64,000 bases of DNA from Pseudomonas mediterranea CFBP 5447. GTDB taxonomy: Bacteria > Pseudomonadota > Gammaproteobacteria > Pseudomonadales > Pseudomonadaceae. This document shows, piece by piece, positions 1-64,000 of this stretch (positions are counted from its first letter, which is position 1; each line of letters begins with the position of its first letter). A model generated the notes under the pieces. The model did not search any database. It saw nothing but the letters and a program-made list of their open reading frames with translations, and was not told where the DNA came from. Made by a program: the position numbers and the translations under genes. The stretch covers positions 209,910 through 273,909 of the forward strand of contig NZ_KN322985.1 in assembly GCF_000774145.1 (NCBI RefSeq). Reading direction: 5' to 3'.

Positions 1-460
1 GCTCGGCGCTGTCGAACGCCGCGGCAAACTCGATGCGTGGCAGGCCGGCCTGTTCCGCCAGCTCCACCAGGACGCTGGCATGGGTCACGTCGCGACCCTG
101 CTCATAAAAAGCCTGTTGAATCAGTTTCAGCAGCTTCCAGGCCAAATCCGGCGCCAAGCTCCGGGCCGTCACCAGCGCCCGGCAGGCTGGCTCGGTGTCA
201 TAGACGAAACCGTCCGGCAGCGCGCCCTCCAGCTTGAACGGCTGGCCGGTGGCCTGGGTGACAGCTTGCCAATGCTCGAGGATGTAACGCCGGGTTGTGG
301 GCTCCAGGGACGAGCCGCTGCCCGTACGCAAACCGCCCACCACCAGGTGCAGTTCCACGCCCTGGGCCTGCGCCTGCTCGACCAATGCTTCGGCTACCGG
401 CGCGAAGCCCCAGCACCAGGAACACATCGGGTCCATGACATACAGCAGGCGTGGCGGCAT
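1..460 (-). CDS. DsbA-family thioredoxin-fold protein (3' end cut by window)
   Basis: About 153 codons are visible; the C-terminus lies beyond the left edge. The protein begins MPPRLLYVMDPMCSWCWGF, with a CSWC (CxxC) redox or pseudo-redox motif at residues 13-16 on a thioredoxin fold, as in the FrnE / 2-hydroxychromene-2-carboxylate isomerase branch of DsbA proteins. No signal peptide is seen, so it is probably cytoplasmic. The ATG at 460 lies three bases after the TGA of trhO and in the same frame, so the pair is probably co-transcribed. Substrate unknown. The CxxC suggests thiol-disulfide or glutathione-linked chemistry, but that is inference. Confidence 0.8.
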   Translation of the reverse strand, partial: MPPRLLYVMDPMCSWCWGFAPVAEALVEQAQAQGVELHLVVGGLRTGSGSSLEPTTRRYILEHWQAVTQATGQPFKLEGALPDGFVYDTEPACRALVTARSLAPDLAWKLLKLIQQAFYEQGRDVTHASVLVELAEQAGLPRIEFAAAFDSAE

Positions 461-463
461 GGT

Positions 464-1405
464 TCAGGCCTCGGAGGATGATTGCTTGTAGTTGTAGCCG
501 ATCGGGTGCGGCATGTTGCGGGCCTTGGCCAATTCGATCTGCTTTTGCCGGTCGATGGCGCTGCGGCGGGTCTTCTCGCTCAGCTTGTCCCAGCAATGCG
601 GGCAACTGATGCCAGGCACGTAGTGCTCCGAAGCGCGATCTTCCACGCTCACCGGTGTACGGCACGCATGACATTGATCGTAGTCGCCTTCGCTGAGATC
701 GTGGCGAACGGTCACGCGGTTATCGAACACAAAGCAGTCGCCGCGCCATTTGGTTTGTTCCTGGGGGACTTCTTCGAGGTATTTCAGGATGCCACCCTTG
801 AGGTGGAAGACCTCGTCGAAGCCCTGGCTGAGCATGTAGCTGGACGCTTTCTCACAACGGATGCCACCGGTGCAGAACATCGCGACTTTCTTGTGCTTGG
901 CCGGATCGAAGTTGGCCTTGATGTAGTCGGGGAATTCGCGAAAGCTGGCGGTCTTGGGATCGATTGCGCCTTCGAATGTCCCGATGGACACTTCGTAATC
1001 GTTGCGGGTATCGATCAACAGCACTTCCGGATCGCTGATCAGCGCGTTCCAGTCCTGGGGTTCGACATAGGTGCCGACCTGCTTGTTCGGATCCACGCCC
1101 TCGACGCCGAGGGTGACGATTTCCTTCTTGAGCTTGACCTTGGTGCGGTAGAACGGCTGCTCGTCGCAGTACGACTCCTTGTGATCGATGTCGATCATGC
1201 GCGGATCGTTCTTGAGCCAGGCCAGCAAGCCGTCGATGCCTTCGCGGGTACCGGAGACCGTGCCGTTGATGCCTTCTTCGGCGATCAGCAGGGTGCCTTT
1301 GATACCGTTATCGAGCATCGCCTTGAGCAAGGGCTCACGCAGCTCGACGTAATCTTCCAGGGTGACGAACTTATACAGTGCCGCCACGACAATGGGTTGT
1401 GTCAT
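464..1405 (-). CDS. trhO: tRNA uridine(34) hydroxylase TrhO (rhodanese-domain, YceA family)
   Basis: The 313-residue protein has the layout of TrhO/YceA: an N-terminal acylphosphatase-like part, a rhodanese domain at about residues 125-215, and a cysteine-rich tail. The rhodanese active-site loop is CTGGIRCEK, with the catalytic cysteine at 178. Four cysteines (245, 248, 268, 271) form two CxxC pairs in the tail, probably structural or metal-binding. TrhO is known to hydroxylate U34 of tRNA wobble positions (prephenate-independent 5-hydroxyuridine pathway). Full length for the family. It is followed three bases later by the DsbA-like gene. Confidence 0.93.
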
Positions 1406-1450
1406 GGGTATTTCTCCAGGTGGCTACCCTCGTAAGGGGTGAACCGGATG

Positions 1451-1482
1451 CAAAAAAAAACGCGCCGGGTCAGCGGCGCGTT
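1451..1482 (-). terminator. Rho-independent terminator of the DUF2059-bolA unit
   Basis: Read on the minus strand, a CGCGCC/GGCGCG stem with a six-base loop (1461-1480) is followed by a run of nine T. It lies between bolA and trhO, both on the minus strand, so it should separate their transcripts. Confidence 0.8.
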
Positions 1483-1540
1483 GCGGATTCTAGCAAAAAC
1501 ACGGTGGCTTTAGGAGCGCACCTGTGGCTTGAGAAGCACA

Positions 1541-1653
1541 CCTGTGGCGAGGGAGCTTGCTCCCGCTCGGCGGCGAAGCCGTCGTCTGGACTTTCCCGGA
1601 ATGTCCCAGGGGACCGCTTCACGGTCCAGCGGGAGCAAGCTCCCTCGCCACAA
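1541..1653. repeat. REP-type inverted pair (GTGGCGAGGG family)
   Basis: Two copies of a small palindrome (core GTGGCGAGGGAGCTTGCTCC) face each other at 1542-1570 and 1626-1652, about 55 bases apart. Each copy can fold into a hairpin and the two can pair with one another. Similar copies recur at 5631, 17553 and 20345. It lies in the bolA-trhO gap. Confidence 0.85.
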
Positions 1654-1673
1654 AAGCTTCCTCCCCACAATGA

Positions 1674-1973
1674 TCAGTGCTTGCTGCCACCGGCACAGGT
1701 CGGCGAAGCCGGTGCGGCATCAATCTGTGCCCATTCTTCGGGGGTGTAGGTGTGCAGCGCCAACGCATGGAATTCGCCCATCAGCTCACCCAGCGTGCCG
1801 TAGACCTTCTGGTGGCGCTTGACCCGATTGAGCCCCTCGAACTGCCGGCTCACCACCACCGCCTTGAAGTGGGTCTGCAGCCCACGGCTGTGCATGTGGC
1901 TTTCATCCAGCACTTGCAGGTGCTCGGGCTGCAGAAGACCGAGTGTCGATTCGATGCGTTGTTGCATGCTCAT
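1674..1973 (-). CDS. bolA: BolA family protein
   Basis: The 99-residue protein matches the single-domain BolA fold in length and layout: an N-terminal helix beginning MQQRIESTL, then a central strand-helix region with HFKAVVVSRQFEGL and the basic NRVKRHQKVYGTL helix. BolA proteins pair with monothiol glutaredoxins in Fe-S handling and can also bind DNA. It lies 12 bases downstream of the DUF2059 gene and probably shares its transcript. The C-terminus ends in CAGGSKH, giving a terminal cysteine and histidine that could help bind a cluster (inference). Confidence 0.9.
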   Translation of the reverse strand: MSMQQRIESTLGLLQPEHLQVLDESHMHSRGLQTHFKAVVVSRQFEGLNRVKRHQKVYGTLGELMGEFHALALHTYTPEEWAQIDAAPASPTCAGGSKH

Positions 1974-1985
1974 TCCAGGCTCCGC

Positions 1986-2513
1986 TTACGGCTTTTTCTT
2001 GGCTGGGGCAGGCGCAGCGGATTTCGGCTCGAGCTCGGCGGTCATGTCCGCCAGCAGCTTGTTGACCACCGGCACCGCGCTTTCCAGCTTGGCCTGGGTC
2101 AGTTGGGCCGACTGTTGGGTCAGTTGGGGCATTTTTTCCAGGACTTTCTTGCCCAGCGGCGACTGATAGAAAGCCACCAGGTCCTTGAGCTCCGACTCGC
2201 TGAAGTTGGTGGTGTAGAGCTGGACCATGTCCGGCTTGAGCTTGTTCCAGCCGATGGCCTGGTCAAGCGCGGCGTTGGCCTTGGCCTGGTAGGTTTCCAG
2301 GGTGGCTTTCTTCGACTCGGGAGCCTTGGTCTGTTCGAAGCGCTGGGCAAACATCTGCTGCACCTGCATGTACACCGGGGTGCCCAGCTTGTCGGCGTGT
2401 GCCAGGGTCAGGAACGCTTCGGCGCTGGCTTTGTGACTGGCGGTATCGGCGAGAACAGGGCCGCTGGCACACACCAGAGCAACTGCGGTACAGATGGCGC
2501 GAAGACGGGTCAT
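1986..2513 (-). CDS. DUF2059 domain-containing exported protein
   Basis: The 175-residue protein starts with a clear Sec signal peptide (MTRLRAICTAVALVCASG, cleavage near residues 22-23), so it is periplasmic. The mature part is helical, with the YTTNFSESELKDLVAFYQSP segment typical of DUF2059. The tail is rich in Pro, Ala and Lys. The function of the family is not established. In pseudomonads the gene commonly sits beside bolA and fumC, as here; it is divergent from fumC and precedes bolA. Confidence 0.87.
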   Translation of the reverse strand: MTRLRAICTAVALVCASGPVLADTASHKASAEAFLTLAHADKLGTPVYMQVQQMFAQRFEQTKAPESKKATLETYQAKANAALDQAIGWNKLKPDMVQLYTTNFSESELKDLVAFYQSPLGKKVLEKMPQLTQQSAQLTQAKLESAVPVVNKLLADMTAELEPKSAAPAPAKKKP

Positions 2514-2705
2514 CGAGTTTCCTTATCTAACTGGCGAGGTAAAACCCCAAGGGCGACCATTCTGCGCCTAAAAAACGCCAGGCCTCAACCCCGGTGCTTG
2601 CCGGTCCCGATTGACGGACCGAACCGACCACTCCTAGATTGACGGAACCGGTACCGCCCGACAGGGCCTAAACTGCGCATTCAGACCTATCAGGAGTTTG
2701 ACCCA

Positions 2706-4100
2706 ATGAGCCGTATCGAAACCGACAGCCTTGGCCAGGTTGAAGTCCCGGAGGACGCCTACTGGGGCGCCCAGACACAGCGTTCCATGATCAACTTCGC
2801 CATCGGTAACGAACGCATGCCGCTGTCGGTGCTGCATGCCCTGGCACTGATCAAGAAAGCCGCCGCGCGGGTCAACGACCGCAACGGCGACTTGCCCGCC
2901 GACATCGCCCGGCTGATCGAACAGGCCGCCGACGAAGTGCTGGACGGCCAGCATGACGACCAATTTCCGCTGGTGGTCTGGCAGACCGGCAGCGGCACCC
3001 AGAGCAACATGAACGTCAACGAGGTGATCGCCGGGCGTGCCAACGAGCTGGCAGGCAACCCCCGCGGCGGCAAGACCCCGGTGCACCCCAACGATCACGT
3101 CAACCGCTCCCAGAGCTCCAACGACTGCTTCCCTACCGCCATGCACATCGCCGCGGTGCAGGCCGTCCACAAGCAATTGTTGCCGGCCATCAGCGAACTG
3201 TCCGGCGGGCTGGCGGAGCTGGCGGCGCGCCACCTGAAACTGGTCAAGACCGGCCGCACCCACATGATGGATGCCACGCCGATCACCTTCGGCCAGGAAC
3301 TGTCAGCCTTCATTGCCCAGCTCGACTACGCCGAACGGGCGATCCGTGCCGCGCTGCCGGCGGTCTGCGAACTGGCCCAGGGCGGCACGGCCGTCGGCAC
3401 CGGGCTGAATTCGCCCCACGGTTTCGGCGAAGCGATTGCCGCAGAACTGGCGGCGCTGTCCGGTCTGCCGTTCGTCACCGCGCCGAACAAGTTTGCGGCG
3501 CTGGCGGGGCACGAGCCCCTGACCACACTGTCCGGCGCGCTGAAAACCCTGGCCGTGACCTTGATGAAAATCGCCAATGACCTGCGCCTGCTGGGCTCCG
3601 GACCGCGGGCCGGCTTCGCCGAAGTAAAATTGCCGGCCAACGAGCCGGGCAGTTCCATCATGCCCGGCAAGGTCAACCCGACCCAGTGCGAAGCCTTGTC
3701 GATGCTGGCCTGCCAGGTCATGGGCAACGACGTGACCATCGGTTTTGCCGCCAGCCAGGGCCATTTGCAATTGAATGTGTTCAAGCCAGTGATCATCCAT
3801 AACCTGCTGCAATCGATCCGCCTGCTGGCCGACGGCTGCAGCAACTTCCAGCAGCACTGCATCGCCGGGCTCGAACCCGATGGCGAACAGATGGCGGCGC
3901 ACCTGGAACGTGGGTTGATGCTGGTGACGGCGTTGAACCCGCATATTGGCTACGACAAGTCCGCCGAGATCGCCAAGAAGGCCTACAGCGAAGGGCTGAC
4001 GCTGCGCGAAGCTGCGTTGCAGCTGGGTTATCTGACCGACGAAGAGTTCGATGCCTGGGTGCGGCCGGAAAACATGCTGGAGGCCGGGAGCCAGGGCTGA
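2706..4100 (+). CDS. fumC: Class II fumarate hydratase (fumarase C)
   Basis: The 464-residue enzyme interconverts fumarate and L-malate in the TCA cycle without an iron-sulfur cluster. The aspartase/fumarase superfamily signature [11 protein letters not shown] is present near residues 315-325, including the catalytic SS loop. The substrate-site motifs GSGTQSNMN and NDHVN.SQSSND are also present. Length is normal for FumC. An AGGAG ribosome-binding site at about 2691 sits upstream of the ATG. Pseudomonads carry more than one fumarase, and FumC-type copies are often induced by low iron; no Fur box was identified here. Confidence 0.96.
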
Positions 4101-4119
4101 ATCCTGGTTGACAGGGAGT

Positions 4120-4220
4120 GAGCCTTCGCGAGCAGGCTCGCTCCCACAAGGGATCCCGGTCGAACCCGGGATTTGCATACGCTGAAGATCCAATGTGGGA
4201 GCGAGCCTGCTCGCGATGAG
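4120..4220. repeat. REP-type inverted pair (TGTGGGAGCGAGC family)
   Basis: Copies of the palindrome with core GTGGGAGCGAGCCTGCTCGC lie at 4125-4149 (reverse) and 4194-4218 (forward), just after fumC and between it and the convergent EamA gene. Repeats of the same family occur at 10692, 15813, 21461, 48569 and 54206. Confidence 0.85.
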
Positions 4221-4255
4221 GTCGGTCGACTCACATCACTGCCACCAGCAGGCCG

Positions 4256-5218
4256 CTACCGCTCCACAGCCAACCGCTCACGCCGGGCCCTGAGCCCGGC
4301 AATCAGCGAAGGCCCCAACGCCACCAGCGCTGACCCCAATACGACCAGTACCGCCCCGCCATACCCCAACAGATTGATCTGTTCGGCATGCACATAGTCG
4401 GGCCACCACCAGGCAGCCACGGCTACCGCAGCGAAAGTCACCAGCGGCGTAATCGCCAGCGTCGCACTGACCCGCGAGGCTTCCCAGTGGGCCAGGGCTT
4501 CGGCAAATGCGCCATAGGCAATCAGGGTGTTCAGGCAACAGGCAAACAACAGCCAGCCTTGCAGAGGGCTCAGTTGCAGCGCTTCCAACGGGTGGGCCCA
4601 TGGCGTGAGCAGCAACGCGCAGAACAGGTAGATCACCATCATCACCTGCAACGAATTCCACACCGTCAACAACTGCTTCTGGCCCAGGGCGTAGAACGTC
4701 CAGACAGCCGACGCCAGCAACACCATCAAGACCCCGGCGGTGTATTGGCTCAGCGAGGTCAGCAACTCAGCGAGGCGCTGGTTGAAAAACAGCGTGAAAC
4801 CGATCAGCAACACCAGCAGGCCAATCCCCTGCCCCAGGCTGAAACGTTCCTTGAACACAAAGAGGCTGGCGACCAGCAGCAGGATCGGCCCCATCTGCAC
4901 CACCAGTTGCGCGGTGCCGGGGCTCAAGCGATTCAGGCCCATCAGGTACAGCACATAGTTGCCTACCAGCCCCAGCACCGCCATCGCCACCAGCCAGCCA
5001 CCCCGCGGACCGAGCACCTTGCGGCTGGGCAGGCGTCGGGTGGTTGCCAGATAGATGAACAGCAAGCCGCCGGACACCAGCAAGCGAAACCAGGTCACCG
5101 TGACCGGGTCCATCACCTGTAACACCTGCTTGAGCTTGATCGGCAGGATTCCCCACAACAGGGCGGTCAACAGGGCGAGGAACAGGCCATAGACCCAGCG
5201 ACCGGACGAAATGTGCAT
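4256..5218 (-). CDS. EamA-type DMT family transporter
   Basis: The protein of about 320 residues is almost wholly hydrophobic, with roughly ten membrane segments in two repeated halves, the plan of EamA/RhaT drug-metabolite exporters in the inner membrane. The start is set at the ATG at 5218 (MHISSGRWVYGLFLAL), because the residues encoded upstream of it are polar and unlike the family. GGGGAT lies just upstream as a modest ribosome-binding site. Substrate unknown; relatives export amino acids or metabolites. The C-terminus ends in a basic cytoplasmic tail (RARRERLAVER). Confidence 0.86.
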   Translation of the reverse strand: MHISSGRWVYGLFLALLTALLWGILPIKLKQVLQVMDPVTVTWFRLLVSGGLLFIYLATTRRLPSRKVLGPRGGWLVAMAVLGLVGNYVLYLMGLNRLSPGTAQLVVQMGPILLLVASLFVFKERFSLGQGIGLLVLLIGFTLFFNQRLAELLTSLSQYTAGVLMVLLASAVWTFYALGQKQLLTVWNSLQVMMVIYLFCALLLTPWAHPLEALQLSPLQGWLLFACCLNTLIAYGAFAEALAHWEASRVSATLAITPLVTFAAVAVAAWWWPDYVHAEQINLLGYGGAVLVVLGSALVALGPSLIAGLRARRERLAVER

Positions 5219-5418
5219 GCAATCCCCGAGGCTCAAGAAAAGAGCGACTATTCTAGTGGGAGATGGCTTGGCGACACAGGGACAGTTACGCACTAACAGT
5301 TCAAAGGTCGTTCGCGAAAGCAGAGATGGCACATTGCCGCCCATCGGCTGGCCAAGCGCCAGTTGATGCCAACGAATAAACTTCACTCAACCGATTTTTA
5401 AAGTTTCTTGGAGTCTCC

Positions 5419-5616
5419 ATGCTTGGCAAACGCGCCCAGGACCTCACCCCTGCGATGGTCTTTCCCAGTGACCGGATCTGCCGGATAAACGGTGAATTTT
5501 ATTTCAGTACCCGGGAAGGCACCCAGGAAGGACCGTTTGCCAGCCGTGAAGCCGCGGAGCAAGAGGTCGCGGCGTACATCGAGCGGATGCAAAAGGCGCT
5601 TGAGATCGCCAGCTGA
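5419..5616 (+). CDS. Small DUF6316-like protein
   Basis: The 65-residue protein has the pattern SDRICRINGEFYFSTREG, then EGPF and a helix with two glutamate-rich turns, matching small conserved Pseudomonas proteins of the DUF6316 type. No signal peptide or membrane segment is seen. A TTGGAG ribosome-binding site precedes the ATG at 5419. It stands alone, followed by a REP pair. Function unknown. Confidence 0.75.
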   Translation: MLGKRAQDLTPAMVFPSDRICRINGEFYFSTREGTQEGPFASREAAEQEVAAYIERMQKALEIAS

Positions 5617-5630
5617 CAAGGCTCCGCAAA

Positions 5631-5768
5631 ACTGTGGCGAGGGGATTTATCCCCGCTGGGGCGCGAAGCGCCCCTAAAACCAGGCAACTCGGTGGGTCAG
5701 ACTGCTTGAGTCAACGGCGGTGGGGCTGCTACGCAGCCCAGCGGGGATAAATCCCCTCGCCACAAAAG
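5631..5768. repeat. REP-type inverted pair (GTGGCGAGGG family)
   Basis: GTGGCGAGGGGATTTATCCC at about 5633 is mirrored at about 5742-5764, and each copy carries an extra GC hairpin (GGGGCGCGAAGCGCCCC and GGGGCTGCTACGCAGCCC). It separates the small DUF6316 gene from the convergent thiolase. Confidence 0.85.
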
Positions 5769-5776
5769 CCCTCAGG

Positions 5777-6961
5777 TCATCTGACCGCCTCGAACAACCC
5801 CGTCGCCCCCATCCCGCCGCCCACGCACATGGTCACGATGCCATAGCGCAGGTTGCGCCGTTGCAGCTCCCGCACCAAGTGGCCGACCTGGCGCGAGCCG
5901 GTCATGCCGAACGGATGGCCGATGGCAATCGAGCCGCCGTTGACGTTGTATTTCTCATTATCGATTTCCAGGCGATCGCGGCTGTACAGGCACTGGGACG
6001 CGAACGCCTCGTTGAGCTCCCACACATCGATATCGGCGATCCGCAAGCCCTTGGCCTTAAGCAGTTTCGGCACTGAAAACACCGGACCGATGCCCATTTC
6101 GTCCGGCGCGCAACCGGCCACGGTGAAACCGCGAAAAAACGCCTTGGGCTTGAGTCCCAGCGCCAGGGCTTTTTCCAGGCTCATCACCAGGGTCATCGAG
6201 GCGCCGTCGGACAATTGCGATGAGTTGCCCGCCGTCACCGAACCGTCTTCGGCAAACACCGGCTTCAGCCCGGCCAGGCTTTCGTAGGTGGTGTCCGGGC
6301 GGTTGCAATCGTCGCGGTCGACCACGCCGTCAAGAATCTGCACCGCACCGGTGTTCTTATCCTCCATCTTGTACTTGACCGCCATCGGTACGATCTCGTC
6401 ATCGAACAGCCCGGCCGCCTGGGCCCGGGCAGTCCGTTGCTGGCTCTGCAAGGCGTAGCGGTCCTGTGCTTCGCGGCTGACCTGGTAACGGCGGGCGACG
6501 ATCTCGGCGGTCTGGCCCATGGGGAAATAGATCCCCGGTACCTGTTCCTTGAGCAGCGGGTTGATCAGGTTGTCGGTGTTGACGCTTTTCATCGTCAGGC
6601 TGATGGACTCCACGCCACCGGCAACGATGATGTCGCTGCAACCGGAGGCAATCTGGTTGGCGGCAATGGCGATGGCCTGCAGGCCCGAGGAACAGAAGCG
6701 GTTGAGGGTCATGCCGGCGGTGCCGATGCCCAGTCGGGAGAGCACCGCCACGTTACGGCCGATGTTGTAGCCCTGGGCACCCTCGTTGGAGCCGGCACCG
6801 ACGATGCAGTCTTCGACACTGGCCGGGTCGATGTCATTGCGCGTCAACAGCGCATTGACGCAATGGGCCGCCATGTCGTCCGGGCGGGTCATGTTGAACT
6901 TGCCGCGAAACGACTTGGCCAGGCCAGTCCGTACGCTGTCGACGATCACTACTTCTCGCAT
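5777..6961 (-). CDS. Acetyl-CoA C-acyltransferase (thiolase)
   Basis: The 394-residue protein is a full-length type I/II thiolase. The nucleophilic cysteine is at residue 90 (NRFCSSGLQAI), and the second-half motifs NEAFASQ, GHPFGMTGSRQ and CVGGGMGATG supply the catalytic His and general-base Cys. Thiolases cleave 3-ketoacyl-CoA in beta-oxidation or condense acetyl-CoA. Which direction is used cannot be told from this isolated gene, since no hydratase or dehydrogenase partner is adjacent. The ATG start begins MREVVIVDSVRTG. Confidence 0.92.
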   Translation of the reverse strand: MREVVIVDSVRTGLAKSFRGKFNMTRPDDMAAHCVNALLTRNDIDPASVEDCIVGAGSNEGAQGYNIGRNVAVLSRLGIGTAGMTLNRFCSSGLQAIAIAANQIASGCSDIIVAGGVESISLTMKSVNTDNLINPLLKEQVPGIYFPMGQTAEIVARRYQVSREAQDRYALQSQQRTARAQAAGLFDDEIVPMAVKYKMEDKNTGAVQILDGVVDRDDCNRPDTTYESLAGLKPVFAEDGSVTAGNSSQLSDGASMTLVMSLEKALALGLKPKAFFRGFTVAGCAPDEMGIGPVFSVPKLLKAKGLRIADIDVWELNEAFASQCLYSRDRLEIDNEKYNVNGGSIAIGHPFGMTGSRQVGHLVRELQRRNLRYGIVTMCVGGGMGATGLFEAVR

Positions 6962-7064
6962 GGCGGTTCCTCATTGTTGTAGACGGTCAAGAATGGATCG
7001 AGCATAAATCCACTCCATAACCCGCCGCGACAATCATTCACCCCGCATATGCGTCTTCATCGCG

Positions 7065-8558
7065 CTACTTCCTGCTGCGCTTGAACGCGGCCTCCAGCGC
7101 CTCGTTGAGGGTGCGCAATACCTTGACCCGGGCCCAGCGCTTGTCATTGGCTTCGACCAGGGTCCAGGGGGATATTTCAGTACTCGTGCGGTCGACCATG
7201 TCGCACACCGCCGCCCGATAGGCATCCCACTTGTCACGGTTGCGCCAGTCGTCCTCGGTGATCTTGAAGCGCTTGAAGGGGATTTCCTCGCGCTCCTGGA
7301 AGCGCTCGAGCTGAGTCTCCTTGTCGATGGCCAGCCAGAACTTGACCACCACCACACCGGCGTCGGCAATCTGCTCTTCGAAATCATTGATCTCGCCATA
7401 GGCCCGCAGCCAGTCGGCCCGACTGCAGAAGCCTTCGACCCGCTCCACCAATACCCGGCCGTACCAGGAGCGGTCGAATACAGTGAATTTGCCCCGCGCC
7501 GGAATATGCCGCCAGAACCGCCACATGTAGGGATGAGCACGCTCTTCTTCAGTGGGCGCGGCAATCGGCACGATGCTGTACTGGCGTGGATCGAGCGCCG
7601 CCGCGACCCGCCGGATCGCCCCGCCCTTGCCCGCCGCATCGTTGCCTTCGAACACCGCCACCAGGGCGTGCCGGCGCATGCGCTTGTCCCGCAGCAAGCC
7701 GGCAAACCGGGCCTGCTCGGTGATCAGTTGTTCCTCATAGTCGTCCTTGTCCAGCCGCAGGGTCATGTCCAGGCTGTCGATCAAGGTCACCTGGTCATCC
7801 AATGCCGGCAGCGGTGCCACGCTGACCTTTTCCGGCTTGATCTTCGGTCGATCCAGCGCCTGGCGCATGCCTTCGAGCAGGATCCTGCCGACCGTGAGGC
7901 TGCGATAACAGGTGTCCACGCCCTCGATCACATGCCACGGCGCGTAATCGCGACTGGTCCGGCGCAGTACCCGCTCGCCGTACTTGACGAACTTGTCGTA
8001 GGTCTGGGATTGCTGCCAGTCCAGCGGACTGATGCGCCAACTGTGCAACGGGTCATCCTTGAGCCCCTTGAGCCGGGCTTTCATCTGCTTCTTGGACAGA
8101 TGGAACCAGAACTTGAAGATCAGCGCGCCTTCATCGCAGAGCATTTTTTCCAGGCGCTCGGCGGCATTGATCGCCTGGTCGAGCCGAGGGTCCTTGAACT
8201 CGCCGTGGACCCGGCCCTGTAGCATCTGGCTGTACCAGTTGCCGAAGAAAATCCCCATGCGCCCCTTGGCCGGCAACATCCGCCAATAACGCCAGGCCGG
8301 CGGCCGCGCCAGCTCTTCATCGGTCTGCTGATCGAAGGTGCGCACTTCGATCAGCCGCGGGTCCATCCACTCGTTGAGCAACTTCACCGTCTCGCCCTTG
8401 CCCGCGCCCTCGATACCGTTGATCAGCACGATGACCGGGAAACGGCTCTGCTGATGCAACTCGAACTGGGCTTCGAGCAGCGCCTCACGCAGTGCCGGCA
8501 CTTCGGCCTCAAAGGTGTCTTTATCGATGGCGTGACCGATTTCGGCGGATTCGAACAT
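7065..8558 (-). CDS. pap: Polyphosphate:AMP phosphotransferase (two fused PPK2 domains)
   Basis: The protein of about 497 residues transfers phosphate from polyphosphate to AMP, giving ADP (class II PPK2). Two tandem PPK2 domains are visible. The first Walker A is GIEGAGKGE (about residues 48-56) and the second is GNDAAGKGG (about 305-313). Each is followed by a lid region (WRYWRMLPAKGR and MWRFWRHIPARGK). The start at 8558 is chosen because AAGGAG lies eight bases before it. It probably works with polyphosphate kinase in energy and nucleotide balance; it is monocistronic here. Confidence 0.94.
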   Translation of the reverse strand: MFESAEIGHAIDKDTFEAEVPALREALLEAQFELHQQSRFPVIVLINGIEGAGKGETVKLLNEWMDPRLIEVRTFDQQTDEELARPPAWRYWRMLPAKGRMGIFFGNWYSQMLQGRVHGEFKDPRLDQAINAAERLEKMLCDEGALIFKFWFHLSKKQMKARLKGLKDDPLHSWRISPLDWQQSQTYDKFVKYGERVLRRTSRDYAPWHVIEGVDTCYRSLTVGRILLEGMRQALDRPKIKPEKVSVAPLPALDDQVTLIDSLDMTLRLDKDDYEEQLITEQARFAGLLRDKRMRRHALVAVFEGNDAAGKGGAIRRVAAALDPRQYSIVPIAAPTEEERAHPYMWRFWRHIPARGKFTVFDRSWYGRVLVERVEGFCSRADWLRAYGEINDFEEQIADAGVVVVKFWLAIDKETQLERFQEREEIPFKRFKITEDDWRNRDKWDAYRAAVCDMVDRTSTEISPWTLVEANDKRWARVKVLRTLNEALEAAFKRSRK

Positions 8559-8677
8559 AGGCAGCTCCTTCTGGGATTGGGGCAAGACTAGCGGATTGGA
8601 TGCCGCGATGTGTAGGAGCTCCTGCGCAGTTACCAGCCTCGGGCTAGAATAGCGTCCCGGAATTCACCGAGCCCGCC

Positions 8678-10666
8678 ATGCCCGCCATACAGCACCACGC
8701 CCAACTCGATTGGGATGACCAGGGTCTGCCCCGTTCCCGGGTGTTCGACGATGTGTATTTCTCCGACCAATCGGGGCTGGAAGAAACCCGCTATGTGTTC
8801 CTTGAGCAGAACAACCTGGCCGAGCGCTTCGCTGCGCTGCCGGACCATGGGCGGCTGGTGATCGGCGAGACCGGGTTCGGCACCGGATTGAATTTCCTCT
8901 GTGCCTGGCAGTTGTTCGAACAATGCGCGCCTGCCGGGGCGCGACTGCATTTTGTCAGTGTCGAAAAATACCCCCTGAGCCCGCAAGACCTGCGCCGGGC
9001 CCTTGCCCTGTGGCCGTCACTCAAGCTTCAGGCCGATCAGTTGCTGGGGCAGTACATTGCGATCCATCAAGGTTTCCAGCGCCTGACGCTGGCGGGCGGA
9101 CGGGTGACCCTGACCTTGATGATCGGCGACGCCCTGGAGCAGTTGCCGCAACTGGACGGACACATCGACGCCTGGTTCCTGGATGGCTTCGCACCGGCCA
9201 AGAACCCCGACATGTGGACCGCCGAGCTGTTCGCCGAACTGGCCCGGCTGGCGGCGCCCGGGGCCACCCTGAGTACCTTCACCAGCACCGGTTGGGTGCG
9301 GCGATTGTTGAATGCGGCGGGCTTCAAGATGAAGCGCACGCCGGGTATCGGGCATAAATGGGAAATCCTACGGGGCGTATTCCTTGGCTGGCCGGAATCA
9401 CAGGAGCAGGCTGCTCCCGTTCCGGCAAAACCCTGGTACGCCCGCCCCGCGCCGCTCACCGGCGAGCGCCGGGCCCTGGTGATCGGCGGTGGACTGGCCG
9501 GTTGCGCCAGCGCGGCGAGCCTCGCGGCCCGCGGCTGGCAGGTGACCTTGCTGGAACGGCATGCCGGGTTGGCCGAGGAAGCGTCCGGCAACCCCCAGGG
9601 GGTGTTGTACCTCAAGCTGTCCGCCCACGGCACGGCGTTGTCGCAAATGATCCTCAGCGGTTTCGGCTACACCCGGCGCTTGCTGGAACATCTGCAAAAG
9701 GGCATGGATTGGGACGGCTGCGGTGTCTTGCAGTTGGCCTTCAACCACAAGGAAGCCGAACGCCAGGCGCAACTGGCCGCGGCGTTCCCGCCTGATTTGT
9801 TGCGCACACTGGAGCAACCCGAAGCCGAAGCGCTGTCCGGCATCGGCCTGGCCTGTGGCGGTCTGTTCTACCCGGAAGGGGGTTGGGTGCATCCGCCGGC
9901 GCTGTGCCGCTGGCAGGCCTCGGACCCGTTGGTCGAAGTGTTGCCCCATCATGAAGTGCTGGATCTGCGTCGCGTCGATGGCCAGTGGCAAGCCTGGGAT
10001 GGTGAGCGCTGCCTGGCCAGCGCACCGGTGGCGATCCTGGCCAGCGCCGCCGAGATCAAACGTTTCGAAGCGGCCGCCGAGTTGCCCCTCAAGCGCATAC
10101 GCGGACAAATCACCCGCCTGTCGCAGACCGACCGCAGCCAGGTCCTGCGCACGGTGGTCTGCGCCGAGGGCTACGTGGCCCCGCCGCGAATGGGCGAACA
10201 TACGCTGGGCGCCAGTTTCGACTTCAAGAGCGCTGACTTGACGCCCACCGCCGCCGAACATGCCGGCAATTTGCAAATGCTCGAAGAAATCTCTCTCGAC
10301 CTGGTGGACCGCCTGGACGCCGGCAACCTGGTTCCGGAACAGCTCGAAGGCCGTGCGGCGTTCCGTTGCACCAGCCCGGACTACTTACCGATTGTCGGTC
10401 CGGTGGCGGACAACCGGGCATTTACCGAGGCGTATCAAGCCCTGAGCAAAGATGCCCGTCAGGTCCCCGACACCCCCTGCCCCTGGCTCGATGGCCTGTA
10501 CGTCAACAGCGGCCACGGCTCCCGCGGCCTGATCACCGCGCCGCTGTCCGGCGAACTGATCGCCGCCTGGCTGGACAACGAACCCCTGCCATTGCCCCGA
10601 AGCGTGGCCGAGGCCTGCCATCCGAACCGGTTTGCGCTGCGGACATTGATTCGCGGCAAGGCCTGA
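8678..10666 (+). CDS. mnmC: Bifunctional tRNA mnm5s2U34 biosynthesis enzyme MnmC
   Basis: The 662-residue fusion carries out the last two steps of wobble uridine modification (cmnm5s2U to nm5s2U, then to mnm5s2U). The N-terminal MnmD-type methyltransferase domain has a SAM-binding ETGFGTGLNFL motif at residues 64-74 and the DAWFLDGFAPAKNPDMW signature. The C-terminal FAD oxidoreductase has its dinucleotide motif VIGGGLAGCASA near residue 267 and ends with the conserved NSGHGSRGL segment. Both domains look intact and the length is normal. It stands alone between pap and the NAGGN operon. Confidence 0.96.
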   Translation: MPAIQHHAQLDWDDQGLPRSRVFDDVYFSDQSGLEETRYVFLEQNNLAERFAALPDHGRLVIGETGFGTGLNFLCAWQLFEQCAPAGARLHFVSVEKYPLSPQDLRRALALWPSLKLQADQLLGQYIAIHQGFQRLTLAGGRVTLTLMIGDALEQLPQLDGHIDAWFLDGFAPAKNPDMWTAELFAELARLAAPGATLSTFTSTGWVRRLLNAAGFKMKRTPGIGHKWEILRGVFLGWPESQEQAAPVPAKPWYARPAPLTGERRALVIGGGLAGCASAASLAARGWQVTLLERHAGLAEEASGNPQGVLYLKLSAHGTALSQMILSGFGYTRRLLEHLQKGMDWDGCGVLQLAFNHKEAERQAQLAAAFPPDLLRTLEQPEAEALSGIGLACGGLFYPEGGWVHPPALCRWQASDPLVEVLPHHEVLDLRRVDGQWQAWDGERCLASAPVAILASAAEIKRFEAAAELPLKRIRGQITRLSQTDRSQVLRTVVCAEGYVAPPRMGEHTLGASFDFKSADLTPTAAEHAGNLQMLEEISLDLVDRLDAGNLVPEQLEGRAAFRCTSPDYLPIVGPVADNRAFTEAYQALSKDARQVPDTPCPWLDGLYVNSGHGSRGLITAPLSGELIAAWLDNEPLPLPRSVAEACHPNRFALRTLIRGKA

Positions 10667-10691
10667 CGCGACCTCAATGCCCACCACCAAA

Positions 10692-10785
10692 CCTGTGGGA
10701 GCGAGCCTGCTCGCGATGGCAGTGGATCGGCTGACTTTAACGTTGACCATGCCGCCGCCATCGCGAGCACGCTCGCTCCCACATG
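10692..10785. repeat. REP-type inverted pair (TGTGGGAGCGAGC family)
   Basis: Forward copy at about 10693-10719 and reverse copy at 10759-10783, separated by about 40 bases, just downstream of mnmC. Confidence 0.85.
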
Positions 10786-10928
10786 GGCCAAGCGACACCC
10801 CGCCAAGCCGTGCCCGCCGGTCGGCTTATAACGCATCGATCTAAAACTCACGGCAATCCCACCGGTCAGTTCCAGGGTACCCGCCATTTCGGCGCCCCCC
10901 TCCCCAACGGAAAAACCGGTAAGGACTT

Positions 10929-12701
10929 ATGTGCGGATTAGCTGGAGAGTTACGTTTCGATCAACAACCTGCGGACCTTGCGGCCGTAGAGCGAATGACC
11001 CATCACCTGGCGCCTCGCGGCCCCGATGCGTGGGGTTTCCATAGCCAGGGCCCGATTGCCCTGGGCCACCGGCGCCTGAAAATCATGGACTTGTCCGATG
11101 CCTCGGCCCAGCCGATGATCGACAATCAACTGGGCCTGTCGCTGGCCTTCAACGGCGCGATTTACAACTACCCCGAATTGCGCGCCGAACTGGAAGCGTT
11201 GGGCTACGCCTTCTGCTCCGGTGGCGACACCGAAGTATTGCTCAAGGGCTATCACGCCTGGGGCGAAGCGCTGTTGCCCAAGCTCAACGGCATGTTTGCC
11301 TTCGCCATCTGGGAGCGCGATGCCAAACGCCTGTTCATTGCCCGCGACCGTCTCGGCGTCAAGCCTCTGTATCTCTCCCGCACCGGCCAGCGCCTGCGCT
11401 TTGCCTCGGCGTTGCCGGCGCTGCTCAAGGGCGGCGACATCAGCCCGATGCTCGACCCGGTCGCCCTCAATCACTACCTGAATTTCCATGCCGTGGTCCC
11501 GGCGCCCCGCACCCTGCTGGCCGGCATTGAAAAACTGCCGCCAGCCACATGGATGCGGGTAGAAGCCGATGGCAGCATCGAGCAGAAAACCTGGTGGACC
11601 TTGCCCTACGGCCCACGCCCCGATGAACAGGACCTGACCCTGGAAGACTGGATCGACCGCGTGCTCGACAGCACCCGAGAAGCCGTTGCCATCCGCCAGC
11701 GGGCCGCCGTGGACGTAGGGGTGCTGCTTTCCGGTGGCGTGGACTCGAGCATGCTGGTGGGCTTGCTGCGTGAAGTCGGCGTGGAAGACCTGTCCACGTT
11801 CTCCATCGGCTTCCAGGATGCCGGCGGCGAACGCGGTGACGAGTTCCAGTATTCGGACCTGATCGCCAAGCATTACGGCACCCGCCATCATCAGCTGCGC
11901 ATCGACGAAAAAGAGATCATCGAGCAACTGCCGGCGGCCTTCCGCGCCATGAGCGAGCCTATGGTCAGCCATGACTGCATCGCTTTTTACCTGCTGTCGC
12001 GGGAGGTCGCCAAGCATTGCAAAGTGGTGCAAAGCGGCCAGGGCGCCGACGAACTGTTCGCCGGTTACCACTGGTATCCACAAGTGGATGGCGCCAGCGA
12101 TCCCTACGCGGCCTATCGCGCCGCGTTCTTCGATCGCAGCTACGAGGAATACGCCGCCACGGTGCAGCCAAAATGGCTGACGGCCAACGACGCCGCCGGT
12201 GACTTCGTCAAAGCGCATTTTGCTCAACCGGGCGCCGATGCAGCGGTGGATAAAGCCCTGCGCCTGGACAGCACCGTGATGCTGGTGGACGACCCGGTCA
12301 AGCGTGTCGACAACATGACCATGGCCTGGGGCCTGGAAGCACGCACGCCGTTCCTGGATTACCGACTGGTGGAACTCTCGGCCCGGGTCCCGGCGAAATT
12401 CAAGTTGCCCGATGGCGGCAAGCAAGTCCTCAAGGAAGCCGCCCGGCGGGTGATCCCCGGCGAAGTGATCGATCGCAAGAAAGGCTATTTCCCGGTGCCG
12501 GGCCTCAAACACCTGGAAGGCAACACCCTGGCCTGGGTCCGCGAACTGCTGCTGGATCCGAGCCAGGATCGCGGCCTGTTCAACCCGGCCATGCTCGACC
12601 GCCTGCTCACCGACCCCAACGGCCAGCTTACCCCGCTGCGCGGCTCCCGCCTGTGGCAACTGGCGGCGCTGAACCTGTGGCTCAGCGAGCAAGGAATCTG
12701 A
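10929..12701 (+). CDS. asnO: N-acetylglutaminylglutamine amidotransferase
   Basis: The 590-residue protein is an asparagine-synthetase-type amidotransferase that makes the terminal amide of N-acetylglutaminylglutamine amide (NAGGN), a dipeptide osmoprotectant. The mature N-terminus starts with the glutaminase nucleophile Cys2 (MCGLAGE), and the ATP-pyrophosphatase loop SGGVDSS lies at about residues 268-274. The identity as NAGGN amidotransferase rather than a plain asparagine synthetase rests on the next two genes. AAGGAC just before the ATG is a short-spaced ribosome-binding site. It probably heads an osmotically induced operon. Confidence 0.93.
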   Translation: MCGLAGELRFDQQPADLAAVERMTHHLAPRGPDAWGFHSQGPIALGHRRLKIMDLSDASAQPMIDNQLGLSLAFNGAIYNYPELRAELEALGYAFCSGGDTEVLLKGYHAWGEALLPKLNGMFAFAIWERDAKRLFIARDRLGVKPLYLSRTGQRLRFASALPALLKGGDISPMLDPVALNHYLNFHAVVPAPRTLLAGIEKLPPATWMRVEADGSIEQKTWWTLPYGPRPDEQDLTLEDWIDRVLDSTREAVAIRQRAAVDVGVLLSGGVDSSMLVGLLREVGVEDLSTFSIGFQDAGGERGDEFQYSDLIAKHYGTRHHQLRIDEKEIIEQLPAAFRAMSEPMVSHDCIAFYLLSREVAKHCKVVQSGQGADELFAGYHWYPQVDGASDPYAAYRAAFFDRSYEEYAATVQPKWLTANDAAGDFVKAHFAQPGADAAVDKALRLDSTVMLVDDPVKRVDNMTMAWGLEARTPFLDYRLVELSARVPAKFKLPDGGKQVLKEAARRVIPGEVIDRKKGYFPVPGLKHLEGNTLAWVRELLLDPSQDRGLFNPAMLDRLLTDPNGQLTPLRGSRLWQLAALNLWLSEQGI

Positions 12702-12704
12702 TCG

Positions 12705-14450
12705 ATGAAACCCCACACGACGCTTCACAATCAACGGCTGTTGCGCGGCCAGGCGCCTTCCTATGAACGCTTGCAGGCGCGCCTGGCGGTAGACGGCAGC
12801 GAACTGGGCGCCGCTCCTATCGCGGTGCATTGCGGTTGGGGCCGATTGCTGATCGGCCATACCTTCCCGGACCCGGCGACCCTGGGCCAGGAACTGCTCA
12901 ACGAACAACCCGGCGAACGTGACATTGCCCTGTACGTCGCGGCCCCCCAGCAAGTGCTGGGACTGGAGCCAGCGCAATTGTTCCTCGACCCTTCCGACAC
13001 GTTGCGCCTGTGGTTCAGCGACTATCGGCAGGCCACGCGGGTGTTTCGCGGCTTCCGGATTCGCCGGGCGCAGAACGACGCCGATTGGCAAGCCATCAAC
13101 CAGCTTTACCAGGCCCGCGGCATGCTGCCGGTCGATCCCCAGCGCCTGACGCCGCGCCATCAGGGCGGGCCGGTCTACTGGCTGGCCGAAGACGATGACA
13201 GTGGCGCAGTCATCGGCAGCGTCATGGGCCTCAATCACCAGAAAGCCTTCAACGACCCGGAAAATGGCAGCAGCCTCTGGTGCCTGGCGGTGGACCCGCA
13301 GTGTTCACGGCCAGGTGTCGGAGAAGTGCTGGTACGTCATCTCATCGAGCATTTCATGAGCCGTGGCCTGAGCTACCTCGACCTGTCGGTCCTGCATGAC
13401 AATCGCCTGGCCAAGAACCTCTACGCCAAGCTCGGTTTCCGCAACCTCTCGACCTTCGCCATCAAGCGCAAGAACGGCATCAACCAGCCGCTGTTCCTGG
13501 GGCCCGGACCCGAGGCACAGTTCAACCCCTATGCGCGGATCATTGTCGAGGAGGCGCACCGCCGGGGCATCGAAGTGCAAGTGGACGACGCCGAGGGCGG
13601 TTTGTTCACCCTGATCCACGGCAGCCGTCGGGTGCGTTGCCGCGAATCCTTGAGCGACCTGACCAGCGCCATCAGCATGACGTTGTGCCAGAACAAGAGC
13701 CTGACGCACAAAGTGTTGAAGAACGCCGGCCTGAACCTGCCGGCGCAACAGTTGGCAGGCAATGCCGATGACAATCTGGCGTTTCTCGATGAACACGAGC
13801 GGGTGGTAGTCAAGCCCCTGGACGGTGAACAGGGCCAGGGCGTAGCGGTGGACCTGCGCACCATCGAAGAAGTGCAGAGCGCCATCGAAGCCGCCCGGCA
13901 GTTCGATAGCCGAGTGCTGCTGGAAAGTTTTCACGAAGGGCTCGACCTGCGCATCCTGGTGATCAACTTTGAAGTGGTGGCTGCGGCGATCAGACGTCCC
14001 GCAGAAGTCATCGGCGATGGCCAGCACACCATCGGTGCCTTGATCGAAGCCCAGAGCCGGCGGCGGCAGGCGGCCACCGGAGGGGAGAGCAAGATTCCGA
14101 TGGATGCGGAAACCCAACGCACGCTGAGTGCTGCAGGGTATGACTACGACAGTGTGCTGCCGGCCGGTGAGCATTTGTTCGTACGACGCACAGCGAACCT
14201 TCACACCGGCGGTATCCTGGAAGACGTCACCGATACGCTCCACCCCACCCTGGCTGATGCGGCGGTGCGGGCAGCACGCGCCCTGGACATCCCCATGGTC
14301 GGCCTCGACCTGCTGGTGCCGGCTGCCGATCAACCCGAGTACGTGTTCATCGAAGCCAACGAACGCGCTGGCCTGGCCAACCACGAACCACAACCCACCG
14401 CCGAACGCTTTGTGGATCTGCTGTTTCCCCATAGCCAGGGGGTGGTCTGA
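12705..14450 (+). CDS. ngg: N-acetylglutaminylglutamine synthetase (GNAT plus ATP-grasp)
   Basis: The 581-residue protein fuses an N-terminal GNAT acetyltransferase (about residues 110-260, with WCLAVDPQCSRPGVGEVLV and a following HDNRLAKNLYAKLGF helix) to a C-terminal ATP-grasp ligase (about 310-581, with VVKPLDGEQGQGVAV and the metal-binding FIEANERAGLANHE end). It is known in Sinorhizobium and Pseudomonas to build N-acetylglutaminylglutamine from glutamine. It begins three bases after asnO and so is translated with it. Confidence 0.93.
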   Translation: MKPHTTLHNQRLLRGQAPSYERLQARLAVDGSELGAAPIAVHCGWGRLLIGHTFPDPATLGQELLNEQPGERDIALYVAAPQQVLGLEPAQLFLDPSDTLRLWFSDYRQATRVFRGFRIRRAQNDADWQAINQLYQARGMLPVDPQRLTPRHQGGPVYWLAEDDDSGAVIGSVMGLNHQKAFNDPENGSSLWCLAVDPQCSRPGVGEVLVRHLIEHFMSRGLSYLDLSVLHDNRLAKNLYAKLGFRNLSTFAIKRKNGINQPLFLGPGPEAQFNPYARIIVEEAHRRGIEVQVDDAEGGLFTLIHGSRRVRCRESLSDLTSAISMTLCQNKSLTHKVLKNAGLNLPAQQLAGNADDNLAFLDEHERVVVKPLDGEQGQGVAVDLRTIEEVQSAIEAARQFDSRVLLESFHEGLDLRILVINFEVVAAAIRRPAEVIGDGQHTIGALIEAQSRRRQAATGGESKIPMDAETQRTLSAAGYDYDSVLPAGEHLFVRRTANLHTGGILEDVTDTLHPTLADAAVRAARALDIPMVGLDLLVPAADQPEYVFIEANERAGLANHEPQPTAERFVDLLFPHSQGVV

Positions 14451-14463
14451 CACCCAGTGTACT

Positions 14464-14568
14464 GATCGTTCCCACGCTCCGCGTGGGAATGCCTCAAGGG
14501 ACGCTCCGCGTCCGGATGACGCAGAGCGTCAGCGGCTGCATTCCCACGCAGAGCGTGGGAACGATCGG
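14464..14568. repeat. Inverted repeat of a third family (CGTTCCCACGC)
   Basis: GATCGTTCCCACGCTCCGCG at 14464-14483 is mirrored by the reverse complement at about 14541-14568, with a second inner inverted pair built on ACGCTCCGCGTCC and GACGCAGAGCGTC. It differs in sequence from the two REP families elsewhere in the window and lies inside the NAGGN operon, between ngg and the peptidase gene. Confidence 0.8.
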
Positions 14569-14592
14569 ATACTCAACCGTTCAGGAGTTTCC

Positions 14593-15783
14593 ATGATCAG
14601 CAAAATCCCCGAACCGAATCTCGAATACCTGCAGAAAGTCCTGCTGGAAATGCTCGCCATCCCCAGCCCGACCGGCTTCACCGACACCATCGTGCGCTAT
14701 GTCGCCGAACGCCTCGAAGAGTTGGGTATTCCTTTCGAAATGACCCGCCGCGGTACGATCCGCGCCACCCTCAAGGGTCGCAAGAACAGCCCCGACCGGG
14801 CCGTCTCGGCCCACCTGGACACCATTGGCGCCACCGTGCGGGCCATTAAGGACAATGGTCGCCTCACCCTGGCGCCGGTGGGCTGCTGGTCCAGCCGGTT
14901 TGCCGAAGGCAGCCGGGTCAGCCTGTTCACCGACACCGGCGTGATACGCGGCAGCGTGTTGCCCTTGATGGCGTCCGGGCATGCCTTCAACACTGCGGTG
15001 GATGAAATGCCCATCAGTTGGGATCACATCGAATTGCGCCTGGACGCGTACTGCGCCACCCGGGCCGATTGCGAAACCCTGGGGGTGGGCGTCGGCGATT
15101 ACGTCGCCTTCGATCCCCTGCCTGAGTTCACCGAGAGCGGTCACATCAGCGCCCGTCACCTGGACGACAAGGCCGGGGTCGCGGCGCTGCTGGCGGCGCT
15201 CAAGGCGATTGTCGACAGCGGCGAAGAACTGCTGATCGATTGCCACCCATTGTTCACCATCACCGAGGAAACCGGCAGTGGCGCGGCGGCCGCGCTGCCC
15301 TGGGATGTCAGCGAGTTCGTCGGCATCGATATCGCCCCGGTCGCACCCGGCCAGCACTCCAGCGAACACGCCGTCAGCGTGGCGATGCAGGACTCCGGCG
15401 GGCCCTACGACTATCACCTGTCACGACACTTGCTGAAACTGGCCAAGGAGAACGAACTGCCGGCACGCCGCGACCTGTTCCGCTACTACTTCAGCGACGC
15501 CCACTCAGCCATCACCGCCGGCCATGACATCCGCACCGCCCTGCTCGCCTTCGGCTGCGATGCCACCCATGGCTACGAACGCACCCATATCGACAGCCTG
15601 GCCGCCCTCAGTCGGCTGCTCGGTGCCTACATCCTCAGCCCGCCGGTGTTCGCCAGCGATGCGCAACCGGCCCAGGGTTCGCTGGACCGCTTCAGCCACC
15701 AGATCGAACACGATGCGCAGATGGAAAGCGATACCCGAGTGCCTTCGGTGGACAGCCTGGTGGGGCAGCGTTCGGATAACTGA
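14593..15783 (+). CDS. NAGGN-system M42 family metallopeptidase
   Basis: The 396-residue protein is an M42-type (glutamyl aminopeptidase-like) zinc peptidase. Visible metal or catalytic elements are H74 and D76 in SAHLDT, D191 and D192 in LDDKAG, and E225/E226 in TEETGSG. It belongs to the osmoprotectant NAGGN system and may trim or recycle the dipeptide; its exact reaction is not established. The start is set at the ATG at 14593, with AGGAG six bases upstream; longer in-frame starts would run back through the inverted repeat and into ngg, and were rejected. The operon link to ngg is likely despite the 142-base repeat-filled gap. Confidence 0.9.
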   Translation: MISKIPEPNLEYLQKVLLEMLAIPSPTGFTDTIVRYVAERLEELGIPFEMTRRGTIRATLKGRKNSPDRAVSAHLDTIGATVRAIKDNGRLTLAPVGCWSSRFAEGSRVSLFTDTGVIRGSVLPLMASGHAFNTAVDEMPISWDHIELRLDAYCATRADCETLGVGVGDYVAFDPLPEFTESGHISARHLDDKAGVAALLAALKAIVDSGEELLIDCHPLFTITEETGSGAAAALPWDVSEFVGIDIAPVAPGQHSSEHAVSVAMQDSGGPYDYHLSRHLLKLAKENELPARRDLFRYYFSDAHSAITAGHDIRTALLAFGCDATHGYERTHIDSLAALSRLLGAYILSPPVFASDAQPAQGSLDRFSHQIEHDAQMESDTRVPSVDSLVGQRSDN

Positions 15784-15812
15784 CAGTCAGGAGTTTCAGT
15801 GCCTGTTCTGAC

Positions 15813-15890
15813 CTCATCGCGAGCAGGCTCGCTCCCACAATGGCCCTGCGCCACGCCCCCCCTGTGGGAGCGAGTCTGCTCGCGATGAGG
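15813..15890. repeat. REP-type inverted pair (TGTGGGAGCGAGC family)
   Basis: A reverse copy at about 15814-15839 and a forward copy at about 15862-15888 enclose about 22 bases, in the gap between the NAGGN peptidase and yheU. Confidence 0.85.
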
Positions 15891-15975
15891 CCAGCACAGG
15901 CACAACAGAACCCAAGGCTAGCCGCAAAGCCCCATTGGCCGTAGCATCGCGACATCATCCAGCCGAGGTACCCCC

Positions 15976-16203
15976 ATGCTGATCCCCCACGACCAACTCG
16001 AAGTCGACACGCTCACTCGCCTGATCGAGGATTTCGTGACCCGCGACGGCACCGACAACGGCGACGACACGCCCCTGGAAACCCGCGTGCTTCGCGTCAG
16101 GCAGGCGTTGACCAAGGGCCAGGCAATGATCGTCTTCGATCCGGAAAGCGAGCAATGCCAATTGATGCTCAAGCACGACGTGCCCAAGCACCTGTTTGAC
16201 TGA
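15976..16203 (+). CDS. YheU family protein
   Basis: The 75-residue protein begins MLIPHDQLEVDTLTRLIEDF and has the RxxQALxKGQAMIVFD segment of the YheU family. It is acidic, soluble and without signal or membrane segments. Function unknown. It runs toward csrA, and its TGA abuts the csrA stop codon with no intervening base. A CCGAGGTA ribosome-binding site precedes the ATG at 15976. Confidence 0.88.
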   Translation: MLIPHDQLEVDTLTRLIEDFVTRDGTDNGDDTPLETRVLRVRQALTKGQAMIVFDPESEQCQLMLKHDVPKHLFD

Positions 16204-16392
16204 TCACGCCTTGCGGGCGACCTGGTTCTTCTTTCTCTGGATCTTTTCGTATATCTCGAAGCGATGAACATCGATGTGACGCGGCGCTTCCACGCCAAAC
16301 CGAACGGTGGTGCCGTTGACCGACAGCACACGAACGGAAATATCATCACCGATGGAAATCAGTTCACCCACGGCACGGCTGAGTACGAGCAT
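16204..16392 (-). CDS. csrA: CsrA/RsmA-family post-transcriptional regulator
   Basis: The 62-residue protein from the ATG at 16392 ([17 protein letters not shown]) is a CsrA dimer subunit; it binds GGA in mRNA leaders and blocks or alters translation. The L4/R44-type RNA-contact region [18 protein letters not shown] is present, with HRFEIY in place of the more usual HREEIY. It has a basic tail ([11 protein letters not shown]). An in-frame upstream start at 16428 is rejected because CsrA begins at MLxL. Its own SD, AAGGAC, contains a GGA, so autoregulation is possible. The sequence differs from my recollection of RsmA and RsmE, so it is probably an additional paralogue such as RsmI (inference). 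Confidence 0.92.
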
Positions 16393-16570
16393 GGTTCTTG
16401 TCCTTAAGAAGGTCTGGACCTTGACCATGCCCGGCCTGTTTCCTGTTCACAAGATGCGGGCGAGAATTCAGTAACCCCCTACAAACAAGACTCTGGAAAC
16501 TGAAGGAAACTTCCTGCAAAACGGGTCGGACCACGACGTTTTCAAGACCCGAGCAACGATGTCCAGCAGG

Positions 16571-16586
16571 AGGATGGCGCCATCCT
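16571..16586. other. Perfect 16-base palindrome upstream of csrA
   Basis: AGGATGGCGCCATCCT is a perfect palindrome between the end of the SDR gene and csrA. It has no T-run, so it is a poor terminator. It could be an operator or an RNA hairpin; I cannot tell which. Confidence 0.4.
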
Positions 16587-16606
16587 GAGGACAGCGCCTT
16601 TGCAGG

Positions 16607-17422
16607 TCAAGTTGGGTTCTGCCTGGCTTTGGCGCGCATCTTGTCGGCCATGACGGTCATTTCGTCGTACAGCATCTGTGGGTTCTTCTGTTTCATTGCC
16701 CAGGCCATGCGCCCCTGTTCGTGGGGCAGGATCATGAACTCACCCTTGGCGACCTGCTGGAAGATGTAGTCAGCGATGTCGGCGGCGGTGATGGGCGAGC
16801 TTTCCAGCAACTTGCCCACCTGGGCCTTCATGGCCGGGGTCGGACCACGGAAGGAGTCCAGCAAGTTGGTCTGGAAAAACGACGGACAAACCACGTGCAC
16901 ACCGATTTCCTGCTGCGCCAGTTCGACCAGCAGGCTTTCCGACAACGCCACCACGCCAGCCTTGGCCACGTTGTAGTTACTCATGGCCGGCCCCTGCATC
17001 AGCGCCGCCATGGAAGCGATGTTGATGATCTTGCCGCGGCTCTTTTCCAGCAACGGCAGGAACGCCTTGCACCCCTTGACCACCCCCATCAGGTTGATCG
17101 CAATCTGCCAGTCCCAGTCCTCCAGGGACAATTCACTGAAGAACCCGCCCGAGGCCACGCCAGCATTGTTGACGATGATGTCGATGCCGCCGAGCTTCTC
17201 TTCGCAAGCCTGGGCAAACGCCGTCAACTGACTGTAGTCACGTACATCGCAGCGTTGGACAAAGCCGTCGCCACCGACGTCGCGCACCAGCCTGAGGGTT
17301 TCCTGGAGGCCTGGCTCACTGACATCCGACAAGGCCAGGCGCCAGCCTTCGCGGGCCCAGCGCAGCGCGATTTCGCGGCCCAGGCCCGAGCCGGCGCCGG
17401 TGATCATCATGCGATTTTGCAT
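16607..17422 (-). CDS. SDR family oxidoreductase
   Basis: From the ATG at 17422 (MQNRMMITGAGSGLGREIAL) the protein has 271 residues, normal for a classical short-chain dehydrogenase/reductase. The NAD(P) motif GAGSGLG is at 9-15, NNAG at 85-88, and the catalytic set is Ser137, Tyr150 and Lys154 in SNYNVAK. A longer start at 17515 would add residues ahead of the cofactor motif that are unlike the family. Substrate unknown. It is followed on the same strand by csrA, but about 210 bases separate them. Confidence 0.9.
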   Translation of the reverse strand: MQNRMMITGAGSGLGREIALRWAREGWRLALSDVSEPGLQETLRLVRDVGGDGFVQRCDVRDYSQLTAFAQACEEKLGGIDIIVNNAGVASGGFFSELSLEDWDWQIAINLMGVVKGCKAFLPLLEKSRGKIINIASMAALMQGPAMSNYNVAKAGVVALSESLLVELAQQEIGVHVVCPSFFQTNLLDSFRGPTPAMKAQVGKLLESSPITAADIADYIFQQVAKGEFMILPHEQGRMAWAMKQKNPQMLYDEMTVMADKMRAKARQNPT

Positions 17423-17552
17423 AGGAAACAGCCTTTGTTCCGGAGAGATGAGCCGAGTGTAGCGAAGGAGCCAGCGGGACCCACGCTCCATCAGATTGCT
17501 GAATGGCGGGGGCAAACCGCAAAAAGGTTGCGCAGGTCTGTGGCAGCGGTTC

Positions 17553-17646
17553 CCGTGGCGAGGGAGCTTGCTCCCGCTCGGTTACGCAGCCGCGACATCC
17601 TGGGACCGCTTCGCAGCCCAACGGGAGCAAGCTCCCTCGCCACAGG
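17553..17646. repeat. REP-type inverted pair (GTGGCGAGGG family)
   Basis: CGTGGCGAGGGAGCTTGCTC at about 17554 is mirrored by GGGAGCAAGCTCCCTCGCCA at about 17623, between the divergent SDR and DUF3309 genes. Confidence 0.85.
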
Positions 17647-17793
17647 GTTTTGCGTATACCCGACAGGCACTAAAAAACTTTGAATTTTTTACAGGACGTT
17701 ACGGTCCGACTTATTAAGCCGCCCGGATTTAATGCAGCGTGCTGGCAGTTGAAAGTTGTATCACTCCAAAACTGACCAATAAGGAAATCAACA

Positions 17794-17946
17794 ATGGGCA
17801 CAATACTGATCATTATCCTGATCCTCCTGCTGATCGGCGGCCTGCCGGTCTTCCCGCACTCCAGAAGTTGGGGTTACGGCCCGTCTGGCATCATCGGCGT
17901 AGTGTTGGTAGTGCTGTTGATACTGCTGTTACTGGGCAAGATATAA
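17794..17946 (+). CDS. Tiny DUF3309-family membrane peptide
   Basis: This 50-residue protein begins MGTILIIILILLLIGGLPVF and ends VVLVVLLILLLLGKI. Two hydrophobic segments flank a short loop PHSRSWGYGPSG, the classic DUF3309 pattern of two membrane helices around a WGYGPSG motif. An AAGGAA ribosome-binding site is about eight bases upstream, and a strong terminator follows 10 bases after the stop. Function unknown. Relatives are stress- or stationary-phase-associated in some bacteria, but nothing here shows that. Confidence 0.87.
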   Translation: MGTILIIILILLLIGGLPVFPHSRSWGYGPSGIIGVVLVVLLILLLLGKI

Positions 17947-17955
17947 ATCAATGGC

Positions 17956-17992
17956 AAAAAAAAAGAGGCCTTTTTCAAGGCCTCTTTTTTAT
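17956..17992. terminator. Bidirectional Rho-independent terminator
   Basis: AAAGAGGCCTT / AAGGCCTCTTT forms an 11-base stem with a four-base loop, flanked by a run of A on the left and of T on the right. It can therefore stop transcription from both the DUF3309 gene and the converging LTA-synthase-like gene, which ends at 18000. Confidence 0.9.
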
Positions 17993-17999
17993 TTGCCGA

Positions 18000-20096
18000 T
18001 CATCTGTCCGGCTTTCCATCCACTACGCCAGCGGTGTTATCCAGCAGACTCTTGGTAGCGGTTTGCAGGAAGGACTCGAGCTTGAGCTTCATCTGGGCGC
18101 TATCTGGTGCATCCGGAATGACTTCCGCATGCGGGTTGGCCCCCAGTTCATAGCGGAACATTTTCGGCCCCATCTCTTTCTCCTTCGGCAGTACCAGGAT
18201 CCGGTCGCCCTGGATGATCGCCGTAGTCTGATCACTGCCCGACGGCTTGATCACACCGAAACCGGTATCGCCCTGCGGCAGATTCAACAGGTCACGGCCC
18301 CAGCACTGGTTGCGCACCTGTCCGCCGATCCGCCCCATGATGGTAGGGACGATGTCGACCTGGGTACCCACGGTGTGGTTACGCTGGCCGAATTTTTCCT
18401 GGATGCCCGGACCGATCAACAGCATCGGCACGTTGAAGCGGCCCAGGTCCATCTCGGTGATCTGGCGTTCGTTACCGAAACCATGGTCGCCCACCACGAC
18501 GAACAGCGTCTCCTTGAAATAGGGCTCCTTGCGTGCCTTCTCGAAGAACTGGCCCAGCGCCCAGTCCGAGTAGCGCATGGCGGTCAGGTGTTCGTTCAGG
18601 CTGCCACGGTCGGTGACCCGTTCAACCGGCAGCGGCGTCGGCAGTGCATAAGGCGTGTGGTTGGACAGGGTCTGCAGCAGGGCATAGAACGGCTTGCCGT
18701 TTTCCCGTGCCTTGAGCTCGATCAGGCCACGGTCGAACATGTCCTGATCGGACACGCCCCAGGTCGGATCGGAAAACACCGGATTGACGAAGTCGTTACG
18801 CCCGATGAAGTTGGTCATGCCCTGGTTGCTGAAGAAGCCCGACTGGTTGTCCCAGGCAAAATCGCCGTTGTAGACATACACATCGTCGTAGTCACGGGCG
18901 CTGAGTAGTTGCGGCAGGCCCGACAGCTTGTGGCTGCCTTCCGGTGTCTGCATCAGGTATTCGAAGCCGGGCAGGTTCGGGAAACACGCCATGGTGGCGA
19001 ACATGCCTTGGTGGGTGTGGGTGCCGTTGGAAAAGAAACGGTCGAACAGCAGGCCTTCCTTGGACAGCTTGTCCAGGTAAGGCGTGATGTTGCCCGGCGC
19101 GCCCAAGGCGCCCACCGAGTGACCGGCCATGCTTTCCATGAGGATCACAACCACGTTCTTGATTGGCAGGGTCTTGTCGGCTGGCGGCATGTAGTCGCGA
19201 CGCACGGCAGCAGTGGCGGTATCCACCAGCTTGTCGTCGGGCAATACCAGCATGTCACGTACAGTCTGCTGGGCCAGCGGCTGCTCGAGAGTGGCCTTCC
19301 AGATGTTGTCACGGTCTTCGGACATGCGGCTCTTGGCCGCCGCCACCAGCGACAGCGTGCCATTGAGGCCCAGCTGGTTGGCGAAGTTCGAATCGGTGGT
19401 ATAGACGTCACCCCAACGCAGCGGCGGGCCTTGACGCAAGGTGCCACGGGCCGCGACCACGGCCACCAGCAGGCAGACGACGAACACCGCCACCCGGCCG
19501 TACCACGGGGCGATCTGGCGGGTGCCGATGCTGCCGCCGCTGAACGGTCCGCGCGGACGGGTTGCACGGTCCGCGCCCTTGAACGCCAGGCTCAGGATGA
19601 GGGTGCCGCCGGCCCAGGCCAGCAGGTAGCGCACCACCGGGAAACCGTACCAGAGCATGCTCATCACGGTTTTCGGGTCTTCCTTCACATACTGGAAGAC
19701 CAGGCCGTTGAGGCGCTGGTGGAACTCACGGTAGAAGTCCATCTCCATCAGGCCGAGGAACAGCGCGATGCTGGAGGTGACGGTCAGCCAGAAACGAAAG
19801 AAGCCTCGGGCCGCCATGGCGCGAGCGCTGAACAGCGCCAGCAGCAGCGGAACGCAGAGGTAAACCACCAGGCGCAGGTCAAAACGCAGGCCATTGGCGA
19901 AGGCTTCGACGAAGGTCGAGGCCGGGGTGTCGAGGATCATTTGGCGGTTATAGACCAGCAGCGCCACGCGCAGCAGGCTGAACATCACCATCATCACCAG
20001 GGCGCAGAGCAATGTGTAGGCCAGGTGCGATTTGACGGTCGGTTGCAGCAGGCGATGCGTGCTTCGCTGCTGACTCAGGGCGTCCGGGATTGCCAT
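18000..20096 (-). CDS. LTA synthase family phosphoglycerol transferase / sulfatase-fold membrane enzyme
   Basis: From the ATG at 20096 (MAIPDALSQQ) the protein has 698 residues. About five N-terminal membrane segments (residues about 25-220) are followed by a large periplasmic alkaline-phosphatase/sulfatase-fold domain. Family motifs include VVVILMESMAGHS (metal site), FSNGTHTHQGMFATMACFP (region of the threonine nucleophile) and VVVGDHGFGNE (metal-binding Asp-His). In Gram-negatives such proteins transfer phosphoglycerol or phosphoethanolamine to glycans or lipid A-like targets (OpgB-like); the acceptor here is unknown. Transcription ends at the shared terminator. Confidence 0.88.
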   Translation of the reverse strand: MAIPDALSQQRSTHRLLQPTVKSHLAYTLLCALVMMVMFSLLRVALLVYNRQMILDTPASTFVEAFANGLRFDLRLVVYLCVPLLLALFSARAMAARGFFRFWLTVTSSIALFLGLMEMDFYREFHQRLNGLVFQYVKEDPKTVMSMLWYGFPVVRYLLAWAGGTLILSLAFKGADRATRPRGPFSGGSIGTRQIAPWYGRVAVFVVCLLVAVVAARGTLRQGPPLRWGDVYTTDSNFANQLGLNGTLSLVAAAKSRMSEDRDNIWKATLEQPLAQQTVRDMLVLPDDKLVDTATAAVRRDYMPPADKTLPIKNVVVILMESMAGHSVGALGAPGNITPYLDKLSKEGLLFDRFFSNGTHTHQGMFATMACFPNLPGFEYLMQTPEGSHKLSGLPQLLSARDYDDVYVYNGDFAWDNQSGFFSNQGMTNFIGRNDFVNPVFSDPTWGVSDQDMFDRGLIELKARENGKPFYALLQTLSNHTPYALPTPLPVERVTDRGSLNEHLTAMRYSDWALGQFFEKARKEPYFKETLFVVVGDHGFGNERQITEMDLGRFNVPMLLIGPGIQEKFGQRNHTVGTQVDIVPTIMGRIGGQVRNQCWGRDLLNLPQGDTGFGVIKPSGSDQTTAIIQGDRILVLPKEKEMGPKMFRYELGANPHAEVIPDAPDSAQMKLKLESFLQTATKSLLDNTAGVVDGKPDR

Positions 20097-20344
20097 GTCG
20101 TTTGAGGACCCTATTGGAGTTGGAGTGACAAAAAGTACAAAGGCGCACCCGCCGCTGGCCAAAGCCTGGCCCGGGGTTTGCGCAAGAGCGCAGATGTTGC
20201 ACGAACGGCTAAGGCATTGCCATTAAATAACCGGCGGCAATAAAAGCGCGGGGAATTGTCCGCAAGGTTTTGTGAAAATTTCGTTCAATGAATATCTGGA
20301 AACACAAAATGCCTGAACCAACCTCAATATCAGGCCGCCCTCAT

Positions 20345-20474
20345 TGTGGCGAGGGGATTTATCCCCGCTGGGCTGCGCAGCAGCCCCATTCAGAAACCCA
20401 ATTAGCCTGACACACCAAGTTGCAACTAGTGGGGGCTGCTTAGCAGCCCAGCGGGGATGAATCCCCTCGCCACA
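20345..20474. repeat. REP-type inverted pair (GTGGCGAGGG family)
   Basis: GTGGCGAGGGGATTTATCCC with the hairpin GGGCTGCGCAGCAGCCCC at the left is mirrored by GGGGCTGCTTAGCAGCCCAG and the reverse core ending at 20474. It occupies the gap between speE and the LTA-synthase-like gene, both on the minus strand. Confidence 0.85.
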
Positions 20475-20493
20475 GAAAGCCCCCTCAGCCCAA

Positions 20494-21369
20494 TCAGTCG
20501 TTACTCGGCTTGTTGATCGCCTGCAACACGTACTGCGGCATGGCAAACGCACCGAGATGAATCTCGGGGTTGTAGTAGCGGGTGACGATGCCGCTGCCGA
20601 TGAACCGCTCATGCAGGGTTTCACGGGAGAGCTTGCGGTAAGCGCTGTCGGTCGAGCCCCAGGCGAAAGTCATGGCGCCGCCGATGTAGGTCGGCACCGC
20701 CGCCTGGTAGAAGTGCCAGTCGGCAAACAGGCCTCGCAGGCGGCCGGCGGTGGTCTGCACTTCGCCCAACTGCATGAATGGCGTGCCGTTCTGGGTCACC
20801 AGGATGCCGCCATCGTTCAGGCAGCGATGGCAAGCCTGGTAGAAGTTTTCCGAGAACAGCACTTCACCCGGGCCGATCGGATCGGTGGAGTCGGAAATGA
20901 TGACGTCGAACTTCTCCTGGGTGGTGGAGACGAAGCGCATGCCGTCATCGATCACCAGGTTCAGCCGCGGGTCGTCGTAGGCGCCCTTGGAATGGTTGGG
21001 CAGGAACTCCTTGCACATGTCCACCACGGTGCCGTCGATTTCCACCATGGTGATGTGCTCGACGCCCAAGTGCTTGGTCACCTCCCGCAACATGCCACCA
21101 TCACCGCCACCGATGATCAACACCCGCTTGGCCTTGCCGTGGGCGAGGATGGGCACGTGGGTGAGCATTTCGTGGTAGATGAACTCATCGGCCTCGGTGG
21201 TCTGGATCACGCCATCGAGCGCCATCACTCGCCCCATGCGCGGATTCTCGAAGATCACCAGGTGCTGGTGCTCGGTACGCACTTCGTGCAGCAGCTTATC
21301 CATCCGGAAACGCTGGCCGTAGCCTTCGTAGAGGGTTTCCAGGTAGTCGCCGGTCGGGGTGGTCGTCAT
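20494..21369 (-). CDS. speE: Spermidine synthase (polyamine aminopropyltransferase)
   Basis: The 291-residue protein transfers the aminopropyl group of decarboxylated SAM to putrescine. Family motifs are [31 protein letters not shown] and [17 protein letters not shown], which carry the decarboxy-SAM and putrescine contacts. Length is normal. No speD is adjacent, so decarboxylated SAM must come from elsewhere in the genome. Its ATG at 21369 is preceded by a GGAGCAC ribosome-binding site. Confidence 0.95.
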
Positions 21370-21460
21370 GGTCAGGTGCTCCGATAGCTCACAAAGGCGC
21401 GCATTCTACGACGATGGGGGTGACAGGTGGGCACAAAAAACCATGCCACATCCGCAAAAC

Positions 21461-21553
21461 CTGTGGGAGCGAGCCCGCTCGCGAAAGCGGTGGGTCAGTC
21501 AACATCTGTATTCGCTGACCTGCCGCCTTCGCGAGCAGGCTCGCTCCCACAAG
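21461..21553. repeat. REP-type inverted pair (TGTGGGAGCGAGC family)
   Basis: Forward copy at about 21461-21487 and reverse copy at about 21526-21552, between the lipoprotein gene and speE on the minus strand. Confidence 0.85.
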
Positions 21554-21573
21554 GAGTAGCCTGCTACCTATCT

Positions 21574-21981
21574 TCAGTGAAACTGGCGCCCCAATCCCCC
21601 CGGTACGCCTTCGATGGTGGTGTCTTCCCACGGCCCATTGGGGCTGACGGAGCGGCTCCAGCCGTTGTTCCAGCGATAGTGGGTGCGTTGGCGGTAGAAG
21701 GTGTTGGGCTGGTTATCCAGCACATAGACCCCGAGCTTGGCGTCCCAGTGGCTGTTGCCCCCAGGTGGCGGGGCGAAACTGGCGGATGTGCGCGGCAGCG
21801 GCTTGGCCGGTTTGCTCGGGGTGGCCGGTTTGCCCGGCGCGGTGGACGGCACCGGCTTGGTGGTCGGCGTCGAGGGCGGAATGGGTGGCAGCGGCGTCGA
21901 AGGCTCCGGCGGACGATGAACCGCACAAGCGCTCAGGCCCAGGACGAGCGTCAGCAGAGTGATACGGGCGATGGCGGTCAT
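21574..21981 (-). CDS. Small proline-rich lipoprotein, function unknown
   Basis: The protein of about 135 residues begins MTAIARITLLTLVLGLSAC, a lipoprotein signal with lipobox LSAC, so it should be lipid-anchored. A Pro/Thr/Ser/Lys-rich spacer (about residues 22-70) leads to a small tyrosine- and tryptophan-rich C-terminal domain. The start at 21981 has AGGA nine bases upstream. An alternative ATG at 21999 overlaps the ccmI TGA (ATGA) and would add six residues. Either way the gene directly follows ccmI and may be co-translated with it. Confidence 0.72.
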   Translation of the reverse strand: MTAIARITLLTLVLGLSACAVHRPPEPSTPLPPIPPSTPTTKPVPSTAPGKPATPSKPAKPLPRTSASFAPPPGGNSHWDAKLGVYVLDNQPNTFYRQRTHYRWNNGWSRSVSPNGPWEDTTIEGVPGGLGRQFH

Positions 21982-21995
21982 GGTACAAATTCCTG

Positions 21996-23198
21996 TCATT
22001 GGTCCGGGCTGTCGATGGTCAGTTGTTGCGGCGCCGTAGTGCTGGTGGCCAGGGGCTGGCTGCGGCCGATCCACTCACCGGAAGTCGGTTGCCCGGCCCG
22101 GGAGATACGCGCCACCAGTTGGACTTCAGGGAAGTTCGACAGTTTCAGTTGCGGCATCATCGCGTCCGCGTCCCCCAGCTCGACGCTGACGGGCAGGTCG
22201 GCGACGGTCAGGCGCTTGGCCGCCAGCGGCGCCGGCGGGCCGGAAACGGCGCGGGCAAAGATGAATACGCTGTCGCCCGGCTGCACCTTGGCCTTGAGGG
22301 CCGGCGCCAGGTCGACACGGACCTTGAGCAGTGCGCCGGCCTTGACCGCCGGAGCCTGAGCCACCTTGCCGCCACTGGCTTGCAGCTTCTCGGTGGCGCG
22401 GGCAATACCGCCCTGCAGCGCCTCGCGGGATTTGTCGCCCTCCGGCAGTTGCGCCAGCAGGCGCCCCCAGTAATCGATTGCGTCCTGATAGCGTTCGCCT
22501 TCAAACGCGGCGATGCCCAACAGGCCCAGGCTGGTGACTTCCTTGGGATCGAGCTTCAGGGCCTCGTCGGTCAAGGCCTGGACCTTGTCCGACCATTTCT
22601 TGCCATCGGCAAAATACTGCGCCTGGGCCCACTGCCCCAGCAGCTCGGGCTGCCGCCCCGCCAACGCCACGGTGCGCTCGAAGATCTTCGCCGCATCCGC
22701 CGGCCGATCCTGGGCCATGTAGGTGCGTCCGAGGAAATACAAGCCCTCGGCGGAATCCGGTTGTGCCGCCACTGCCCTTTCCAGGCGCTGAGTCATTTCT
22801 TCCATCGACTGCGGCGCCTGGGCGAATTCACGGGTCAGTTCGACCTTGTCACTCGCGCCGAAATGCAGGTACAGGCCCAGGCCCAGCACCGGCACGAGCA
22901 CGGCCGCCAGTAACGGCAGCGGCTTGCCCATGCGGGATTCGCGCGGCGCCTCGGCACCCTCGGTATCGGCAAGCAGTTCCCGAGCGGCTTCGGCGCGGCC
23001 CGTGTCCAGTTGCGCGGCGTTGAGCACGCCCTCCGCCTGCTCGACCTGCAACTCGGCGACACGCTCCTGGTACAGCGCCACATTGAGCGCGGTGCGGTCC
23101 TCTTCCCGCTGGGCGCGACGAACCCGCAGCACGGGGATCAACAGGAAACTCAGGGCAATCAGGAGAAGCAGACCTGCGGCGAGCCAGAAATCAATCAT
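21996..23198 (-). CDS. ccmI: Cytochrome c maturation protein CcmI (CycH)
   Basis: The 400-residue inner-membrane protein has an N-terminal membrane segment ([20 protein letters not shown]), a cytoplasmic stretch beginning [15 protein letters not shown], a second membrane helix near residue 100, and a periplasmic TPR domain that holds apocytochrome c. Full-length CcmI as in Pseudomonas CycH. It overlaps the end of ccmH by eight bases, the last step of the ccm operon before the lipoprotein gene. It delivers apocytochrome to the CcmF/H haem lyase. Confidence 0.92.
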
Positions 23199-23664
23199 GC
23201 TTGGTGTTATCCAACAGTTGGTCGAGGCGCTGGCGCTCCTCGACGGAAAGCGTGTCCGGGGCGGCGGTGCGCTGCACCCGGCGGCGGCGCACGATCAGCG
23301 CGATGACGACGAAGCCGCCGAGCAACAACCCGGCGGGGCCGAACCAGAGCAGCGCGGTCTTGGAGGTCAGGGCCGGGTTGTAGCGCACGAACTCACCGTA
23401 GCGATCCACCATGAAATCGATGATCTGCTGGTTGTCCTTGCCCTCGCCAAGCATGCGGAAGATTTCCTTGCGCAGGTCGGCGGCAATCGGGGCGTTGGAG
23501 TCGGCGATGTCCTGGTTCTGGCACTTGGGGCAGCGCAGCTCCTTGGTCAGCTCGCGAAACCGCTCGCGCTCGCCGTCGTTGGCGAATTCGTAGGTGTCGA
23601 TGGCGGCCTGGGCCATGCCGGCGAGGCTCAAACCCAGGACGACGGCGGTTAACCAGCGCTTCAT
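23191..23664 (-). CDS. ccmH: Cytochrome c maturation protein CcmH (CycL)
   Basis: The 157-residue protein has a signal peptide (cleavage near AQA at 18-20), a periplasmic domain carrying the redox motif RCPKCQNQ with Cys45 and Cys48, and a C-terminal membrane anchor near residues 103-123. It keeps the haem-binding cysteines of apocytochrome c reduced. Its ATG overlaps the ccmG stop as ATGA (23661-23664). Confidence 0.95.
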
Positions 23665-24197
23665 GGCTTGGCCTCGTCCACCAGTGCCTGGTATTTGCCA
23701 GCCAGTTTCTCCCGCCAGACCTGCTCGTCGATCACCCCGACGAACTTGTCACGGATCACGCCCTTGGCATCGATGAAGAAGGTTTCCGGAGCCCCATAGA
23801 CCCCAAGGTTCAAGCCCAGGGAGCCCTCTTCATCACGAATGTCCAGTTGATACGGGTTATGGAACTCGGCGAGCCACTTCAAGGCATCGACGTTGACGTC
23901 TTTGTAATTGATGCCGTAGATCACCACGCCTTTCTCGGCCAACTTGTTCAGCACCGGATGCTCGACCCGGCAGGAAATGCACCAGGTGCCCCACACATTG
24001 ACCAGTGCCGGCTTACCCAGCAGATCGGCGCGGGTCAGCGTCTTGTCGCCCTGCACCGACGGCAGGGTGAACTCCGGGAACGGCTTGCCGATCATCGCCG
24101 AAGGCAACTCGGACGGGTCCAGGAAAAGCCCCCGGTACAGAACGACCGCCACCATCAGGAACAGCGCCAGCGGCAATACCATCAACCAACGTTTCAT
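23661..24197 (-). CDS. ccmG: Thiol:disulfide interchange protein CcmG (DsbE)
   Basis: The 178-residue protein is a membrane-anchored periplasmic thioredoxin with an N-terminal signal anchor (residues about 5-22) and active site WCISC at 72-76, in the context NVWGTWCISCRVEHP. It passes electrons to CcmH and apocytochrome c. The GVYGAPETFFID segment of the DsbE family is present. It overlaps ccmF by four bases (ATGA). Confidence 0.95.
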   Translation of the reverse strand: MKRWLMVLPLALFLMVAVVLYRGLFLDPSELPSAMIGKPFPEFTLPSVQGDKTLTRADLLGKPALVNVWGTWCISCRVEHPVLNKLAEKGVVIYGINYKDVNVDALKWLAEFHNPYQLDIRDEEGSLGLNLGVYGAPETFFIDAKGVIRDKFVGVIDEQVWREKLAGKYQALVDEAKP

Positions 24198-26182
24198 GCA
24201 GTGGCTCCCGTCACGCCCAGGGCTTCGCGCACCCGGGTTTTCACCTTGACTCGATAACGCCGATCCAGCGCCGCCAGCGCCCCGCCCAGTCCGGTCAACA
24301 AACCACCGAACCAGATCCAGCGCACGAACGGCTTGACGTGCACCCGCACCGCCCAGGCGCCGTCGCCCAGGGATTCGCCCAGTGCCACATAGAGGTCGCG
24401 GGTGAAACCGGCGTCGATGCCAGCCTCGGTCATCACCGAGTTCTGTACGGTGTAGAGGCGCTTCTCGGGATGCAGTACCGTCACTTCCTGGCCATTGCGA
24501 ATGACCCGCACCGTGCCTTTATCGGACGTGAAGTTCGGGCCTTCGAAATGCTTGGCGCCCTCGAACACGAACTGGTAACCGGCCAGCTCCATGGACTCCC
24601 CCGGTGCCAGGCGCAGGTCGCGCTCGGCGCTGTTCTGGCTGGACAGCACCACGCCCAGGGCACAGACGGCGATGCCCAGGTGGGCGATCTGCATGCCCCA
24701 GTAGCTGCGGGTCAGGGTGGGCAGGCCCTTGACCAGGCCTTTGTGACGGGTCTTGTCGAAAATGTCCCGCACACCGGCCAGCAATACCCAGGCCGCCAGG
24801 ACGAAGGTTGCCAGCACCGCCCAGTTGAAATCGCCATATGCGATCCCGGCCACCACGGCCAGGGCGGCAGTGCCCAGCAGCACCGGCGTCAGCATGCCCA
24901 GCAGCCACTTGACCGGCGTGTCTTTCCAGCGCACCAGCACACCAACGGCCATCACCACCATCAGGATCGCCATCAGCGGGATGAACAGCGCATTGAAGTA
25001 CGGCGGGCCGACCGACAGCTTGGCGCCGGAGAGCGCATCGAGCACCAGCGGATACAACGTTCCCAGCAGGATCATCGACGCGGCCACCACCAGCACCAGG
25101 TTGTTGCCCAGCAACAGCGTCTCCCGGGACCAGAGGTTGAAGCCGACCTGGCTCTTGACCACAGGGGCCCGCAAGGCGAACAACGTCAGCGAACCGCCGA
25201 CCACGAACAGCAGGAACATCAGGATGAACACGCCGCGCTCGGGGTCCGAGGCGAAGGCATGCACCGAAGTCAACACGCCGGAACGCACCAGGAAGGTCCC
25301 CAGCAAGCTCAGGGAGAACGCCGCAATCGCCAGCAGCACGGTCCAGCTCTTGAACACGCCACGCTTCTCCGTGACCGCTAGCGAGTGAATCAGTGCCGTG
25401 CCCACCAGCCAGGGCATGAACGAGGCGTTTTCCACCGGGTCCCAGAACCACCAGCCGCCCCAGCCCAGTTCGTAGTAGGCCCACCACGAACCGAGAGTGA
25501 TTCCGATGCCGAGGAAGGCCCAGGCGACGATGGTCCACGGACGCGACCAGCGGGCCCAGGCAGCATCGAGGCGACCGCCCAGCAACGCGGCGATGGCAAA
25601 GGCAAACGCTACGGAAAAGCCGACGTAGCCCATGTAGAGCATCGGCGGATGAACGATCAGGCCGATGTCCTGCAGCAGCGGATTGAGGTCGCGGCCATCC
25701 ATCGGCATCTGCGGCAGGATCCGCGCGAATGGGTTGGACGTGACGATCAGGAACAGCAGGAAACCGGTGCTGATCATGCCCATTACCGCCAGCACCCGGG
25801 CGAGCATCACCTGGGGCAACTGCCGGGAGAACACCGAGACGGCGAAAGTCCAGCCGGCGAGAATCAAGGCCCAGAGCAGCAGCGAACCTTCATGGGCGCC
25901 CCACACCGCACTGAACTTGTAGTACCAGGGCAAGGCGCTGTTAGAATTGCTCGCGACGTAGGCCACGGAAAAATCGTCGGTCATGAAGGCGTAGGTCAGG
26001 CAACCGAAGGCGAACACCATGAAGGCGAACTGTCCCCACGCCGCCGGCTGGGCCAGGCTCATCCACAGGCGGTCGCCGCGCCAGGCACCGAGCAGCGGCA
26101 CCACGGCCTGCACCAGGGCCAGGCACAGGGCCAGGATCATCGCCAGGTGGCCCAACTCGGGAATAAAGATGCCAGTGTTCAT
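24194..26182 (-). CDS. ccmF: Haem lyase subunit CcmF
   Basis: The 662-residue polytopic membrane protein has about 15 hydrophobic segments. It carries the tryptophan-rich haem-handling motif GWGGWWFWDPVENASFMPWL of the HHP superfamily. It receives haem from CcmE and ligates it to the CXXCH of apocytochrome c with CcmH and CcmI. Length is normal. It starts three bases after the ccmE stop. Confidence 0.96.
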   Translation of the reverse strand: MNTGIFIPELGHLAMILALCLALVQAVVPLLGAWRGDRLWMSLAQPAAWGQFAFMVFAFGCLTYAFMTDDFSVAYVASNSNSALPWYYKFSAVWGAHEGSLLLWALILAGWTFAVSVFSRQLPQVMLARVLAVMGMISTGFLLFLIVTSNPFARILPQMPMDGRDLNPLLQDIGLIVHPPMLYMGYVGFSVAFAFAIAALLGGRLDAAWARWSRPWTIVAWAFLGIGITLGSWWAYYELGWGGWWFWDPVENASFMPWLVGTALIHSLAVTEKRGVFKSWTVLLAIAAFSLSLLGTFLVRSGVLTSVHAFASDPERGVFILMFLLFVVGGSLTLFALRAPVVKSQVGFNLWSRETLLLGNNLVLVVAASMILLGTLYPLVLDALSGAKLSVGPPYFNALFIPLMAILMVVMAVGVLVRWKDTPVKWLLGMLTPVLLGTAALAVVAGIAYGDFNWAVLATFVLAAWVLLAGVRDIFDKTRHKGLVKGLPTLTRSYWGMQIAHLGIAVCALGVVLSSQNSAERDLRLAPGESMELAGYQFVFEGAKHFEGPNFTSDKGTVRVIRNGQEVTVLHPEKRLYTVQNSVMTEAGIDAGFTRDLYVALGESLGDGAWAVRVHVKPFVRWIWFGGLLTGLGGALAALDRRYRVKVKTRVREALGVTGATA

Positions 26183-26185
26183 CGA

Positions 26186-26641
26186 TCAGCCTTCCTTCAC
26201 GGGAGCGGGCGCCGACTGACCACTGTCTTTAAGTGCCTTGGTCACTTCCGGCGGCATGTATTTTTCGTCGTGCTTGGCCAGCACTTCGTCGGCCACCACC
26301 ACACCATCGGCGTTGAGCTTGCCCAGGGCGACGATGCCCTGCCCTTCACGAAACAGGTCCGGGAGGATGCCGCGATACGTGATGGTCACGGTCTTGTTGA
26401 AATCGGTGACGTTGAACTTCACGTCCAGCGAATCCCCGGAACGGACCAGCGAGCCCTTCTCCACCATGCCGCCGGCGCGGATGCGGGTGTCCTTGGGCGC
26501 TTCGCCATTGGCGATCTGGGTCGGGGTGTAGAACAGGTTGATATTTTGCTGCAGGGCGCTCAAGGCCAGGCCGACCGCGGCACCGACACCCACCAGGATC
26601 GCCAGGATGATGACAAGACGTTTTTTGCGCAGCGGATTCAC
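26186..26641 (-). CDS. ccmE: Periplasmic haem chaperone CcmE
   Basis: The 151-residue protein has an N-terminal membrane anchor (about residues 8-30) and a beta-barrel domain ending in the haem-attachment motif HDEKY, with the covalent haem ligand His124 and Tyr128. The start codon is GTG at 26641, overlapping the ccmD stop (GTGA). It carries haem from CcmC to CcmF. Confidence 0.95.
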
Positions 26642-26814
26642 TGACCGTTCTCCCGGCGCAGACGACGCGCCTCATGTTGCAGATACCGCTTGCGGGCCTG
26701 GATCGGCACCGCCACGTTAAGGGCCAGCACCGCCAGGCAGATGCCATAGGCCGACCAGACATACAGGCCATGATGGCCCATGGCGAGAAAATCGCCGAAT
26801 GAAGCGAAACTCAT
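26638..26814 (-). CDS. ccmD: Haem exporter accessory protein CcmD
   Basis: The 58-residue peptide begins [20 protein letters not shown], with one membrane helix (about 17-37) and a basic cytoplasmic tail ([18 protein letters not shown]), exactly the CcmD plan. The start at 26814 overlaps the ccmC stop (ATGA). A much longer in-frame reading upstream would run through ccmC and is not used. CcmD releases holo-CcmE from the CcmABC complex. Confidence 0.93.
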
Positions 26815-27566
26815 CGAGCGGCCTCCAGGCTGTTCTGTACTTCGGCCTTCACCCAACTGGCCCGGGCTTCGCGCTTGAGCACTTCCAGGCGCATGCGCAG
26901 CAACAGCACCGCGCCGAAGAAGCAATAGAAACCCAGGGCGGTCAGCAGCAAGGGCAACCACATTTCCACGGGCATCGCCGGTTTTTCCGTGAGGGTGAAC
27001 GTCGCGCCCTGATGCAGGGTGTTCCACCACTCCACCGAGTACTTGATGATCGGGATGTTGATCACGCCGACAATCGCCAGCACCGCGCAGGCCTTGGCCG
27101 CGCTCTCACGATTGCTGATGGCGTTGCCCAGCGCAATAAGACCGAAGTACAGGAACAGCAGGATCAGCATCGACGTCAGTCGGGCATCCCAGACCCACCA
27201 CGAACCCCAGGTCGGCTTGCCCCAGATGGCCCCGGTGACCAGCGCCACGGCGGTCATCCAGGCGCCGATGGGCGCGGCGCATTGCAAGGCCACGTCGGCC
27301 AGCTTCATCTTCCAGACCAGCCCGACCACGCCGCACACCGCCAGCATGACGTAGATCGACTGGGCGAGCATCGCTGTCGGCACATGGATGTAGATGATCC
27401 GGAAGCTGTTGCCCTGTTGATAATCCGGCGGCGCGAACGCCAGGCCCCAGACCACGCCGATGCCAATCAGCAGCAGTGCGGCGATGCTCAGCCAGGGCAA
27501 TAACTTGCCGCTGATGCCGTAGAACCATTTGGGTGAGCCGAGCTTATGAAACCAGGTCCAGTTCAT
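26811..27566 (-). CDS. ccmC: Haem exporter protein CcmC
   Basis: The 251-residue protein has six membrane segments and the HHP-family tryptophan motif [13 protein letters not shown] on a periplasmic loop that presents haem to CcmE. The start at 27566 ([10 protein letters not shown]) is chosen for its GGAAACA ribosome-binding site and fit to the family; an ATG at 27581 would add five residues. Unlike the rest of the operon, about 93 bases with a GC hairpin separate it from ccmB. Confidence 0.95.
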
Positions 27567-27585
27567 TGCTGTTTCCATCACGGTT

Positions 27586-27607
27586 GCGGCGCGCTGTCAC
27601 GCGCCGC
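27586..27607. other. GC-rich hairpin in the ccmB-ccmC gap
   Basis: GCGGCGCG and CGCGCCGC form an eight-base perfect stem with a six-base loop in the only real gap of the ccmABCDEFGHI operon. No T-run follows on the minus strand, so it is not a standard terminator; it could adjust mRNA processing or stability (inference). Confidence 0.45.
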
Positions 27608-27659
27608 GGATCTGCCTTAACTTCACAGGAAGTGGTCGTTTTTTGACCAGGCCTCATTA

Positions 27660-28328
27660 TTATTCGCCGACGCTGATCTTCAGGCCAGCAGCTATTGCAA
27701 AGGGTGTCAGGGTTATCGCCAGGGCGGTCAGGCTCCCGAGCCAGAGCAGGTAACCGATTGCCGGCATGCCTTGCAAGGCGGCCTGCAAGGCGCCACTGCC
27801 GAGGATCAACACCGGGATATACAGCGGCAGGATCAGCAACGCCAGCAACAGGCCGCCGCGCTTCAAACCCACCGTCAAGGCCGCCCCCACCGCACCGAGC
27901 AGGCTCAGCACCGGTGTACCCAGCAGCAACGAGACCAGCAGCACCGGCATGCACGCGGCAGGCAACCCCAGCATCATCGCCAGCAGCGGCGAGAGCAATA
28001 CCAGCGCCAGGCCGGAAAAAACCCAGTGTGCCAGTACCTTGGCCAAAACCAGAAGGGCCAGGGGGTGCGACGAAAGGACCCACTGTTCCAGGGAACCGTC
28101 TTCGAAATCACTGCGGAAAAGCCCGTCCAGCGAGAGCAGGACCGACAAAAGCGCCGCCACCCAGACCAGTCCCGGCGACAAGGTTTGCAACAATTGAGTC
28201 TCCGGTCCGACAGCCAACGGGAACAGCGCGATGACGATCGCGAAGAACACCAGCGGGTTGGCCAGTTCGGCCGGACGACGGAACAGCAGGCGCGCCTCGC
28301 GGGCAAGCAACAGGCCAAACACGCTCAT
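27660..28328 (-). CDS. ccmB: Haem ABC exporter permease CcmB
   Basis: The 222-residue inner-membrane permease has six hydrophobic segments. It begins [20 protein letters not shown], followed by ELANPLVFF, as in the CcmB family. With CcmA it energises release of haem-loaded CcmE. It overlaps the ccmA stop by four bases (ATGA). Confidence 0.94.
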
Positions 28329-28960
28329 ACGGCCCAGTTCCCCAGATCAATGTTGCGATAACCGGACGGCATCCGGGCCAGGGTATGGTGGGTGGTCAGG
28401 AGCACCATGCCTCCGTCCTCGCAATGCCCGGCCAGATGCTCCTCAAGTTGTGCCACGCCCTGCTTGTCCAAGGCGGTGAAGGGTTCGTCGAGAATCCACA
28501 GCGGCGGGCTGTCCAGGTACAACCGGGCCAGGGCCACGCGACGCTGCTGACCGGCGGACAAGGTATGGCATGGCACGTCTTCGAAGCCGCGCAGCCCCAC
28601 CGTGGCCAACGCTTGCCAGATCGCTTCGCGGCCGGCGGGCCGATGCAGCGCACAGAGCCAGCTGAGGTTCTCCTCGGGAGTGAGCAAATCCTTGATCCCG
28701 GCGGCGTGGCCGATCCAGAGCAGGTTGCGGGCCAGTTCGCTGCGCTGGTCCTGCAAGGGCCGACCATTGAGCAACACCTGGCCGGCGGTCGGCTGCATCA
28801 ACCCGGCCAGCAGGCGCAGCAGGCTGGTCTTGCCACTGCCGTTGGGGCCACTGACTTGCACCATATCGCCAGGCGAGAGTCTCAATTCGAGGTGTTCGAA
28901 AAGCAGCCGCAAGTCTCGCTCACAGGCGAGACCGACGGTTTGCAAGAGAGGACTGGTCAA
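28325..28960 (-). CDS. ccmA: Haem ABC exporter ATPase CcmA
   Basis: The 211-residue ATPase has Walker [10 protein letters not shown] (about residues 39-47), the signature [13 protein letters not shown] and Walker [13 protein letters not shown], followed by the H-loop TTHH. The initiation codon is TTG at 28960; no ATG is available before the conserved N-terminal region. It is the first gene of the ccm operon and is divergent from the fliK2 gene, with 199 bases between them in which I see no clear promoter. Confidence 0.94.
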
Positions 28961-29159
28961 GGGATCGCGGGCCTTATACGGTTTAAGTCGGCGGTGCAGC
29001 GGCCGTTAAAGAGATGCAGCATAGATGCATTGATGGCCTGTTCCACAGAGCTGCGTCAAACAATTGCAAGGTTTTCGCCGCTCCCTGAAAGACGGGCGGC
29101 ATTATACATGGCATGCCCCCAGGGGGCGTTCCTCAATTAGTTCCAGGGTAAGTCCGCAG

Positions 29160-30731
29160 ATGACAGGCGACATGAACATCCAGCCGCTGCCCCAGACCAC
29201 GGCAACGACGCGTACGCCGGCGGTCAGTGGCGAGCTGCTCAAATTGCTGACGCCGGTCGAAGGCCTGATCGCCGCCGGCCAGACGGCCAGTGCCGAGGTG
29301 CTGTCGCTCAAGCAGGCGGACCAGACTTTCCAGCTATTGCTCAAGCTCACCCTGGAAAGCGGTCGCCAGACCACGGTGCAGGCCACCAGCGCCCAGCCGC
29401 TGCCACAAGGCACCAGCCTGGCGGTGACCCAGCCGTCCGCCAGCAACCTGGCGATCGCCGTACAACAGGCCGTTGCTTCCAGCGTTGCGACCCTGACCCG
29501 GATCGACACCACGCAACTGCCGGTCGGCACCCTGCTGCAAGGCAAGGTGATTACCAGCCAGGCGTTGCCGCAGTTGCCGGGGCAACCGGCGGTGTATCGG
29601 TCACTGGTGAGTCTGCTCAACACTGCCCAGGCCGGCAGCACCCTGGACATCGACAGCCCCCAGCCGCTGCGTATCGGCACGCTGTTGAGCGCCCAGGTGC
29701 AGGATGCCCAGACATTGAAATTCGTTCCGCTGAGCAACCGCCAGGAACAATTGGCGGTGAGCCAGCAACTGGTGACCCAGGTGAGTCGCCAGGGATCATT
29801 GGACAGCCTGCTCAGTGCCCTGCAGGCGCTGCCCGCCACGGACGAGACCGGCGTCGAGCTGCGCGCCGCGGTGACGCGCCTGCTGGCCAACCTGCCGGAC
29901 GTACAGCAATTGAGCACGCCCAAGGGCCTGGCCCAGGCCCTGGCTGCCAGCGGTGTATTCCTGGAAAGCAAACTGCTGGCCGGGCAACCTCCGAGCGTGG
30001 CCGCGGACCTCAAGGGTGACCTGCTGAAGTTGATCGCCCAACTGACCACGACTCTGCCCGCTTCCACCAATCTCGGCGCTGTCATCGCCGCCAACACCCT
30101 GGCCCAGGCCTTGCCCAGCTTCGTGCGCAACGCCCTGGGCACCCTCGGCCAGGTCAGCGCAAAGCCGCAGCCCACCAGTTTCCCCCTACCCTCGCGCCTG
30201 CTGAAGGGCCAGGACGATGAAGGCGACCTGGAACACCTGCTGCGCCTCGCCGCCGCTGCCGTGTCGCGCTTGCAAAGTCACCAGCTGTCGAGCCTGGAGC
30301 AAACCGGCCTGACCGACGACGGCCGGTTGATGAGCACCTGGCAACTGGAAATCCCGATGCGCAACCTGCAGGACATCGTGCCGTTGCAGGTCAAGTTTCA
30401 ACGGGAGGAAACCCCGCCTCGGGAACAACCCAACGAGCGAAAGGAAGAACGCGAGACCAAGCAGCAGCTCTGGCGGGTCGAGCTGGCATTCGACCTGGAG
30501 CCACTGGGGCCGCTGCAGGTCCAGGCGCAATTGCTCAGCGGCAGCCTGTCCAGCCAGTTGTGGGCGGAACGGCCCTACACGGCGAACCTGATCGAACGCA
30601 ACCTGGCGGCACTGCGCGAGCGCCTGGTGACCTGCGGCGTGAACGTTACTGACCTGGACTGCCATGTCGGCATCCCGCCCAAAGGCCCCAAGACCCGACT
30701 CGAACAACGCTGGGTGGACGAAACCGCATGA
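29160..30731 (+). CDS. Second FliK-like hook-length control protein
   Basis: The protein of about 523 residues is Gln-, Thr- and Ala-rich and of low complexity for its first 300 residues, then has a FliK-type C-terminal domain (about 400-500) with QLEIPMRNLQDIVPLQVKF and PLGPLQVQAQLLSGSLSSQL. FliK measures hook length and switches FlhB export specificity. A canonical fliK lies at 54314-55690, so this is a paralogue. It overlaps the following FlhB-C gene as ATGA. The start at 29160 has AGGGTAAG upstream; an ATG at 29172 is also possible. Confidence 0.83.
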   Translation: MTGDMNIQPLPQTTATTRTPAVSGELLKLLTPVEGLIAAGQTASAEVLSLKQADQTFQLLLKLTLESGRQTTVQATSAQPLPQGTSLAVTQPSASNLAIAVQQAVASSVATLTRIDTTQLPVGTLLQGKVITSQALPQLPGQPAVYRSLVSLLNTAQAGSTLDIDSPQPLRIGTLLSAQVQDAQTLKFVPLSNRQEQLAVSQQLVTQVSRQGSLDSLLSALQALPATDETGVELRAAVTRLLANLPDVQQLSTPKGLAQALAASGVFLESKLLAGQPPSVAADLKGDLLKLIAQLTTTLPASTNLGAVIAANTLAQALPSFVRNALGTLGQVSAKPQPTSFPLPSRLLKGQDDEGDLEHLLRLAAAAVSRLQSHQLSSLEQTGLTDDGRLMSTWQLEIPMRNLQDIVPLQVKFQREETPPREQPNERKEERETKQQLWRVELAFDLEPLGPLQVQAQLLSGSLSSQLWAERPYTANLIERNLAALRERLVTCGVNVTDLDCHVGIPPKGPKTRLEQRWVDETA

Positions 30732-31057
30732 CAGCCCATACCGAACCCCGCCAGGCCATCGCCCTCAAATACGACGGTCACCACGCCCCGACCCTCACCG
30801 CCAAGGGCGACGAAGCCCTGGCCGAGGAAATCCTGCGGATCGCCCGGGACAGTGAAGTACCGATCTATGAGAATGCCGAGCTGGTGAAGCTCCTGGCCCG
30901 GCTGGAGTTGGGGGAGAGCATTCCGCAGGAGTTGTATCTCACCATCGCCGAAATCATTGCCTTTGCCTGGACACTCAAGGGCAAATTCCCCAAGGGGTTC
31001 GACCCGCATGCGCAGAGTGTGGAGAAGGATGTGACGGAGCGTGGGGAGGATTACTGA
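30728..31057 (+). CDS. Free-standing FlhB C-terminal-domain protein (FlhX-like)
   Basis: The 109-residue protein aligns by eye with the C-terminal cytoplasmic half of FlhB, starting just after the self-cleavage site: ALKYDGHHAPTLTAKG against ALKYDPDKGNAPVLLAKG of FlhB, and later IPQELYLTIAEIIAFAW. It has no membrane domain and no NPTH motif, so it resembles the cleaved FlhBcc fragment. In other bacteria such proteins can partly replace FlhBcc in the flagellar export switch. It overlaps the FliK paralogue and so may be its partner. Confidence 0.87.
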   Translation: MTAHTEPRQAIALKYDGHHAPTLTAKGDEALAEEILRIARDSEVPIYENAELVKLLARLELGESIPQELYLTIAEIIAFAWTLKGKFPKGFDPHAQSVEKDVTERGEDY

Positions 31058-31116
31058 CTGCCAGCGGCGACGCTGAATACGAACAATCTACTCATTGCAG
31101 AGAGTCTCGAACTGAT

Positions 31117-31292
31117 CGCTGGCTAGTGGCCTGTGTGGCTAATTCGTTTACTCAACTTCGGCGCCAGGACTTGCCAGGCTGCGTTGCCATTCCTTGCCGT
31201 AGCGGGGCTACGACTCGTCGTGGCGCCTTGCCTGGCAGGCCCTGGCACTCGAATTTGAGTACTCGAATTAACCGTACAGGCCACCAGCGATG
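31117..31292. repeat. Long imperfect palindrome (about 65-base arms)
   Basis: The left arm from about 31117 (TCGCTGGCTAGTGGCCTGTG onward) matches the reverse complement of the right arm ending near 31292 (TCGCTGGTGGCCTGTACGGT) for about 65 bases, with a few mismatches and one three-base gap. The loop contains a second small hairpin (CGTAGCGGGGCTACG). No coding content is credible. It could be a non-autonomous mobile repeat or a large RNA hairpin. It marks the left side of the accessory islet. Confidence 0.7.
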
Positions 31293-31623
31293 CGACCGAT
31301 TTTGAAGTCTGTAAATCCTGTGGGAAATAACTGTCTATGTTGAAGGAGTCAGCGCTCGCTGGGCCGAGAAACAAACCAAACCCTGCTAACCCGTATCACC
31401 AGACATAGCGCAACAGCCGGTTTTAGTGGGCTTGCATCACGAAGCGCGGGGGAACCACTCGCCAGGATATCCACCTGAGCTTCCTACAGCCTGGTTGCGG
31501 CTACCAAAATCACTGCCTAAAGTTGGCCTGTCGCTGACATCAGTTGGCGAAGGGTTTCGCAGCCCTTAAGATTGATACCTTGTTCGCCATGTACGGCCGG
31601 CTTTCGGTTGCGCATCGTTTCAT
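31293..31623. other. Non-coding stretch between palindrome and leader RNA
   Basis: I find no convincing gene in this AT-richer stretch. A small hairpin AAGGG/CCCTT lies near 31552-31569. The promoter of the downstream structured leader should lie here, but I cannot point to a clear -35/-10 pair. Confidence 0.4.
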
Positions 31624-31760
31624 GGCGGTTGTGCGTGGGAGACCTTCGGGTCTGCCGGGTCTTGGTGTTAATCCTCCGGTCTGCGAACCCGCGCATAACT
31701 GCCACCCATCCTGTTTCGCAGCAGAACGGTGGCAATCCAATTTTTATCAGGATTAACACC
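31624..31760 (+). promoter_or_regulatory. Structured 5' leader with SD-sequestering pseudoknot
   Basis: GGCGGTTGTGCGTGGG (31624-31639) pairs over all 16 positions, counting G-U pairs, with CCCGCGCATAACTGCC (31688-31703). Inside are a UUCG hairpin (AGACC/GGTCT, 31640-31653) and a second hairpin closed by CCGG/CCGG (31655-31679). The loop of that second hairpin holds GGTGTTAATCC (31664-31674), the exact reverse complement of GGATTAACACC at 31750-31760, which contains the ribosome-binding site and ends at the ATG at 31761. A further GCCACC/GGTGGC hairpin lies at 31701-31733. The arrangement predicts translational control by a loop-SD pseudoknot. Confidence 0.7.
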
Positions 31761-32051
31761 ATGACAACTCAACCCCCGCTCAACCACTTCACCCCCATGT
31801 CTCACTTCGCCACCGAACATCCCATCCTTCTCATTGATGCCAATGCCCCACTGACTGAACTCCACAGCTGCCTGAACGAACGTCTCGAAGCCGTCCTCAA
31901 GTATCTCAGCCTCATGGCCTGCACCACCCTGCCCGACTATGCCGAAAACGACGTAAATACAGTCACCAACATTGCTCGGATTCTGGTTCAGGATGTGAGC
32001 GATGTGTTTCGGGTAATTGAGGTACGGGGGTTGGAGGCATCTGAGGGATAG
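31761..32051 (+). CDS. Small protein of unknown function behind a structured leader
   Basis: The 96-residue protein begins MTTQPPLNHFTPMSHFATEH and is soluble, with a probable helical pair (LTELHSCLNERLEAVLKYLS and VTNIARILVQDVSDVFRVIE). No signal, membrane segment or catalytic motif is seen. In size and layout it recalls the small Pseudomonas proteins grouped as DUF3077/DUF6124, but I cannot confirm that. The ATG at 31761 has AGGA eight bases upstream, inside the sequence masked by the leader loop; longer upstream in-frame starts would run through the leader and are not used. A terminator follows directly, so it is monocistronic. Confidence 0.65.
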   Translation: MTTQPPLNHFTPMSHFATEHPILLIDANAPLTELHSCLNERLEAVLKYLSLMACTTLPDYAENDVNTVTNIARILVQDVSDVFRVIEVRGLEASEG

Positions 32052-32066
32052 CTGCGGTTCCAGACA

Positions 32067-32096
32067 TACAACCCGTCTCGGCGGGTTGTTGCTTTT
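32067..32096 (+). terminator. Rho-independent terminator after the small unknown gene
   Basis: CAACCCG (32069-32075) pairs with CGGGTTG (32082-32088) across a six-base loop and is followed by TTGCTTTT. It separates the small gene from the ATPase/TOPRIM pair. Confidence 0.75.
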
Positions 32097-32345
32097 CTGG
32101 TCCGTATTTAGAGGCGATAGAAAGCCTTCTGAAAGACGCTCAGTAAGATTTAGGCCTCCGCTTTTTTGGTCTTTGTCTTGAATGCAAAATAGCCAATAGT
32201 CCTACCGAATTTCACTCAGAAGCAGGCTTTCCAATTTGTCTATAGAATCAGCGCCCATTGAGTAGAATACATTACGAAAAATGACTCCAAGCGCCTGATC
32301 TCAAGGATTTCTGTGCTGGTGACCGAGGAGAGCTGAGGATTTGCG

Positions 32346-33461
32346 ATGAAAATTGAATACCTCGAGATCGAAGGCTTCAAGAGCGCGGTAAACATAGTCC
32401 TGCGGGATGTGCCGCCCTTTACAGCTCTAGCCGGCTCGAACGGTGCAGGTAAGAGCAACATTACTGACGCGCTGGCCTTTCTGGGGGCGGTAGTGAAGCG
32501 AGGAGCTGCCCAGGCAATACGTGACTTTGGGGGATTCCAGCAGATTCACTGCTTCAAGCATAGGAAGGAAAAACGAACGACAATCTCCTTTGCACTCAGG
32601 ATAAAGCTCAAAGAAGAGTTGTTCGACTACAGCTTGAAAATATCCGGAATAGATCGGGTACCTCAAGTACTTGAAAGCTTGAAGGTCAACGGCAAACAAG
32701 TCATTGACCGCAAGACTAGCAACGAAACGCAGATTGCTTTAAGTGACGCCCAGGGTCTGCAGCTCTTGCCTGAATACGCACAGGACATGACTGCGCTCAT
32801 GCTGCTCAGCCATTCGCCGCTGTATCGCATGCTCACCAATATCCAAGTATTCCGGATCGATCCGCTAGAAGCCAAGGAACCTGACAACTCAACAGCAGAC
32901 GCTACGACACTCGATAGTCACGGTCGAAACGTGGCAACCATGTTGTCAGTTCTGGAGAAAAACGAACGCTTTCGTGACCAGGTACTGGAATGGATCGAGT
33001 TGATAGTTCCGGGAATGGAGAATGTCTCTACCGAGAAGCAAAGGTTGGATGGCTCAACGGTGATTACCTTCAAGGAAGAAGGAACAAAAGCTCGGTTCCC
33101 GGCACGGCTGATTTCTGACGGTACGATTTATGCCCTGTGCATCATGACCGCTGTATTAAGCCGTGCAGACAAATCAGGCATCACAATCATAGAGGAGCCG
33201 GAACGAGGCATTCATCCGAAAGCTATCGGTGAGCTGGTCCAGTTGATGCGTGAAAATGCGTCCGTGGAGCACCCGGTTCTCATCACCACCCATAGCGAAT
33301 CCGTTGTCCGGAATCTTGACCTTGAAGAACTGTGGCTCGTGAATAAAGAGGATGGCAAGACCAAGGTCAAATGCGCTTCGGACTCAAGGGTCGATAAAAA
33401 AGATATCCCGCTGGACACCGCCTGGCTGGCCAATCTTTTTGATGGAGGCCTGCCATGGTAA
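32346..33461 (+). CDS. ABC/OLD-type AAA ATPase, putative defence ATPase
   Basis: The 371-residue protein is an SMC/Rad50/OLD-like ATPase: N-terminal IEGFKSAVN, Walker A GSNGAGKS (30-37), signature-like LISDGT (256-260), Walker B ITIIEEPERGIHP (279-291, with acidic pair E283/E284) and H-loop TTHS (314-317). The domain between Walker A and signature (about 45-250) would be the dimer or lid insert. It has no TOPRIM domain itself; that is encoded by the next gene, which it overlaps by seven bases. It is more A+T-rich than flanking genes, suggesting transfer. GAGGA precedes the ATG. Probably the sensor/motor of an anti-phage pair, by analogy to OLD and PARIS systems. Confidence 0.8.
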   Translation: MKIEYLEIEGFKSAVNIVLRDVPPFTALAGSNGAGKSNITDALAFLGAVVKRGAAQAIRDFGGFQQIHCFKHRKEKRTTISFALRIKLKEELFDYSLKISGIDRVPQVLESLKVNGKQVIDRKTSNETQIALSDAQGLQLLPEYAQDMTALMLLSHSPLYRMLTNIQVFRIDPLEAKEPDNSTADATTLDSHGRNVATMLSVLEKNERFRDQVLEWIELIVPGMENVSTEKQRLDGSTVITFKEEGTKARFPARLISDGTIYALCIMTAVLSRADKSGITIIEEPERGIHPKAIGELVQLMRENASVEHPVLITTHSESVVRNLDLEELWLVNKEDGKTKVKCASDSRVDKKDIPLDTAWLANLFDGGLPW

Positions 33462-34030
33462 AAGTTGGATTCATCGTTGAAGGCGACAGCGAAAAAATCG
33501 TTATCGAATCCGCTGACTTCAGAGCGCTTCTGCTGGAAAACGACTTTGAACTGGTCAATCCCGTGGTCAATGCCAAGGGAGGCGGTAATCTTTTACCGCA
33601 AAACATCGACGCCTATCTGGCGCGCCTGGATCAGCAAGCAGTGGACAGAATCGTTGTGCTTACTGATCTCGAAGATGAAGAATCGGTTGATGTAGTCAGA
33701 GAGCGCATCTCAAACGATCGAATAGATATCACATTTGTCGCTGTAAAAGCATTGGAAGGATGGTTCCTGGCTGACTCAAGTGCAATACGCAAATGGCTTG
33801 ACGTCCATCACTTCGATGAGCCTCAACCCGAGCAGACACTGAACAAGCCCTGGGACCGCCTCAAAGAAATATCAAATGAGCTTGGCAAACGCGGTCCGGG
33901 CAACAAGACCGCGTTTGCAAAGAAGATGGTCAAGCACTATGGCTTCAGCATTCGTCAAGCCGCCTCGCACCCAGGGTGCCCAAGTGCGAAGGAACTTGTC
34001 AGCTATTTCACGAGGCAAGGACAAGCCTAA
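33455..34030 (+). CDS. TOPRIM-like DUF4276 protein, putative effector of the ATPase
   Basis: The 191-residue protein begins MVKVGFIVEGDSEKIVIES, with the TOPRIM-type glutamate E9 in FIVEG, an acidic cluster TDLEDEE (D71-E76) at the place of the TOPRIM DxD, and ALEGWFLAD (E101) as seen in DUF4276 proteins. The C-terminal part is basic (GKRGPGNKTAFAKKMVKHYG), suited to nucleic-acid binding. TOPRIM partners of OLD-type ATPases are nucleases or modifiers; here the acidic cluster is D-x-E-D rather than a clean DxD, so activity is uncertain. The gene is translationally coupled to the ATPase and ends 52 bases from the converging DUF2802 gene. Confidence 0.75.
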   Translation: MVKVGFIVEGDSEKIVIESADFRALLLENDFELVNPVVNAKGGGNLLPQNIDAYLARLDQQAVDRIVVLTDLEDEESVDVVRERISNDRIDITFVAVKALEGWFLADSSAIRKWLDVHHFDEPQPEQTLNKPWDRLKEISNELGKRGPGNKTAFAKKMVKHYGFSIRQAASHPGCPSAKELVSYFTRQGQA

Positions 34031-34082
34031 GCGCAGGACAACCTGCAGGCTGAAATCTCTTGCAGCTTGCCGCTCAAGGCGC

Positions 34083-34478
34083 TTAGCCGCCCCTGTGCAA
34101 CTTGCTCATCAATTCCGCCTCGGCCTGGGTCAAGCCACAGGCCTGGGTCAGTTCGTCGATACTGGCGCCCATGCCCACCAGCCGCGCGGCCTGGGCAAAG
34201 GACAAGCTTGAGGGGTCGCGCTGTTCCAGTTGGGCCAGTTTGTCCGGTAATGGGCCGACCACGGCACGCAGCTCATGGATGGCTTCCCCCATGCGCACGG
34301 TACCGTTCTGGTAATCGTCGACACGCTTGGCCAGGTCTCGGATGCGCTGATCGCGCAGCGCATCGCCCTGGGCCTGTTGAGCGGCGACCTGCCGCTGGTC
34401 GCGTATGTACGCCAGGAACATCGCCAGCGTGCCTGCCCAGAAAAGAAACAGGACAATGACTGCTACCTCAAGAATCAA
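34083..34478 (-). CDS. DUF2802 membrane-anchored protein
   Basis: The 131-residue protein has one N-terminal membrane helix (MILEVAVIVLFLFWAGTLAM), a coiled-coil stretch (residues about 25-80) and a C-terminal helix-turn-helix-like part with LSFAQAARLVGMGASIDEL, matching DUF2802 proteins next to cheW in pseudomonads. Start codon TTG at 34478, directly abutting the cheW stop. Function unknown; position suggests a chemotaxis or motility link. Confidence 0.85.
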   Translation of the reverse strand: MILEVAVIVLFLFWAGTLAMFLAYIRDQRQVAAQQAQGDALRDQRIRDLAKRVDDYQNGTVRMGEAIHELRAVVGPLPDKLAQLEQRDPSSLSFAQAARLVGMGASIDELTQACGLTQAEAELMSKLHRGG

Positions 34479-34964
34479 TCAGATACTCTCCAGTTCCGAC
34501 CACTCTTCCTCACTCATCATTTTTTCCAGTTCGACCAGGATCAGCAACTCGTTGTTCTTGTTGCAGACGCCCTGGATGAACTTGGCCGATTCTTCGTTAC
34601 CGACGTTAGGCGCGGTTTCGATTTCCGACTGACGCAAGTAAACCACTTCGGCAACGCTGTCGACCAGGATACCGACCACTTGCTTGTCGGCCTCGATGAT
34701 CACGATACGGGTGTTGTCGTTGACCTCGGTGGAATTCAGGCCAAAACGCTGGCGGGTGTCGATCACCGTGACCACGTTGCCGCGCAGGTTGATGATACCC
34801 AGCACATAGCTTGGCGCACCCGGTACCGGGGCAATCTCGGTATAGCGCAGCACTTCCTGCACGCGCATCACGTTGATGCCGTAGGTTTCGTTATCGAGTT
34901 TGAAGGTGACCCATTGCAGGATCGGATCTTCGGAACCCTTGAGAGACGACGCCTTATCATTCAT
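34479..34964 (-). CDS. cheW: Chemotaxis coupling protein CheW
   Basis: The 161-residue protein (ATG at 34964) is a single CheW domain with WVTFKLDNETYGINVMRVQEV, the GIINLRGNVVTVIDTR core and a C-terminal acidic helix. It links chemoreceptors to CheA at the pole. It lies downstream of the ParP-like gene on the same strand. Start chosen because an upstream in-frame start at 35087 would add about 40 residues before the domain. Confidence 0.94.
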   Translation of the reverse strand: MNDKASSLKGSEDPILQWVTFKLDNETYGINVMRVQEVLRYTEIAPVPGAPSYVLGIINLRGNVVTVIDTRQRFGLNSTEVNDNTRIVIIEADKQVVGILVDSVAEVVYLRQSEIETAPNVGNEESAKFIQGVCNKNNELLILVELEKMMSEEEWSELESI

Positions 34965-35034
34965 ACCCTGACCCCTCGAAAAACCGCCTGTGGCGGTGTG
35001 TTCTGCGCCGTGACGCTGTGCGCCACCGACTGTG

Positions 35035-35907
35035 TTATTTCGGTTTCTGGACCGGCTTGGTGCCGCCCAGGTGTTTTGCCCCGCCACTGGCGATCAGCTC
35101 CGCCAGCTCGGAAACGTCCAGCAAGGCGCACATGTGCTCGATCACCGTACCCGCCAGCCATGGCCGTTGCCCTCGATGGCTGCGCCACTTGATCTCGCTC
35201 GGGTCCAGGCGCAGCGAACGGCTGACCTGGTGCACCGCCAATCCCCACTCGTAACCTTGTACCGAAATCACGTATTGCAGGCCCTGGCGAAAATCATCGC
35301 GATAACGGTCCGGCATCACCCAGCGCGCCGTATCCAGTACCTTCAGGTTGCCGGCCTGGCTCGGCAGGATCCCGAGGAACCAATCCGGCTGGCCAAACAA
35401 CGGCGTCAATTCGTGCCCGGCCAGGGAGTAAATCGATCCCAGGCATACCAGCGGCACCGCCAGGGTCAACCCGGCCACATCGAACAACAGGCACTCGAAC
35501 GGCTCCGCGGCCCAGGCCGGACGGTCGTCGGTTTCCACCGGCGGCGGCGTGTTGCTCGGTGGCAGATGGACTTCCACCACTGGCGTCACCAGGCCCTGCA
35601 ACAACGGTGCAACGGTGGAAACCGCCGCCAGCACCGGCGCAGGCGCCTCCATGACTTTCATCGGTGGCCTGGCGACCGGTGCTTCCACCGCTGCGGCAAC
35701 CACTGACTTGCGTGCATCACGGGCCTGCTCTTCGAGCACGGCCGCCTGAAACTCATCCAGCACACCTTCGGCTTCGACGGACGCGGGCAAAGCCTCGGGC
35801 ACGCTCGGTTCCGGTGGCAATTCTTCGGTCGCCTCCTGCAACAGCCCATCCAGGTAGGACTGCAAGGCCATTTGCGGACGCGAGGTTGTCTTGATCGGGC
35901 GGTTCAT
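35035..35907 (-). CDS. CheW-domain protein, ParP-like array positioning factor
   Basis: The 290-residue protein has an N-terminal helix (MALQSYLDGLLQEA), a long Pro/Ala/Glu-rich spacer (about 25-140) and a C-terminal CheW-like domain (about 145-285) beginning FECLLFDVAGLTLAVPLVCL. Together with the adjacent ParA-type ATPase this is the ParP/ParC arrangement known from Vibrio, where ParP tethers CheA arrays at the cell pole. The start at 35907 is preferred over 35925; neither has a strong ribosome-binding site. Confidence 0.85.
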   Translation of the reverse strand: MNRPIKTTSRPQMALQSYLDGLLQEATEELPPEPSVPEALPASVEAEGVLDEFQAAVLEEQARDARKSVVAAAVEAPVARPPMKVMEAPAPVLAAVSTVAPLLQGLVTPVVEVHLPPSNTPPPVETDDRPAWAAEPFECLLFDVAGLTLAVPLVCLGSIYSLAGHELTPLFGQPDWFLGILPSQAGNLKVLDTARWVMPDRYRDDFRQGLQYVISVQGYEWGLAVHQVSRSLRLDPSEIKWRSHRGQRPWLAGTVIEHMCALLDVSELAELIASGGAKHLGGTKPVQKPK

Positions 35908-35987
35908 GAAAACAGTGCACCGCATATGAACGTTATCGGCATGAGTGCCATCAGACTTGAGCCTGCAGAGCGTTTGGAAGCGTTCAA

Positions 35988-36779
35988 TCAGGCCACCTGC
36001 TGAGGAACAAGCTGCTGGGCCAGCAGGTGCTTGAGCAACGCCCGGTAGGCCAGAACGCCACGGCTCTTGCCATCGAACTGGGAAGGCGTCACACCGGCTC
36101 GGCTGGCATCGCGCAAACGCGTGTCGACCGGGATGTAGCCCTGCCAGATTTCATCCGGGTACATGTCCCGCAATACGCGCAACGTTCCCATGGACGCTTG
36201 GGTACGGCGGTCGAACAAGGTCGGCACGATGTTGAACGGCAGCGACTGTTTGCGTGAGCGGTTGACCATCGCCAGGGTATTGACCATCCGCTCCAGCCCC
36301 TTCACCGCCAGGTGCTCGGTCTGCACCGGGATCACCAGTTGCTGACTGGCCGCCAAGGCATTGACCATCAACAAGCCCAGCAGCGGCGGACTGTCGATGA
36401 TCGCGTAATCGAAATCCTGCCACAGCTGCGCCAGACTCTTGGCGATCACCAGGCCCAAACCGCCCTGCCCCGGCGACTGCCGCTCCAGGGTGGCCAGCGC
36501 GGTGCTCGACGGCAACAGCGAAATCCGCTCGTCGCTGGTGGACAGCAGCAATTGCCCCGGCAAGCCCTCGGGCACATTGCCCCGATGCAGGAACAAGTCG
36601 TAGTTGCTGTGCTCCAGGCTATCGGGATCGTAGCCGAAATAGCTGGTCATCGAGCCATGGGGGTCCAGGTCGACGAGGACCACACGCTTGCCCGCCTCGG
36701 CCAGTAATCCGGCTAAAGCGATGGAAGAAGTGGTTTTACCCACCCCACCTTTTTGATTGGCAACTGCCCAGACTCTCAT
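35988..36779 (-). CDS. ParA-family ATPase, ParC-like
   Basis: The 263-residue ATPase has a deviant Walker A KGGVGKTT (10-17), the ParA box VLVDLDPHGSMT and Walker B YAIIDSPPLLG. It sits between motD and the ParP-like CheW gene, so it is more likely the polar chemotaxis-array positioning ATPase (ParC) than a chromosome partitioning ParA; there is no parB or parS nearby. Confidence 0.9.
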   Translation of the reverse strand: MRVWAVANQKGGVGKTTSSIALAGLLAEAGKRVVLVDLDPHGSMTSYFGYDPDSLEHSNYDLFLHRGNVPEGLPGQLLLSTSDERISLLPSSTALATLERQSPGQGGLGLVIAKSLAQLWQDFDYAIIDSPPLLGLLMVNALAASQQLVIPVQTEHLAVKGLERMVNTLAMVNRSRKQSLPFNIVPTLFDRRTQASMGTLRVLRDMYPDEIWQGYIPVDTRLRDASRAGVTPSQFDGKSRGVLAYRALLKHLLAQQLVPQQVA

Positions 36780-36828
36780 TCGGATCGTTCCTCCCGGCCG
36801 AAACAGGCTCGACCGAGAAATAGCTCGG

Positions 36829-37713
36829 TTATAAAGCGGGTGACGGAGAATTGACGGCGCTCTGTCTTCCCGGTGTCTTGACCGGGGTCGGTGCAGTTTG
36901 TGTGCCAGCCCGCTTCAATGCGGCATCCGGCTTTGCATTGGCCGTGCCGGTACCGGTCAGGCTGCGGCGTACATCGAGGTTGCGCGACACCACCAGTACT
37001 ACGCGCCGATTTTTCGCCCGCCCTTCGACAGTGGCGTTGTTGGCCACCGGTTGGAACTCACCATACCCCACCGACGCCAGGCGCCCGGGGTTCACACCTT
37101 GCATCGCAAGCATACGGACGATGCTCGCCGAGCGGGCCGAAGACAGCTCCCAGTTGGTCGGATACTGCGCGGTGCGAATCGGCTGGTCGTCCGTGAACCC
37201 CTCCACATGGATCGGGTTGTCGAACGGTTTCAGGATCGCGGCCACCTTGTCGATGATGTTGAACGCCATGTCACTGGGCATGGCGTCGCCGCTGCCGAAC
37301 AACAGACTGGAGTTGAGTTCGATCTCTACCCACAGCTCGTTGCCGCGCACGGTCATCTGGTTGGAGCTGATCAGGTCGCCGAAGGCCGCGCTGATGTCAT
37401 CGGCGATGCTTTTCAACGGATCGCTGCCACCGGCAATGCCAGCATCGACCTGTTCGGCGTCGCGGACCAACGGCTTGGCCGGTGTGGTCGTCTTGGGCCG
37501 CTCGTCGCCGATGGGAATCGGCTTGAGGGCGCGGTCCGAGTCGGTAAAGACGCCGATCAACGCCTCGGAGATGACCTTGTATTTACCCTCGTTGACCGAG
37601 GAGATCGAATACATGACCACGAAAAAGGCGAACAGCAATGTGATGAAGTCGGCGTAGGAGACCAGCCAACGTTCATGATTGACGTGCTCTTCATGATGCC
37701 TGCGACGCGCCAT
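36829..37713 (-). CDS. motD: Flagellar motor stator protein MotD
   Basis: The 294-residue MotB-family protein has one membrane helix (about 16-38) with the proton-binding aspartate D22 in SYADFITLLFAFFVVMYS, then an OmpA-like peptidoglycan-binding domain (about 130-250) with VEGFTDDQPI and ELSSARSASIVRML. The tail is Ala/Pro-rich. It forms the MotCD stator with the upstream gene; the gap to motC is 15 bases. Confidence 0.94.
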   Translation of the reverse strand: MARRRHHEEHVNHERWLVSYADFITLLFAFFVVMYSISSVNEGKYKVISEALIGVFTDSDRALKPIPIGDERPKTTTPAKPLVRDAEQVDAGIAGGSDPLKSIADDISAAFGDLISSNQMTVRGNELWVEIELNSSLLFGSGDAMPSDMAFNIIDKVAAILKPFDNPIHVEGFTDDQPIRTAQYPTNWELSSARSASIVRMLAMQGVNPGRLASVGYGEFQPVANNATVEGRAKNRRVVLVVSRNLDVRRSLTGTGTANAKPDAALKRAGTQTAPTPVKTPGRQSAVNSPSPAL

Positions 37714-37728
37714 GGTCCATTACTCCCA

Positions 37729-38469
37729 TTAGTCCATGAAGCCCTGGAGCTTCAATTCAATGGAGCGCGGGTTTTCACCTTCGGCGATCGACAGGATTCC
37801 TTCCAGCAACATTTCGCGATAACGCGACTGGCGCAAGGCAATGGACTTGAGTTTGGCGGCAATCGGCAACAACACCAGGTTGGCACTCGCCACGCCATAG
37901 ATGGTAGCGACGAACGCCACGGCGATGCCGCTACCCAGCTGCGAGGGGTCGGCCAGGTTGCCCATCACATGGATCAGGCCCATCACCGCACCAATGATGC
38001 CGATGGTCGGCGCGTAACCGCCCATGCTTTCGAAAACCTTGGCCGCTTCGATGTCGCGGCTTTCCTGGGTGTAGAAATCCACTTCCAGGATGCTGCGGAT
38101 GGCTTCCGGCTCGGCGCCGTCCACCAGCAACTGCAGGCCTTTTCGCGAGTAGTTGTCCGGTTCGGCATCGGCCACGCCTTCCAGGCCGAGCAGGCCTTCC
38201 TTGCGGGCGGTCAGGCTCCAGTTCACCACGCGGTCGATACCGCCGGCGAGGTCGACCCGTGGCGGAAACAGAATCCAGACCAGCACCTGTATGGCGCGCT
38301 TGAACGCACTCATGGGCGACTGCAGCAGCGCGGCACCGATGGTGCCGCCGAGCACGATCAGCGCGGCCGGGCCGTTGGCCAGGGCGCCGAGATGACCGCC
38401 TTCCAGATAGTTGCCACCAATGATGGCGACGAACGCCATGATGATGCCGATCAGGCTGAGGACATCCAT
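37729..38469 (-). CDS. motC: Flagellar motor stator protein MotC
   Basis: The 246-residue MotA-family protein has four membrane helices and a cytoplasmic loop with the torque-relevant charged region. [19 protein letters not shown] forms the first helix. The start is the ATG at 38469, overlapping the cheB TAA by one base (TAATG); a GTG at 38478 is also possible. It is downstream of cheB and upstream of motD in one operon. Confidence 0.94.
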   Translation of the reverse strand: MDVLSLIGIIMAFVAIIGGNYLEGGHLGALANGPAALIVLGGTIGAALLQSPMSAFKRAIQVLVWILFPPRVDLAGGIDRVVNWSLTARKEGLLGLEGVADAEPDNYSRKGLQLLVDGAEPEAIRSILEVDFYTQESRDIEAAKVFESMGGYAPTIGIIGAVMGLIHVMGNLADPSQLGSGIAVAFVATIYGVASANLVLLPIAAKLKSIALRQSRYREMLLEGILSIAEGENPRSIELKLQGFMD

Positions 38470-39605
38470 TACAGGCACGCCTCGACCAGGTTCTTACCAA
38501 TGTCGTCCAGCCCATACACCGCATCGGCCAGGTCGGCTTTGACGATCGCCATCGGCATGCCGTAGATCACACAACTGGCTTCGTCCTGGGCCCAGATCGC
38601 ACTGCCGCCCTGCTTGAGCAGGCGCGCGCCTTCGCGACCGTCGGCGCCCATGCCGGTCAATACCACCGCCAGAACTTTGTCACCGTAGGATTTGGCTGCG
38701 GAACCGAAGGTAATGTCCACACAGGGCTTGTAGTTCAGGCGCTCGTCGCCCGGGAGGATTTTCACCGCGCCGCGACCGTCGACCATCATCTGTTTGCCAC
38801 CCGGGGCCAGCAACGCCAGGCCCGGCCGCAGGATATCGCCGTCCTCGGCTTCCTTGACGCTGATATTGCAGAGCTTGTCCAGGCGCTCGGCGAACGCCTT
38901 GGTGAAGGCAGCGGGCATATGCTGGATCAACACGATGGGGGCCGGGAAATTGGCCGGCAACTGGGTCAAGACCCGTTGCAGCGCCACCGGACCACCGGTG
39001 GACGTGCCGATGGCAACCAGCTTGTAGGCCTTGCGCTTGGGTGCCGGCGATGAGGCACTCGCCGAGGCCGAGGCCGGAGCCGGACGAGCAGGTGCAGGGG
39101 CCGGCGCACTGCGTACCGGGGGCGGATTGAAGCTGCCCGACGATGACGCAGGACTCGGTGCGGCCACAGGCGCGGGAGCCGGCGGAGTGTAGGCACTCAC
39201 GCGGCGGTTGCTGCGGGAAATGCTGTGGACCTTCTCGCACAGCAACTGCCGGACCTTGTCGGGGTTGCGCGAGATGTCCTCGAAGTTCTTCGGCAGGAAA
39301 TCCACCGCCCCGGCGTCCAGCGCGTCGAGGGTGACACGGGCGCCTTCGTGGGTCAGGGAGGAAAACATCAATACCGGAGTCGGGCAGCGCTGCATGATAT
39401 GCCGCACGGCCGTGATGCCGTCCATCATCGGCATCTCGTAGTCCATGGTGATCACATCCGGCTTGAGTGCCAGAGCCTGATCGATTGCCTCTTTGCCGTT
39501 GGTCGCGGTACCGACCACTTGAATCGTCGTGTCCGCCGAGAGAATTTCCGAGACGCGGCGGCGGAAGAACCCCGAATCGTCCACCACCAGGACTTTAACT
39601 ACCAT
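38469..39605 (-). CDS. cheB: Chemotaxis methylesterase/response regulator CheB
   Basis: The 378-residue protein has an N-terminal receiver with acidic pocket D9/D10 and phospho-acceptor D55 (VITMDYEMP). A Pro/Ser/Ala-rich linker (about 140-185) leads to a C-terminal methylesterase domain with the catalytic Ser in AIGTSTGGP, His in IQHMP and Asp in GMGADGREG. It demethylates and deamidates receptors for adaptation. ATG at 39605, four codons before the first receiver strand; an ATG at 39611 is an alternative. Confidence 0.95.
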
Positions 39606-39653
39606 AAACACTCCGTTAGACGAGGCGCGGCACTGGGCCGCGCCCCTCCAGAA

Positions 39654-41948
39654 TCAAATACGCCGCGCGGCGTAACGCTTGAGCATGCTCGGTACATCGA
39701 GGATCAGCGCGATGCGGCCGTCGCCGGTGATGGTGGCGCCGGACATGCCCGGGGTGCCTTGGAGCATCTTGCCCAGCGGCTTGATGACCACTTCTTCCTG
39801 GCCCACGAGCTGGTCGACGACGAAGCCGATCCGCTGGGTGCCCACCGAAAGGATCACCACGTGGCCCTCGCCCTGCTCCACATGCGCCGCGGAGCTGACC
39901 AGCCAGCGCTTGAGGTAGAACAACGGCAGTGCCTTGTCCCGCACGATCACCACTTCCTGGCCGTCCACCACGTTGGTGCGCGACAGGTCGAGATGGAAGA
40001 TCTCGTTGACGTTGACCAGCGGGAACGCGAACGCCTGGTTGCCGAGCATCACCATCAGGGTCGGCATGATCGCCAGGGTCAGCGGGACCTTGATGAGGAT
40101 CTTCGAGCCCGATCCCTTGACCGAGTGAATGTTGATCGAACCGTTGAGCTGGGAAATCTTGGTTTTCACCACGTCCATGCCCACGCCACGACCCGATACG
40201 TCGGAAATCTCGGTCTTGGTCGAGAAGCCGGGGGCGAAGATCAGGTTGTAGCACTCGGTATCGCTCAAGCGGTCGGCAGCGTCCTTGTCCATCACGCCGC
40301 GCTTGACGGCGATGGCACGCAGCACTTCGGGGTCCATGCCTTTGCCATCATCGGAGATCGACAGCAGGATATGATCGCCCTCCTGCTCGGCGGCCAGGAT
40401 CACCTTGCCGCTACGGACCTTGCCCGCGGCTTCGCGCTCTTCCGGCGACTCAATGCCGTGGTCGACTGCGTTGCGCACCAAGTGGACCAGCGGGTCGGCC
40501 AGGGCCTCGACGAGGTTCTTGTCGAGGTCGGTATCTTCACCCACCAGTTCCAGGTTGATTTCTTTCTTGAGCTGGCGAGCCAGGTCACGTACCAGGCGCG
40601 GGAAGCGCCCGAAAACTTTCTTGATCGGCTGCATCCGGGTCTTCATGACCGCGGTCTGCAGATCGGCCGTGACCACGTCGAGGTTCGACACGGCCTTGGA
40701 CATGGCTTCGTCCTGGCTGTTGAGGCCCAGGCGCACCAGACGGTTACGCACCAGCACCAGTTCGCCGACCATGTTCATGATCTCGTCCAGGCGCGCAGTG
40801 TCGACCCGAACGGTGGTTTCGGCTTCACTGGTCGGCTTTTCCGCCGGTGCAGATGCCGCGGCCGGGGCACGGGCAGGCGCGGGCGTAGCGGCCGCCGCTG
40901 CAGGCTTGGGTGCGGGTGCCGGTGTTTCGGCCTTGGGTTCCGGTGCCTTGGCGGCGGCTTTTGGCGCAGCCTTGGCGGCCGGTGCGGCAGTTGGCGCAGC
41001 AGAGGCGGCGCCGACTTCGCTGAACTTGCCTTTGCCGTGCAGATCGTCGAGCAGCGATTCGAATTCCTGATCGGTGATCAGGTCGCTGCCGGCCGCTGCG
41101 GCGGCAGGCTTGTTCGGAGCCGGCGTGGAGGCAATGGCCGACTCCAGGGCGTCAACGGCGAAAGTCCCCTTGCCATGCAACTGATCGAGCAAGGCTTCGA
41201 ATTCATCGTCGGTGATGTCGGAGCTATCGCCCGCGGCTTTCGGCGCGGCTGGCGCTGCCGGCGGGACAACCGCATCGACAGCGAACTGGCCTTTGCCATG
41301 CAGTTGATCGAGCAGCGACTCGAACTCCGCATCGGTGATTTCATCGCTGGCCGCGCCAGTATCGGCGGGCGCAGTCGCTACCGGAGCCTGGGTCTGAGTC
41401 TGGGCTTCGGCCTTGACGGCACTCAGGGAGTCCAGCAGTTGTTCGAATTCGTTATCGGTGATATCGCCCGACTCCTCGGCGGCCGATTCCTCGGCGGCCG
41501 GCTCCTCGACAACGGGTTCTTCAACCGCGGTCTCGACCGGAGCGGCTTCGTCAGCCGATTGCGGCTCGGCCAGGCGCGACAGCGCAGCGAGCAACTCAGG
41601 GGTGGCAGCGGTGATCGGCGAACGATCACGCACCTCGCTGAACATGCTGTTGACCGCGTCCAGCGCTTCCAGCACCACGTCCATCAATTCCGAATCCACG
41701 CGACGCTCACCCTTGCGCAGGATGTCGAACACGTTCTCGGCAATGTGGCAGCACTCCACCAGCTCGTTGAGCTGAAGGAAGCCGGCGCCTCCTTTTACAG
41801 TGTGGAAACCGCGAAAGATTGCATTGAGCAGATCCGCATCATCCGGCCGGCTTTCCAGCTCGACCAATTGCTCGGACAGTTGCTCTAGAATCTCGCCGGC
41901 CTCAACCAGGAAATCCTGAAGGATCTCTTCATCGGCGCCGAAGCTCAT
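39654..41948 (-). CDS. cheA: Chemotaxis histidine kinase CheA
   Basis: The 764-residue kinase starts with an Hpt domain (phospho-histidine H49 in FHTVKGGAGFLQL). It then carries four copies of a motif built on ITDxEFExLLDxLHGKG (near residues 163, 204, 245 and 291; the first lacks HGKG), and an Ala/Pro-rich linker (about 311-385). The dimerisation domain begins VDTARLDEIMNMVGEL, the ATPase has LVHLVRNAVDHGIE and GRGVGMDVV, and a CheW-like domain ends the protein. It phosphorylates CheY and CheB. The repeats lie where CheA proteins of ParC/ParP species carry their localisation region. Confidence 0.96.
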   Translation of the reverse strand: MSFGADEEILQDFLVEAGEILEQLSEQLVELESRPDDADLLNAIFRGFHTVKGGAGFLQLNELVECCHIAENVFDILRKGERRVDSELMDVVLEALDAVNSMFSEVRDRSPITAATPELLAALSRLAEPQSADEAAPVETAVEEPVVEEPAAEESAAEESGDITDNEFEQLLDSLSAVKAEAQTQTQAPVATAPADTGAASDEITDAEFESLLDQLHGKGQFAVDAVVPPAAPAAPKAAGDSSDITDDEFEALLDQLHGKGTFAVDALESAIASTPAPNKPAAAAAGSDLITDQEFESLLDDLHGKGKFSEVGAASAAPTAAPAAKAAPKAAAKAPEPKAETPAPAPKPAAAAATPAPARAPAAASAPAEKPTSEAETTVRVDTARLDEIMNMVGELVLVRNRLVRLGLNSQDEAMSKAVSNLDVVTADLQTAVMKTRMQPIKKVFGRFPRLVRDLARQLKKEINLELVGEDTDLDKNLVEALADPLVHLVRNAVDHGIESPEEREAAGKVRSGKVILAAEQEGDHILLSISDDGKGMDPEVLRAIAVKRGVMDKDAADRLSDTECYNLIFAPGFSTKTEISDVSGRGVGMDVVKTKISQLNGSINIHSVKGSGSKILIKVPLTLAIMPTLMVMLGNQAFAFPLVNVNEIFHLDLSRTNVVDGQEVVIVRDKALPLFYLKRWLVSSAAHVEQGEGHVVILSVGTQRIGFVVDQLVGQEEVVIKPLGKMLQGTPGMSGATITGDGRIALILDVPSMLKRYAARRI

Positions 41949-41972
41949 TAATGGGGTGCTCCTAAAACAGGG

Positions 41973-42761
41973 CTAAAATCCAAGGCTGGACAGCAAATCG
42001 TCCACATCGTCCTGACCGGACATAACGTCTTCTCTTTTATCGGCATGAATTTGCGGACCTTCACCCTGAGAGAGATGTTTTTGTGGATCTTTTTCGGCAA
42101 GCATCGCTTCACGGTCGTGTTCGATGCCCGCAAAGCGGTCGACCTGGCTGGCCATCAACACCAGTTTGAGCAGATTGCCTTCGACTTCGGTGACCAATTG
42201 GGTGACGCGCTTGATCACCTGGCCGGTCAGGTCCTGGTAGTCCTGGGCCAGCAGAATATCGTTGAGGTTGCTCGCGACCGCACGGTTATCGGTGCTGCTG
42301 CGTGTCAGAAAACCGTCGACCCGACGCGCCAGGTCGCGGAATTCTTCCGCGCCGACTTCACGACGCATGAAACGGCCCCAGTCGGCGCTCAAGGCCTGGG
42401 CTTCATCGCCAAGGCCATTGACCAGCGGCGTGGCGCTTTCCACCAGGTCCATGGTGCGGTTGGCGGCGGCCTCGGTCAGCTTGACCACGTAGGACAGCCG
42501 CTCGGTCGCGTCAGTGATCTGCGAGACCTCCTCGGCCTGGGGGGTGTTCGGATCGATCTGGAAGTTGACGATCGCGCTGTGCAATTCACGGGTGAGCTTG
42601 CCGACTTCCTGGTACAGACCACGATCCCGGGTCTGATTGAGCTCGTGGATCATCTGGACTGCATCGCCGAAACGACCTTTTTCAAGGCTGTCGACCAGTT
42701 CGCGGGCATGTTTTTTCAGGGTCGATTCGAAATCGCCCATTGAAGCTTCATTATTCTCCAT
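41973..42761 (-). CDS. cheZ: CheY-P phosphatase CheZ
   Basis: The 262-residue helical protein has the catalytic stretch LLAQDYQDLTGQVIKRV and the CheY-binding C-terminus DDVDDLLSSLGF. It dephosphorylates CheY-P. The N-terminal region DFESTLKKHARELVDSLE is conserved in pseudomonad CheZ. Located between cheY (18 bases upstream) and cheA (24 bases downstream). Confidence 0.95.
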   Translation of the reverse strand: MENNEASMGDFESTLKKHARELVDSLEKGRFGDAVQMIHELNQTRDRGLYQEVGKLTRELHSAIVNFQIDPNTPQAEEVSQITDATERLSYVVKLTEAAANRTMDLVESATPLVNGLGDEAQALSADWGRFMRREVGAEEFRDLARRVDGFLTRSSTDNRAVASNLNDILLAQDYQDLTGQVIKRVTQLVTEVEGNLLKLVLMASQVDRFAGIEHDREAMLAEKDPQKHLSQGEGPQIHADKREDVMSGQDDVDDLLSSLGF

Positions 42762-42779
42762 AGCTCCCCCGTGGCGCCG

Positions 42780-43151
42780 TTAACCGATGCGTTCGAAGAT
42801 CTTTTCGATCTTTTCTTTCAACGCCTGGGCCGTGAAGGGTTTGACCACATAGCCGTTCACACCGGCTTGGGCCGCTTCGATGATCTGCTCGCGCTTGGCT
42901 TCGGCGGTGACCATCAACACAGGAAGGTGCTTGAGTTTTTCATCGGCACGCACATGGCGCAGCAAGTCGATACCGGTCATGCCGGGCATGTTCCAGTCAG
43001 TCACCAGAAAGTCGATGCTCCCGCTGTTGAGAACCGGGATGGCGGTGGTGCCATCGTCGGCCTCGACCGTGTTGGTGAACCCAAGGTCACGCAACAGGTT
43101 TTTTATGATCCGCCGCATCGTTGAAAAGTCATCAACGATGAGGATTTTCAT
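42780..43151 (-). CDS. cheY: Chemotaxis response regulator CheY
   Basis: The 123-residue single-domain receiver begins [20 protein letters not shown]. It has acidic pocket D7/D8, phospho-acceptor D52 ([11 protein letters not shown]), the switch Thr in VTAEA and Lys in YVVKPF. Phospho-CheY binds FliM/FliN at the motor switch. ATG at 43151; codons upstream in frame offer only a TTG. A 114-base gap to fliA suggests a separate or internal promoter, but no clear FliA or RpoN site was found there. Confidence 0.95.
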
Positions 43152-43265
43152 GTTCTTGTCCAATTCGACCTCCAAGCAGTCTTAAACGCGTACAGCACCT
43201 GAACGCGCCATTTCAATCAATCCGGTACAGCATCCGACGACGGTCCGGGGCACCCGAACCGACTA

Positions 43266-44009
43266 TCAGCGCGCTCGCCACTCCCCCAAACGCCCCCGCA
43301 AACGGGCGGCGCACTGGCTGTGTAACTGACTGACCCGCGATTCGCTGACCCCCAGGACCTCACCGATTTCCTTGAGGTTCAGCTCTTCGTCGTAGTACAG
43401 CGCCAAGACCAGTCGCTCACGCTCCGGCAAATTGGCAATCGCATCGGCCAGCGCACTCTGGAAACGTTCGTCTTCCAGATCACGCGCAGGCTCCATGTGA
43501 GTACTCGCGCCATCCTCGTGCAGCCCTTCATGATCGCCGTCCTGCAACAGGTCGTCGAAACTGAACAGACGGCTGCCCAAGGTATCGTTCAAAATCCCGT
43601 AATAATCATCGAGACTCAACTGGAGTTCGGCCGCAACCTCATGATCTTTAGCGTCTCGTCCGGTTTTCGCTTCAATAGCGCGAATGGCGTCACTGACCAT
43701 GCGGGTATTGCGATGCACCGAACGGGGTGCCCAGTCGCCCTTGCGGACTTCGTCGAGCATCGCGCCGCGAATGCGGATGCCGGCGTAGGTCTCGAAACTG
43801 GCGCCCTTGCTGGCATCGTATTTGTTCGCCACTTCGAGCAGGCCGATCATGCCCGCCTGGATCAGGTCCTCGACCTGCACACTGGCCGGCAACCGCGCCA
43901 ACAAGTGATAGGCGATGCGCTTGACCAAGGGCGCATAACGCTCGATCAACTCGTATTGGGCGTCCCGTGCCGATTTCTTGTAGAGGTGGTTGTAACCGCT
44001 GGCTGTCAT
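43266..44009 (-). CDS. fliA: Flagellar sigma factor FliA (sigma-28)
   Basis: The protein of about 247 residues has region 2 (LVKRIAYHLLARLPASVQVE, then DLIQAGMIGLLE), region 3 and region 4 with a helix-turn-helix near the end (LNLKEIGEVLGVSESRVSQL). It directs RNA polymerase to late flagellar and chemotaxis promoters. The ATG at 44009 overlaps the fleN TGA (ATGA), giving tight co-translation. An in-frame start at 44132 would lie inside fleN and is rejected. Confidence 0.95.
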   Translation of the reverse strand: MTASGYNHLYKKSARDAQYELIERYAPLVKRIAYHLLARLPASVQVEDLIQAGMIGLLEVANKYDASKGASFETYAGIRIRGAMLDEVRKGDWAPRSVHRNTRMVSDAIRAIEAKTGRDAKDHEVAAELQLSLDDYYGILNDTLGSRLFSFDDLLQDGDHEGLHEDGASTHMEPARDLEDERFQSALADAIANLPERERLVLALYYDEELNLKEIGEVLGVSESRVSQLHSQCAARLRGRLGEWRAR

Positions 44010-44836
44010 AACACGGGCCCTGCTGTTTGTTGCACGAGACGCTCGACGAAAAATTCCAGATGCCCGCGTGGGTTGGCCGGCAGCGGCCAGGTATCGACCT
44101 TCTGGGCGATTGCCTTGAACGCCAGCGCGCATTTGGAACGTGGAAAGGCTTCATAGACGGCACGTTGCTTCTGGACCGCCTTGCGTACGCTCTCGTCGTA
44201 CGGCACGGCACCGACGTATTGCAGGGCAACGTCCAGGAAGCGATCGGTGACCTTGGTCAACTTGGCGAACAGGTTGCGCCCTTCCTGCGGGCTCTGGGCC
44301 ATGTTGGCCAGGACGCGGAAGCGGTTCATGCCGTAGTCGCGGTTCAGGAGCTTGATCAGGGCGTAGGCGTCGGTGATGGAGGTAGGCTCGTCACAGACCA
44401 CCAGCAGCACTTCCTGGGCGGCGCGCACGAAGCTGACGACCGAATCACCGATGCCCGCCGCCGTGTCGATCACCAGCACATCGAGGTTGTCGCCGATGTC
44501 GCTGAATGCCTGGATCAGGCCGGCGTGCTGGGCCGGGGTCAGATGAACCATGCTCTGGGTGCCGGAGGCGGCCGGCACGATGCGAATCCCGCCCGGGCCC
44601 TGCAGCAGCACGTCACGCAATTCGCAGCGGCCTTCGATCACGTCCGCCAGCGTGCGTTTGGGTGTGAGCCCCAACAGCACGTCGACGTTCGCCAGGCCCA
44701 GGTCGGCGTCCAGCAGCATGACCCGTCGGCCAAGCTCTGCCAGAGCCAGGGACAAGTTCACTGACACGTTAGTCTTGCCGACGCCACCTTTGCCGCCGGT
44801 CACCGCGATCACCTGTACGGGATGCATGCTGCCCAT
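44006..44836 (-). CDS. fleN: Flagellar number regulator FleN (FlhG)
   Basis: The 276-residue MinD/ParA-type ATPase has deviant Walker A GGKGGVGKTN (14-23), LLDADLGLANVDVLLGL and VIDTAAGIGDSV. It restrains flagellar number, in Pseudomonas by antagonising FleQ. It lies between flhF and fliA, as in P. aeruginosa. A 116-base gap separates it from flhF. Confidence 0.95.
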   Translation of the reverse strand: MGSMHPVQVIAVTGGKGGVGKTNVSVNLSLALAELGRRVMLLDADLGLANVDVLLGLTPKRTLADVIEGRCELRDVLLQGPGGIRIVPAASGTQSMVHLTPAQHAGLIQAFSDIGDNLDVLVIDTAAGIGDSVVSFVRAAQEVLLVVCDEPTSITDAYALIKLLNRDYGMNRFRVLANMAQSPQEGRNLFAKLTKVTDRFLDVALQYVGAVPYDESVRKAVQKQRAVYEAFPRSKCALAFKAIAQKVDTWPLPANPRGHLEFFVERLVQQTAGPVL

Positions 44837-44952
44837 GTTCGTTCTTTACCTGTCTTACTTAGACGGAGGCCACATTACTGGCTGCGCGTTCACATACGGA
44901 ACATTGCCTGGCAGACCATCGATGTAGGTACAAAAAAATATTCATGATTACC

Positions 44953-46302
44953 TCAGCCAACCTGCTTGGTCGGGCTGTGGTAGATATCAGCGAACATGTC
45001 AGCCATGGCTTCTTCGCTGGGTTCGTCCTGCATTTGCACACTCACGGCACGGCTGACCAGTTGGTGGCGACGCGGCAGATGCAAATCATCCGGGATCCGC
45101 GGCCCATCGGTCAGGTACGCCACCGGCAGATCGTGACCGATCGCCAGGCTCAAGACCTCGCCCAGGCTTGCCGTTTCGTCCAGCTTGGTCAGGATGCAAC
45201 CGGCCAGTCCGCAGCGTTTGTAGCTGTGGTAGGCGGCGGTTAGAACCTGTTTCTGGCTGGTGGTTGCCAACACGAGATAATTTTTTGACTTGATGCCGCG
45301 TCCGGCCAGGCTTTCAAGCTGCATGCGCAGGGCTGGATCGCTGGCTTGCAGGCCGGCGGTATCGATCAGCACGACGCGCTTGCGCAACAGCGGCTCCAGC
45401 GCCTGGGCCAGGGATTGACCCGGATCCACATGGGTCACCGACACATTGAGAATCCGGCCCAGGGTCTTGAGTTGCTCCTGGGCGCCGATACGGAAGCTGT
45501 CCATGCTGACCAGGGCAATGCTCTGGGCACCGTACTTGAGTACATAACGGGCGGCGAGCTTGGCCAGGGTAGTGGTCTTGCCCATGCCGGCCGGGCCGAC
45601 CATGGCAATCACCCCACCCTCTTCCAGCGGCTCGACTTCCGGCGTGGCGATCATCCGCGCCAGATGCGCCAGCAGCATGCGCCAGGCCTGGCGAGGCTCG
45701 TGGATATCGTTGATCAGCGCCAGCAGGTCGCGGGCCAGCGGGCCGGACAGGCCGATGCGTTGCAGGCGGCGCCACAGGTTGGCCTGGGCCGGACGGCTGC
45801 CTTGCAGTTGGTTCCAGGCCAGGGAGCCGAGCTGGACTTCCATCAGTTCGCGCAGGCTGTTGAGTTCGGAACGCATCGAGTCCAGGGCACGCGGATCGAT
45901 ACCAGGAGCCGGTGCGGCAGGCGCCGGTGCCGGACGACGCGGCTCGGCCGGGGTCGGCTCGATCAGCGGTTCGGCAGCGGTCAGCGGCAGGCCGGCGGTC
46001 AACGGCTGACCGGCAAACAATTGACGATTGGTACCCGGGGCGGCCTCGCCTTCGCTGCTGCGCAGGCTCAATTCGGCCTGGGCGCTGGCGATGCGCGACT
46101 GGGTCTTGCGTAGCTCGTCCTCAAGCTCCATGTTCGGAACCCGCGGGGCCAGCGCAGACAGCTTGTAGTCCAGAGCCGCCGTCAGCTCGACACCACCGGC
46201 GATCCGGCGGTTGCCGATGATGGCTGCTTCGGCGCCCAGCTCGTCACGGACCAGTTTCATGGCCTGACGCATATCGGCGGCGAAAAAACGCTTCACTTGC
46301 AT
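44953..46302 (-). CDS. flhF: Flagellar placement GTPase FlhF
   Basis: The 449-residue SRP-type GTPase begins MQVKRFFAADMRQAMKLVRD, followed by a Pro/Ala-rich spacer (about 105-150) and the NG domain with G1 GPAGMGKTTTLAKLA, VSMDSFRIGAQEQL and TKLDETASLGEVL. It sets the polar site of the flagellum. It begins 11 bases after flhA. Confidence 0.95.
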   Translation of the reverse strand: MQVKRFFAADMRQAMKLVRDELGAEAAIIGNRRIAGGVELTAALDYKLSALAPRVPNMELEDELRKTQSRIASAQAELSLRSSEGEAAPGTNRQLFAGQPLTAGLPLTAAEPLIEPTPAEPRRPAPAPAAPAPGIDPRALDSMRSELNSLRELMEVQLGSLAWNQLQGSRPAQANLWRRLQRIGLSGPLARDLLALINDIHEPRQAWRMLLAHLARMIATPEVEPLEEGGVIAMVGPAGMGKTTTLAKLAARYVLKYGAQSIALVSMDSFRIGAQEQLKTLGRILNVSVTHVDPGQSLAQALEPLLRKRVVLIDTAGLQASDPALRMQLESLAGRGIKSKNYLVLATTSQKQVLTAAYHSYKRCGLAGCILTKLDETASLGEVLSLAIGHDLPVAYLTDGPRIPDDLHLPRRHQLVSRAVSVQMQDEPSEEAMADMFADIYHSPTKQVG

Positions 46303-46313
46303 AACCCACTACC

Positions 46314-48443
46314 TCAGCCGTTGGGCCCTACTGTCGCAACAATGGTCACTTGCTTGTTGTCCGGTATTTCCTGGTACGCCAGCACATGCAGCCCCGGGAC
46401 CGCGAGGCGACCGAATCGCGAGAGCATCGCACGAATCGGACCCGCCACCAGCAGGATCACCGGTTGGCCTTGCATCTCTTGCCGCTGGGCTGCCTCGATC
46501 AACGAACGTTGCAGCTTCTCGGCCATGCTTGGCTCCAGCAGAACGCCCTCTTCCGAGCCTTGTCCTGCCTTCTGGAGACTATTGAGCAATATCTGTTCCA
46601 ACCTTGGCTCCAGGGTGATCACAGGCAGCTCCGACTCAGTACCTACAATGCTTTGGACGATTGCACGGGATACGCCGACCCGAACCGCGGCCACCATGGC
46701 GGCGGTATCTTGACTCTTGGAAGCGTTGTTGGCGATGGCTTCGGCAATACTGCGGATGTCGCGTACCGGCACCTGTTCGGCCAGCAGCGCTTGCAAGATC
46801 TTGAGCAGCTGCGACAACGAAACCACGCCCGGCACCAGCTCTTCGGCGAGTTTCGGCGAGCCCTTGGCCAGCACCTGCAGCAATTGCTGGACTTCTTCGT
46901 GGCCGATCAGTTCGCTGGAGTGCTTGTACAAAATCTGGTTCAAATGTGTCGCGACTACCGTACTGGCGTCCACCACGGTGTAACCGAGGGACTGGGCCTG
47001 GGCCCGCTGACTGATTTCAATCCACACCGCCTCCAGGCCAAAAGCCGGGTCCTTGGCGGTAATGCCGTTGAGCGAACCATAGACCTGACCTGGGTTGATC
47101 GCCAGTTCGCGGTCCGGGTAGATCTCGGCTTCGGCCAGGATCACCCCCATCAGCGTCAGGCGATAGGCGCTGGGTGCCAGGTCGAGGTTGTCGCGGATAT
47201 GCACGGTGGGCATCAGGAAGCCCAGGTCCTGGGACAACTTCTTGCGCACGCCCTTGATCCGTGCCAGCAGTTGGCCGCCCTGGTTGCGATCCACCAAGGG
47301 GATCAGGCGATAGCCGACTTCCAGGCCGATCATGTCGATAGGGGTCACGTCGTCCCAGCCCAGTTCCTTGGTCTCCAGGGCACGGGCCGGCGATGGCAGC
47401 AATTCCTGCTGGCGCTTGACCTCTTGCAACGCCTGGACTTTCTGCGCGTTCTGCTTCTTCCAGAACAGATAGGCACCGCCGGCCGCCAGAGCTGCCATGC
47501 TCAGGAAGGAAATGTGCGGCATGCCCGGAACCAGGCCCATCACGGCCATCAGGCCAGCGGACACGGCCAGCGCCTTGGGCGATGCGAACATTTGCCGGCT
47601 GATCTGCTTGCCCATGTCTTCGGACCCCGAAGCACGGGTCACCATGATCGCCGCCGCTGTGGATAACAACAGTGATGGCAATTGCGCCACCAAACCGTCA
47701 CCGATGGTCAGCAGGGCGTAAACCTTGCCGGCGTCACCGAAACTCATCTGATGCTGGAAAATACCGACGGCCATGCCGCCGATCAGGTTGATGAACAGGA
47801 TCAACAGGCCGGCGATGGCGTCGCCGCGCACGAACTTGCTCGCACCGTCCATGGAGCCGTAGAACTCGGCCTCCTGGGCCACTTCCAGACGCCGCAGCTT
47901 GGCCTGGCTCTGATCGATCAGGCCGGCGTTGAGATCGGCGTCGATCGCCATTTGCTTGCCGGGCATCGCGTCGAGGGTGAAACGCGCGCTCACTTCGGAA
48001 ATACGCCCGGCACCCTTGGTGACCACCACGAAGTTGATGATCATCAAGATGGCGAAGACCACGATACCGACCACGTAGTTACCGCCGATCACCACCTCAC
48101 CGAAGGCCTGGATCACCTTACCGGCGGCGGCATGACCTTCCTGACCATGCAGCATGACCACCCGGGTGGAGGCCACGTTCAGCGCCAGGCGCAGCAACGT
48201 GGCCACCAGCAGGATGGTCGGGAACACAGCGAAATCCAGCGGCCGCAGGGCGTACACGCACACCAGCAGCACCACGATCGACAAGGCGATGTTGAACGTG
48301 AAGAACACGTCCAGCAGGAACGGCGGAACCGGCAGCATCATCATGGCGAGCATGACCATCAGCAACAGCGGGACGCCCAGATTGCCCCGGCTGAGGTCTA
48401 CGACGTTGCTGCGCGCAGTGCTGAGTAACTGAGAGCGATCCAC
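46314..48443 (-). CDS. flhA: Flagellar export gate protein FlhA
   Basis: The 709-residue export-gate protein has about eight membrane helices in its first 330 residues, the FHIPEP-type loop GRISEVSARFTLDAMPGKQM, and a large cytoplasmic domain docking late chaperone-substrate complexes. The start is GTG at 48443 (VDRSQLLSTARSN), with GGGGAA just upstream; an ATG at 48545 would add an unlike, cysteine-containing extension and lies above the sigma-54 site. Transcription likely starts at the RpoN promoter at 48506-48520. Confidence 0.94.
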   Translation of the reverse strand: MDRSQLLSTARSNVVDLSRGNLGVPLLLMVMLAMMMLPVPPFLLDVFFTFNIALSIVVLLVCVYALRPLDFAVFPTILLVATLLRLALNVASTRVVMLHGQEGHAAAGKVIQAFGEVVIGGNYVVGIVVFAILMIINFVVVTKGAGRISEVSARFTLDAMPGKQMAIDADLNAGLIDQSQAKLRRLEVAQEAEFYGSMDGASKFVRGDAIAGLLILFINLIGGMAVGIFQHQMSFGDAGKVYALLTIGDGLVAQLPSLLLSTAAAIMVTRASGSEDMGKQISRQMFASPKALAVSAGLMAVMGLVPGMPHISFLSMAALAAGGAYLFWKKQNAQKVQALQEVKRQQELLPSPARALETKELGWDDVTPIDMIGLEVGYRLIPLVDRNQGGQLLARIKGVRKKLSQDLGFLMPTVHIRDNLDLAPSAYRLTLMGVILAEAEIYPDRELAINPGQVYGSLNGITAKDPAFGLEAVWIEISQRAQAQSLGYTVVDASTVVATHLNQILYKHSSELIGHEEVQQLLQVLAKGSPKLAEELVPGVVSLSQLLKILQALLAEQVPVRDIRSIAEAIANNASKSQDTAAMVAAVRVGVSRAIVQSIVGTESELPVITLEPRLEQILLNSLQKAGQGSEEGVLLEPSMAEKLQRSLIEAAQRQEMQGQPVILLVAGPIRAMLSRFGRLAVPGLHVLAYQEIPDNKQVTIVATVGPNG

Positions 48444-48505
48444 CAAAATTCCCCGTTCCTGTGAAGCAAACTTTTGACGCCCGCAACGGGCGCAGACGGG
48501 GTATT

Positions 48506-48520
48506 GCAAGAAGCCTTCCA
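48506..48520 (-). promoter_or_regulatory. Sigma-54 (RpoN) promoter of flhA
   Basis: On the minus strand, TGGAAGGCTTCTTGC has the -24 GG and -12 GC elements with exact sigma-54 spacing (TGG-N9-TGC). It lies 63 bases upstream of the flhA GTG. FleQ/RpoN control of flhA is known in P. aeruginosa. Confidence 0.75.
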
Positions 48521-48568
48521 ACTTTTGCCAGACCTTGGAATACAAGCCTCCAAGCCGGAATACGCCCC

Positions 48569-48659
48569 CTGTGGGAGCGGGCCTGCTCGCGATGGCGGTG
48601 GGTCAGCAACGAATGTATTGGCTCGGAGACCGTAATCGCGAGCAGGCTCGCTCCCACAG
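48569..48659. repeat. REP-type inverted pair (TGTGGGAGCGGGC family)
   Basis: Forward copy at about 48570-48594 and reverse copy at about 48633-48658, in the flhB-flhA gap, just upstream of the flhA sigma-54 promoter. Confidence 0.85.
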
Positions 48660-48689
48660 GGTTTGTCCCAGCAGGACCTGGCGCACGCC

Positions 48690-49829
48690 TTATTCTGGAT
48701 CCCGACGCAAATCCGGCGGGATCGGCAGGTCCTTGAGTGGATCGGGGCGCTTGCCCTTGCCGGCGCGGTGCTGGCGGATCTGGTAGACGTAGGCCAGTAC
48801 CTGGGCCACCGCCAGGTACAACCCGCCAGGAATCTCCTGGTCGAGTTCGGTGGAGTAATAGATCGACCGCGCCAGGGCCGGCGACTCCAGCAGCATCACT
48901 TCATTGGCCACGGCAATCTCACGGATCTTCAGCGCCAGGAAATCGCTGCCCTTGGCCAGCAACACCGGAGCGTTGCCTTTGTCCGGGTCGTACTTGAGCG
49001 CCACGGCGTAGTGGGTCGGGTTGGTGATGACTACGTCGGCCGTCGGGATCGCCGCCATCATCCGCCGCTGGGACACCTCATGTTGCAACTGGCGAATCCG
49101 CTGCTTGACCTCCGGCTTGCCCTCCGAATCTTTGTACTCGTCGCGAACCTCCTGCTTGGTCATCATCAGCTTCTGCTTGCTCTGATACAGCTGGATCGGC
49201 ACGTCGATCGCGGCGATCAGGATCAGGCCGCAGGCCATCCACAAGGCGCTCCAGCCCACCAGCTGCACGCTATGGATAATGGCCTGCTCCAGCGGCTCAT
49301 GGGCAATGCGCACCACGTCGTCGATGTCCGACTGCAACACCGTCAAAGCCACGGACAAGACCAGCAGAAATTTCCCAAAGGCCTTGAGCAGTTCCATCAG
49401 GGCCGAGGTGGAAAACATGCGTTTCAGGCCTGCCAACGGATTCATCCGACTGAACTTGGGGGCCAGGCTACCGGCTGCGAACAGCCATCCCCCCAGGGAA
49501 ATCGGGCCGATGAAAGCAGCCAGGAGCAAGAAGATCAGAATCGGCTGCACCGCCACAATCGCAATCTTGCCCGAGTGCAACAGGTGCTGCGCCATAGTCC
49601 CCGGGCTGAGCAGCACCTCACGAGGCAGGGAGAAATTCAAGCGCATGATTTCCAGCAGATCCAGGGCCAACCCACCCCCATAGATCAGCAGCCCGCCAGT
49701 ACCGGCCAGCATTACCACAAGGGTATTGAGCTCCTTGGAGCGCGCGATCTCACCCTTCTCCCGGGACTCGCGCTTACGCTTCTCCGTGGGGTCTTCTGTC
49801 TTGTCCTGGCCACTCTCGCTCTCAGCCAT
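48690..49829 (-). CDS. flhB: Flagellar export switch protein FlhB
   Basis: The 379-residue protein has four membrane helices and a cytoplasmic domain with the self-cleavage motif NPTH at 270-273, in the context DVVITNPTHYAVALKY. The charged N-terminus (SGQDKTEDPTEKRKRESREK) is typical. It is the substrate-specificity switch that FliK acts on. A small paralogue of its C-terminal half lies at 30728-31057. Begins three bases after fliR. Confidence 0.96.
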   Translation of the reverse strand: MAESESGQDKTEDPTEKRKRESREKGEIARSKELNTLVVMLAGTGGLLIYGGGLALDLLEIMRLNFSLPREVLLSPGTMAQHLLHSGKIAIVAVQPILIFLLLAAFIGPISLGGWLFAAGSLAPKFSRMNPLAGLKRMFSTSALMELLKAFGKFLLVLSVALTVLQSDIDDVVRIAHEPLEQAIIHSVQLVGWSALWMACGLILIAAIDVPIQLYQSKQKLMMTKQEVRDEYKDSEGKPEVKQRIRQLQHEVSQRRMMAAIPTADVVITNPTHYAVALKYDPDKGNAPVLLAKGSDFLALKIREIAVANEVMLLESPALARSIYYSTELDQEIPGGLYLAVAQVLAYVYQIRQHRAGKGKRPDPLKDLPIPPDLRRDPE

Positions 49830-49832
49830 GAT

Positions 49833-50615
49833 TCAGCGCGCCTGTGCCATGTCACGGAGCAGCTGCAAAGCCTGGGTGGCCAGCGGCTGATACTGATTGA
49901 GAATATCCCCCAGGCTGACCCAGAAGATCACCATGCCCAGCACCAGGGTCAGCGGAAAGCCGATGGAAAAAATGTTCAGTTGCGGCGCTGCCCGGGTCAT
50001 CACCCCAAATGCAATGTTGACCACCAGCAGGGCCGTGATCGCAGGCAGCACCAATACCATCGCTGCCCCCAGGACCCAGCCGAGCTTGCCGGCAACCTCC
50101 CAGAAATGATTGACCAGCAGCGCACTGCCTACCGGCATCGTGGTGAAGCTCTCGGTCAACACCTCGAAGACCACCAGGTGTCCGTTCATGGCGAGGAACA
50201 GCAGCGTCACCAGCATCGTCAGGAACTGACCGATCACCGCCGTATTCACGCCGTTCGTAGGGTCGATCATGGACGCGAACGCCATGCCCATCTGGATCGA
50301 AATGATTTGCCCGGCCACCACGAACGCCTGGAAAAACAGCTGCAGCGAAAATCCCATCAAGGACCCGATAAGAATCTGTTCGGCCACCAGCATCAGCGCA
50401 CTGAGGTCCAGCGCATGAACCTCTGGCATCGGCGGCAACCCAGGCACGATCACCACCGTGATTGCCAGGGCGAAATACAGGCGCACGCGCCTCGGCAGCA
50501 GAGTCGTACCGAAGACCGGCATGCTCATCAACACGGCAGTGACGCGAAACAGCGGCAAGACGAAAGCCGCCACCCAGGAGCCGATCTGGGTATCCGTCAG
50601 CGCGAGCATCGACAT
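49833..50615 (-). CDS. fliR: Flagellar export apparatus protein FliR
   Basis: The 260-residue inner-membrane protein has about six hydrophobic segments and family stretches VAGQIISIQMGMAFASMIDP and MGFSLQLFFQAFVVA. It forms the export gate with FliP and FliQ. ATG at 50615, four bases after the fliQ stop. Confidence 0.95.
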   Translation of the reverse strand: MSMLALTDTQIGSWVAAFVLPLFRVTAVLMSMPVFGTTLLPRRVRLYFALAITVVIVPGLPPMPEVHALDLSALMLVAEQILIGSLMGFSLQLFFQAFVVAGQIISIQMGMAFASMIDPTNGVNTAVIGQFLTMLVTLLFLAMNGHLVVFEVLTESFTTMPVGSALLVNHFWEVAGKLGWVLGAAMVLVLPAITALLVVNIAFGVMTRAAPQLNIFSIGFPLTLVLGMVIFWVSLGDILNQYQPLATQALQLLRDMAQAR

Positions 50616-50619
50616 CCGG

Positions 50620-50889
50620 TCAGCCGATCAACTGCGGAATACTGCCATACAGCCGCAGGATGTATTCCATGAAGGTTTGCACCATCCAGGGCCCGGCAAC
50701 GATCAGCGTCACCAGCATGACCAGCAGGCGCGGCAGGAAGCTCAGGGTCTGTTCGTTGATCTGGGTCGCAGCCTGGAACATCGCCACAACCAGGCCCACC
50801 AACAGACTGGGGATCACCAGGATGGCGACCATCACGGTCGTCAGCCAGAGCGCTTCGCGGAACAGGTCTACCGCTACTTCAGGTGTCAT
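50620..50889 (-). CDS. fliQ: Flagellar export apparatus protein FliQ
   Basis: The 89-residue protein has two membrane helices around the loop FQAATQINEQTLSFLPR, the FliQ/SpaQ signature. It is an export-gate subunit and follows fliP by 21 bases. Confidence 0.95.
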   Translation of the reverse strand: MTPEVAVDLFREALWLTTVMVAILVIPSLLVGLVVAMFQAATQINEQTLSFLPRLLVMLVTLIVAGPWMVQTFMEYILRLYGSIPQLIG

Positions 50890-50910
50890 ATCGCCCTACC
50901 TGCAAATAAT

Positions 50911-51660
50911 CTAAACACCGCCGAAACTGCCCGCCAGGGTACCGATGATCAACGCCCAGCCATCCACCAGCACGAACAGCATGATCTTGAACGGCAGGGA
51001 AATGATCAGCGGCGACAACATCATCATCCCCATCGCCATCAATATACTGGCGACCACCAGGTCGATAATCAGAAACGGAATGAAGATCATGAAGCCGATC
51101 TGGAACGCGGTTTTCAGTTCAGAAGTCACGAATGCCGGTACCAGGATGGTCAGCGGTGCCTGGTCGGCGCTGGGGATGTCGGTGCGCTTGGACAGGCGCA
51201 TGAACAACTCCAGGTCGCTGCTGCGGGTCTGGGCCAGCATGAAATCCTTGACCGGCACTTCGGCCTTGGCCACGGCATCCTGGGCGGTGATCTTTTCCGC
51301 CAGGTAAGGTTGCAGCGCATCCTGGTTCACCCGGTCGAACACCGGCGCCATGATGAACATGGTCAGGAACAGCGCCATGCCGGTGAGGATCTGGTTCGAC
51401 GGCGTCTGCTGCAAACCCAGGGCCTGGCGCAGGATCGAAAAGACGATGATGATCCGGGTGAAACTGGTCATCAGCATGACGAACGCCGGGATGAAACTCA
51501 GCGCAGTCATGATCAACAGGATCTGCAGGCTGACCGAGTATTCCTGGGCCCCTTGGGCGTTGGTACCGAGGGTGATCGCCGGGATCGACAACGGATCGGC
51601 GGCGAACGCCAACGGTGCGGCCAGCATCAGGGCCAACGCCAACAGAATGCGCAACGGCAT
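50911..51660 (-). CDS. fliP: Flagellar export apparatus protein FliP
   Basis: The 249-residue protein has a cleavable signal peptide ([20 protein letters not shown]), then four membrane helices. The FliP motif [20 protein letters not shown] and the C-terminal signature [20 protein letters not shown] are intact. Its ATG overlaps the fliO TAA by one base. Confidence 0.95.
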
Positions 51661-52097
51661 TACTTCTTATCCTTCTGGTCTTTACCCAGCAGTTCCATGA
51701 GGCGCTGGGCAAACTCGGGAGTAGCCTGGTCGGTGGTGGGCACCTGCACCGGCTCCTTGAGGACATGCAACGCAGTGATGGTGCCTGGACTCAGGCCCAG
51801 CAGGATCTGCTCGTTGCCGACCTGCACCAGCACCAACCGATCCCGCGGACCGAGCGCGCGGGAGCCGACGATGTCGATGACCTGGCCCTTGCCGGTGGGG
51901 CCCGCCTGCTGCACGCGTCGCAGCAGCCAGGCCAGCAGGAAGATCACCCCTAGCACCAGCAGCAGGCCGAGCACCAGCTGCACCAATTGTCCGGCCATGC
52001 CACTGCCGGCTGTCGACGCCGCGGCCACGGTGTTCGCGGGCTCGGCCGCCATGACGCTGAATGGCAGCATCAGGGCGGTAGCGAAAAGGCCTTTCAC
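51660..52097 (-). CDS. fliO: Flagellar biosynthesis protein FliO
   Basis: The 145-residue protein has a signal peptide ([20 protein letters not shown]), a membrane helix near 35-60 ([19 protein letters not shown]) and a cytoplasmic domain with [19 protein letters not shown]. It assists FliP assembly. The start is GTG at 52097, directly after the fliN TAA. Confidence 0.93.
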
Positions 52098-52556
52098 TTA
52101 GCGCAGCTTCTTGATGCGTTCGCTCGGGCTGATCACGTCCGTCAGGCGAATGCCGAACTTCTCGTTGACCACCACCACTTCGCCGTGGGCGATCAGGGTG
52201 CCGTTGACCAGCACGTCCAGCGGCTCACCTGCCAGGCGATCCAGCTCGATCACCGAGCCCTGGTTGAGTTGCAGCAGGTTGCGGATGTTGATGTCGGTGC
52301 TCCCCACTTCCATGGAGATCGATACTGGAATATCGAGAATCACGTCCAGATTCGGCCCGTCCAGCGTCACCTGCTCGTTGCTTTTCGGCACGCTGCCAAA
52401 CTCTTCCATCTGCAAGCGATTGGACGCATGGGCACCGGTGTCCGCGGCCAGCAAGGCGTCGATGTCGGCTTGTCCGGTTTCACCGGCTTCTTCCAGGGCT
52501 GCTGCCCACTCATCAGCCAGCGACTGGTCGTCCTGGTTGTTCATATCATTAGCCAT
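52098..52556 (-). CDS. fliN: Flagellar motor switch protein FliN
   Basis: The 152-residue protein has an acidic N-terminal half (MANDMNNQDDQSLADEWAAA) and a C-terminal SpoA domain with ISMEVGSTDINIRNLLQLNQ and LIAHGEVVVVNEKFGIRLTD. It forms the C-ring base with FliM and binds FliH and CheY. The second ATG (52556) is chosen because GAGG is better spaced from it than from the ATG at 52559. Confidence 0.95.
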   Translation of the reverse strand: MANDMNNQDDQSLADEWAAALEEAGETGQADIDALLAADTGAHASNRLQMEEFGSVPKSNEQVTLDGPNLDVILDIPVSISMEVGSTDINIRNLLQLNQGSVIELDRLAGEPLDVLVNGTLIAHGEVVVVNEKFGIRLTDVISPSERIKKLR

Positions 52557-52629
52557 CATTTGTCCTCGGCGGGCAAAAATCAGTTAAAAACGTAAAAATT
52601 CAGCTACAAAACTCAAGGTTCGACATTGC

Positions 52630-53598
52630 TCAGCGGCGTTCGATCGGCTCGATCACCTGCAATGCCAGGTTGCCTTTATGAGAGCCCATCTTGACCTTGA
52701 AGGCCGGTACGCCATTGGCACGCATGATCATGTCTTCCGGCATTTCGACAGGAATGATGTCCCCCGGCTGCATGTGCAGGATGTCCCGCAGGCGCAACTG
52801 ACGCCGGGCAACCGTCGCCCCGATCGGCACGTCGACATCCAGTACGTCCTGGCGCAACGCATTGATCCAGCGCTCGTCCTGATCGTCGAGGTCGGACTGG
52901 AAACCGGCGTCGAGCATTTCGCGCACCGGCTCGATCATCGAGTACGGCATGGTCACGTGCAGGTCCCCGCCACCACCATCGAGTTCGATGTGGAAGGTCG
53001 ATACCACGATGGCTTCGCTCGGCCCGACGATGTTGGCCATGGCCGGGTTCACTTCCGAGTTGATGTACTCGAAGTTCACTTCCATGATCGCCTGCCAGGC
53101 CTCCTTCAGGTCGACGAAGGCCTGTTCCAGCACCATGCGCACGACCCGCAGCTCGGTCGGGGTGAATTCACGACCCTCGATCTTGGCGTGACGACCATCA
53201 CCGCCGAAGAAGTTGTCCACCAGCTTGAATACCAGCTTGGCGTCGAGGATGAACAGCGCGGTGCCGCGCAACGGCTTGATCTTCACCAGATTGAGGCTGG
53301 TGGGCACATACAGCGAGTGCACATATTCCCCGAACTTCATCACCTGCACGCCACCGACCGCTACGTCGGCGGAGCGACGCAGCATGTTGAACATGCTGAT
53401 GCGGGTGTAGCGGGCGAAACGTTCGTTGATCATCTCCAGGGTCGGCATGCGTCCGCGAACGATGCGATCCTGGCTGGTCAGGTCGTAGCTTTTGACGCTG
53501 CCCGGTTCAGCAGCGTTTTCGGTCTGCACCAAGCCGTCATCGACACCATGCAACAACGCGTCGATTTCGTCCTGGGACAACAGGTCCTGCACGGCCAT
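52630..53598 (-). CDS. fliM: Flagellar motor switch protein FliM
   Basis: The 322-residue protein starts with the CheY-binding peptide DLLSQDEIDALLHGVDDG, then the FliG-interacting middle domain, then a SpoA domain beginning LRLRDILHMQPGDIIPVEMP. It receives CheY-P and sets rotation direction. A 73-base gap, with no obvious promoter, separates it from fliN. Confidence 0.96.
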   Translation of the reverse strand: MAVQDLLSQDEIDALLHGVDDGLVQTENAAEPGSVKSYDLTSQDRIVRGRMPTLEMINERFARYTRISMFNMLRRSADVAVGGVQVMKFGEYVHSLYVPTSLNLVKIKPLRGTALFILDAKLVFKLVDNFFGGDGRHAKIEGREFTPTELRVVRMVLEQAFVDLKEAWQAIMEVNFEYINSEVNPAMANIVGPSEAIVVSTFHIELDGGGGDLHVTMPYSMIEPVREMLDAGFQSDLDDQDERWINALRQDVLDVDVPIGATVARRQLRLRDILHMQPGDIIPVEMPEDMIMRANGVPAFKVKMGSHKGNLALQVIEPIERR

Positions 53599-53607
53599 GG
53601 CGGGTTC

Positions 53608-54111
53608 CTACTGCAATACGAAGTTAGTGAAGAGCAACTGTTCGATCACCACTTTGCCGAGCTCTTTCTGAGCCACTTCCTGCACGCTGGCCGTGGCTTT
53701 CTGACGGAGCATTTCCTGGCCGACGGGCGTGGCAAGGGTGTCGAAATTCTGTCCGGAAAACAGCATCACCAGATTGTTGCGGATCAGAGGCATGTGCACC
53801 CGCAGTGCTTCCAGGTCAGCCTGGTTGCGACCCAGCAAGGTGATGCTGACCTGCATGTAGCGTTGACGGCCATTCTGGGTGTAGTTGGCGACGAACGCAG
53901 GCGCCATGGGTTCGAAAATCGCTGGCTGCTTGCCCACCGGCGCGGCCTCGACGACCGGCGCTGGCTTGCTTTGAGCGCTGTGCATGAAATACCAGGTTGC
54001 CCCCACGGACACACCGATCGCCAGGAGCAAACCCACGACGATCAGGATGATCATCTTGAGCTTGCCTTTGGTTGCGGGGTCTTTTACAGCTGCTGCTTCG
54101 CTCTTCGCCAT
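53608..54111 (-). CDS. fliL: Flagellar basal-body protein FliL
   Basis: The 167-residue protein has one membrane helix (MIILIVVGLLLAIGVSVGA, about 19-37) and a periplasmic stomatin-like domain with YMQVSITLLGR and LRHMPLIRNNLVMLFSGQ-type helices. It surrounds and stimulates the stator. It is the first gene downstream of fliK after a REP-filled gap. Confidence 0.94.
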   Translation of the reverse strand: MAKSEAAAVKDPATKGKLKMIILIVVGLLLAIGVSVGATWYFMHSAQSKPAPVVEAAPVGKQPAIFEPMAPAFVANYTQNGRQRYMQVSITLLGRNQADLEALRVHMPLIRNNLVMLFSGQNFDTLATPVGQEMLRQKATASVQEVAQKELGKVVIEQLLFTNFVLQ

Positions 54112-54205
54112 GCCAATAATCCGTCACTAATCGGGGGGTTTACGGTTGCATGGCTAGGCAGGAGCAAGTGTTATGCCAGAAGCAATTTGCAGCATCCGAA
54201 AACAA

Positions 54206-54297
54206 CTGTGGGAGCGAGCCTGCTCGCGATAGCGGTGGCTCAGACACTTTATGGGTGACTGGTCTACCGATATCGCGAGCAGGCTCGCTCCCACAAG
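54206..54297. repeat. REP-type inverted pair (TGTGGGAGCGAGC family)
   Basis: Forward copy at about 54207-54231 and reverse copy at about 54272-54296 fill the 202-base gap between fliK and fliL, genes that otherwise form one operon. Confidence 0.85.
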
Positions 54298-54313
54298 GGA
54301 TTAGCGCAACAGG

Positions 54314-55690
54314 TCAGGCGTAGTAATCGACCGCGCTGGTACCGATGACGCTGGTGGTAGCGGCCGCCACCTCGGCAACACTGGCCGGCACGTGCTCGTC
54401 TGCCGAATCCACTCGTCCGCCGGACGATGACGCGCGACTGGCCTGGGCCTGCTGCTGCGCCTGCTGATCCGGGTTCTGAGAACCACGGGACTGATCCGAT
54501 ACGTTGACATCGACCTGGCCCATGCCCTGCTGGGCGAAACTGTCCCGCAGGCGATGCAACTGGCCTTCGAGGGCTTCGCGGACGCCGGAATGGGCACTCA
54601 TGAACGTCACTTGGGTCTGTTGATCCGGCACCATGTTCACCCGGATGTCCAGGCGACCAAGCTCGGCGGGCTGCAACTGGATATCGGCAGCCTTGAGATT
54701 GGCGCTCGACAGGTACATCACCCGGTTGACCACTTCTTCGGTCCAGCCACTCTGATTCATGGCGATGGGCTGGTTGACCGGCACCGCATTGGCGGTCTTG
54801 GGCGTAGCAGCCTGGGTCAACGCCGCCAGGCGGTTGGCGAAATCATCCACGCGAGTGTCACTGGAAGCCGCGCCCAGATCCTTGAGGCCCTCACCGATCA
54901 GCCCACTGAACGCTTTTTCCCCGCCTTGGCTGCCTGGACCGGTACTGTTCTGGTCCGCTTGCACGGTGAGCATGCTGGCCATGCTGGCGGCAAACGTCTG
55001 GGCCGAGGTCGGCTCACCGTCGAGCGGAGCCGGGGCGGCAGTTTTGGATTGGCTGGTCGCGGAAACGTGGCCGCCCTGCTCCATCGCCAGTCGCAACGCC
55101 GGCAAGGCGTCGAGCGGGTCGGCCTCGGGATCGAATTTCGGATCCTCCGCCGGCGCGGCCTGGGCTGCCGGGGCCAGCGGAACGACCGGGGTCGCCACGG
55201 CAGCCGCTACTTGCGGCACAGTCGCGGCGTCCACCACGGGCGTGGGCACCACGTCGGCTTGAACCACAGGTATAACCACATCCGACGGCAACATCGGGTC
55301 GACGACAGGATCGGCAGGGGCCGCGTCCGCTACCGGGGTATCGGTCTCGGTTTCGCTGTCGGCATCGGCGTCCTTGTCTGCCGTGTCATCGGCCTTGACC
55401 GGTTTGTCGGCGGGCAAGGGTTTGCCGCTATCGGCAACGGTCGGTTCCGGGGCGGCAGCCGTTTCATCGCCGGCGTCCTTTTTGACGCTGCTGTCGGGGG
55501 TCTTGTCGCGCACCGGCTTCATCGCCGGCTCAGGGGCCGACGAGGATTTGACGGGGGCTTGCTGGGCGAAGACCTGGGCGAAGCTGGAGGCTCTATTACC
55601 GAGGTCCGGAGCCGCTGCCGGCGGATTGACGGCGGCCTGCGGCTTGGCCTGGGCAGTGGCCTGAAGCAATGTATTGGGCGTAACGGGCAT
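54314..55690 (-). CDS. fliK: Flagellar hook-length control protein FliK
   Basis: The 458-residue protein has a long, Ala/Pro/Asp-rich, repetitive N-terminal ruler region and a C-terminal Flg_hook domain (about 310-400) with LKAADIQLQPAELGRLDIRV and FAQQGMGQVDVNVSDQSRG. It is the canonical FliK by position; a longer paralogue lies at 29160-30731. Transcription likely begins at the sigma-54 site at 55742-55756. Confidence 0.93.
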   Translation of the reverse strand: MPVTPNTLLQATAQAKPQAAVNPPAAAPDLGNRASSFAQVFAQQAPVKSSSAPEPAMKPVRDKTPDSSVKKDAGDETAAAPEPTVADSGKPLPADKPVKADDTADKDADADSETETDTPVADAAPADPVVDPMLPSDVVIPVVQADVVPTPVVDAATVPQVAAAVATPVVPLAPAAQAAPAEDPKFDPEADPLDALPALRLAMEQGGHVSATSQSKTAAPAPLDGEPTSAQTFAASMASMLTVQADQNSTGPGSQGGEKAFSGLIGEGLKDLGAASSDTRVDDFANRLAALTQAATPKTANAVPVNQPIAMNQSGWTEEVVNRVMYLSSANLKAADIQLQPAELGRLDIRVNMVPDQQTQVTFMSAHSGVREALEGQLHRLRDSFAQQGMGQVDVNVSDQSRGSQNPDQQAQQQAQASRASSSGGRVDSADEHVPASVAEVAAATTSVIGTSAVDYYA

Positions 55691-55741
55691 AAAAAGGTCT
55701 CCGCTGCACTGAAATCATAGGTACAGTCGAGACTGGACAAT

Positions 55742-55756
55742 GCAAGGGGCGGGCCA
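55742..55756 (-). promoter_or_regulatory. Sigma-54 (RpoN) promoter of fliK operon
   Basis: On the minus strand, TGGCCCGCCCCTTGC matches the -24/-12 consensus with exact spacing (TGGC...TTGC). It lies about 52 bases upstream of the fliK ATG. It probably drives fliK and, by read-through across the REP pair, fliLMNOPQR-flhB. Confidence 0.78.
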
Positions 55757-55791
55757 ACGTCAGGACATGGCGATGCCGGGCAGGTCATCAC

Positions 55792-56136
55792 TCAGCAGTG
55801 AAAGCCTTCGCGCTCTTCCCGGCAAAGATTTCGGACATGGGCAAATTCGCTGTCGATTTCGCTGACCAGCTTCTCGATCCCCCCCAGGGAGGGCTGTTTG
55901 GCACGCTGCTCCAGCTCACCACACAGTTCGGCCAGGCGGACGGCGCCCATGTTGCTGCTGCTGCCCTTGAAACTGTGGGCGGTGGCGCTCAGCTTTTCGG
56001 CGTCGCGGGCTTCATGCAGCACGCGCAAGCGCGCCTCGGAGTCGTTGAGAAACGTATCCAGCAGCTCCAGATACCCTTCCTCCATGACTTCCTTCAACGT
56101 GCTGAGCACGTCGCGGTCCAGATGAATCTCGTTCAC
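55792..56136 (-). CDS. hptB: Histidine phosphotransfer protein HptB
   Basis: The 114-residue Hpt domain has the phospho-acceptor His54 in TAHSFKGSSSNMGA. The start is GTG at 56136, with GGGAG upstream. In Pseudomonas HptB relays phosphate from several hybrid kinases to the HsbR phosphatase, linking swarming and biofilm choices; the HsbR and HsbA genes are directly upstream here. Confidence 0.9.
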   Translation of the reverse strand: MNEIHLDRDVLSTLKEVMEEGYLELLDTFLNDSEARLRVLHEARDAEKLSATAHSFKGSSSNMGAVRLAELCGELEQRAKQPSLGGIEKLVSEIDSEFAHVRNLCREEREGFHC

Positions 56137-56167
56137 TTGTTCGCTCCCTGATCAAGAGTGGCGCGGA

Positions 56168-57874
56168 TTATGCCAGAGCCTCCCAGAAAAATTCCACGCG
56201 GACACTACGACCATCGTCTGACCAACAGGCTTGGTGGCTCAACTGACGCACCAGGCTGACACCACGTCCCGACAACCGGTCACTGTCCAGCGGCCGGGCC
56301 AACACACGGGCTACATCGAAGCCCTCACCACTGTCTTCAACCTCGATCACCAGGCGACCTCCGTCGCCGTGGGGCGTGACATGCAAATGTACCCGGATGT
56401 GACCAGCGTCCAGTTCATCCAGGCGAGTGCTGCGCTCCATGTAATAGCGCGCAAAACCCGACGCGTCGCGTTTGATGCTCGAGTCGAGCCCCAGTACCCC
56501 ATGCTCCAAGGCATTGGAATACAGCTCTGAAAGAACGCTGTAAAGCGCGCCGCTCTGAGCTCTGAGCCCATGCACTTCAAGCAGCAACTGCAACAAGTAC
56601 GGCATCGGGTTGAAGCGCTTGAGCGTCTGCGCCCGGAACTCGAAACTCACCGACCAGTCCAGCGGACTGGATTGGCCGCTATCGGAATAGACCGGTGGCG
56701 GCGGGTTGAGTTGCGTCGGCGCGACCATCCGCACTTCGACCATGCTGAAATCGTCGCGGGCCTCGCCGCGAAAGTCCCGCAGGGCCTGCTGGATATCCCC
56801 GAAAAGGCAATCGGGTTCACGGTTGGCGGCAAACACCTGCTGCAGTCGCTCCACACCGAACAACTGGTCATCGGCATCGCTGGTATCGATCACGCCGTCG
56901 GACAGCAGGAACACCCGGTCGCCCACCGCCATGGGATGTACTTCGGTCCGGTCATCGAACAGTTGAGGCGTGAGCACCCCCAATGGCAGGTGCCGCGCCG
57001 GCAATGGCGTGCGCACGCCAGTGAGACTGTCATGCAAGTACCCATCGGGCATGCCGCCATTCCAGATTTCCACCGTGCAGCGCTGGAAGCCCAGGCAGAG
57101 CAGCGTCGCGCAACAGAACATGTCCACCGGCAGGATGCGTTTGAGCTTGGCGTTCATTTCCCGCAGGATCTGCGCCAGGCCATAGCCTTTGGCGGTCATC
57201 CCGTAGAACACTTCCGCCAGCGGCATTGCACCGACCGCCGCCGGCAGGCCATGTCCGGTGAAATCCCCCAGCAGGACATGCATGTCGCCGGCCGGGTTGA
57301 ACGCAGCCAGCAGCAGGTCGCCGTTGAACAGGGCATAGGGCGATTGCAGGTAGCGGATATTCGGTGCGCTCAGGCAGCCGGAGTGGGCAATCTTGTCGAA
57401 CACGGCCTTGGCGACCCGCTGCTCGTTGAGCAGGTAATCGTGGTGCCGGGCAATCTGGTCACGCTGCTCCACGACCGTGGCCTGCAACCGGCGCAAGCGG
57501 TCCATGGCCTTGATCTTGGCGGCCAGAATCACCTGATTGTAGGGTTTGGCCAGGAAATCGTCACCGCCGGCTTCCAGGCAACGGGCCAGGCCTTCGCTCT
57601 CGGTCAATGACGTGAGGAAAATGATCGGCACCAACTGGTCGCCGGCCAGTTGCTTGATCTTCTGCGCCGCCTCGAATCCATCCATGACCGGCATCATTGC
57701 ATCCATCAGCACCAGGTGCGGACGTTGCTCCGTATAGATTTCGACCGCCTCGGCCCCATCGGCTGCGGTGAGCACGTGATGGCCCTGGCGGCGGACAATG
57801 GTGGATAACAGCAGTCGGTCAGCGGCACTGTCTTCGGCAATCAGGACCGTCAGCGACTCCAGCTCGGACAACAT
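56168..57874 (-). CDS. hsbR: Fused response regulator/PP2C phosphatase HsbR
   Basis: The 568-residue protein has an N-terminal receiver (acidic pocket E14/D15, phospho-acceptor D58 in LVLMDAMMP). A coiled coil near 128-150 leads to a SpoIIE-type PP2C phosphatase (about 180-380, with GDFTGHGLPAAVGA and FLLSDGVID). The C-terminal HATPase-type anti-sigma kinase domain carries ELYSNALEHGVLG. It phosphorylates or dephosphorylates HsbA according to HptB input. Nine bases after hsbA. Confidence 0.92.
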   Translation of the reverse strand: MLSELESLTVLIAEDSAADRLLLSTIVRRQGHHVLTAADGAEAVEIYTEQRPHLVLMDAMMPVMDGFEAAQKIKQLAGDQLVPIIFLTSLTESEGLARCLEAGGDDFLAKPYNQVILAAKIKAMDRLRRLQATVVEQRDQIARHHDYLLNEQRVAKAVFDKIAHSGCLSAPNIRYLQSPYALFNGDLLLAAFNPAGDMHVLLGDFTGHGLPAAVGAMPLAEVFYGMTAKGYGLAQILREMNAKLKRILPVDMFCCATLLCLGFQRCTVEIWNGGMPDGYLHDSLTGVRTPLPARHLPLGVLTPQLFDDRTEVHPMAVGDRVFLLSDGVIDTSDADDQLFGVERLQQVFAANREPDCLFGDIQQALRDFRGEARDDFSMVEVRMVAPTQLNPPPPVYSDSGQSSPLDWSVSFEFRAQTLKRFNPMPYLLQLLLEVHGLRAQSGALYSVLSELYSNALEHGVLGLDSSIKRDASGFARYYMERSTRLDELDAGHIRVHLHVTPHGDGGRLVIEVEDSGEGFDVARVLARPLDSDRLSGRGVSLVRQLSHQACWSDDGRSVRVEFFWEALA

Positions 57875-57883
57875 GGCTGTCGA

Positions 57884-58255
57884 TCAGGCTTTGCCCGGGT
57901 GGAATTTGTCCTGAGGGTGTTTGTCCTTCTCCGACTTGTCGTCTTTCGGGCCATCGATATCGAACAGCTTGTCGAAATTGGATATCGCGAGAATCTTGCG
58001 CACATCCGCGCCGCAGTTGGTGACATTCACGTCGGCATCTTCACCGCCGGCATGATCGCGGAGCAAGAGCAGCATGCCCAGCGCGGAGCTGTCGAGGTAG
58101 GTGGTGTCCTTCAGGTCCACGACGTAGGTTTCAGGCTTGCGGTTGAGCTTCTCGTAGGACTCGCGAAACTCCTGATGCCGTCCGAAATCGAATCGACCCT
58201 TGATCGAAATCGTCAGCTTCTTCCCATCATCGGATACTTCGGTAACGACTGACAT
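57884..58255 (-). CDS. hsbA: STAS-domain anti-sigma factor antagonist HsbA
   Basis: The 123-residue protein (ATG at 58255, MSVVTEVSDDGKK) is a single STAS domain with the phosphorylatable serine in TTYLDSSALGMLLLLRD (Ser56/57). An acidic-basic low-complexity tail (DDKSEKDKHPQDKFHPGKA) follows. In P. aeruginosa HsbA switches partners between FlgM and the diguanylate cyclase HsbD; neither is visible here. The start at 58255 has AGGGAAG upstream; a longer in-frame start at 58444 is rejected because it runs into fliJ. Confidence 0.9.
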   Translation of the reverse strand: MSVVTEVSDDGKKLTISIKGRFDFGRHQEFRESYEKLNRKPETYVVDLKDTTYLDSSALGMLLLLRDHAGGEDADVNVTNCGADVRKILAISNFDKLFDIDGPKDDKSEKDKHPQDKFHPGKA

Positions 58256-58314
58256 AGTTGGCTTCCCTGTCATGGACATACGTGTACAAGGTTTAGCATC
58301 TGGTAAAGGACTGA

Positions 58315-58329
58315 GCAAGGTTTTGGCCC
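58315..58329 (-). promoter_or_regulatory. Possible sigma-54 site upstream of hsbA
   Basis: GGGCCAAAACCTTGC on the minus strand has GG and GC 11 bases apart as in sigma-54 promoters, but lacks the leading T. It lies 60 bases upstream of hsbA, in the fliJ-hsbA gap. Confidence 0.4.
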
Positions 58330-58358
58330 ATCCAACCGACAAAATCCCGACTTCATGA

Positions 58359-58808
58359 TCAAAACGAATCCTGGCGTGGCAAGCGCTGGGATAACTCGTC
58401 CAACAATTTCTGCTCGCGCTTGTCTTCCAGTTGCCTCGCTTCATCGATATAGCGTTGCACCAGTTTGCGCAGCCCCTCTACCCGGGCAAAGGCTTCTTGC
58501 CAGCTCTGGCGTGCCTTCTCCAGGTTGTTCTGATGCCAGACCAGGCTTTGACGCTGCTGGTCGATGGCGGTCCCCAGCTGTGCAAGGAAGCCTTGGTAAC
58601 CCAACAGCCACTGGCCGGAAACGCCATGGCTGCCGCGAGCGATCCATTGCTCCTGGTATTCGAGGCGGAAATTCTCGAGGTCCGCCAACTTGCTTTCAGC
58701 GACGGCAACCTGCCCCTGGAAATAGGCCAGCCGCTGGACAGCAGTTTTTTCGGCCTTTTCGGCCATGTCCACCACCGGCGCCAGGCGCGCCGCACGACTC
58801 GTGGCCAT
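58359..58808 (-). CDS. fliJ: Flagellar export protein FliJ
   Basis: The 149-residue, wholly helical, charged protein (MATSRAARLAPVVDMAEKAE) forms a long antiparallel coiled coil that sits in the FliI hexamer. It escorts export chaperones. Six bases after fliI. Confidence 0.92.
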   Translation of the reverse strand: MATSRAARLAPVVDMAEKAEKTAVQRLAYFQGQVAVAESKLADLENFRLEYQEQWIARGSHGVSGQWLLGYQGFLAQLGTAIDQQRQSLVWHQNNLEKARQSWQEAFARVEGLRKLVQRYIDEARQLEDKREQKLLDELSQRLPRQDSF

Positions 58809-58814
58809 GGCCGG

Positions 58815-60173
58815 TTACCCGCCGGCGACCGGGGCAAAAATGGTTTGCAGGTGCGCTTCGCTGGCGCCCATGCCGATGTTGTCGTTCAGGCTCTGGCGCA
58901 GGTAGACGGCCATCGCCGGATAGAGATTGATCGCGATATCGGTTTCACGATCGCCACCGGGTACATAGGCGCCAACGCTGATCAGGTCGCGACTTTGTTG
59001 GTAGCGCGACCAGTATTGCTTGAACTGCTGGGCACGCTTCATGTGCTCGGCGCTGATGACCGATGGCATGACCCGACTGATGGACGCCTCGATGTCGATG
59101 GCCGGGTAATGGCCTTCTTCGGCCAGACGCCGGGACAACACGATGTGGCCGTCGAGCACGCCTCGCGCCGAGTCGGCGATGGGGTCTTGCTGGTCGTCGC
59201 CTTCGGACAGCACGGTATAGAACGCGGTGATCGAACCACCGCCCTTCTCGGCGTTGCCGGCGCGCTCCACCAGCTTCGGCAGCTTGGCGAATACGGAAGG
59301 CGGATAGCCCTTGGTTGCCGGCGGCTCACCGATGGCCAGGGCGATTTCCCGCTGGGCCTGGGCAAAACGGGTCAGCGAATCCATCAGCAGCAGGACATTC
59401 TTACCCTTGTCGCGGAAATATTCGGCGATGCGGGTGCAATACATGGCGGCCCGCAGGCGCATCAAGGGCGCGTCATCCGCTGGCGATGCCACCACGACAG
59501 AACGCTTGAGGCCTTCTTCACCGAGGATGTGCTCGATGAACTCTTTCACCTCACGACCCCGTTCGCCAATCAGCCCTACCACGATGATGTCGGCTTCGGT
59601 GAAGCGGGTCATCATGCCCAACAGCACACTCTTACCCACACCGGTACCGGCGAACAGGCCCAGCCGCTGGCCGCGCCCGACCGTCAACAAACCGTTGATG
59701 CAACGAATGCCCACATCCAGCGGTACGCTGATGGGGTCGCGCTTGAGGGGGTTGATGGTCGGGCCATCCATCGGCACCCAGTCTTCGGCCTTCATCCCGC
59801 CCTTGCCGTCCAGGGCCCGCCCGGCCCCGTCCAGCACCCGGCCGAGCATGCTCATGCCCATGGGCAAGCGACCGGTATCGGCCAGGGGGACCACCCGCGC
59901 GCCTGGAGCGATACCAGCCACACTGCCCACCGGCATCAGGAATACCTTGCTGCCGGCGAAGCCCATGACCTCGGCTTCGACCTGTACCGGGTGGTAACTG
60001 TCGTCGTTGATCACCAGGCAGCGACTGCCCATGGCGGCGCGCAGGCCCTCGGCTTCGAGGGTCAGGCCGACCATGCGCAACAGGCGCCCTTCGAGAATCG
60101 GCTGGCCGGCCAGCTCAGTGGCCTCGGCGTAGCTGCCCAGGCGCTTGCCAAAGCTGGTGCGCTCAAGACGCAT
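58815..60173 (-). CDS. fliI: Flagellar export ATPase FliI
   Basis: The 452-residue F1-beta-like ATPase has Walker A GTGVGKS (about 176-182), the [13 protein letters not shown] segment, Walker [15 protein letters not shown] and the family box [15 protein letters not shown]. It energises flagellar export. The ATG at 60173 ([11 protein letters not shown]) lies inside the last codons of fliH (11-base overlap); an ATG at 60197 would add eight residues unlike the family. Confidence 0.95.
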
Positions 60174-60984
60174 CGCGGCCGTCCGGCTCAGCAGCAATCA
60201 ACTCGGCACCGTCCGGATCGACGGGCGAGGGTTCGTCCGGCAACTCCAGGCTCAGGTCGGCGGCGGCCGGGTGCAGGGCCTGCTCGTGCAGTTGGTCGAA
60301 GAGCTTCGCCATGATCTGACCGATGCGGGTTTCGACGGTCGCATCAATGCGGCTGTGCTCGGTTTCCACGCGGCAACCGCCCGGCAACAGGGCTTCGTCT
60401 TCGACGATGCGCCAGGTTTCCTCATGGCGCTCGCGCAAGGCTTTGACCAACTCGAAATCCTGGGGATTGATGTACAGGCGCACATTGCCCACGCCCAACG
60501 GCAAAAGCTTCAGGGCCTCGCGCATGACGTGTTCGATCTGACTCGAATCGATGGCCAGCTCACGCTGGATAACCTGCCTGGCGATGTGTTGCACCAGCCC
60601 CACCAGGGACTTTTCAATCTGGGTGTCCTGCTCGGCGATGGGATCGAACAGGTTGAGCATCAGCGACTCCAGCGCTCGCAGCTTGGCCGTGAGCGCCACG
60701 TCGGCCTCCTGACGGACCTTGAGCGAGGTGCTGTGGAAGCCTTCCTTTTCGCCGATGGCAAAGCCTTCGTTGTAGGCCTCCTGGCGAATGCTCTCGACTT
60801 CCTCGAGGGTCAGCGGCTGGACTTCCTCCAGCGGCACCTCTTCCATCTCCGGCAGTTCTTCCACCGGTTCCGGCTCAGGCTCAGGCACGTGGGGATCGAA
60901 ACTGGGCAACGACCAGACGTCGAAACCACCGACGTCCCGGGCGCGGATCAGGTCGCTGGGTGAATCATCACTCTTGGCAGACAT
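60163..60984 (-). CDS. fliH: Flagellar assembly protein FliH
   Basis: The 273-residue protein has an acidic, Pro/Glu-rich N-terminal part ([20 protein letters not shown]), a coiled-coil middle and a C-terminal domain (about 150-250) with [20 protein letters not shown] that binds FliI. It tethers FliI to FliN at the C-ring. It starts seven bases after fliG. Confidence 0.93.
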
Positions 60985-60991
60985 AACGACC

Positions 60992-62011
60992 TTAGATCAT
61001 CTCTTCGCCGCCCTTGCCACCGAGCACGATCTCTCCGGCTTCGGCCATGCGGCGGGCGATGGTGAGGATTTCCTTCTGCGCGGTTTCCACGTCGCTGACA
61101 CGCACCGGGCCCTTGGCCTCGAGGTCGTCGCGCAACAGTTCGGCCGCCCGTTTGGACATGTTCTTGAAGATCTTCTCCTTGACGCCTTCGTCCGAACCCT
61201 TGAGGGCCAGGACCAGCACGTCGGAGGACACTTCGCGCAACAGCGCCTGGATGCCACGGTCGTCGACATCGGCCAGGTTGTTGAACACGAACATGAGGTC
61301 TTCGATCTGACCGGACAAGTCTTCGTCGAACTCGCGGATCGAATCCATGAGTTGACCTTCGATCGAACTGTCGAGGAAGTTCATGATGTCCGCCGCGCGC
61401 TTGATACCACCCAGGGTGGTGCGCGAGGCATTGGAGTTGCCCGAGAACTGCTTCTCGAGAATCTGGTTCAATTCTTTCAGGGCCGCCGGCTGCACGGTGT
61501 TGAGCGAAGACACCCGCAAGATGATGTCCAAGCGCACCTTGTGGTCGAAGTTGCCCAGCACTTCACCGGCCTGGTCCGGATCGAGGTAAGCCACCACGAT
61601 CGCCTGGATCTGCGGGTGCTCGTAACGGATCACGTCGGCTACCGCCCGCGGCTCCATCCACTTGAGGCTGTCCAGGCCGCTGGTGTTGCCACCCAACAGG
61701 ATCCGGTCGATCAGGCCGTTGGCCTTGTCTTCGCCCAGCGCCTGGGTGAGCATCTTGCGCACGTAATCGTCGGAACCCACGCCCAGGCTGGTCTGATCGC
61801 CAACGATGTCGACGAACTCGCTCATCACCTGCTCGACCTGCTCGCGGTGCACGTTCCCCATCTGGGCCATGGCCACGCCCACACGCTGGACCTCCTTGGG
61901 CCCCATATGGCGCAACACCTGGGCGGCGTCCGTCGAGCCCAGGGACAGCAGCAGAATCGCGGCTTTGTCGACCCGGGACAATTTGGCAACAGCGGCTCGA
62001 TTATCACTCAT
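60992..62011 (-). CDS. fliG: Flagellar motor switch protein FliG
   Basis: The 339-residue switch protein has three domains, including the armadillo middle part and the C-terminal torque helix with charged residues (VLALKGSDEGVKEKIFKNMS, then KRAAELLRDDLE). The N-terminal domain begins DKAAILLLSLGSTDAAQVLR. It couples rotor to stator. The ATG overlaps the end of fliF by eight bases. Confidence 0.96.
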   Translation of the reverse strand: MSDNRAAVAKLSRVDKAAILLLSLGSTDAAQVLRHMGPKEVQRVGVAMAQMGNVHREQVEQVMSEFVDIVGDQTSLGVGSDDYVRKMLTQALGEDKANGLIDRILLGGNTSGLDSLKWMEPRAVADVIRYEHPQIQAIVVAYLDPDQAGEVLGNFDHKVRLDIILRVSSLNTVQPAALKELNQILEKQFSGNSNASRTTLGGIKRAADIMNFLDSSIEGQLMDSIREFDEDLSGQIEDLMFVFNNLADVDDRGIQALLREVSSDVLVLALKGSDEGVKEKIFKNMSKRAAELLRDDLEAKGPVRVSDVETAQKEILTIARRMAEAGEIVLGGKGGEEMI

Positions 62012-63788
62012 CTGCGTTGATCCACTCTTTCACGACCTGGGCCACACGACCCGGATCTTCTGCCACCAGACTCTTGATGGCGTTCAACTGAGCGTCATAG
62101 CCTTCGCTCGGGCTTGGCAGCAGAATGCTCTGCGGCCCGCCGAGGCTGACGCGATCGTTAGCCAATTCGCCATCCAGGCCGCCCATGCCTCCCAGCTCTA
62201 CATCGCCCAAGCCAGCCAGCTGCTTGTTCTTGCCGCCATTGGTGATGTTGTTGAGCACCGGACGCAGGACACCGAACACCAGTACCAGGATGAACACCAC
62301 GCCCAATACTTGCTTGACCACATCCCAGAACCAGGGTTGCGAATAAAACGGAATATCGGCGATGACTTCACCACGCTCCGAGGAGAACGGCACGTTGATC
62401 ACGCTGACGCTGTCGCCACGGCTGGCGTCGAAACCCACGGCGTCCTGGACCAGGCGAGTGAAGCGCGCCAATTCGTCGGCGCTCCATGGCGCACGGCTGG
62501 TTTCGCCATTGGCCGGGTTGACCTTGACCTGGTCGTCCACCACCACTGCAACCGACAGTCGGGTCAAGCGGCCCTGCTGCTGCTTGGTGTGGCTGATGGA
62601 GCGGTCGAGTTCGAAGTTCTTCGTCGATTGTTGACGCTTGTCGGCCGGGTACGGCGCCAGCATCGGTTGGCCGGTGGCCGGGTCCATGATCTGCTGGCCG
62701 TTGGCGTCCACCAGCGGCTGGCCTGGCTGTATCATGCCGGCGGCGCCTGCCGCGCCCCCGGTGGTTTGCGGCGCGCTGGCCGGCGACGGCGGCTGATTGC
62801 TCAGGGCGCCGGGCACGCCTTGCGGACCGTTGCTGGCGGTGCGCTGCTCGTTCACCGATTGCTCGCTGCGCAAGGCCGGCTGATCGGGGTTGAACTGCTC
62901 GGAGGTCGACTCCACCGCGCTGAAATCCACGTCTGCCGACACTTCGGCCTTGTAGCGGTCGTTGCCCAGGATCGGTTGCAGGATGTTGTGTACACGCTGG
63001 GTCAGCATGCCTTCCATGCGGCGGCTGTAATCGAACTGCTTGCCGGCCATGGTCAACTCGGAGTTTTCCGCCTGGTCGGACAGCAAGGTGCCTTTCTGGT
63101 CGACCACGGTGATCTGGGACTTGCTCAACTCGGGGACGCTGGTCGCCACCAGATTGACGATGGCCATGACCTGGCCCGGCTCCAGGGCGCGGCCTGGATA
63201 CAGTTCAACCAGGACCGACGCGCTTGGCTTGCGCTCGTCGCGCACGAACACCGAGCTTTTCGGAATCGCCAGGTGCACACGGGCACCCTTGACGTTGTTC
63301 AGGCTGGAGATGGTACGGGCCAGCTCGCCTTCCAGGCCGCGACGATAACGGGTCGCTTCCATGAACTGGCTGGTACCCAGGCCCTGGTCCTTGTCGAGGA
63401 TTTCGAAACCGATGTTGCCATCGGTCGGCGTCACGCCGGCGGCGGCCAGCTTCAGGCGCGCACGGGCCACGTCATCGGCCTTGACCAGCAAGGCGCCGGA
63501 ATTCGGCTCGACGGTATAGGGAATGTCGGCGGAAGCCAGGGTCTCCATGACCTGCTTGGCGTCCATACCCGCCAGGCTGCCATAGAGGGGACGGTAGTCT
63601 GGCTGCTGGGACCACAGCACCACGGCGAAACCAATCGCCACGCTGGCAGCCAGGCCGACCAACAGGCCAACCTGACGCAACATGGTCATCTCGGAGAGAT
63701 TTTCCAGGAAAGACAACCCGAACAGCGGCGGTTTGCCGTCTGGTGGGGTGGTCTTGGCCGGAACGTTATCTACGGCTGCTTCTGCCAT
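62004..63788 (-). CDS. fliF: Flagellar MS-ring protein FliF
   Basis: The 594-residue protein has two membrane helices (about 38-58 and 460-480) flanking a large periplasmic region with ring-building motifs. The sequence RVHLAIPKSSVFVRDERKPS is characteristic. The C-terminal cytoplasmic tail binds FliG. A low-complexity Gly/Pro/Gln stretch (about residues 315-375) is longer than in enteric FliF. It starts 15 bases after the fliE stop. Confidence 0.95.
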   Translation of the reverse strand: MAEAAVDNVPAKTTPPDGKPPLFGLSFLENLSEMTMLRQVGLLVGLAASVAIGFAVVLWSQQPDYRPLYGSLAGMDAKQVMETLASADIPYTVEPNSGALLVKADDVARARLKLAAAGVTPTDGNIGFEILDKDQGLGTSQFMEATRYRRGLEGELARTISSLNNVKGARVHLAIPKSSVFVRDERKPSASVLVELYPGRALEPGQVMAIVNLVATSVPELSKSQITVVDQKGTLLSDQAENSELTMAGKQFDYSRRMEGMLTQRVHNILQPILGNDRYKAEVSADVDFSAVESTSEQFNPDQPALRSEQSVNEQRTASNGPQGVPGALSNQPPSPASAPQTTGGAAGAAGMIQPGQPLVDANGQQIMDPATGQPMLAPYPADKRQQSTKNFELDRSISHTKQQQGRLTRLSVAVVVDDQVKVNPANGETSRAPWSADELARFTRLVQDAVGFDASRGDSVSVINVPFSSERGEVIADIPFYSQPWFWDVVKQVLGVVFILVLVFGVLRPVLNNITNGGKNKQLAGLGDVELGGMGGLDGELANDRVSLGGPQSILLPSPSEGYDAQLNAIKSLVAEDPGRVAQVVKEWINADE

Positions 63789-63803
63789 GACTCAATAGTT
63801 TCC

Positions 63804-64000
63804 TTAGACCGGCATCTGCATGATGTCTTGATAGGCCTGGACCAGTTTGTTGCGAACCTGGGTCAGCGCCTGGAACGAGACAGTGGCTTTCTGCGAAGAA
63901 ATCATTACGTCGGTCAGGTCGACGCCACTTTTGCCAATTTCAAAGGCACTGGCTAATTGGTTCGACGCCTGCTGGGTATCGTTCACTTTATTGACGGCCT
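63804..64000 (-). CDS. fliE: Flagellar hook-basal body protein FliE (5' end cut by window)
   Basis: The last 64 or so codons of fliE are visible. The in-frame sequence upstream of the GTG at 63986 reads [16 protein letters not shown], so translation starts beyond the right edge and that GTG is internal. The C-terminus [20 protein letters not shown] is the FliE signature that joins the MS ring to the rod. First visible gene of the fliEFGHIJ transcript; its promoter is outside the window. Confidence 0.93.

Follow-up and report, generated by a model that had tools for sequence, protein, structure and literature searches.

In phages P1 and P7, RNase P is reported to process the C4 RNA, which acts at the ribosome-binding region of its target mRNA (PMC5320573). 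The P1 record AF234172 lists promoters, a1, b1, c4, a2, b2 and the start of icd in this order. It served as our positive control. The C4 junction of P1, CTGTCAA, is complementary to the annotated a1 and a2 alike, and the P3 loop contains the exact complement of b2; for the annotated b1, no exact 8-nt match was found. Weinberg et al. (2010) described the c4 antisense RNA in Proteobacteria and phages and the c4-a1b1 element in Gammaproteobacteria and phages (PMC2864571); Pseudomonas copy numbers, target genes and codes are not given in the accessible text of that study.

In a single bacterium, Acinetobacter baumannii AB5075, the sRNAs of Group 1 comprise 21 related RNAs with a C4-like structure in all those shown but three and a variable specificity loop (Weiss et al., 2016; PMC5320573). 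The Acinetobacter RNAs display an RNase P-like processing pattern, with the C4 part covered by far more reads and GGW as the usual start, and the accessible part of that report leaves their targets open. The P4-type CI RNA with seqA and seqC, and Gifsy-1 IsrK with STnc1160, are likewise processed RNAs flanked by complementary sites (PMC4825925). In titles and abstract beginnings of the open-licence literature we found no description of a Pseudomonas C4 array or of its targets.

The leader contains a C4 antisense RNA

The window analysed here is a 64,000-nucleotide stretch of Pseudomonas mediterranea CFBP 5447 DNA. Upstream of a small ORF, the segment 31618-31709 on the plus strand matched the Rfam covariance model of the C4 antisense RNA (RF01695) over the full model (1-87; 75.9 bits, gathering score 45). 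Across the window, no family except C4 reached its gathering score. A riboswitch was set aside, as no known cis-regulatory Rfam family was matched. A first-pass annotation of this DNA had proposed an undescribed regulatory RNA class. That proposal is ruled out by the RF01695 match, and P1 itself has the order a1-b1-c4-a2-b2-icd. Judged by its covariance model match, the structured leader represents a chromosomal version of the phage P1 C4 antisense RNA and belongs to a known RNA family.

The structural elements described in the first-pass annotation were largely borne out. All positions of the 16-position helix it had drawn between 31624-31639 and 31688-31703, noting that G-U pairs were needed to close it, are paired, 13 by Watson-Crick and three by G-U pairs, and its UUCG hairpin and second hairpin are the C4 helices P2 and P3. 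The GG at 31624 coincides with the expected 5' end of a putative processed C4, for which the family would predict a length of about 77 nt. The leader folded at -59.3 kcal/mol against a mean of -43.1 kcal/mol for dinucleotide shuffles (z -4.0), and was more stable than 199 of the 200.

Compensating changes, expected of a conserved RNA, were evident among relatives of the cassette. Fifty of the 65 loci of the window family were aligned; L158, L164, L169 and L174 are left out of the 61 assessable loci, and the C4 of L167 was recognized by eye. In the 51 aligned window-family leaders (50 distinct), the 27 C4 pairs were standard pairs in all 1350 cells, and seven of them changed on both sides, a number reached in 1 of 500 shuffles. 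In helix P1, four of the 17 pairs changed on both sides and pairing was 100%. The covariation score was 0.207, as compared with 0.150 for shuffled alignments and no more than 0.084 when partners were slid. Pair types in the C4 helices were no more numerous than in shuffles (320/500).

A third hairpin, competing with the base of the main helix, had also been proposed. It is present as a 7-bp alternative, but its conservation among copies is slight. Counting Watson-Crick pairs in own versus swapped combinations, we found 5.21 and 5.00 bp in the P. mediterranea genome (750/5000 permutations), 6.70 and 6.21 bp at loci of the genus (24/5000), 5.70 and 5.33 bp in three further genomes (81/5000), and 5.78 and 4.95 bp outside the genus (18/5000). 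When G-U pairs were allowed, the counts were 11, 3, 110 and 1 of 5000 for the own genome, the genus, the three genomes and the loci outside the genus, respectively. With an own-copy advantage this slight and variable among sets, the hairpin was rejected as a conserved switch.

P4 CI works at the level of transcription termination, and IsrK, an activator, is provided with a terminator of its own (PMC4825925); in contrast, no terminator specific to the a1b1-C4 interval was found in Pseudomonas. The 35 nt preceding C4 folded at -8.72 as compared with -5.80 for mononucleotide shuffles, but the 35 nt preceding those reached -8.86 (n = 87). An IsrK-like terminator between a1b1 and C4 is thus unsupported, the fold being no stronger than that of the 35 nt further 5'.

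Organization of the cassette

The order of elements in the window is predicted promoter, a1, candidate b1, C4, a2, b2 over the ribosome-binding site (RBS), and ORF (Table 1). We labelled the a and b elements after phage P1, a' being the junction and b' the P3 loop. The fold and the order of sites are those of the P1/P7 c4-icd/ant operon (immI; RF01695, RF03163). As in that operon, a' lies in this junction, b2 covers the RBS, and C4 shares its transcript with both targets.

Table 1. Elements of the C4 cassette, in window coordinates
Feature	Position	Strand	Basis or remark
Predicted promoter: TTGCGG (31495-31500), 16-nt spacer, CTAAAG (31517-31522)	31495-31522	+	read from sequence
a1 hairpin AGGGTTTCGCAGCCCT; a1 is 31556-31562 (TTCGCAG)	31551-31566	+	7 bp Watson-Crick to a'
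Candidate b1 GATTGATACC	31570-31579	+	10 consecutive pairs to b' loop, 2 of them G-U; weak
C4 helix P1, 17 bp	31623-31639 with 31688-31704	+	covariance model alignment
Putative mature C4	about 31624-31706	+	ends inferred from P1 misc_RNA
C4 helix P2, UUCG tetraloop at 31645-31648	31640-31653	+	covariance model alignment, covariation
C4 helix P3, loop contains b' (31664-31675)	31654-31680	+	covariance model alignment, covariation
a' (CTGCGAA), junction of P3 and the P1 3' strand	31681-31687	+	7 bp Watson-Crick to a1 and a2
Alternative hairpin, a2 in loop, 7 bp	31700-31706 with 31728-31734	+	exclusive with base of P1
a2 (TTCGCAG)	31715-31721	+	complement of a'
b2, ribosome-binding region AGGATTAACACC	31749-31760	+	exact complement of b'; covaries with loop in relatives
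ORF behind leader, 96 aa	31761-32051	+	no Pfam or NCBIfam family

The first-pass annotation had noted exact reverse complementarity between the loop at 31664-31674 and 31750-31760. This match in fact extends to 13 bp, 31663-31675 with 31749-31761, and its last pair involves the A of the ATG. Paired in this way, the loop would cover the RBS, in agreement with that annotation. The second contact, of a' with a1 and a2, was absent from that annotation and is the more constant of the two. Upstream, the c4-a1b1 model (RF03163) matched 31517-31570 with 19.2 bits, below its threshold of 46.7, and this sub-threshold match begins at the same CTA as the CTAAAG of the predicted promoter. Pairing of the candidate b1 with b' was equalled in 24 of 2000 mononucleotide shuffles. 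Further upstream, at 31150-31270, a possible imperfect inverted repeat surrounds a TGCCAGG core, as judged by eye.

A two-part code, apparently matched within most C4 copies

In the P. mediterranea genome (6.3 Mb, 30 contigs), at least 29 C4 matches lay over the cut-off, the best 150 of 2126 candidates having been scored. The a' element can form at least 7 Watson-Crick pairs with the upstream leader (a1) in 29/29 copies and, downstream (a2), at least 7 bp in 27/29, the exceptions being L014, with 6 bp, and L018, in which the cassette is interrupted by an insertion. L018 was left out of the downstream and combined tests in this genome and included in the permutation tests within and outside the genus. 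The b' loop paired with its own RBS over a mean of 7.57 bp, against 4.04 bp with those of other cassettes (28 copies), and with its own upstream region over 6.21 bp, against 4.38 bp for others (29 copies); neither value was reached in 10,000 permutations, and both codes, a and b, exceeded 10,000/10,000 permutations in this genome. In four of the 28 copies (L012, L015, L019 and L028) the pairing of b' with the RBS was 5 bp Watson-Crick or less. Among eight cassettes of this genome that were scanned, five had a c4-a1b1 match over the RF03163 cut-off upstream of C4.

How far these codes separate the copies depends on which is considered. There are 14 different 8-nt a' regions among the 29 copies, and one code is common to up to five of them; therefore a' alone singles out the own target as strictly best in 6/28 cases by Watson-Crick pairing. 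By duplex energy of a', the own target was best in 5/28. With b' alone (Watson-Crick), it was strictly best in 20/28. When the helix lengths at the two sites were summed, which is a simple sum of lengths and not an energy, the own target was strictly best for 25 of the 28 C4s; conversely, 27 of the 28 targets were matched strictly best by their own C4. At least 7 bp at both sites were found in 19/28 own pairs and in 0/756 cross pairs, and at least 6 bp at both sites in 24/28 and 4/756, respectively.

The same two codes were detected elsewhere. Both exceeded 5000/5000 permutations in 30 loci of the genus, which are the top-scoring match per genome and hence a non-random sample that includes several nearly identical loci, and in 18 loci outside the genus (17 genomes); these counts include the mis-parsed loops of L066, L085, L102 and L108 as well as L091, which is below the C4 cut-off, and L041 and L052 are counted in two groups. 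In three further genomes with at least 10, 11 and 9 copies, a' held in all three, and the own value for b' with the RBS was reached in 3, 0 and 0 of 5000 permutations. The upstream b1 was not above permutation in two of them (G007, 1408/5000; G015, 1097/5000) and was marginal in the third (G003, 47/5000). At the sequence level, most Pseudomonas C4 copies appear to be matched by a two-part base-pairing code with the start of the small gene that adjoins them.

In the P. mediterranea genome, the motif CTACAACTACGCCAGAATCCGCC, allowing three mismatches or fewer, occurred in 19 places, 17 of them upstream of C4 cassettes; a reversed-pattern control gave none. It starts 143-158 nt before C4 in these 17 cassettes, the window's not being among them. 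The remaining sites are at L175, with an N in the contig nearby, and at L176, where there is no C4 among the own-genome matches.

Divergence of the C4 block within the window family

Searches with the window protein found 65 relatives, all titled Pseudomonas. Across the leaders of this family a' is invariant, while b' and the RBS change together. The check proposed in the first-pass annotation, that loop and ribosome-binding sequences should vary together and stay complementary, came out in favor of the pairing: in 45 distinct loop/RBS pairs, the longest Watson-Crick helix averaged 7.56 bp for own and 4.52 bp for swapped partners, and with one pair per distinct loop (29) the values were 7.28 and 4.49 bp, none of 10,000 permutations reaching the own value in either case. 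In 8 of the 45 distinct pairs, b' and the RBS share a helix of 5 bp Watson-Crick or less.

Ten of the 61 assessable relatives (L114, L115, L116, L118, L126, L127, L128, L135, L138 and L149) keep the a1 hairpin and a full-length ORF and lack C4 by eye. Two of them, L116 and L128, were scanned with Rfam, and C4 was below the cut-off. Some of the C4-less cassettes seem, by eye, to hold C4-like remnants.

The tandem neighbors L012 and L028 are 87-100% identical per 30 nt over promoter and ORF (77% in the last bin), and 53-80% identical over the stretch that begins some 60 nt upstream of C4 and ends at the a2 region. Between L012 and L028, the divergence of the C4 stem is similar to that of the keys. 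L006 and L017 show a less clean version of this block divergence. Thirty-two pairs of paralogues from the own genome, chosen at a protein identity of at least 0.72, had mean identities of 0.78 for the ORF DNA, 0.73 for the C4 stem, 0.74 for a' and 0.68 for the loop. The loop and a' values are close to that of the stem; therefore the keys are not clearly set apart from it, and the idea that they change faster than the rest was dropped. The entire C4 block differs between close paralogues, through replacement or divergence.

Genes behind C4

The first-pass annotation had mentioned similar leaders in front of DUF3077- and DUF6124-type genes, and such a recurrence was found in the own genome and in others. 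A DUF6124-type ORF lies directly 3' of C4 in 23 of the 29 own-genome copies, as detected with a profile derived from 15 of these ORFs. Positions from a Pfam search agree, giving the same 23 genes and L018, in which a 340-codon ORF, which we take to be IS110-like, stands between C4 and the DUF6124 gene and splits the cassette. DUF6124 occurs 28 times in this genome, 24 times behind C4 when L018 is counted; upstream of the four genes without C4, c4-a1b1 was over the cut-off in two, weak in one and absent in one. On two C4-less cassettes, c4-a1b1 matches overlap sub-threshold isrK matches. One DUF6124 gene without C4 (L063) adjoins a PrrF RNA (161.2 bits). In other genomes the ORF behind C4 may code for DUF3077 (L035 type, E 1.8e-30), Bro-N, a KKLVPDPP protein or a 52-residue protein.

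The ORF of the window stands apart, its product matching no Pfam, NCBIfam or PHROG family (best PHROG E 0.17). Its structural model consists of two helices (mean pLDDT 71.8), and in a fold search none of 227 PDB matches reached E 0.001. By profile comparison, DUF6124 joins the KKLVPDPP group (97%), whereas the window family compared with DUF6124 at a probability of 0.2 and was not joined to the KKLVPDPP group either, so that one family for all target proteins was rejected.

The window cassette is preceded by an FlhB-like gene and followed by an AAA and DUF4276 pair (HEC-01). We recognized no icd/ant-type or phage genes at the window ORF or among the adjoining genes tested. The AAA ATPase and DUF4276 genes, at 32346-34030, matched PADLOC HEC-01A over its full length with 610.7 bits and HEC-01B with 303 bits, making the pair directly behind the cassette a candidate defense system.

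Distribution of C4

At least one C4 match was present in 138 of 149 Pseudomonas genomes, the own genome included (137 over the cut-off), and 11 had none. With the best 27 candidates scored in each, the median was at least 13 copies per genome, and 34 genomes had at least 27. In a class-wide draw, 17 of 273 non-Pseudomonas genomes carried C4, with at least 1-6 copies each among the best 15 candidates per genome; in an order-wide draw that overlaps it, 19 of 144 other genomes had at least 1-6 among the best 28. Since few genomes other than those of Pseudomonas carry C4, the expansion appears Pseudomonas-specific, as far as these draws show. One genome of 1.5 Mb outside the genus holds four C4 matches within 1.4 kb (G409:C9:1700-3092).

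Proposed mechanism and alternative explanations

The leader is very probably a chromosomal C4 cassette of the P1 c4-icd/ant design, whose C4 would be cut out and, acting in trans, prevent the cassette it comes from being translated. One promoter would give rise to one transcript carrying a1/b1, C4, a2/b2 over the RBS and the small ORF. Cleavage, probably by RNase P, would free C4 from this leader, and on other transcripts made from that locus a' may pair with a2 and b' with b2, such that translation is blocked. Possibly, a1/b1 represents a second binding site able to take up C4. Family membership, covariation, the cassette order, the match of codes within a copy and the separation by the combined code can be read from the sequence itself; release and repression in trans we infer because of the homology with P1 and the match at two sites. 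As copies differ in how their a and b codes are combined, dozens of cassettes per cell would be largely insulated. It is, in our view, an evenly balanced question whether Pseudomonas carries dozens of paralogous lock-and-key C4 cassettes that act as immunity groups of the P1 style, largely insulated and numbering up to about 30 per cell. In that lock-and-key reading, for which the case seems to us equally strong either way, the codes of C4, of the upstream site and of the RBS site would change together over expanding families of small proteins.

Complementarity alone would fit action in trans and in cis alike. In a cis-acting switch of the kind inferred in the first-pass annotation, the C4 fold of the intact leader could pair with its own RBS as a pseudoknot that is opened by a ligand, a protein or an RNA, and the partners do lie on one transcript, about 75 nt apart, with a 13-bp helix between b' and the RBS; moreover, Gifsy-1 IsrK combines cis alternatives with a short trans RNA (PMC4825925). 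Yet an upstream a1, and a weak b1, would be needless for a lock acting only in cis, the sole family above its cut-off is C4 and no riboswitch, and in P1/P7, C4 reportedly acts on a target mRNA after being processed (PMC5320573). We consider such a cis switch quite unlikely.

Two other possibilities are compatible with trans repression of the own cassette. One is that chromosomal C4s serve as decoys that silence C4-controlled genes of incoming phages, as suggested for Acinetobacter (PMC5320573); C4 is a phage immunity RNA, and a Bro-N gene stands behind some Pseudomonas C4s. Against this, the C4 copies match their own downstream gene, and a single DUF6124 query had a match in 1 of 50,697 phage records and in none of 72,556 plasmids. 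In an exact IMG/VR scan, the two-part target of the window, the only code scanned, was found in one place, on a contig with no Rfam match, which by our estimate is about what chance would give; a phage target of this code was accordingly rejected, and the decoy role appears distinctly improbable. The other is that the cassettes form a set resembling type I toxin-antitoxin systems, in which small toxic proteins are silenced by their own C4. Small ORFs, private antisense RNAs and many copies would be in keeping with this, as would the inhibition of cell division by P1 icd (PMC8198154), whereas full-length ORFs persist without C4 at 10/61 loci of the window family and at 4/28 own DUF6124 loci. 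The two-helix model of the window protein, with no confident PDB match, is neutral in this respect, and overall we regard a toxin-antitoxin role as unlikely.

Under the preferred reading, with C4 acting in trans on its own cassette, the Pseudomonas cassettes differ from the P1/P7 operon in being chromosomal, present in tens per genome and provided with different codes. Their targets differ from icd/ant as well, being mostly DUF6124 genes in the own genome and a 96-aa ORF in the window. Unlike the C4-like RNAs of AB5075, those of Pseudomonas have a likely target that can be read from the sequence, the next gene, by means of two matched codes, and the function of a chromosomal C4 thereby becomes directly testable. 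DUF6124 and DUF3077 proteins, which one paper of the open-licence literature searched mentions, as a resequencing hit, may constitute a set under likely RNA control. The Pseudomonas C4 cassettes would also represent a natural library of seemingly insulated antisense RNA pairs.
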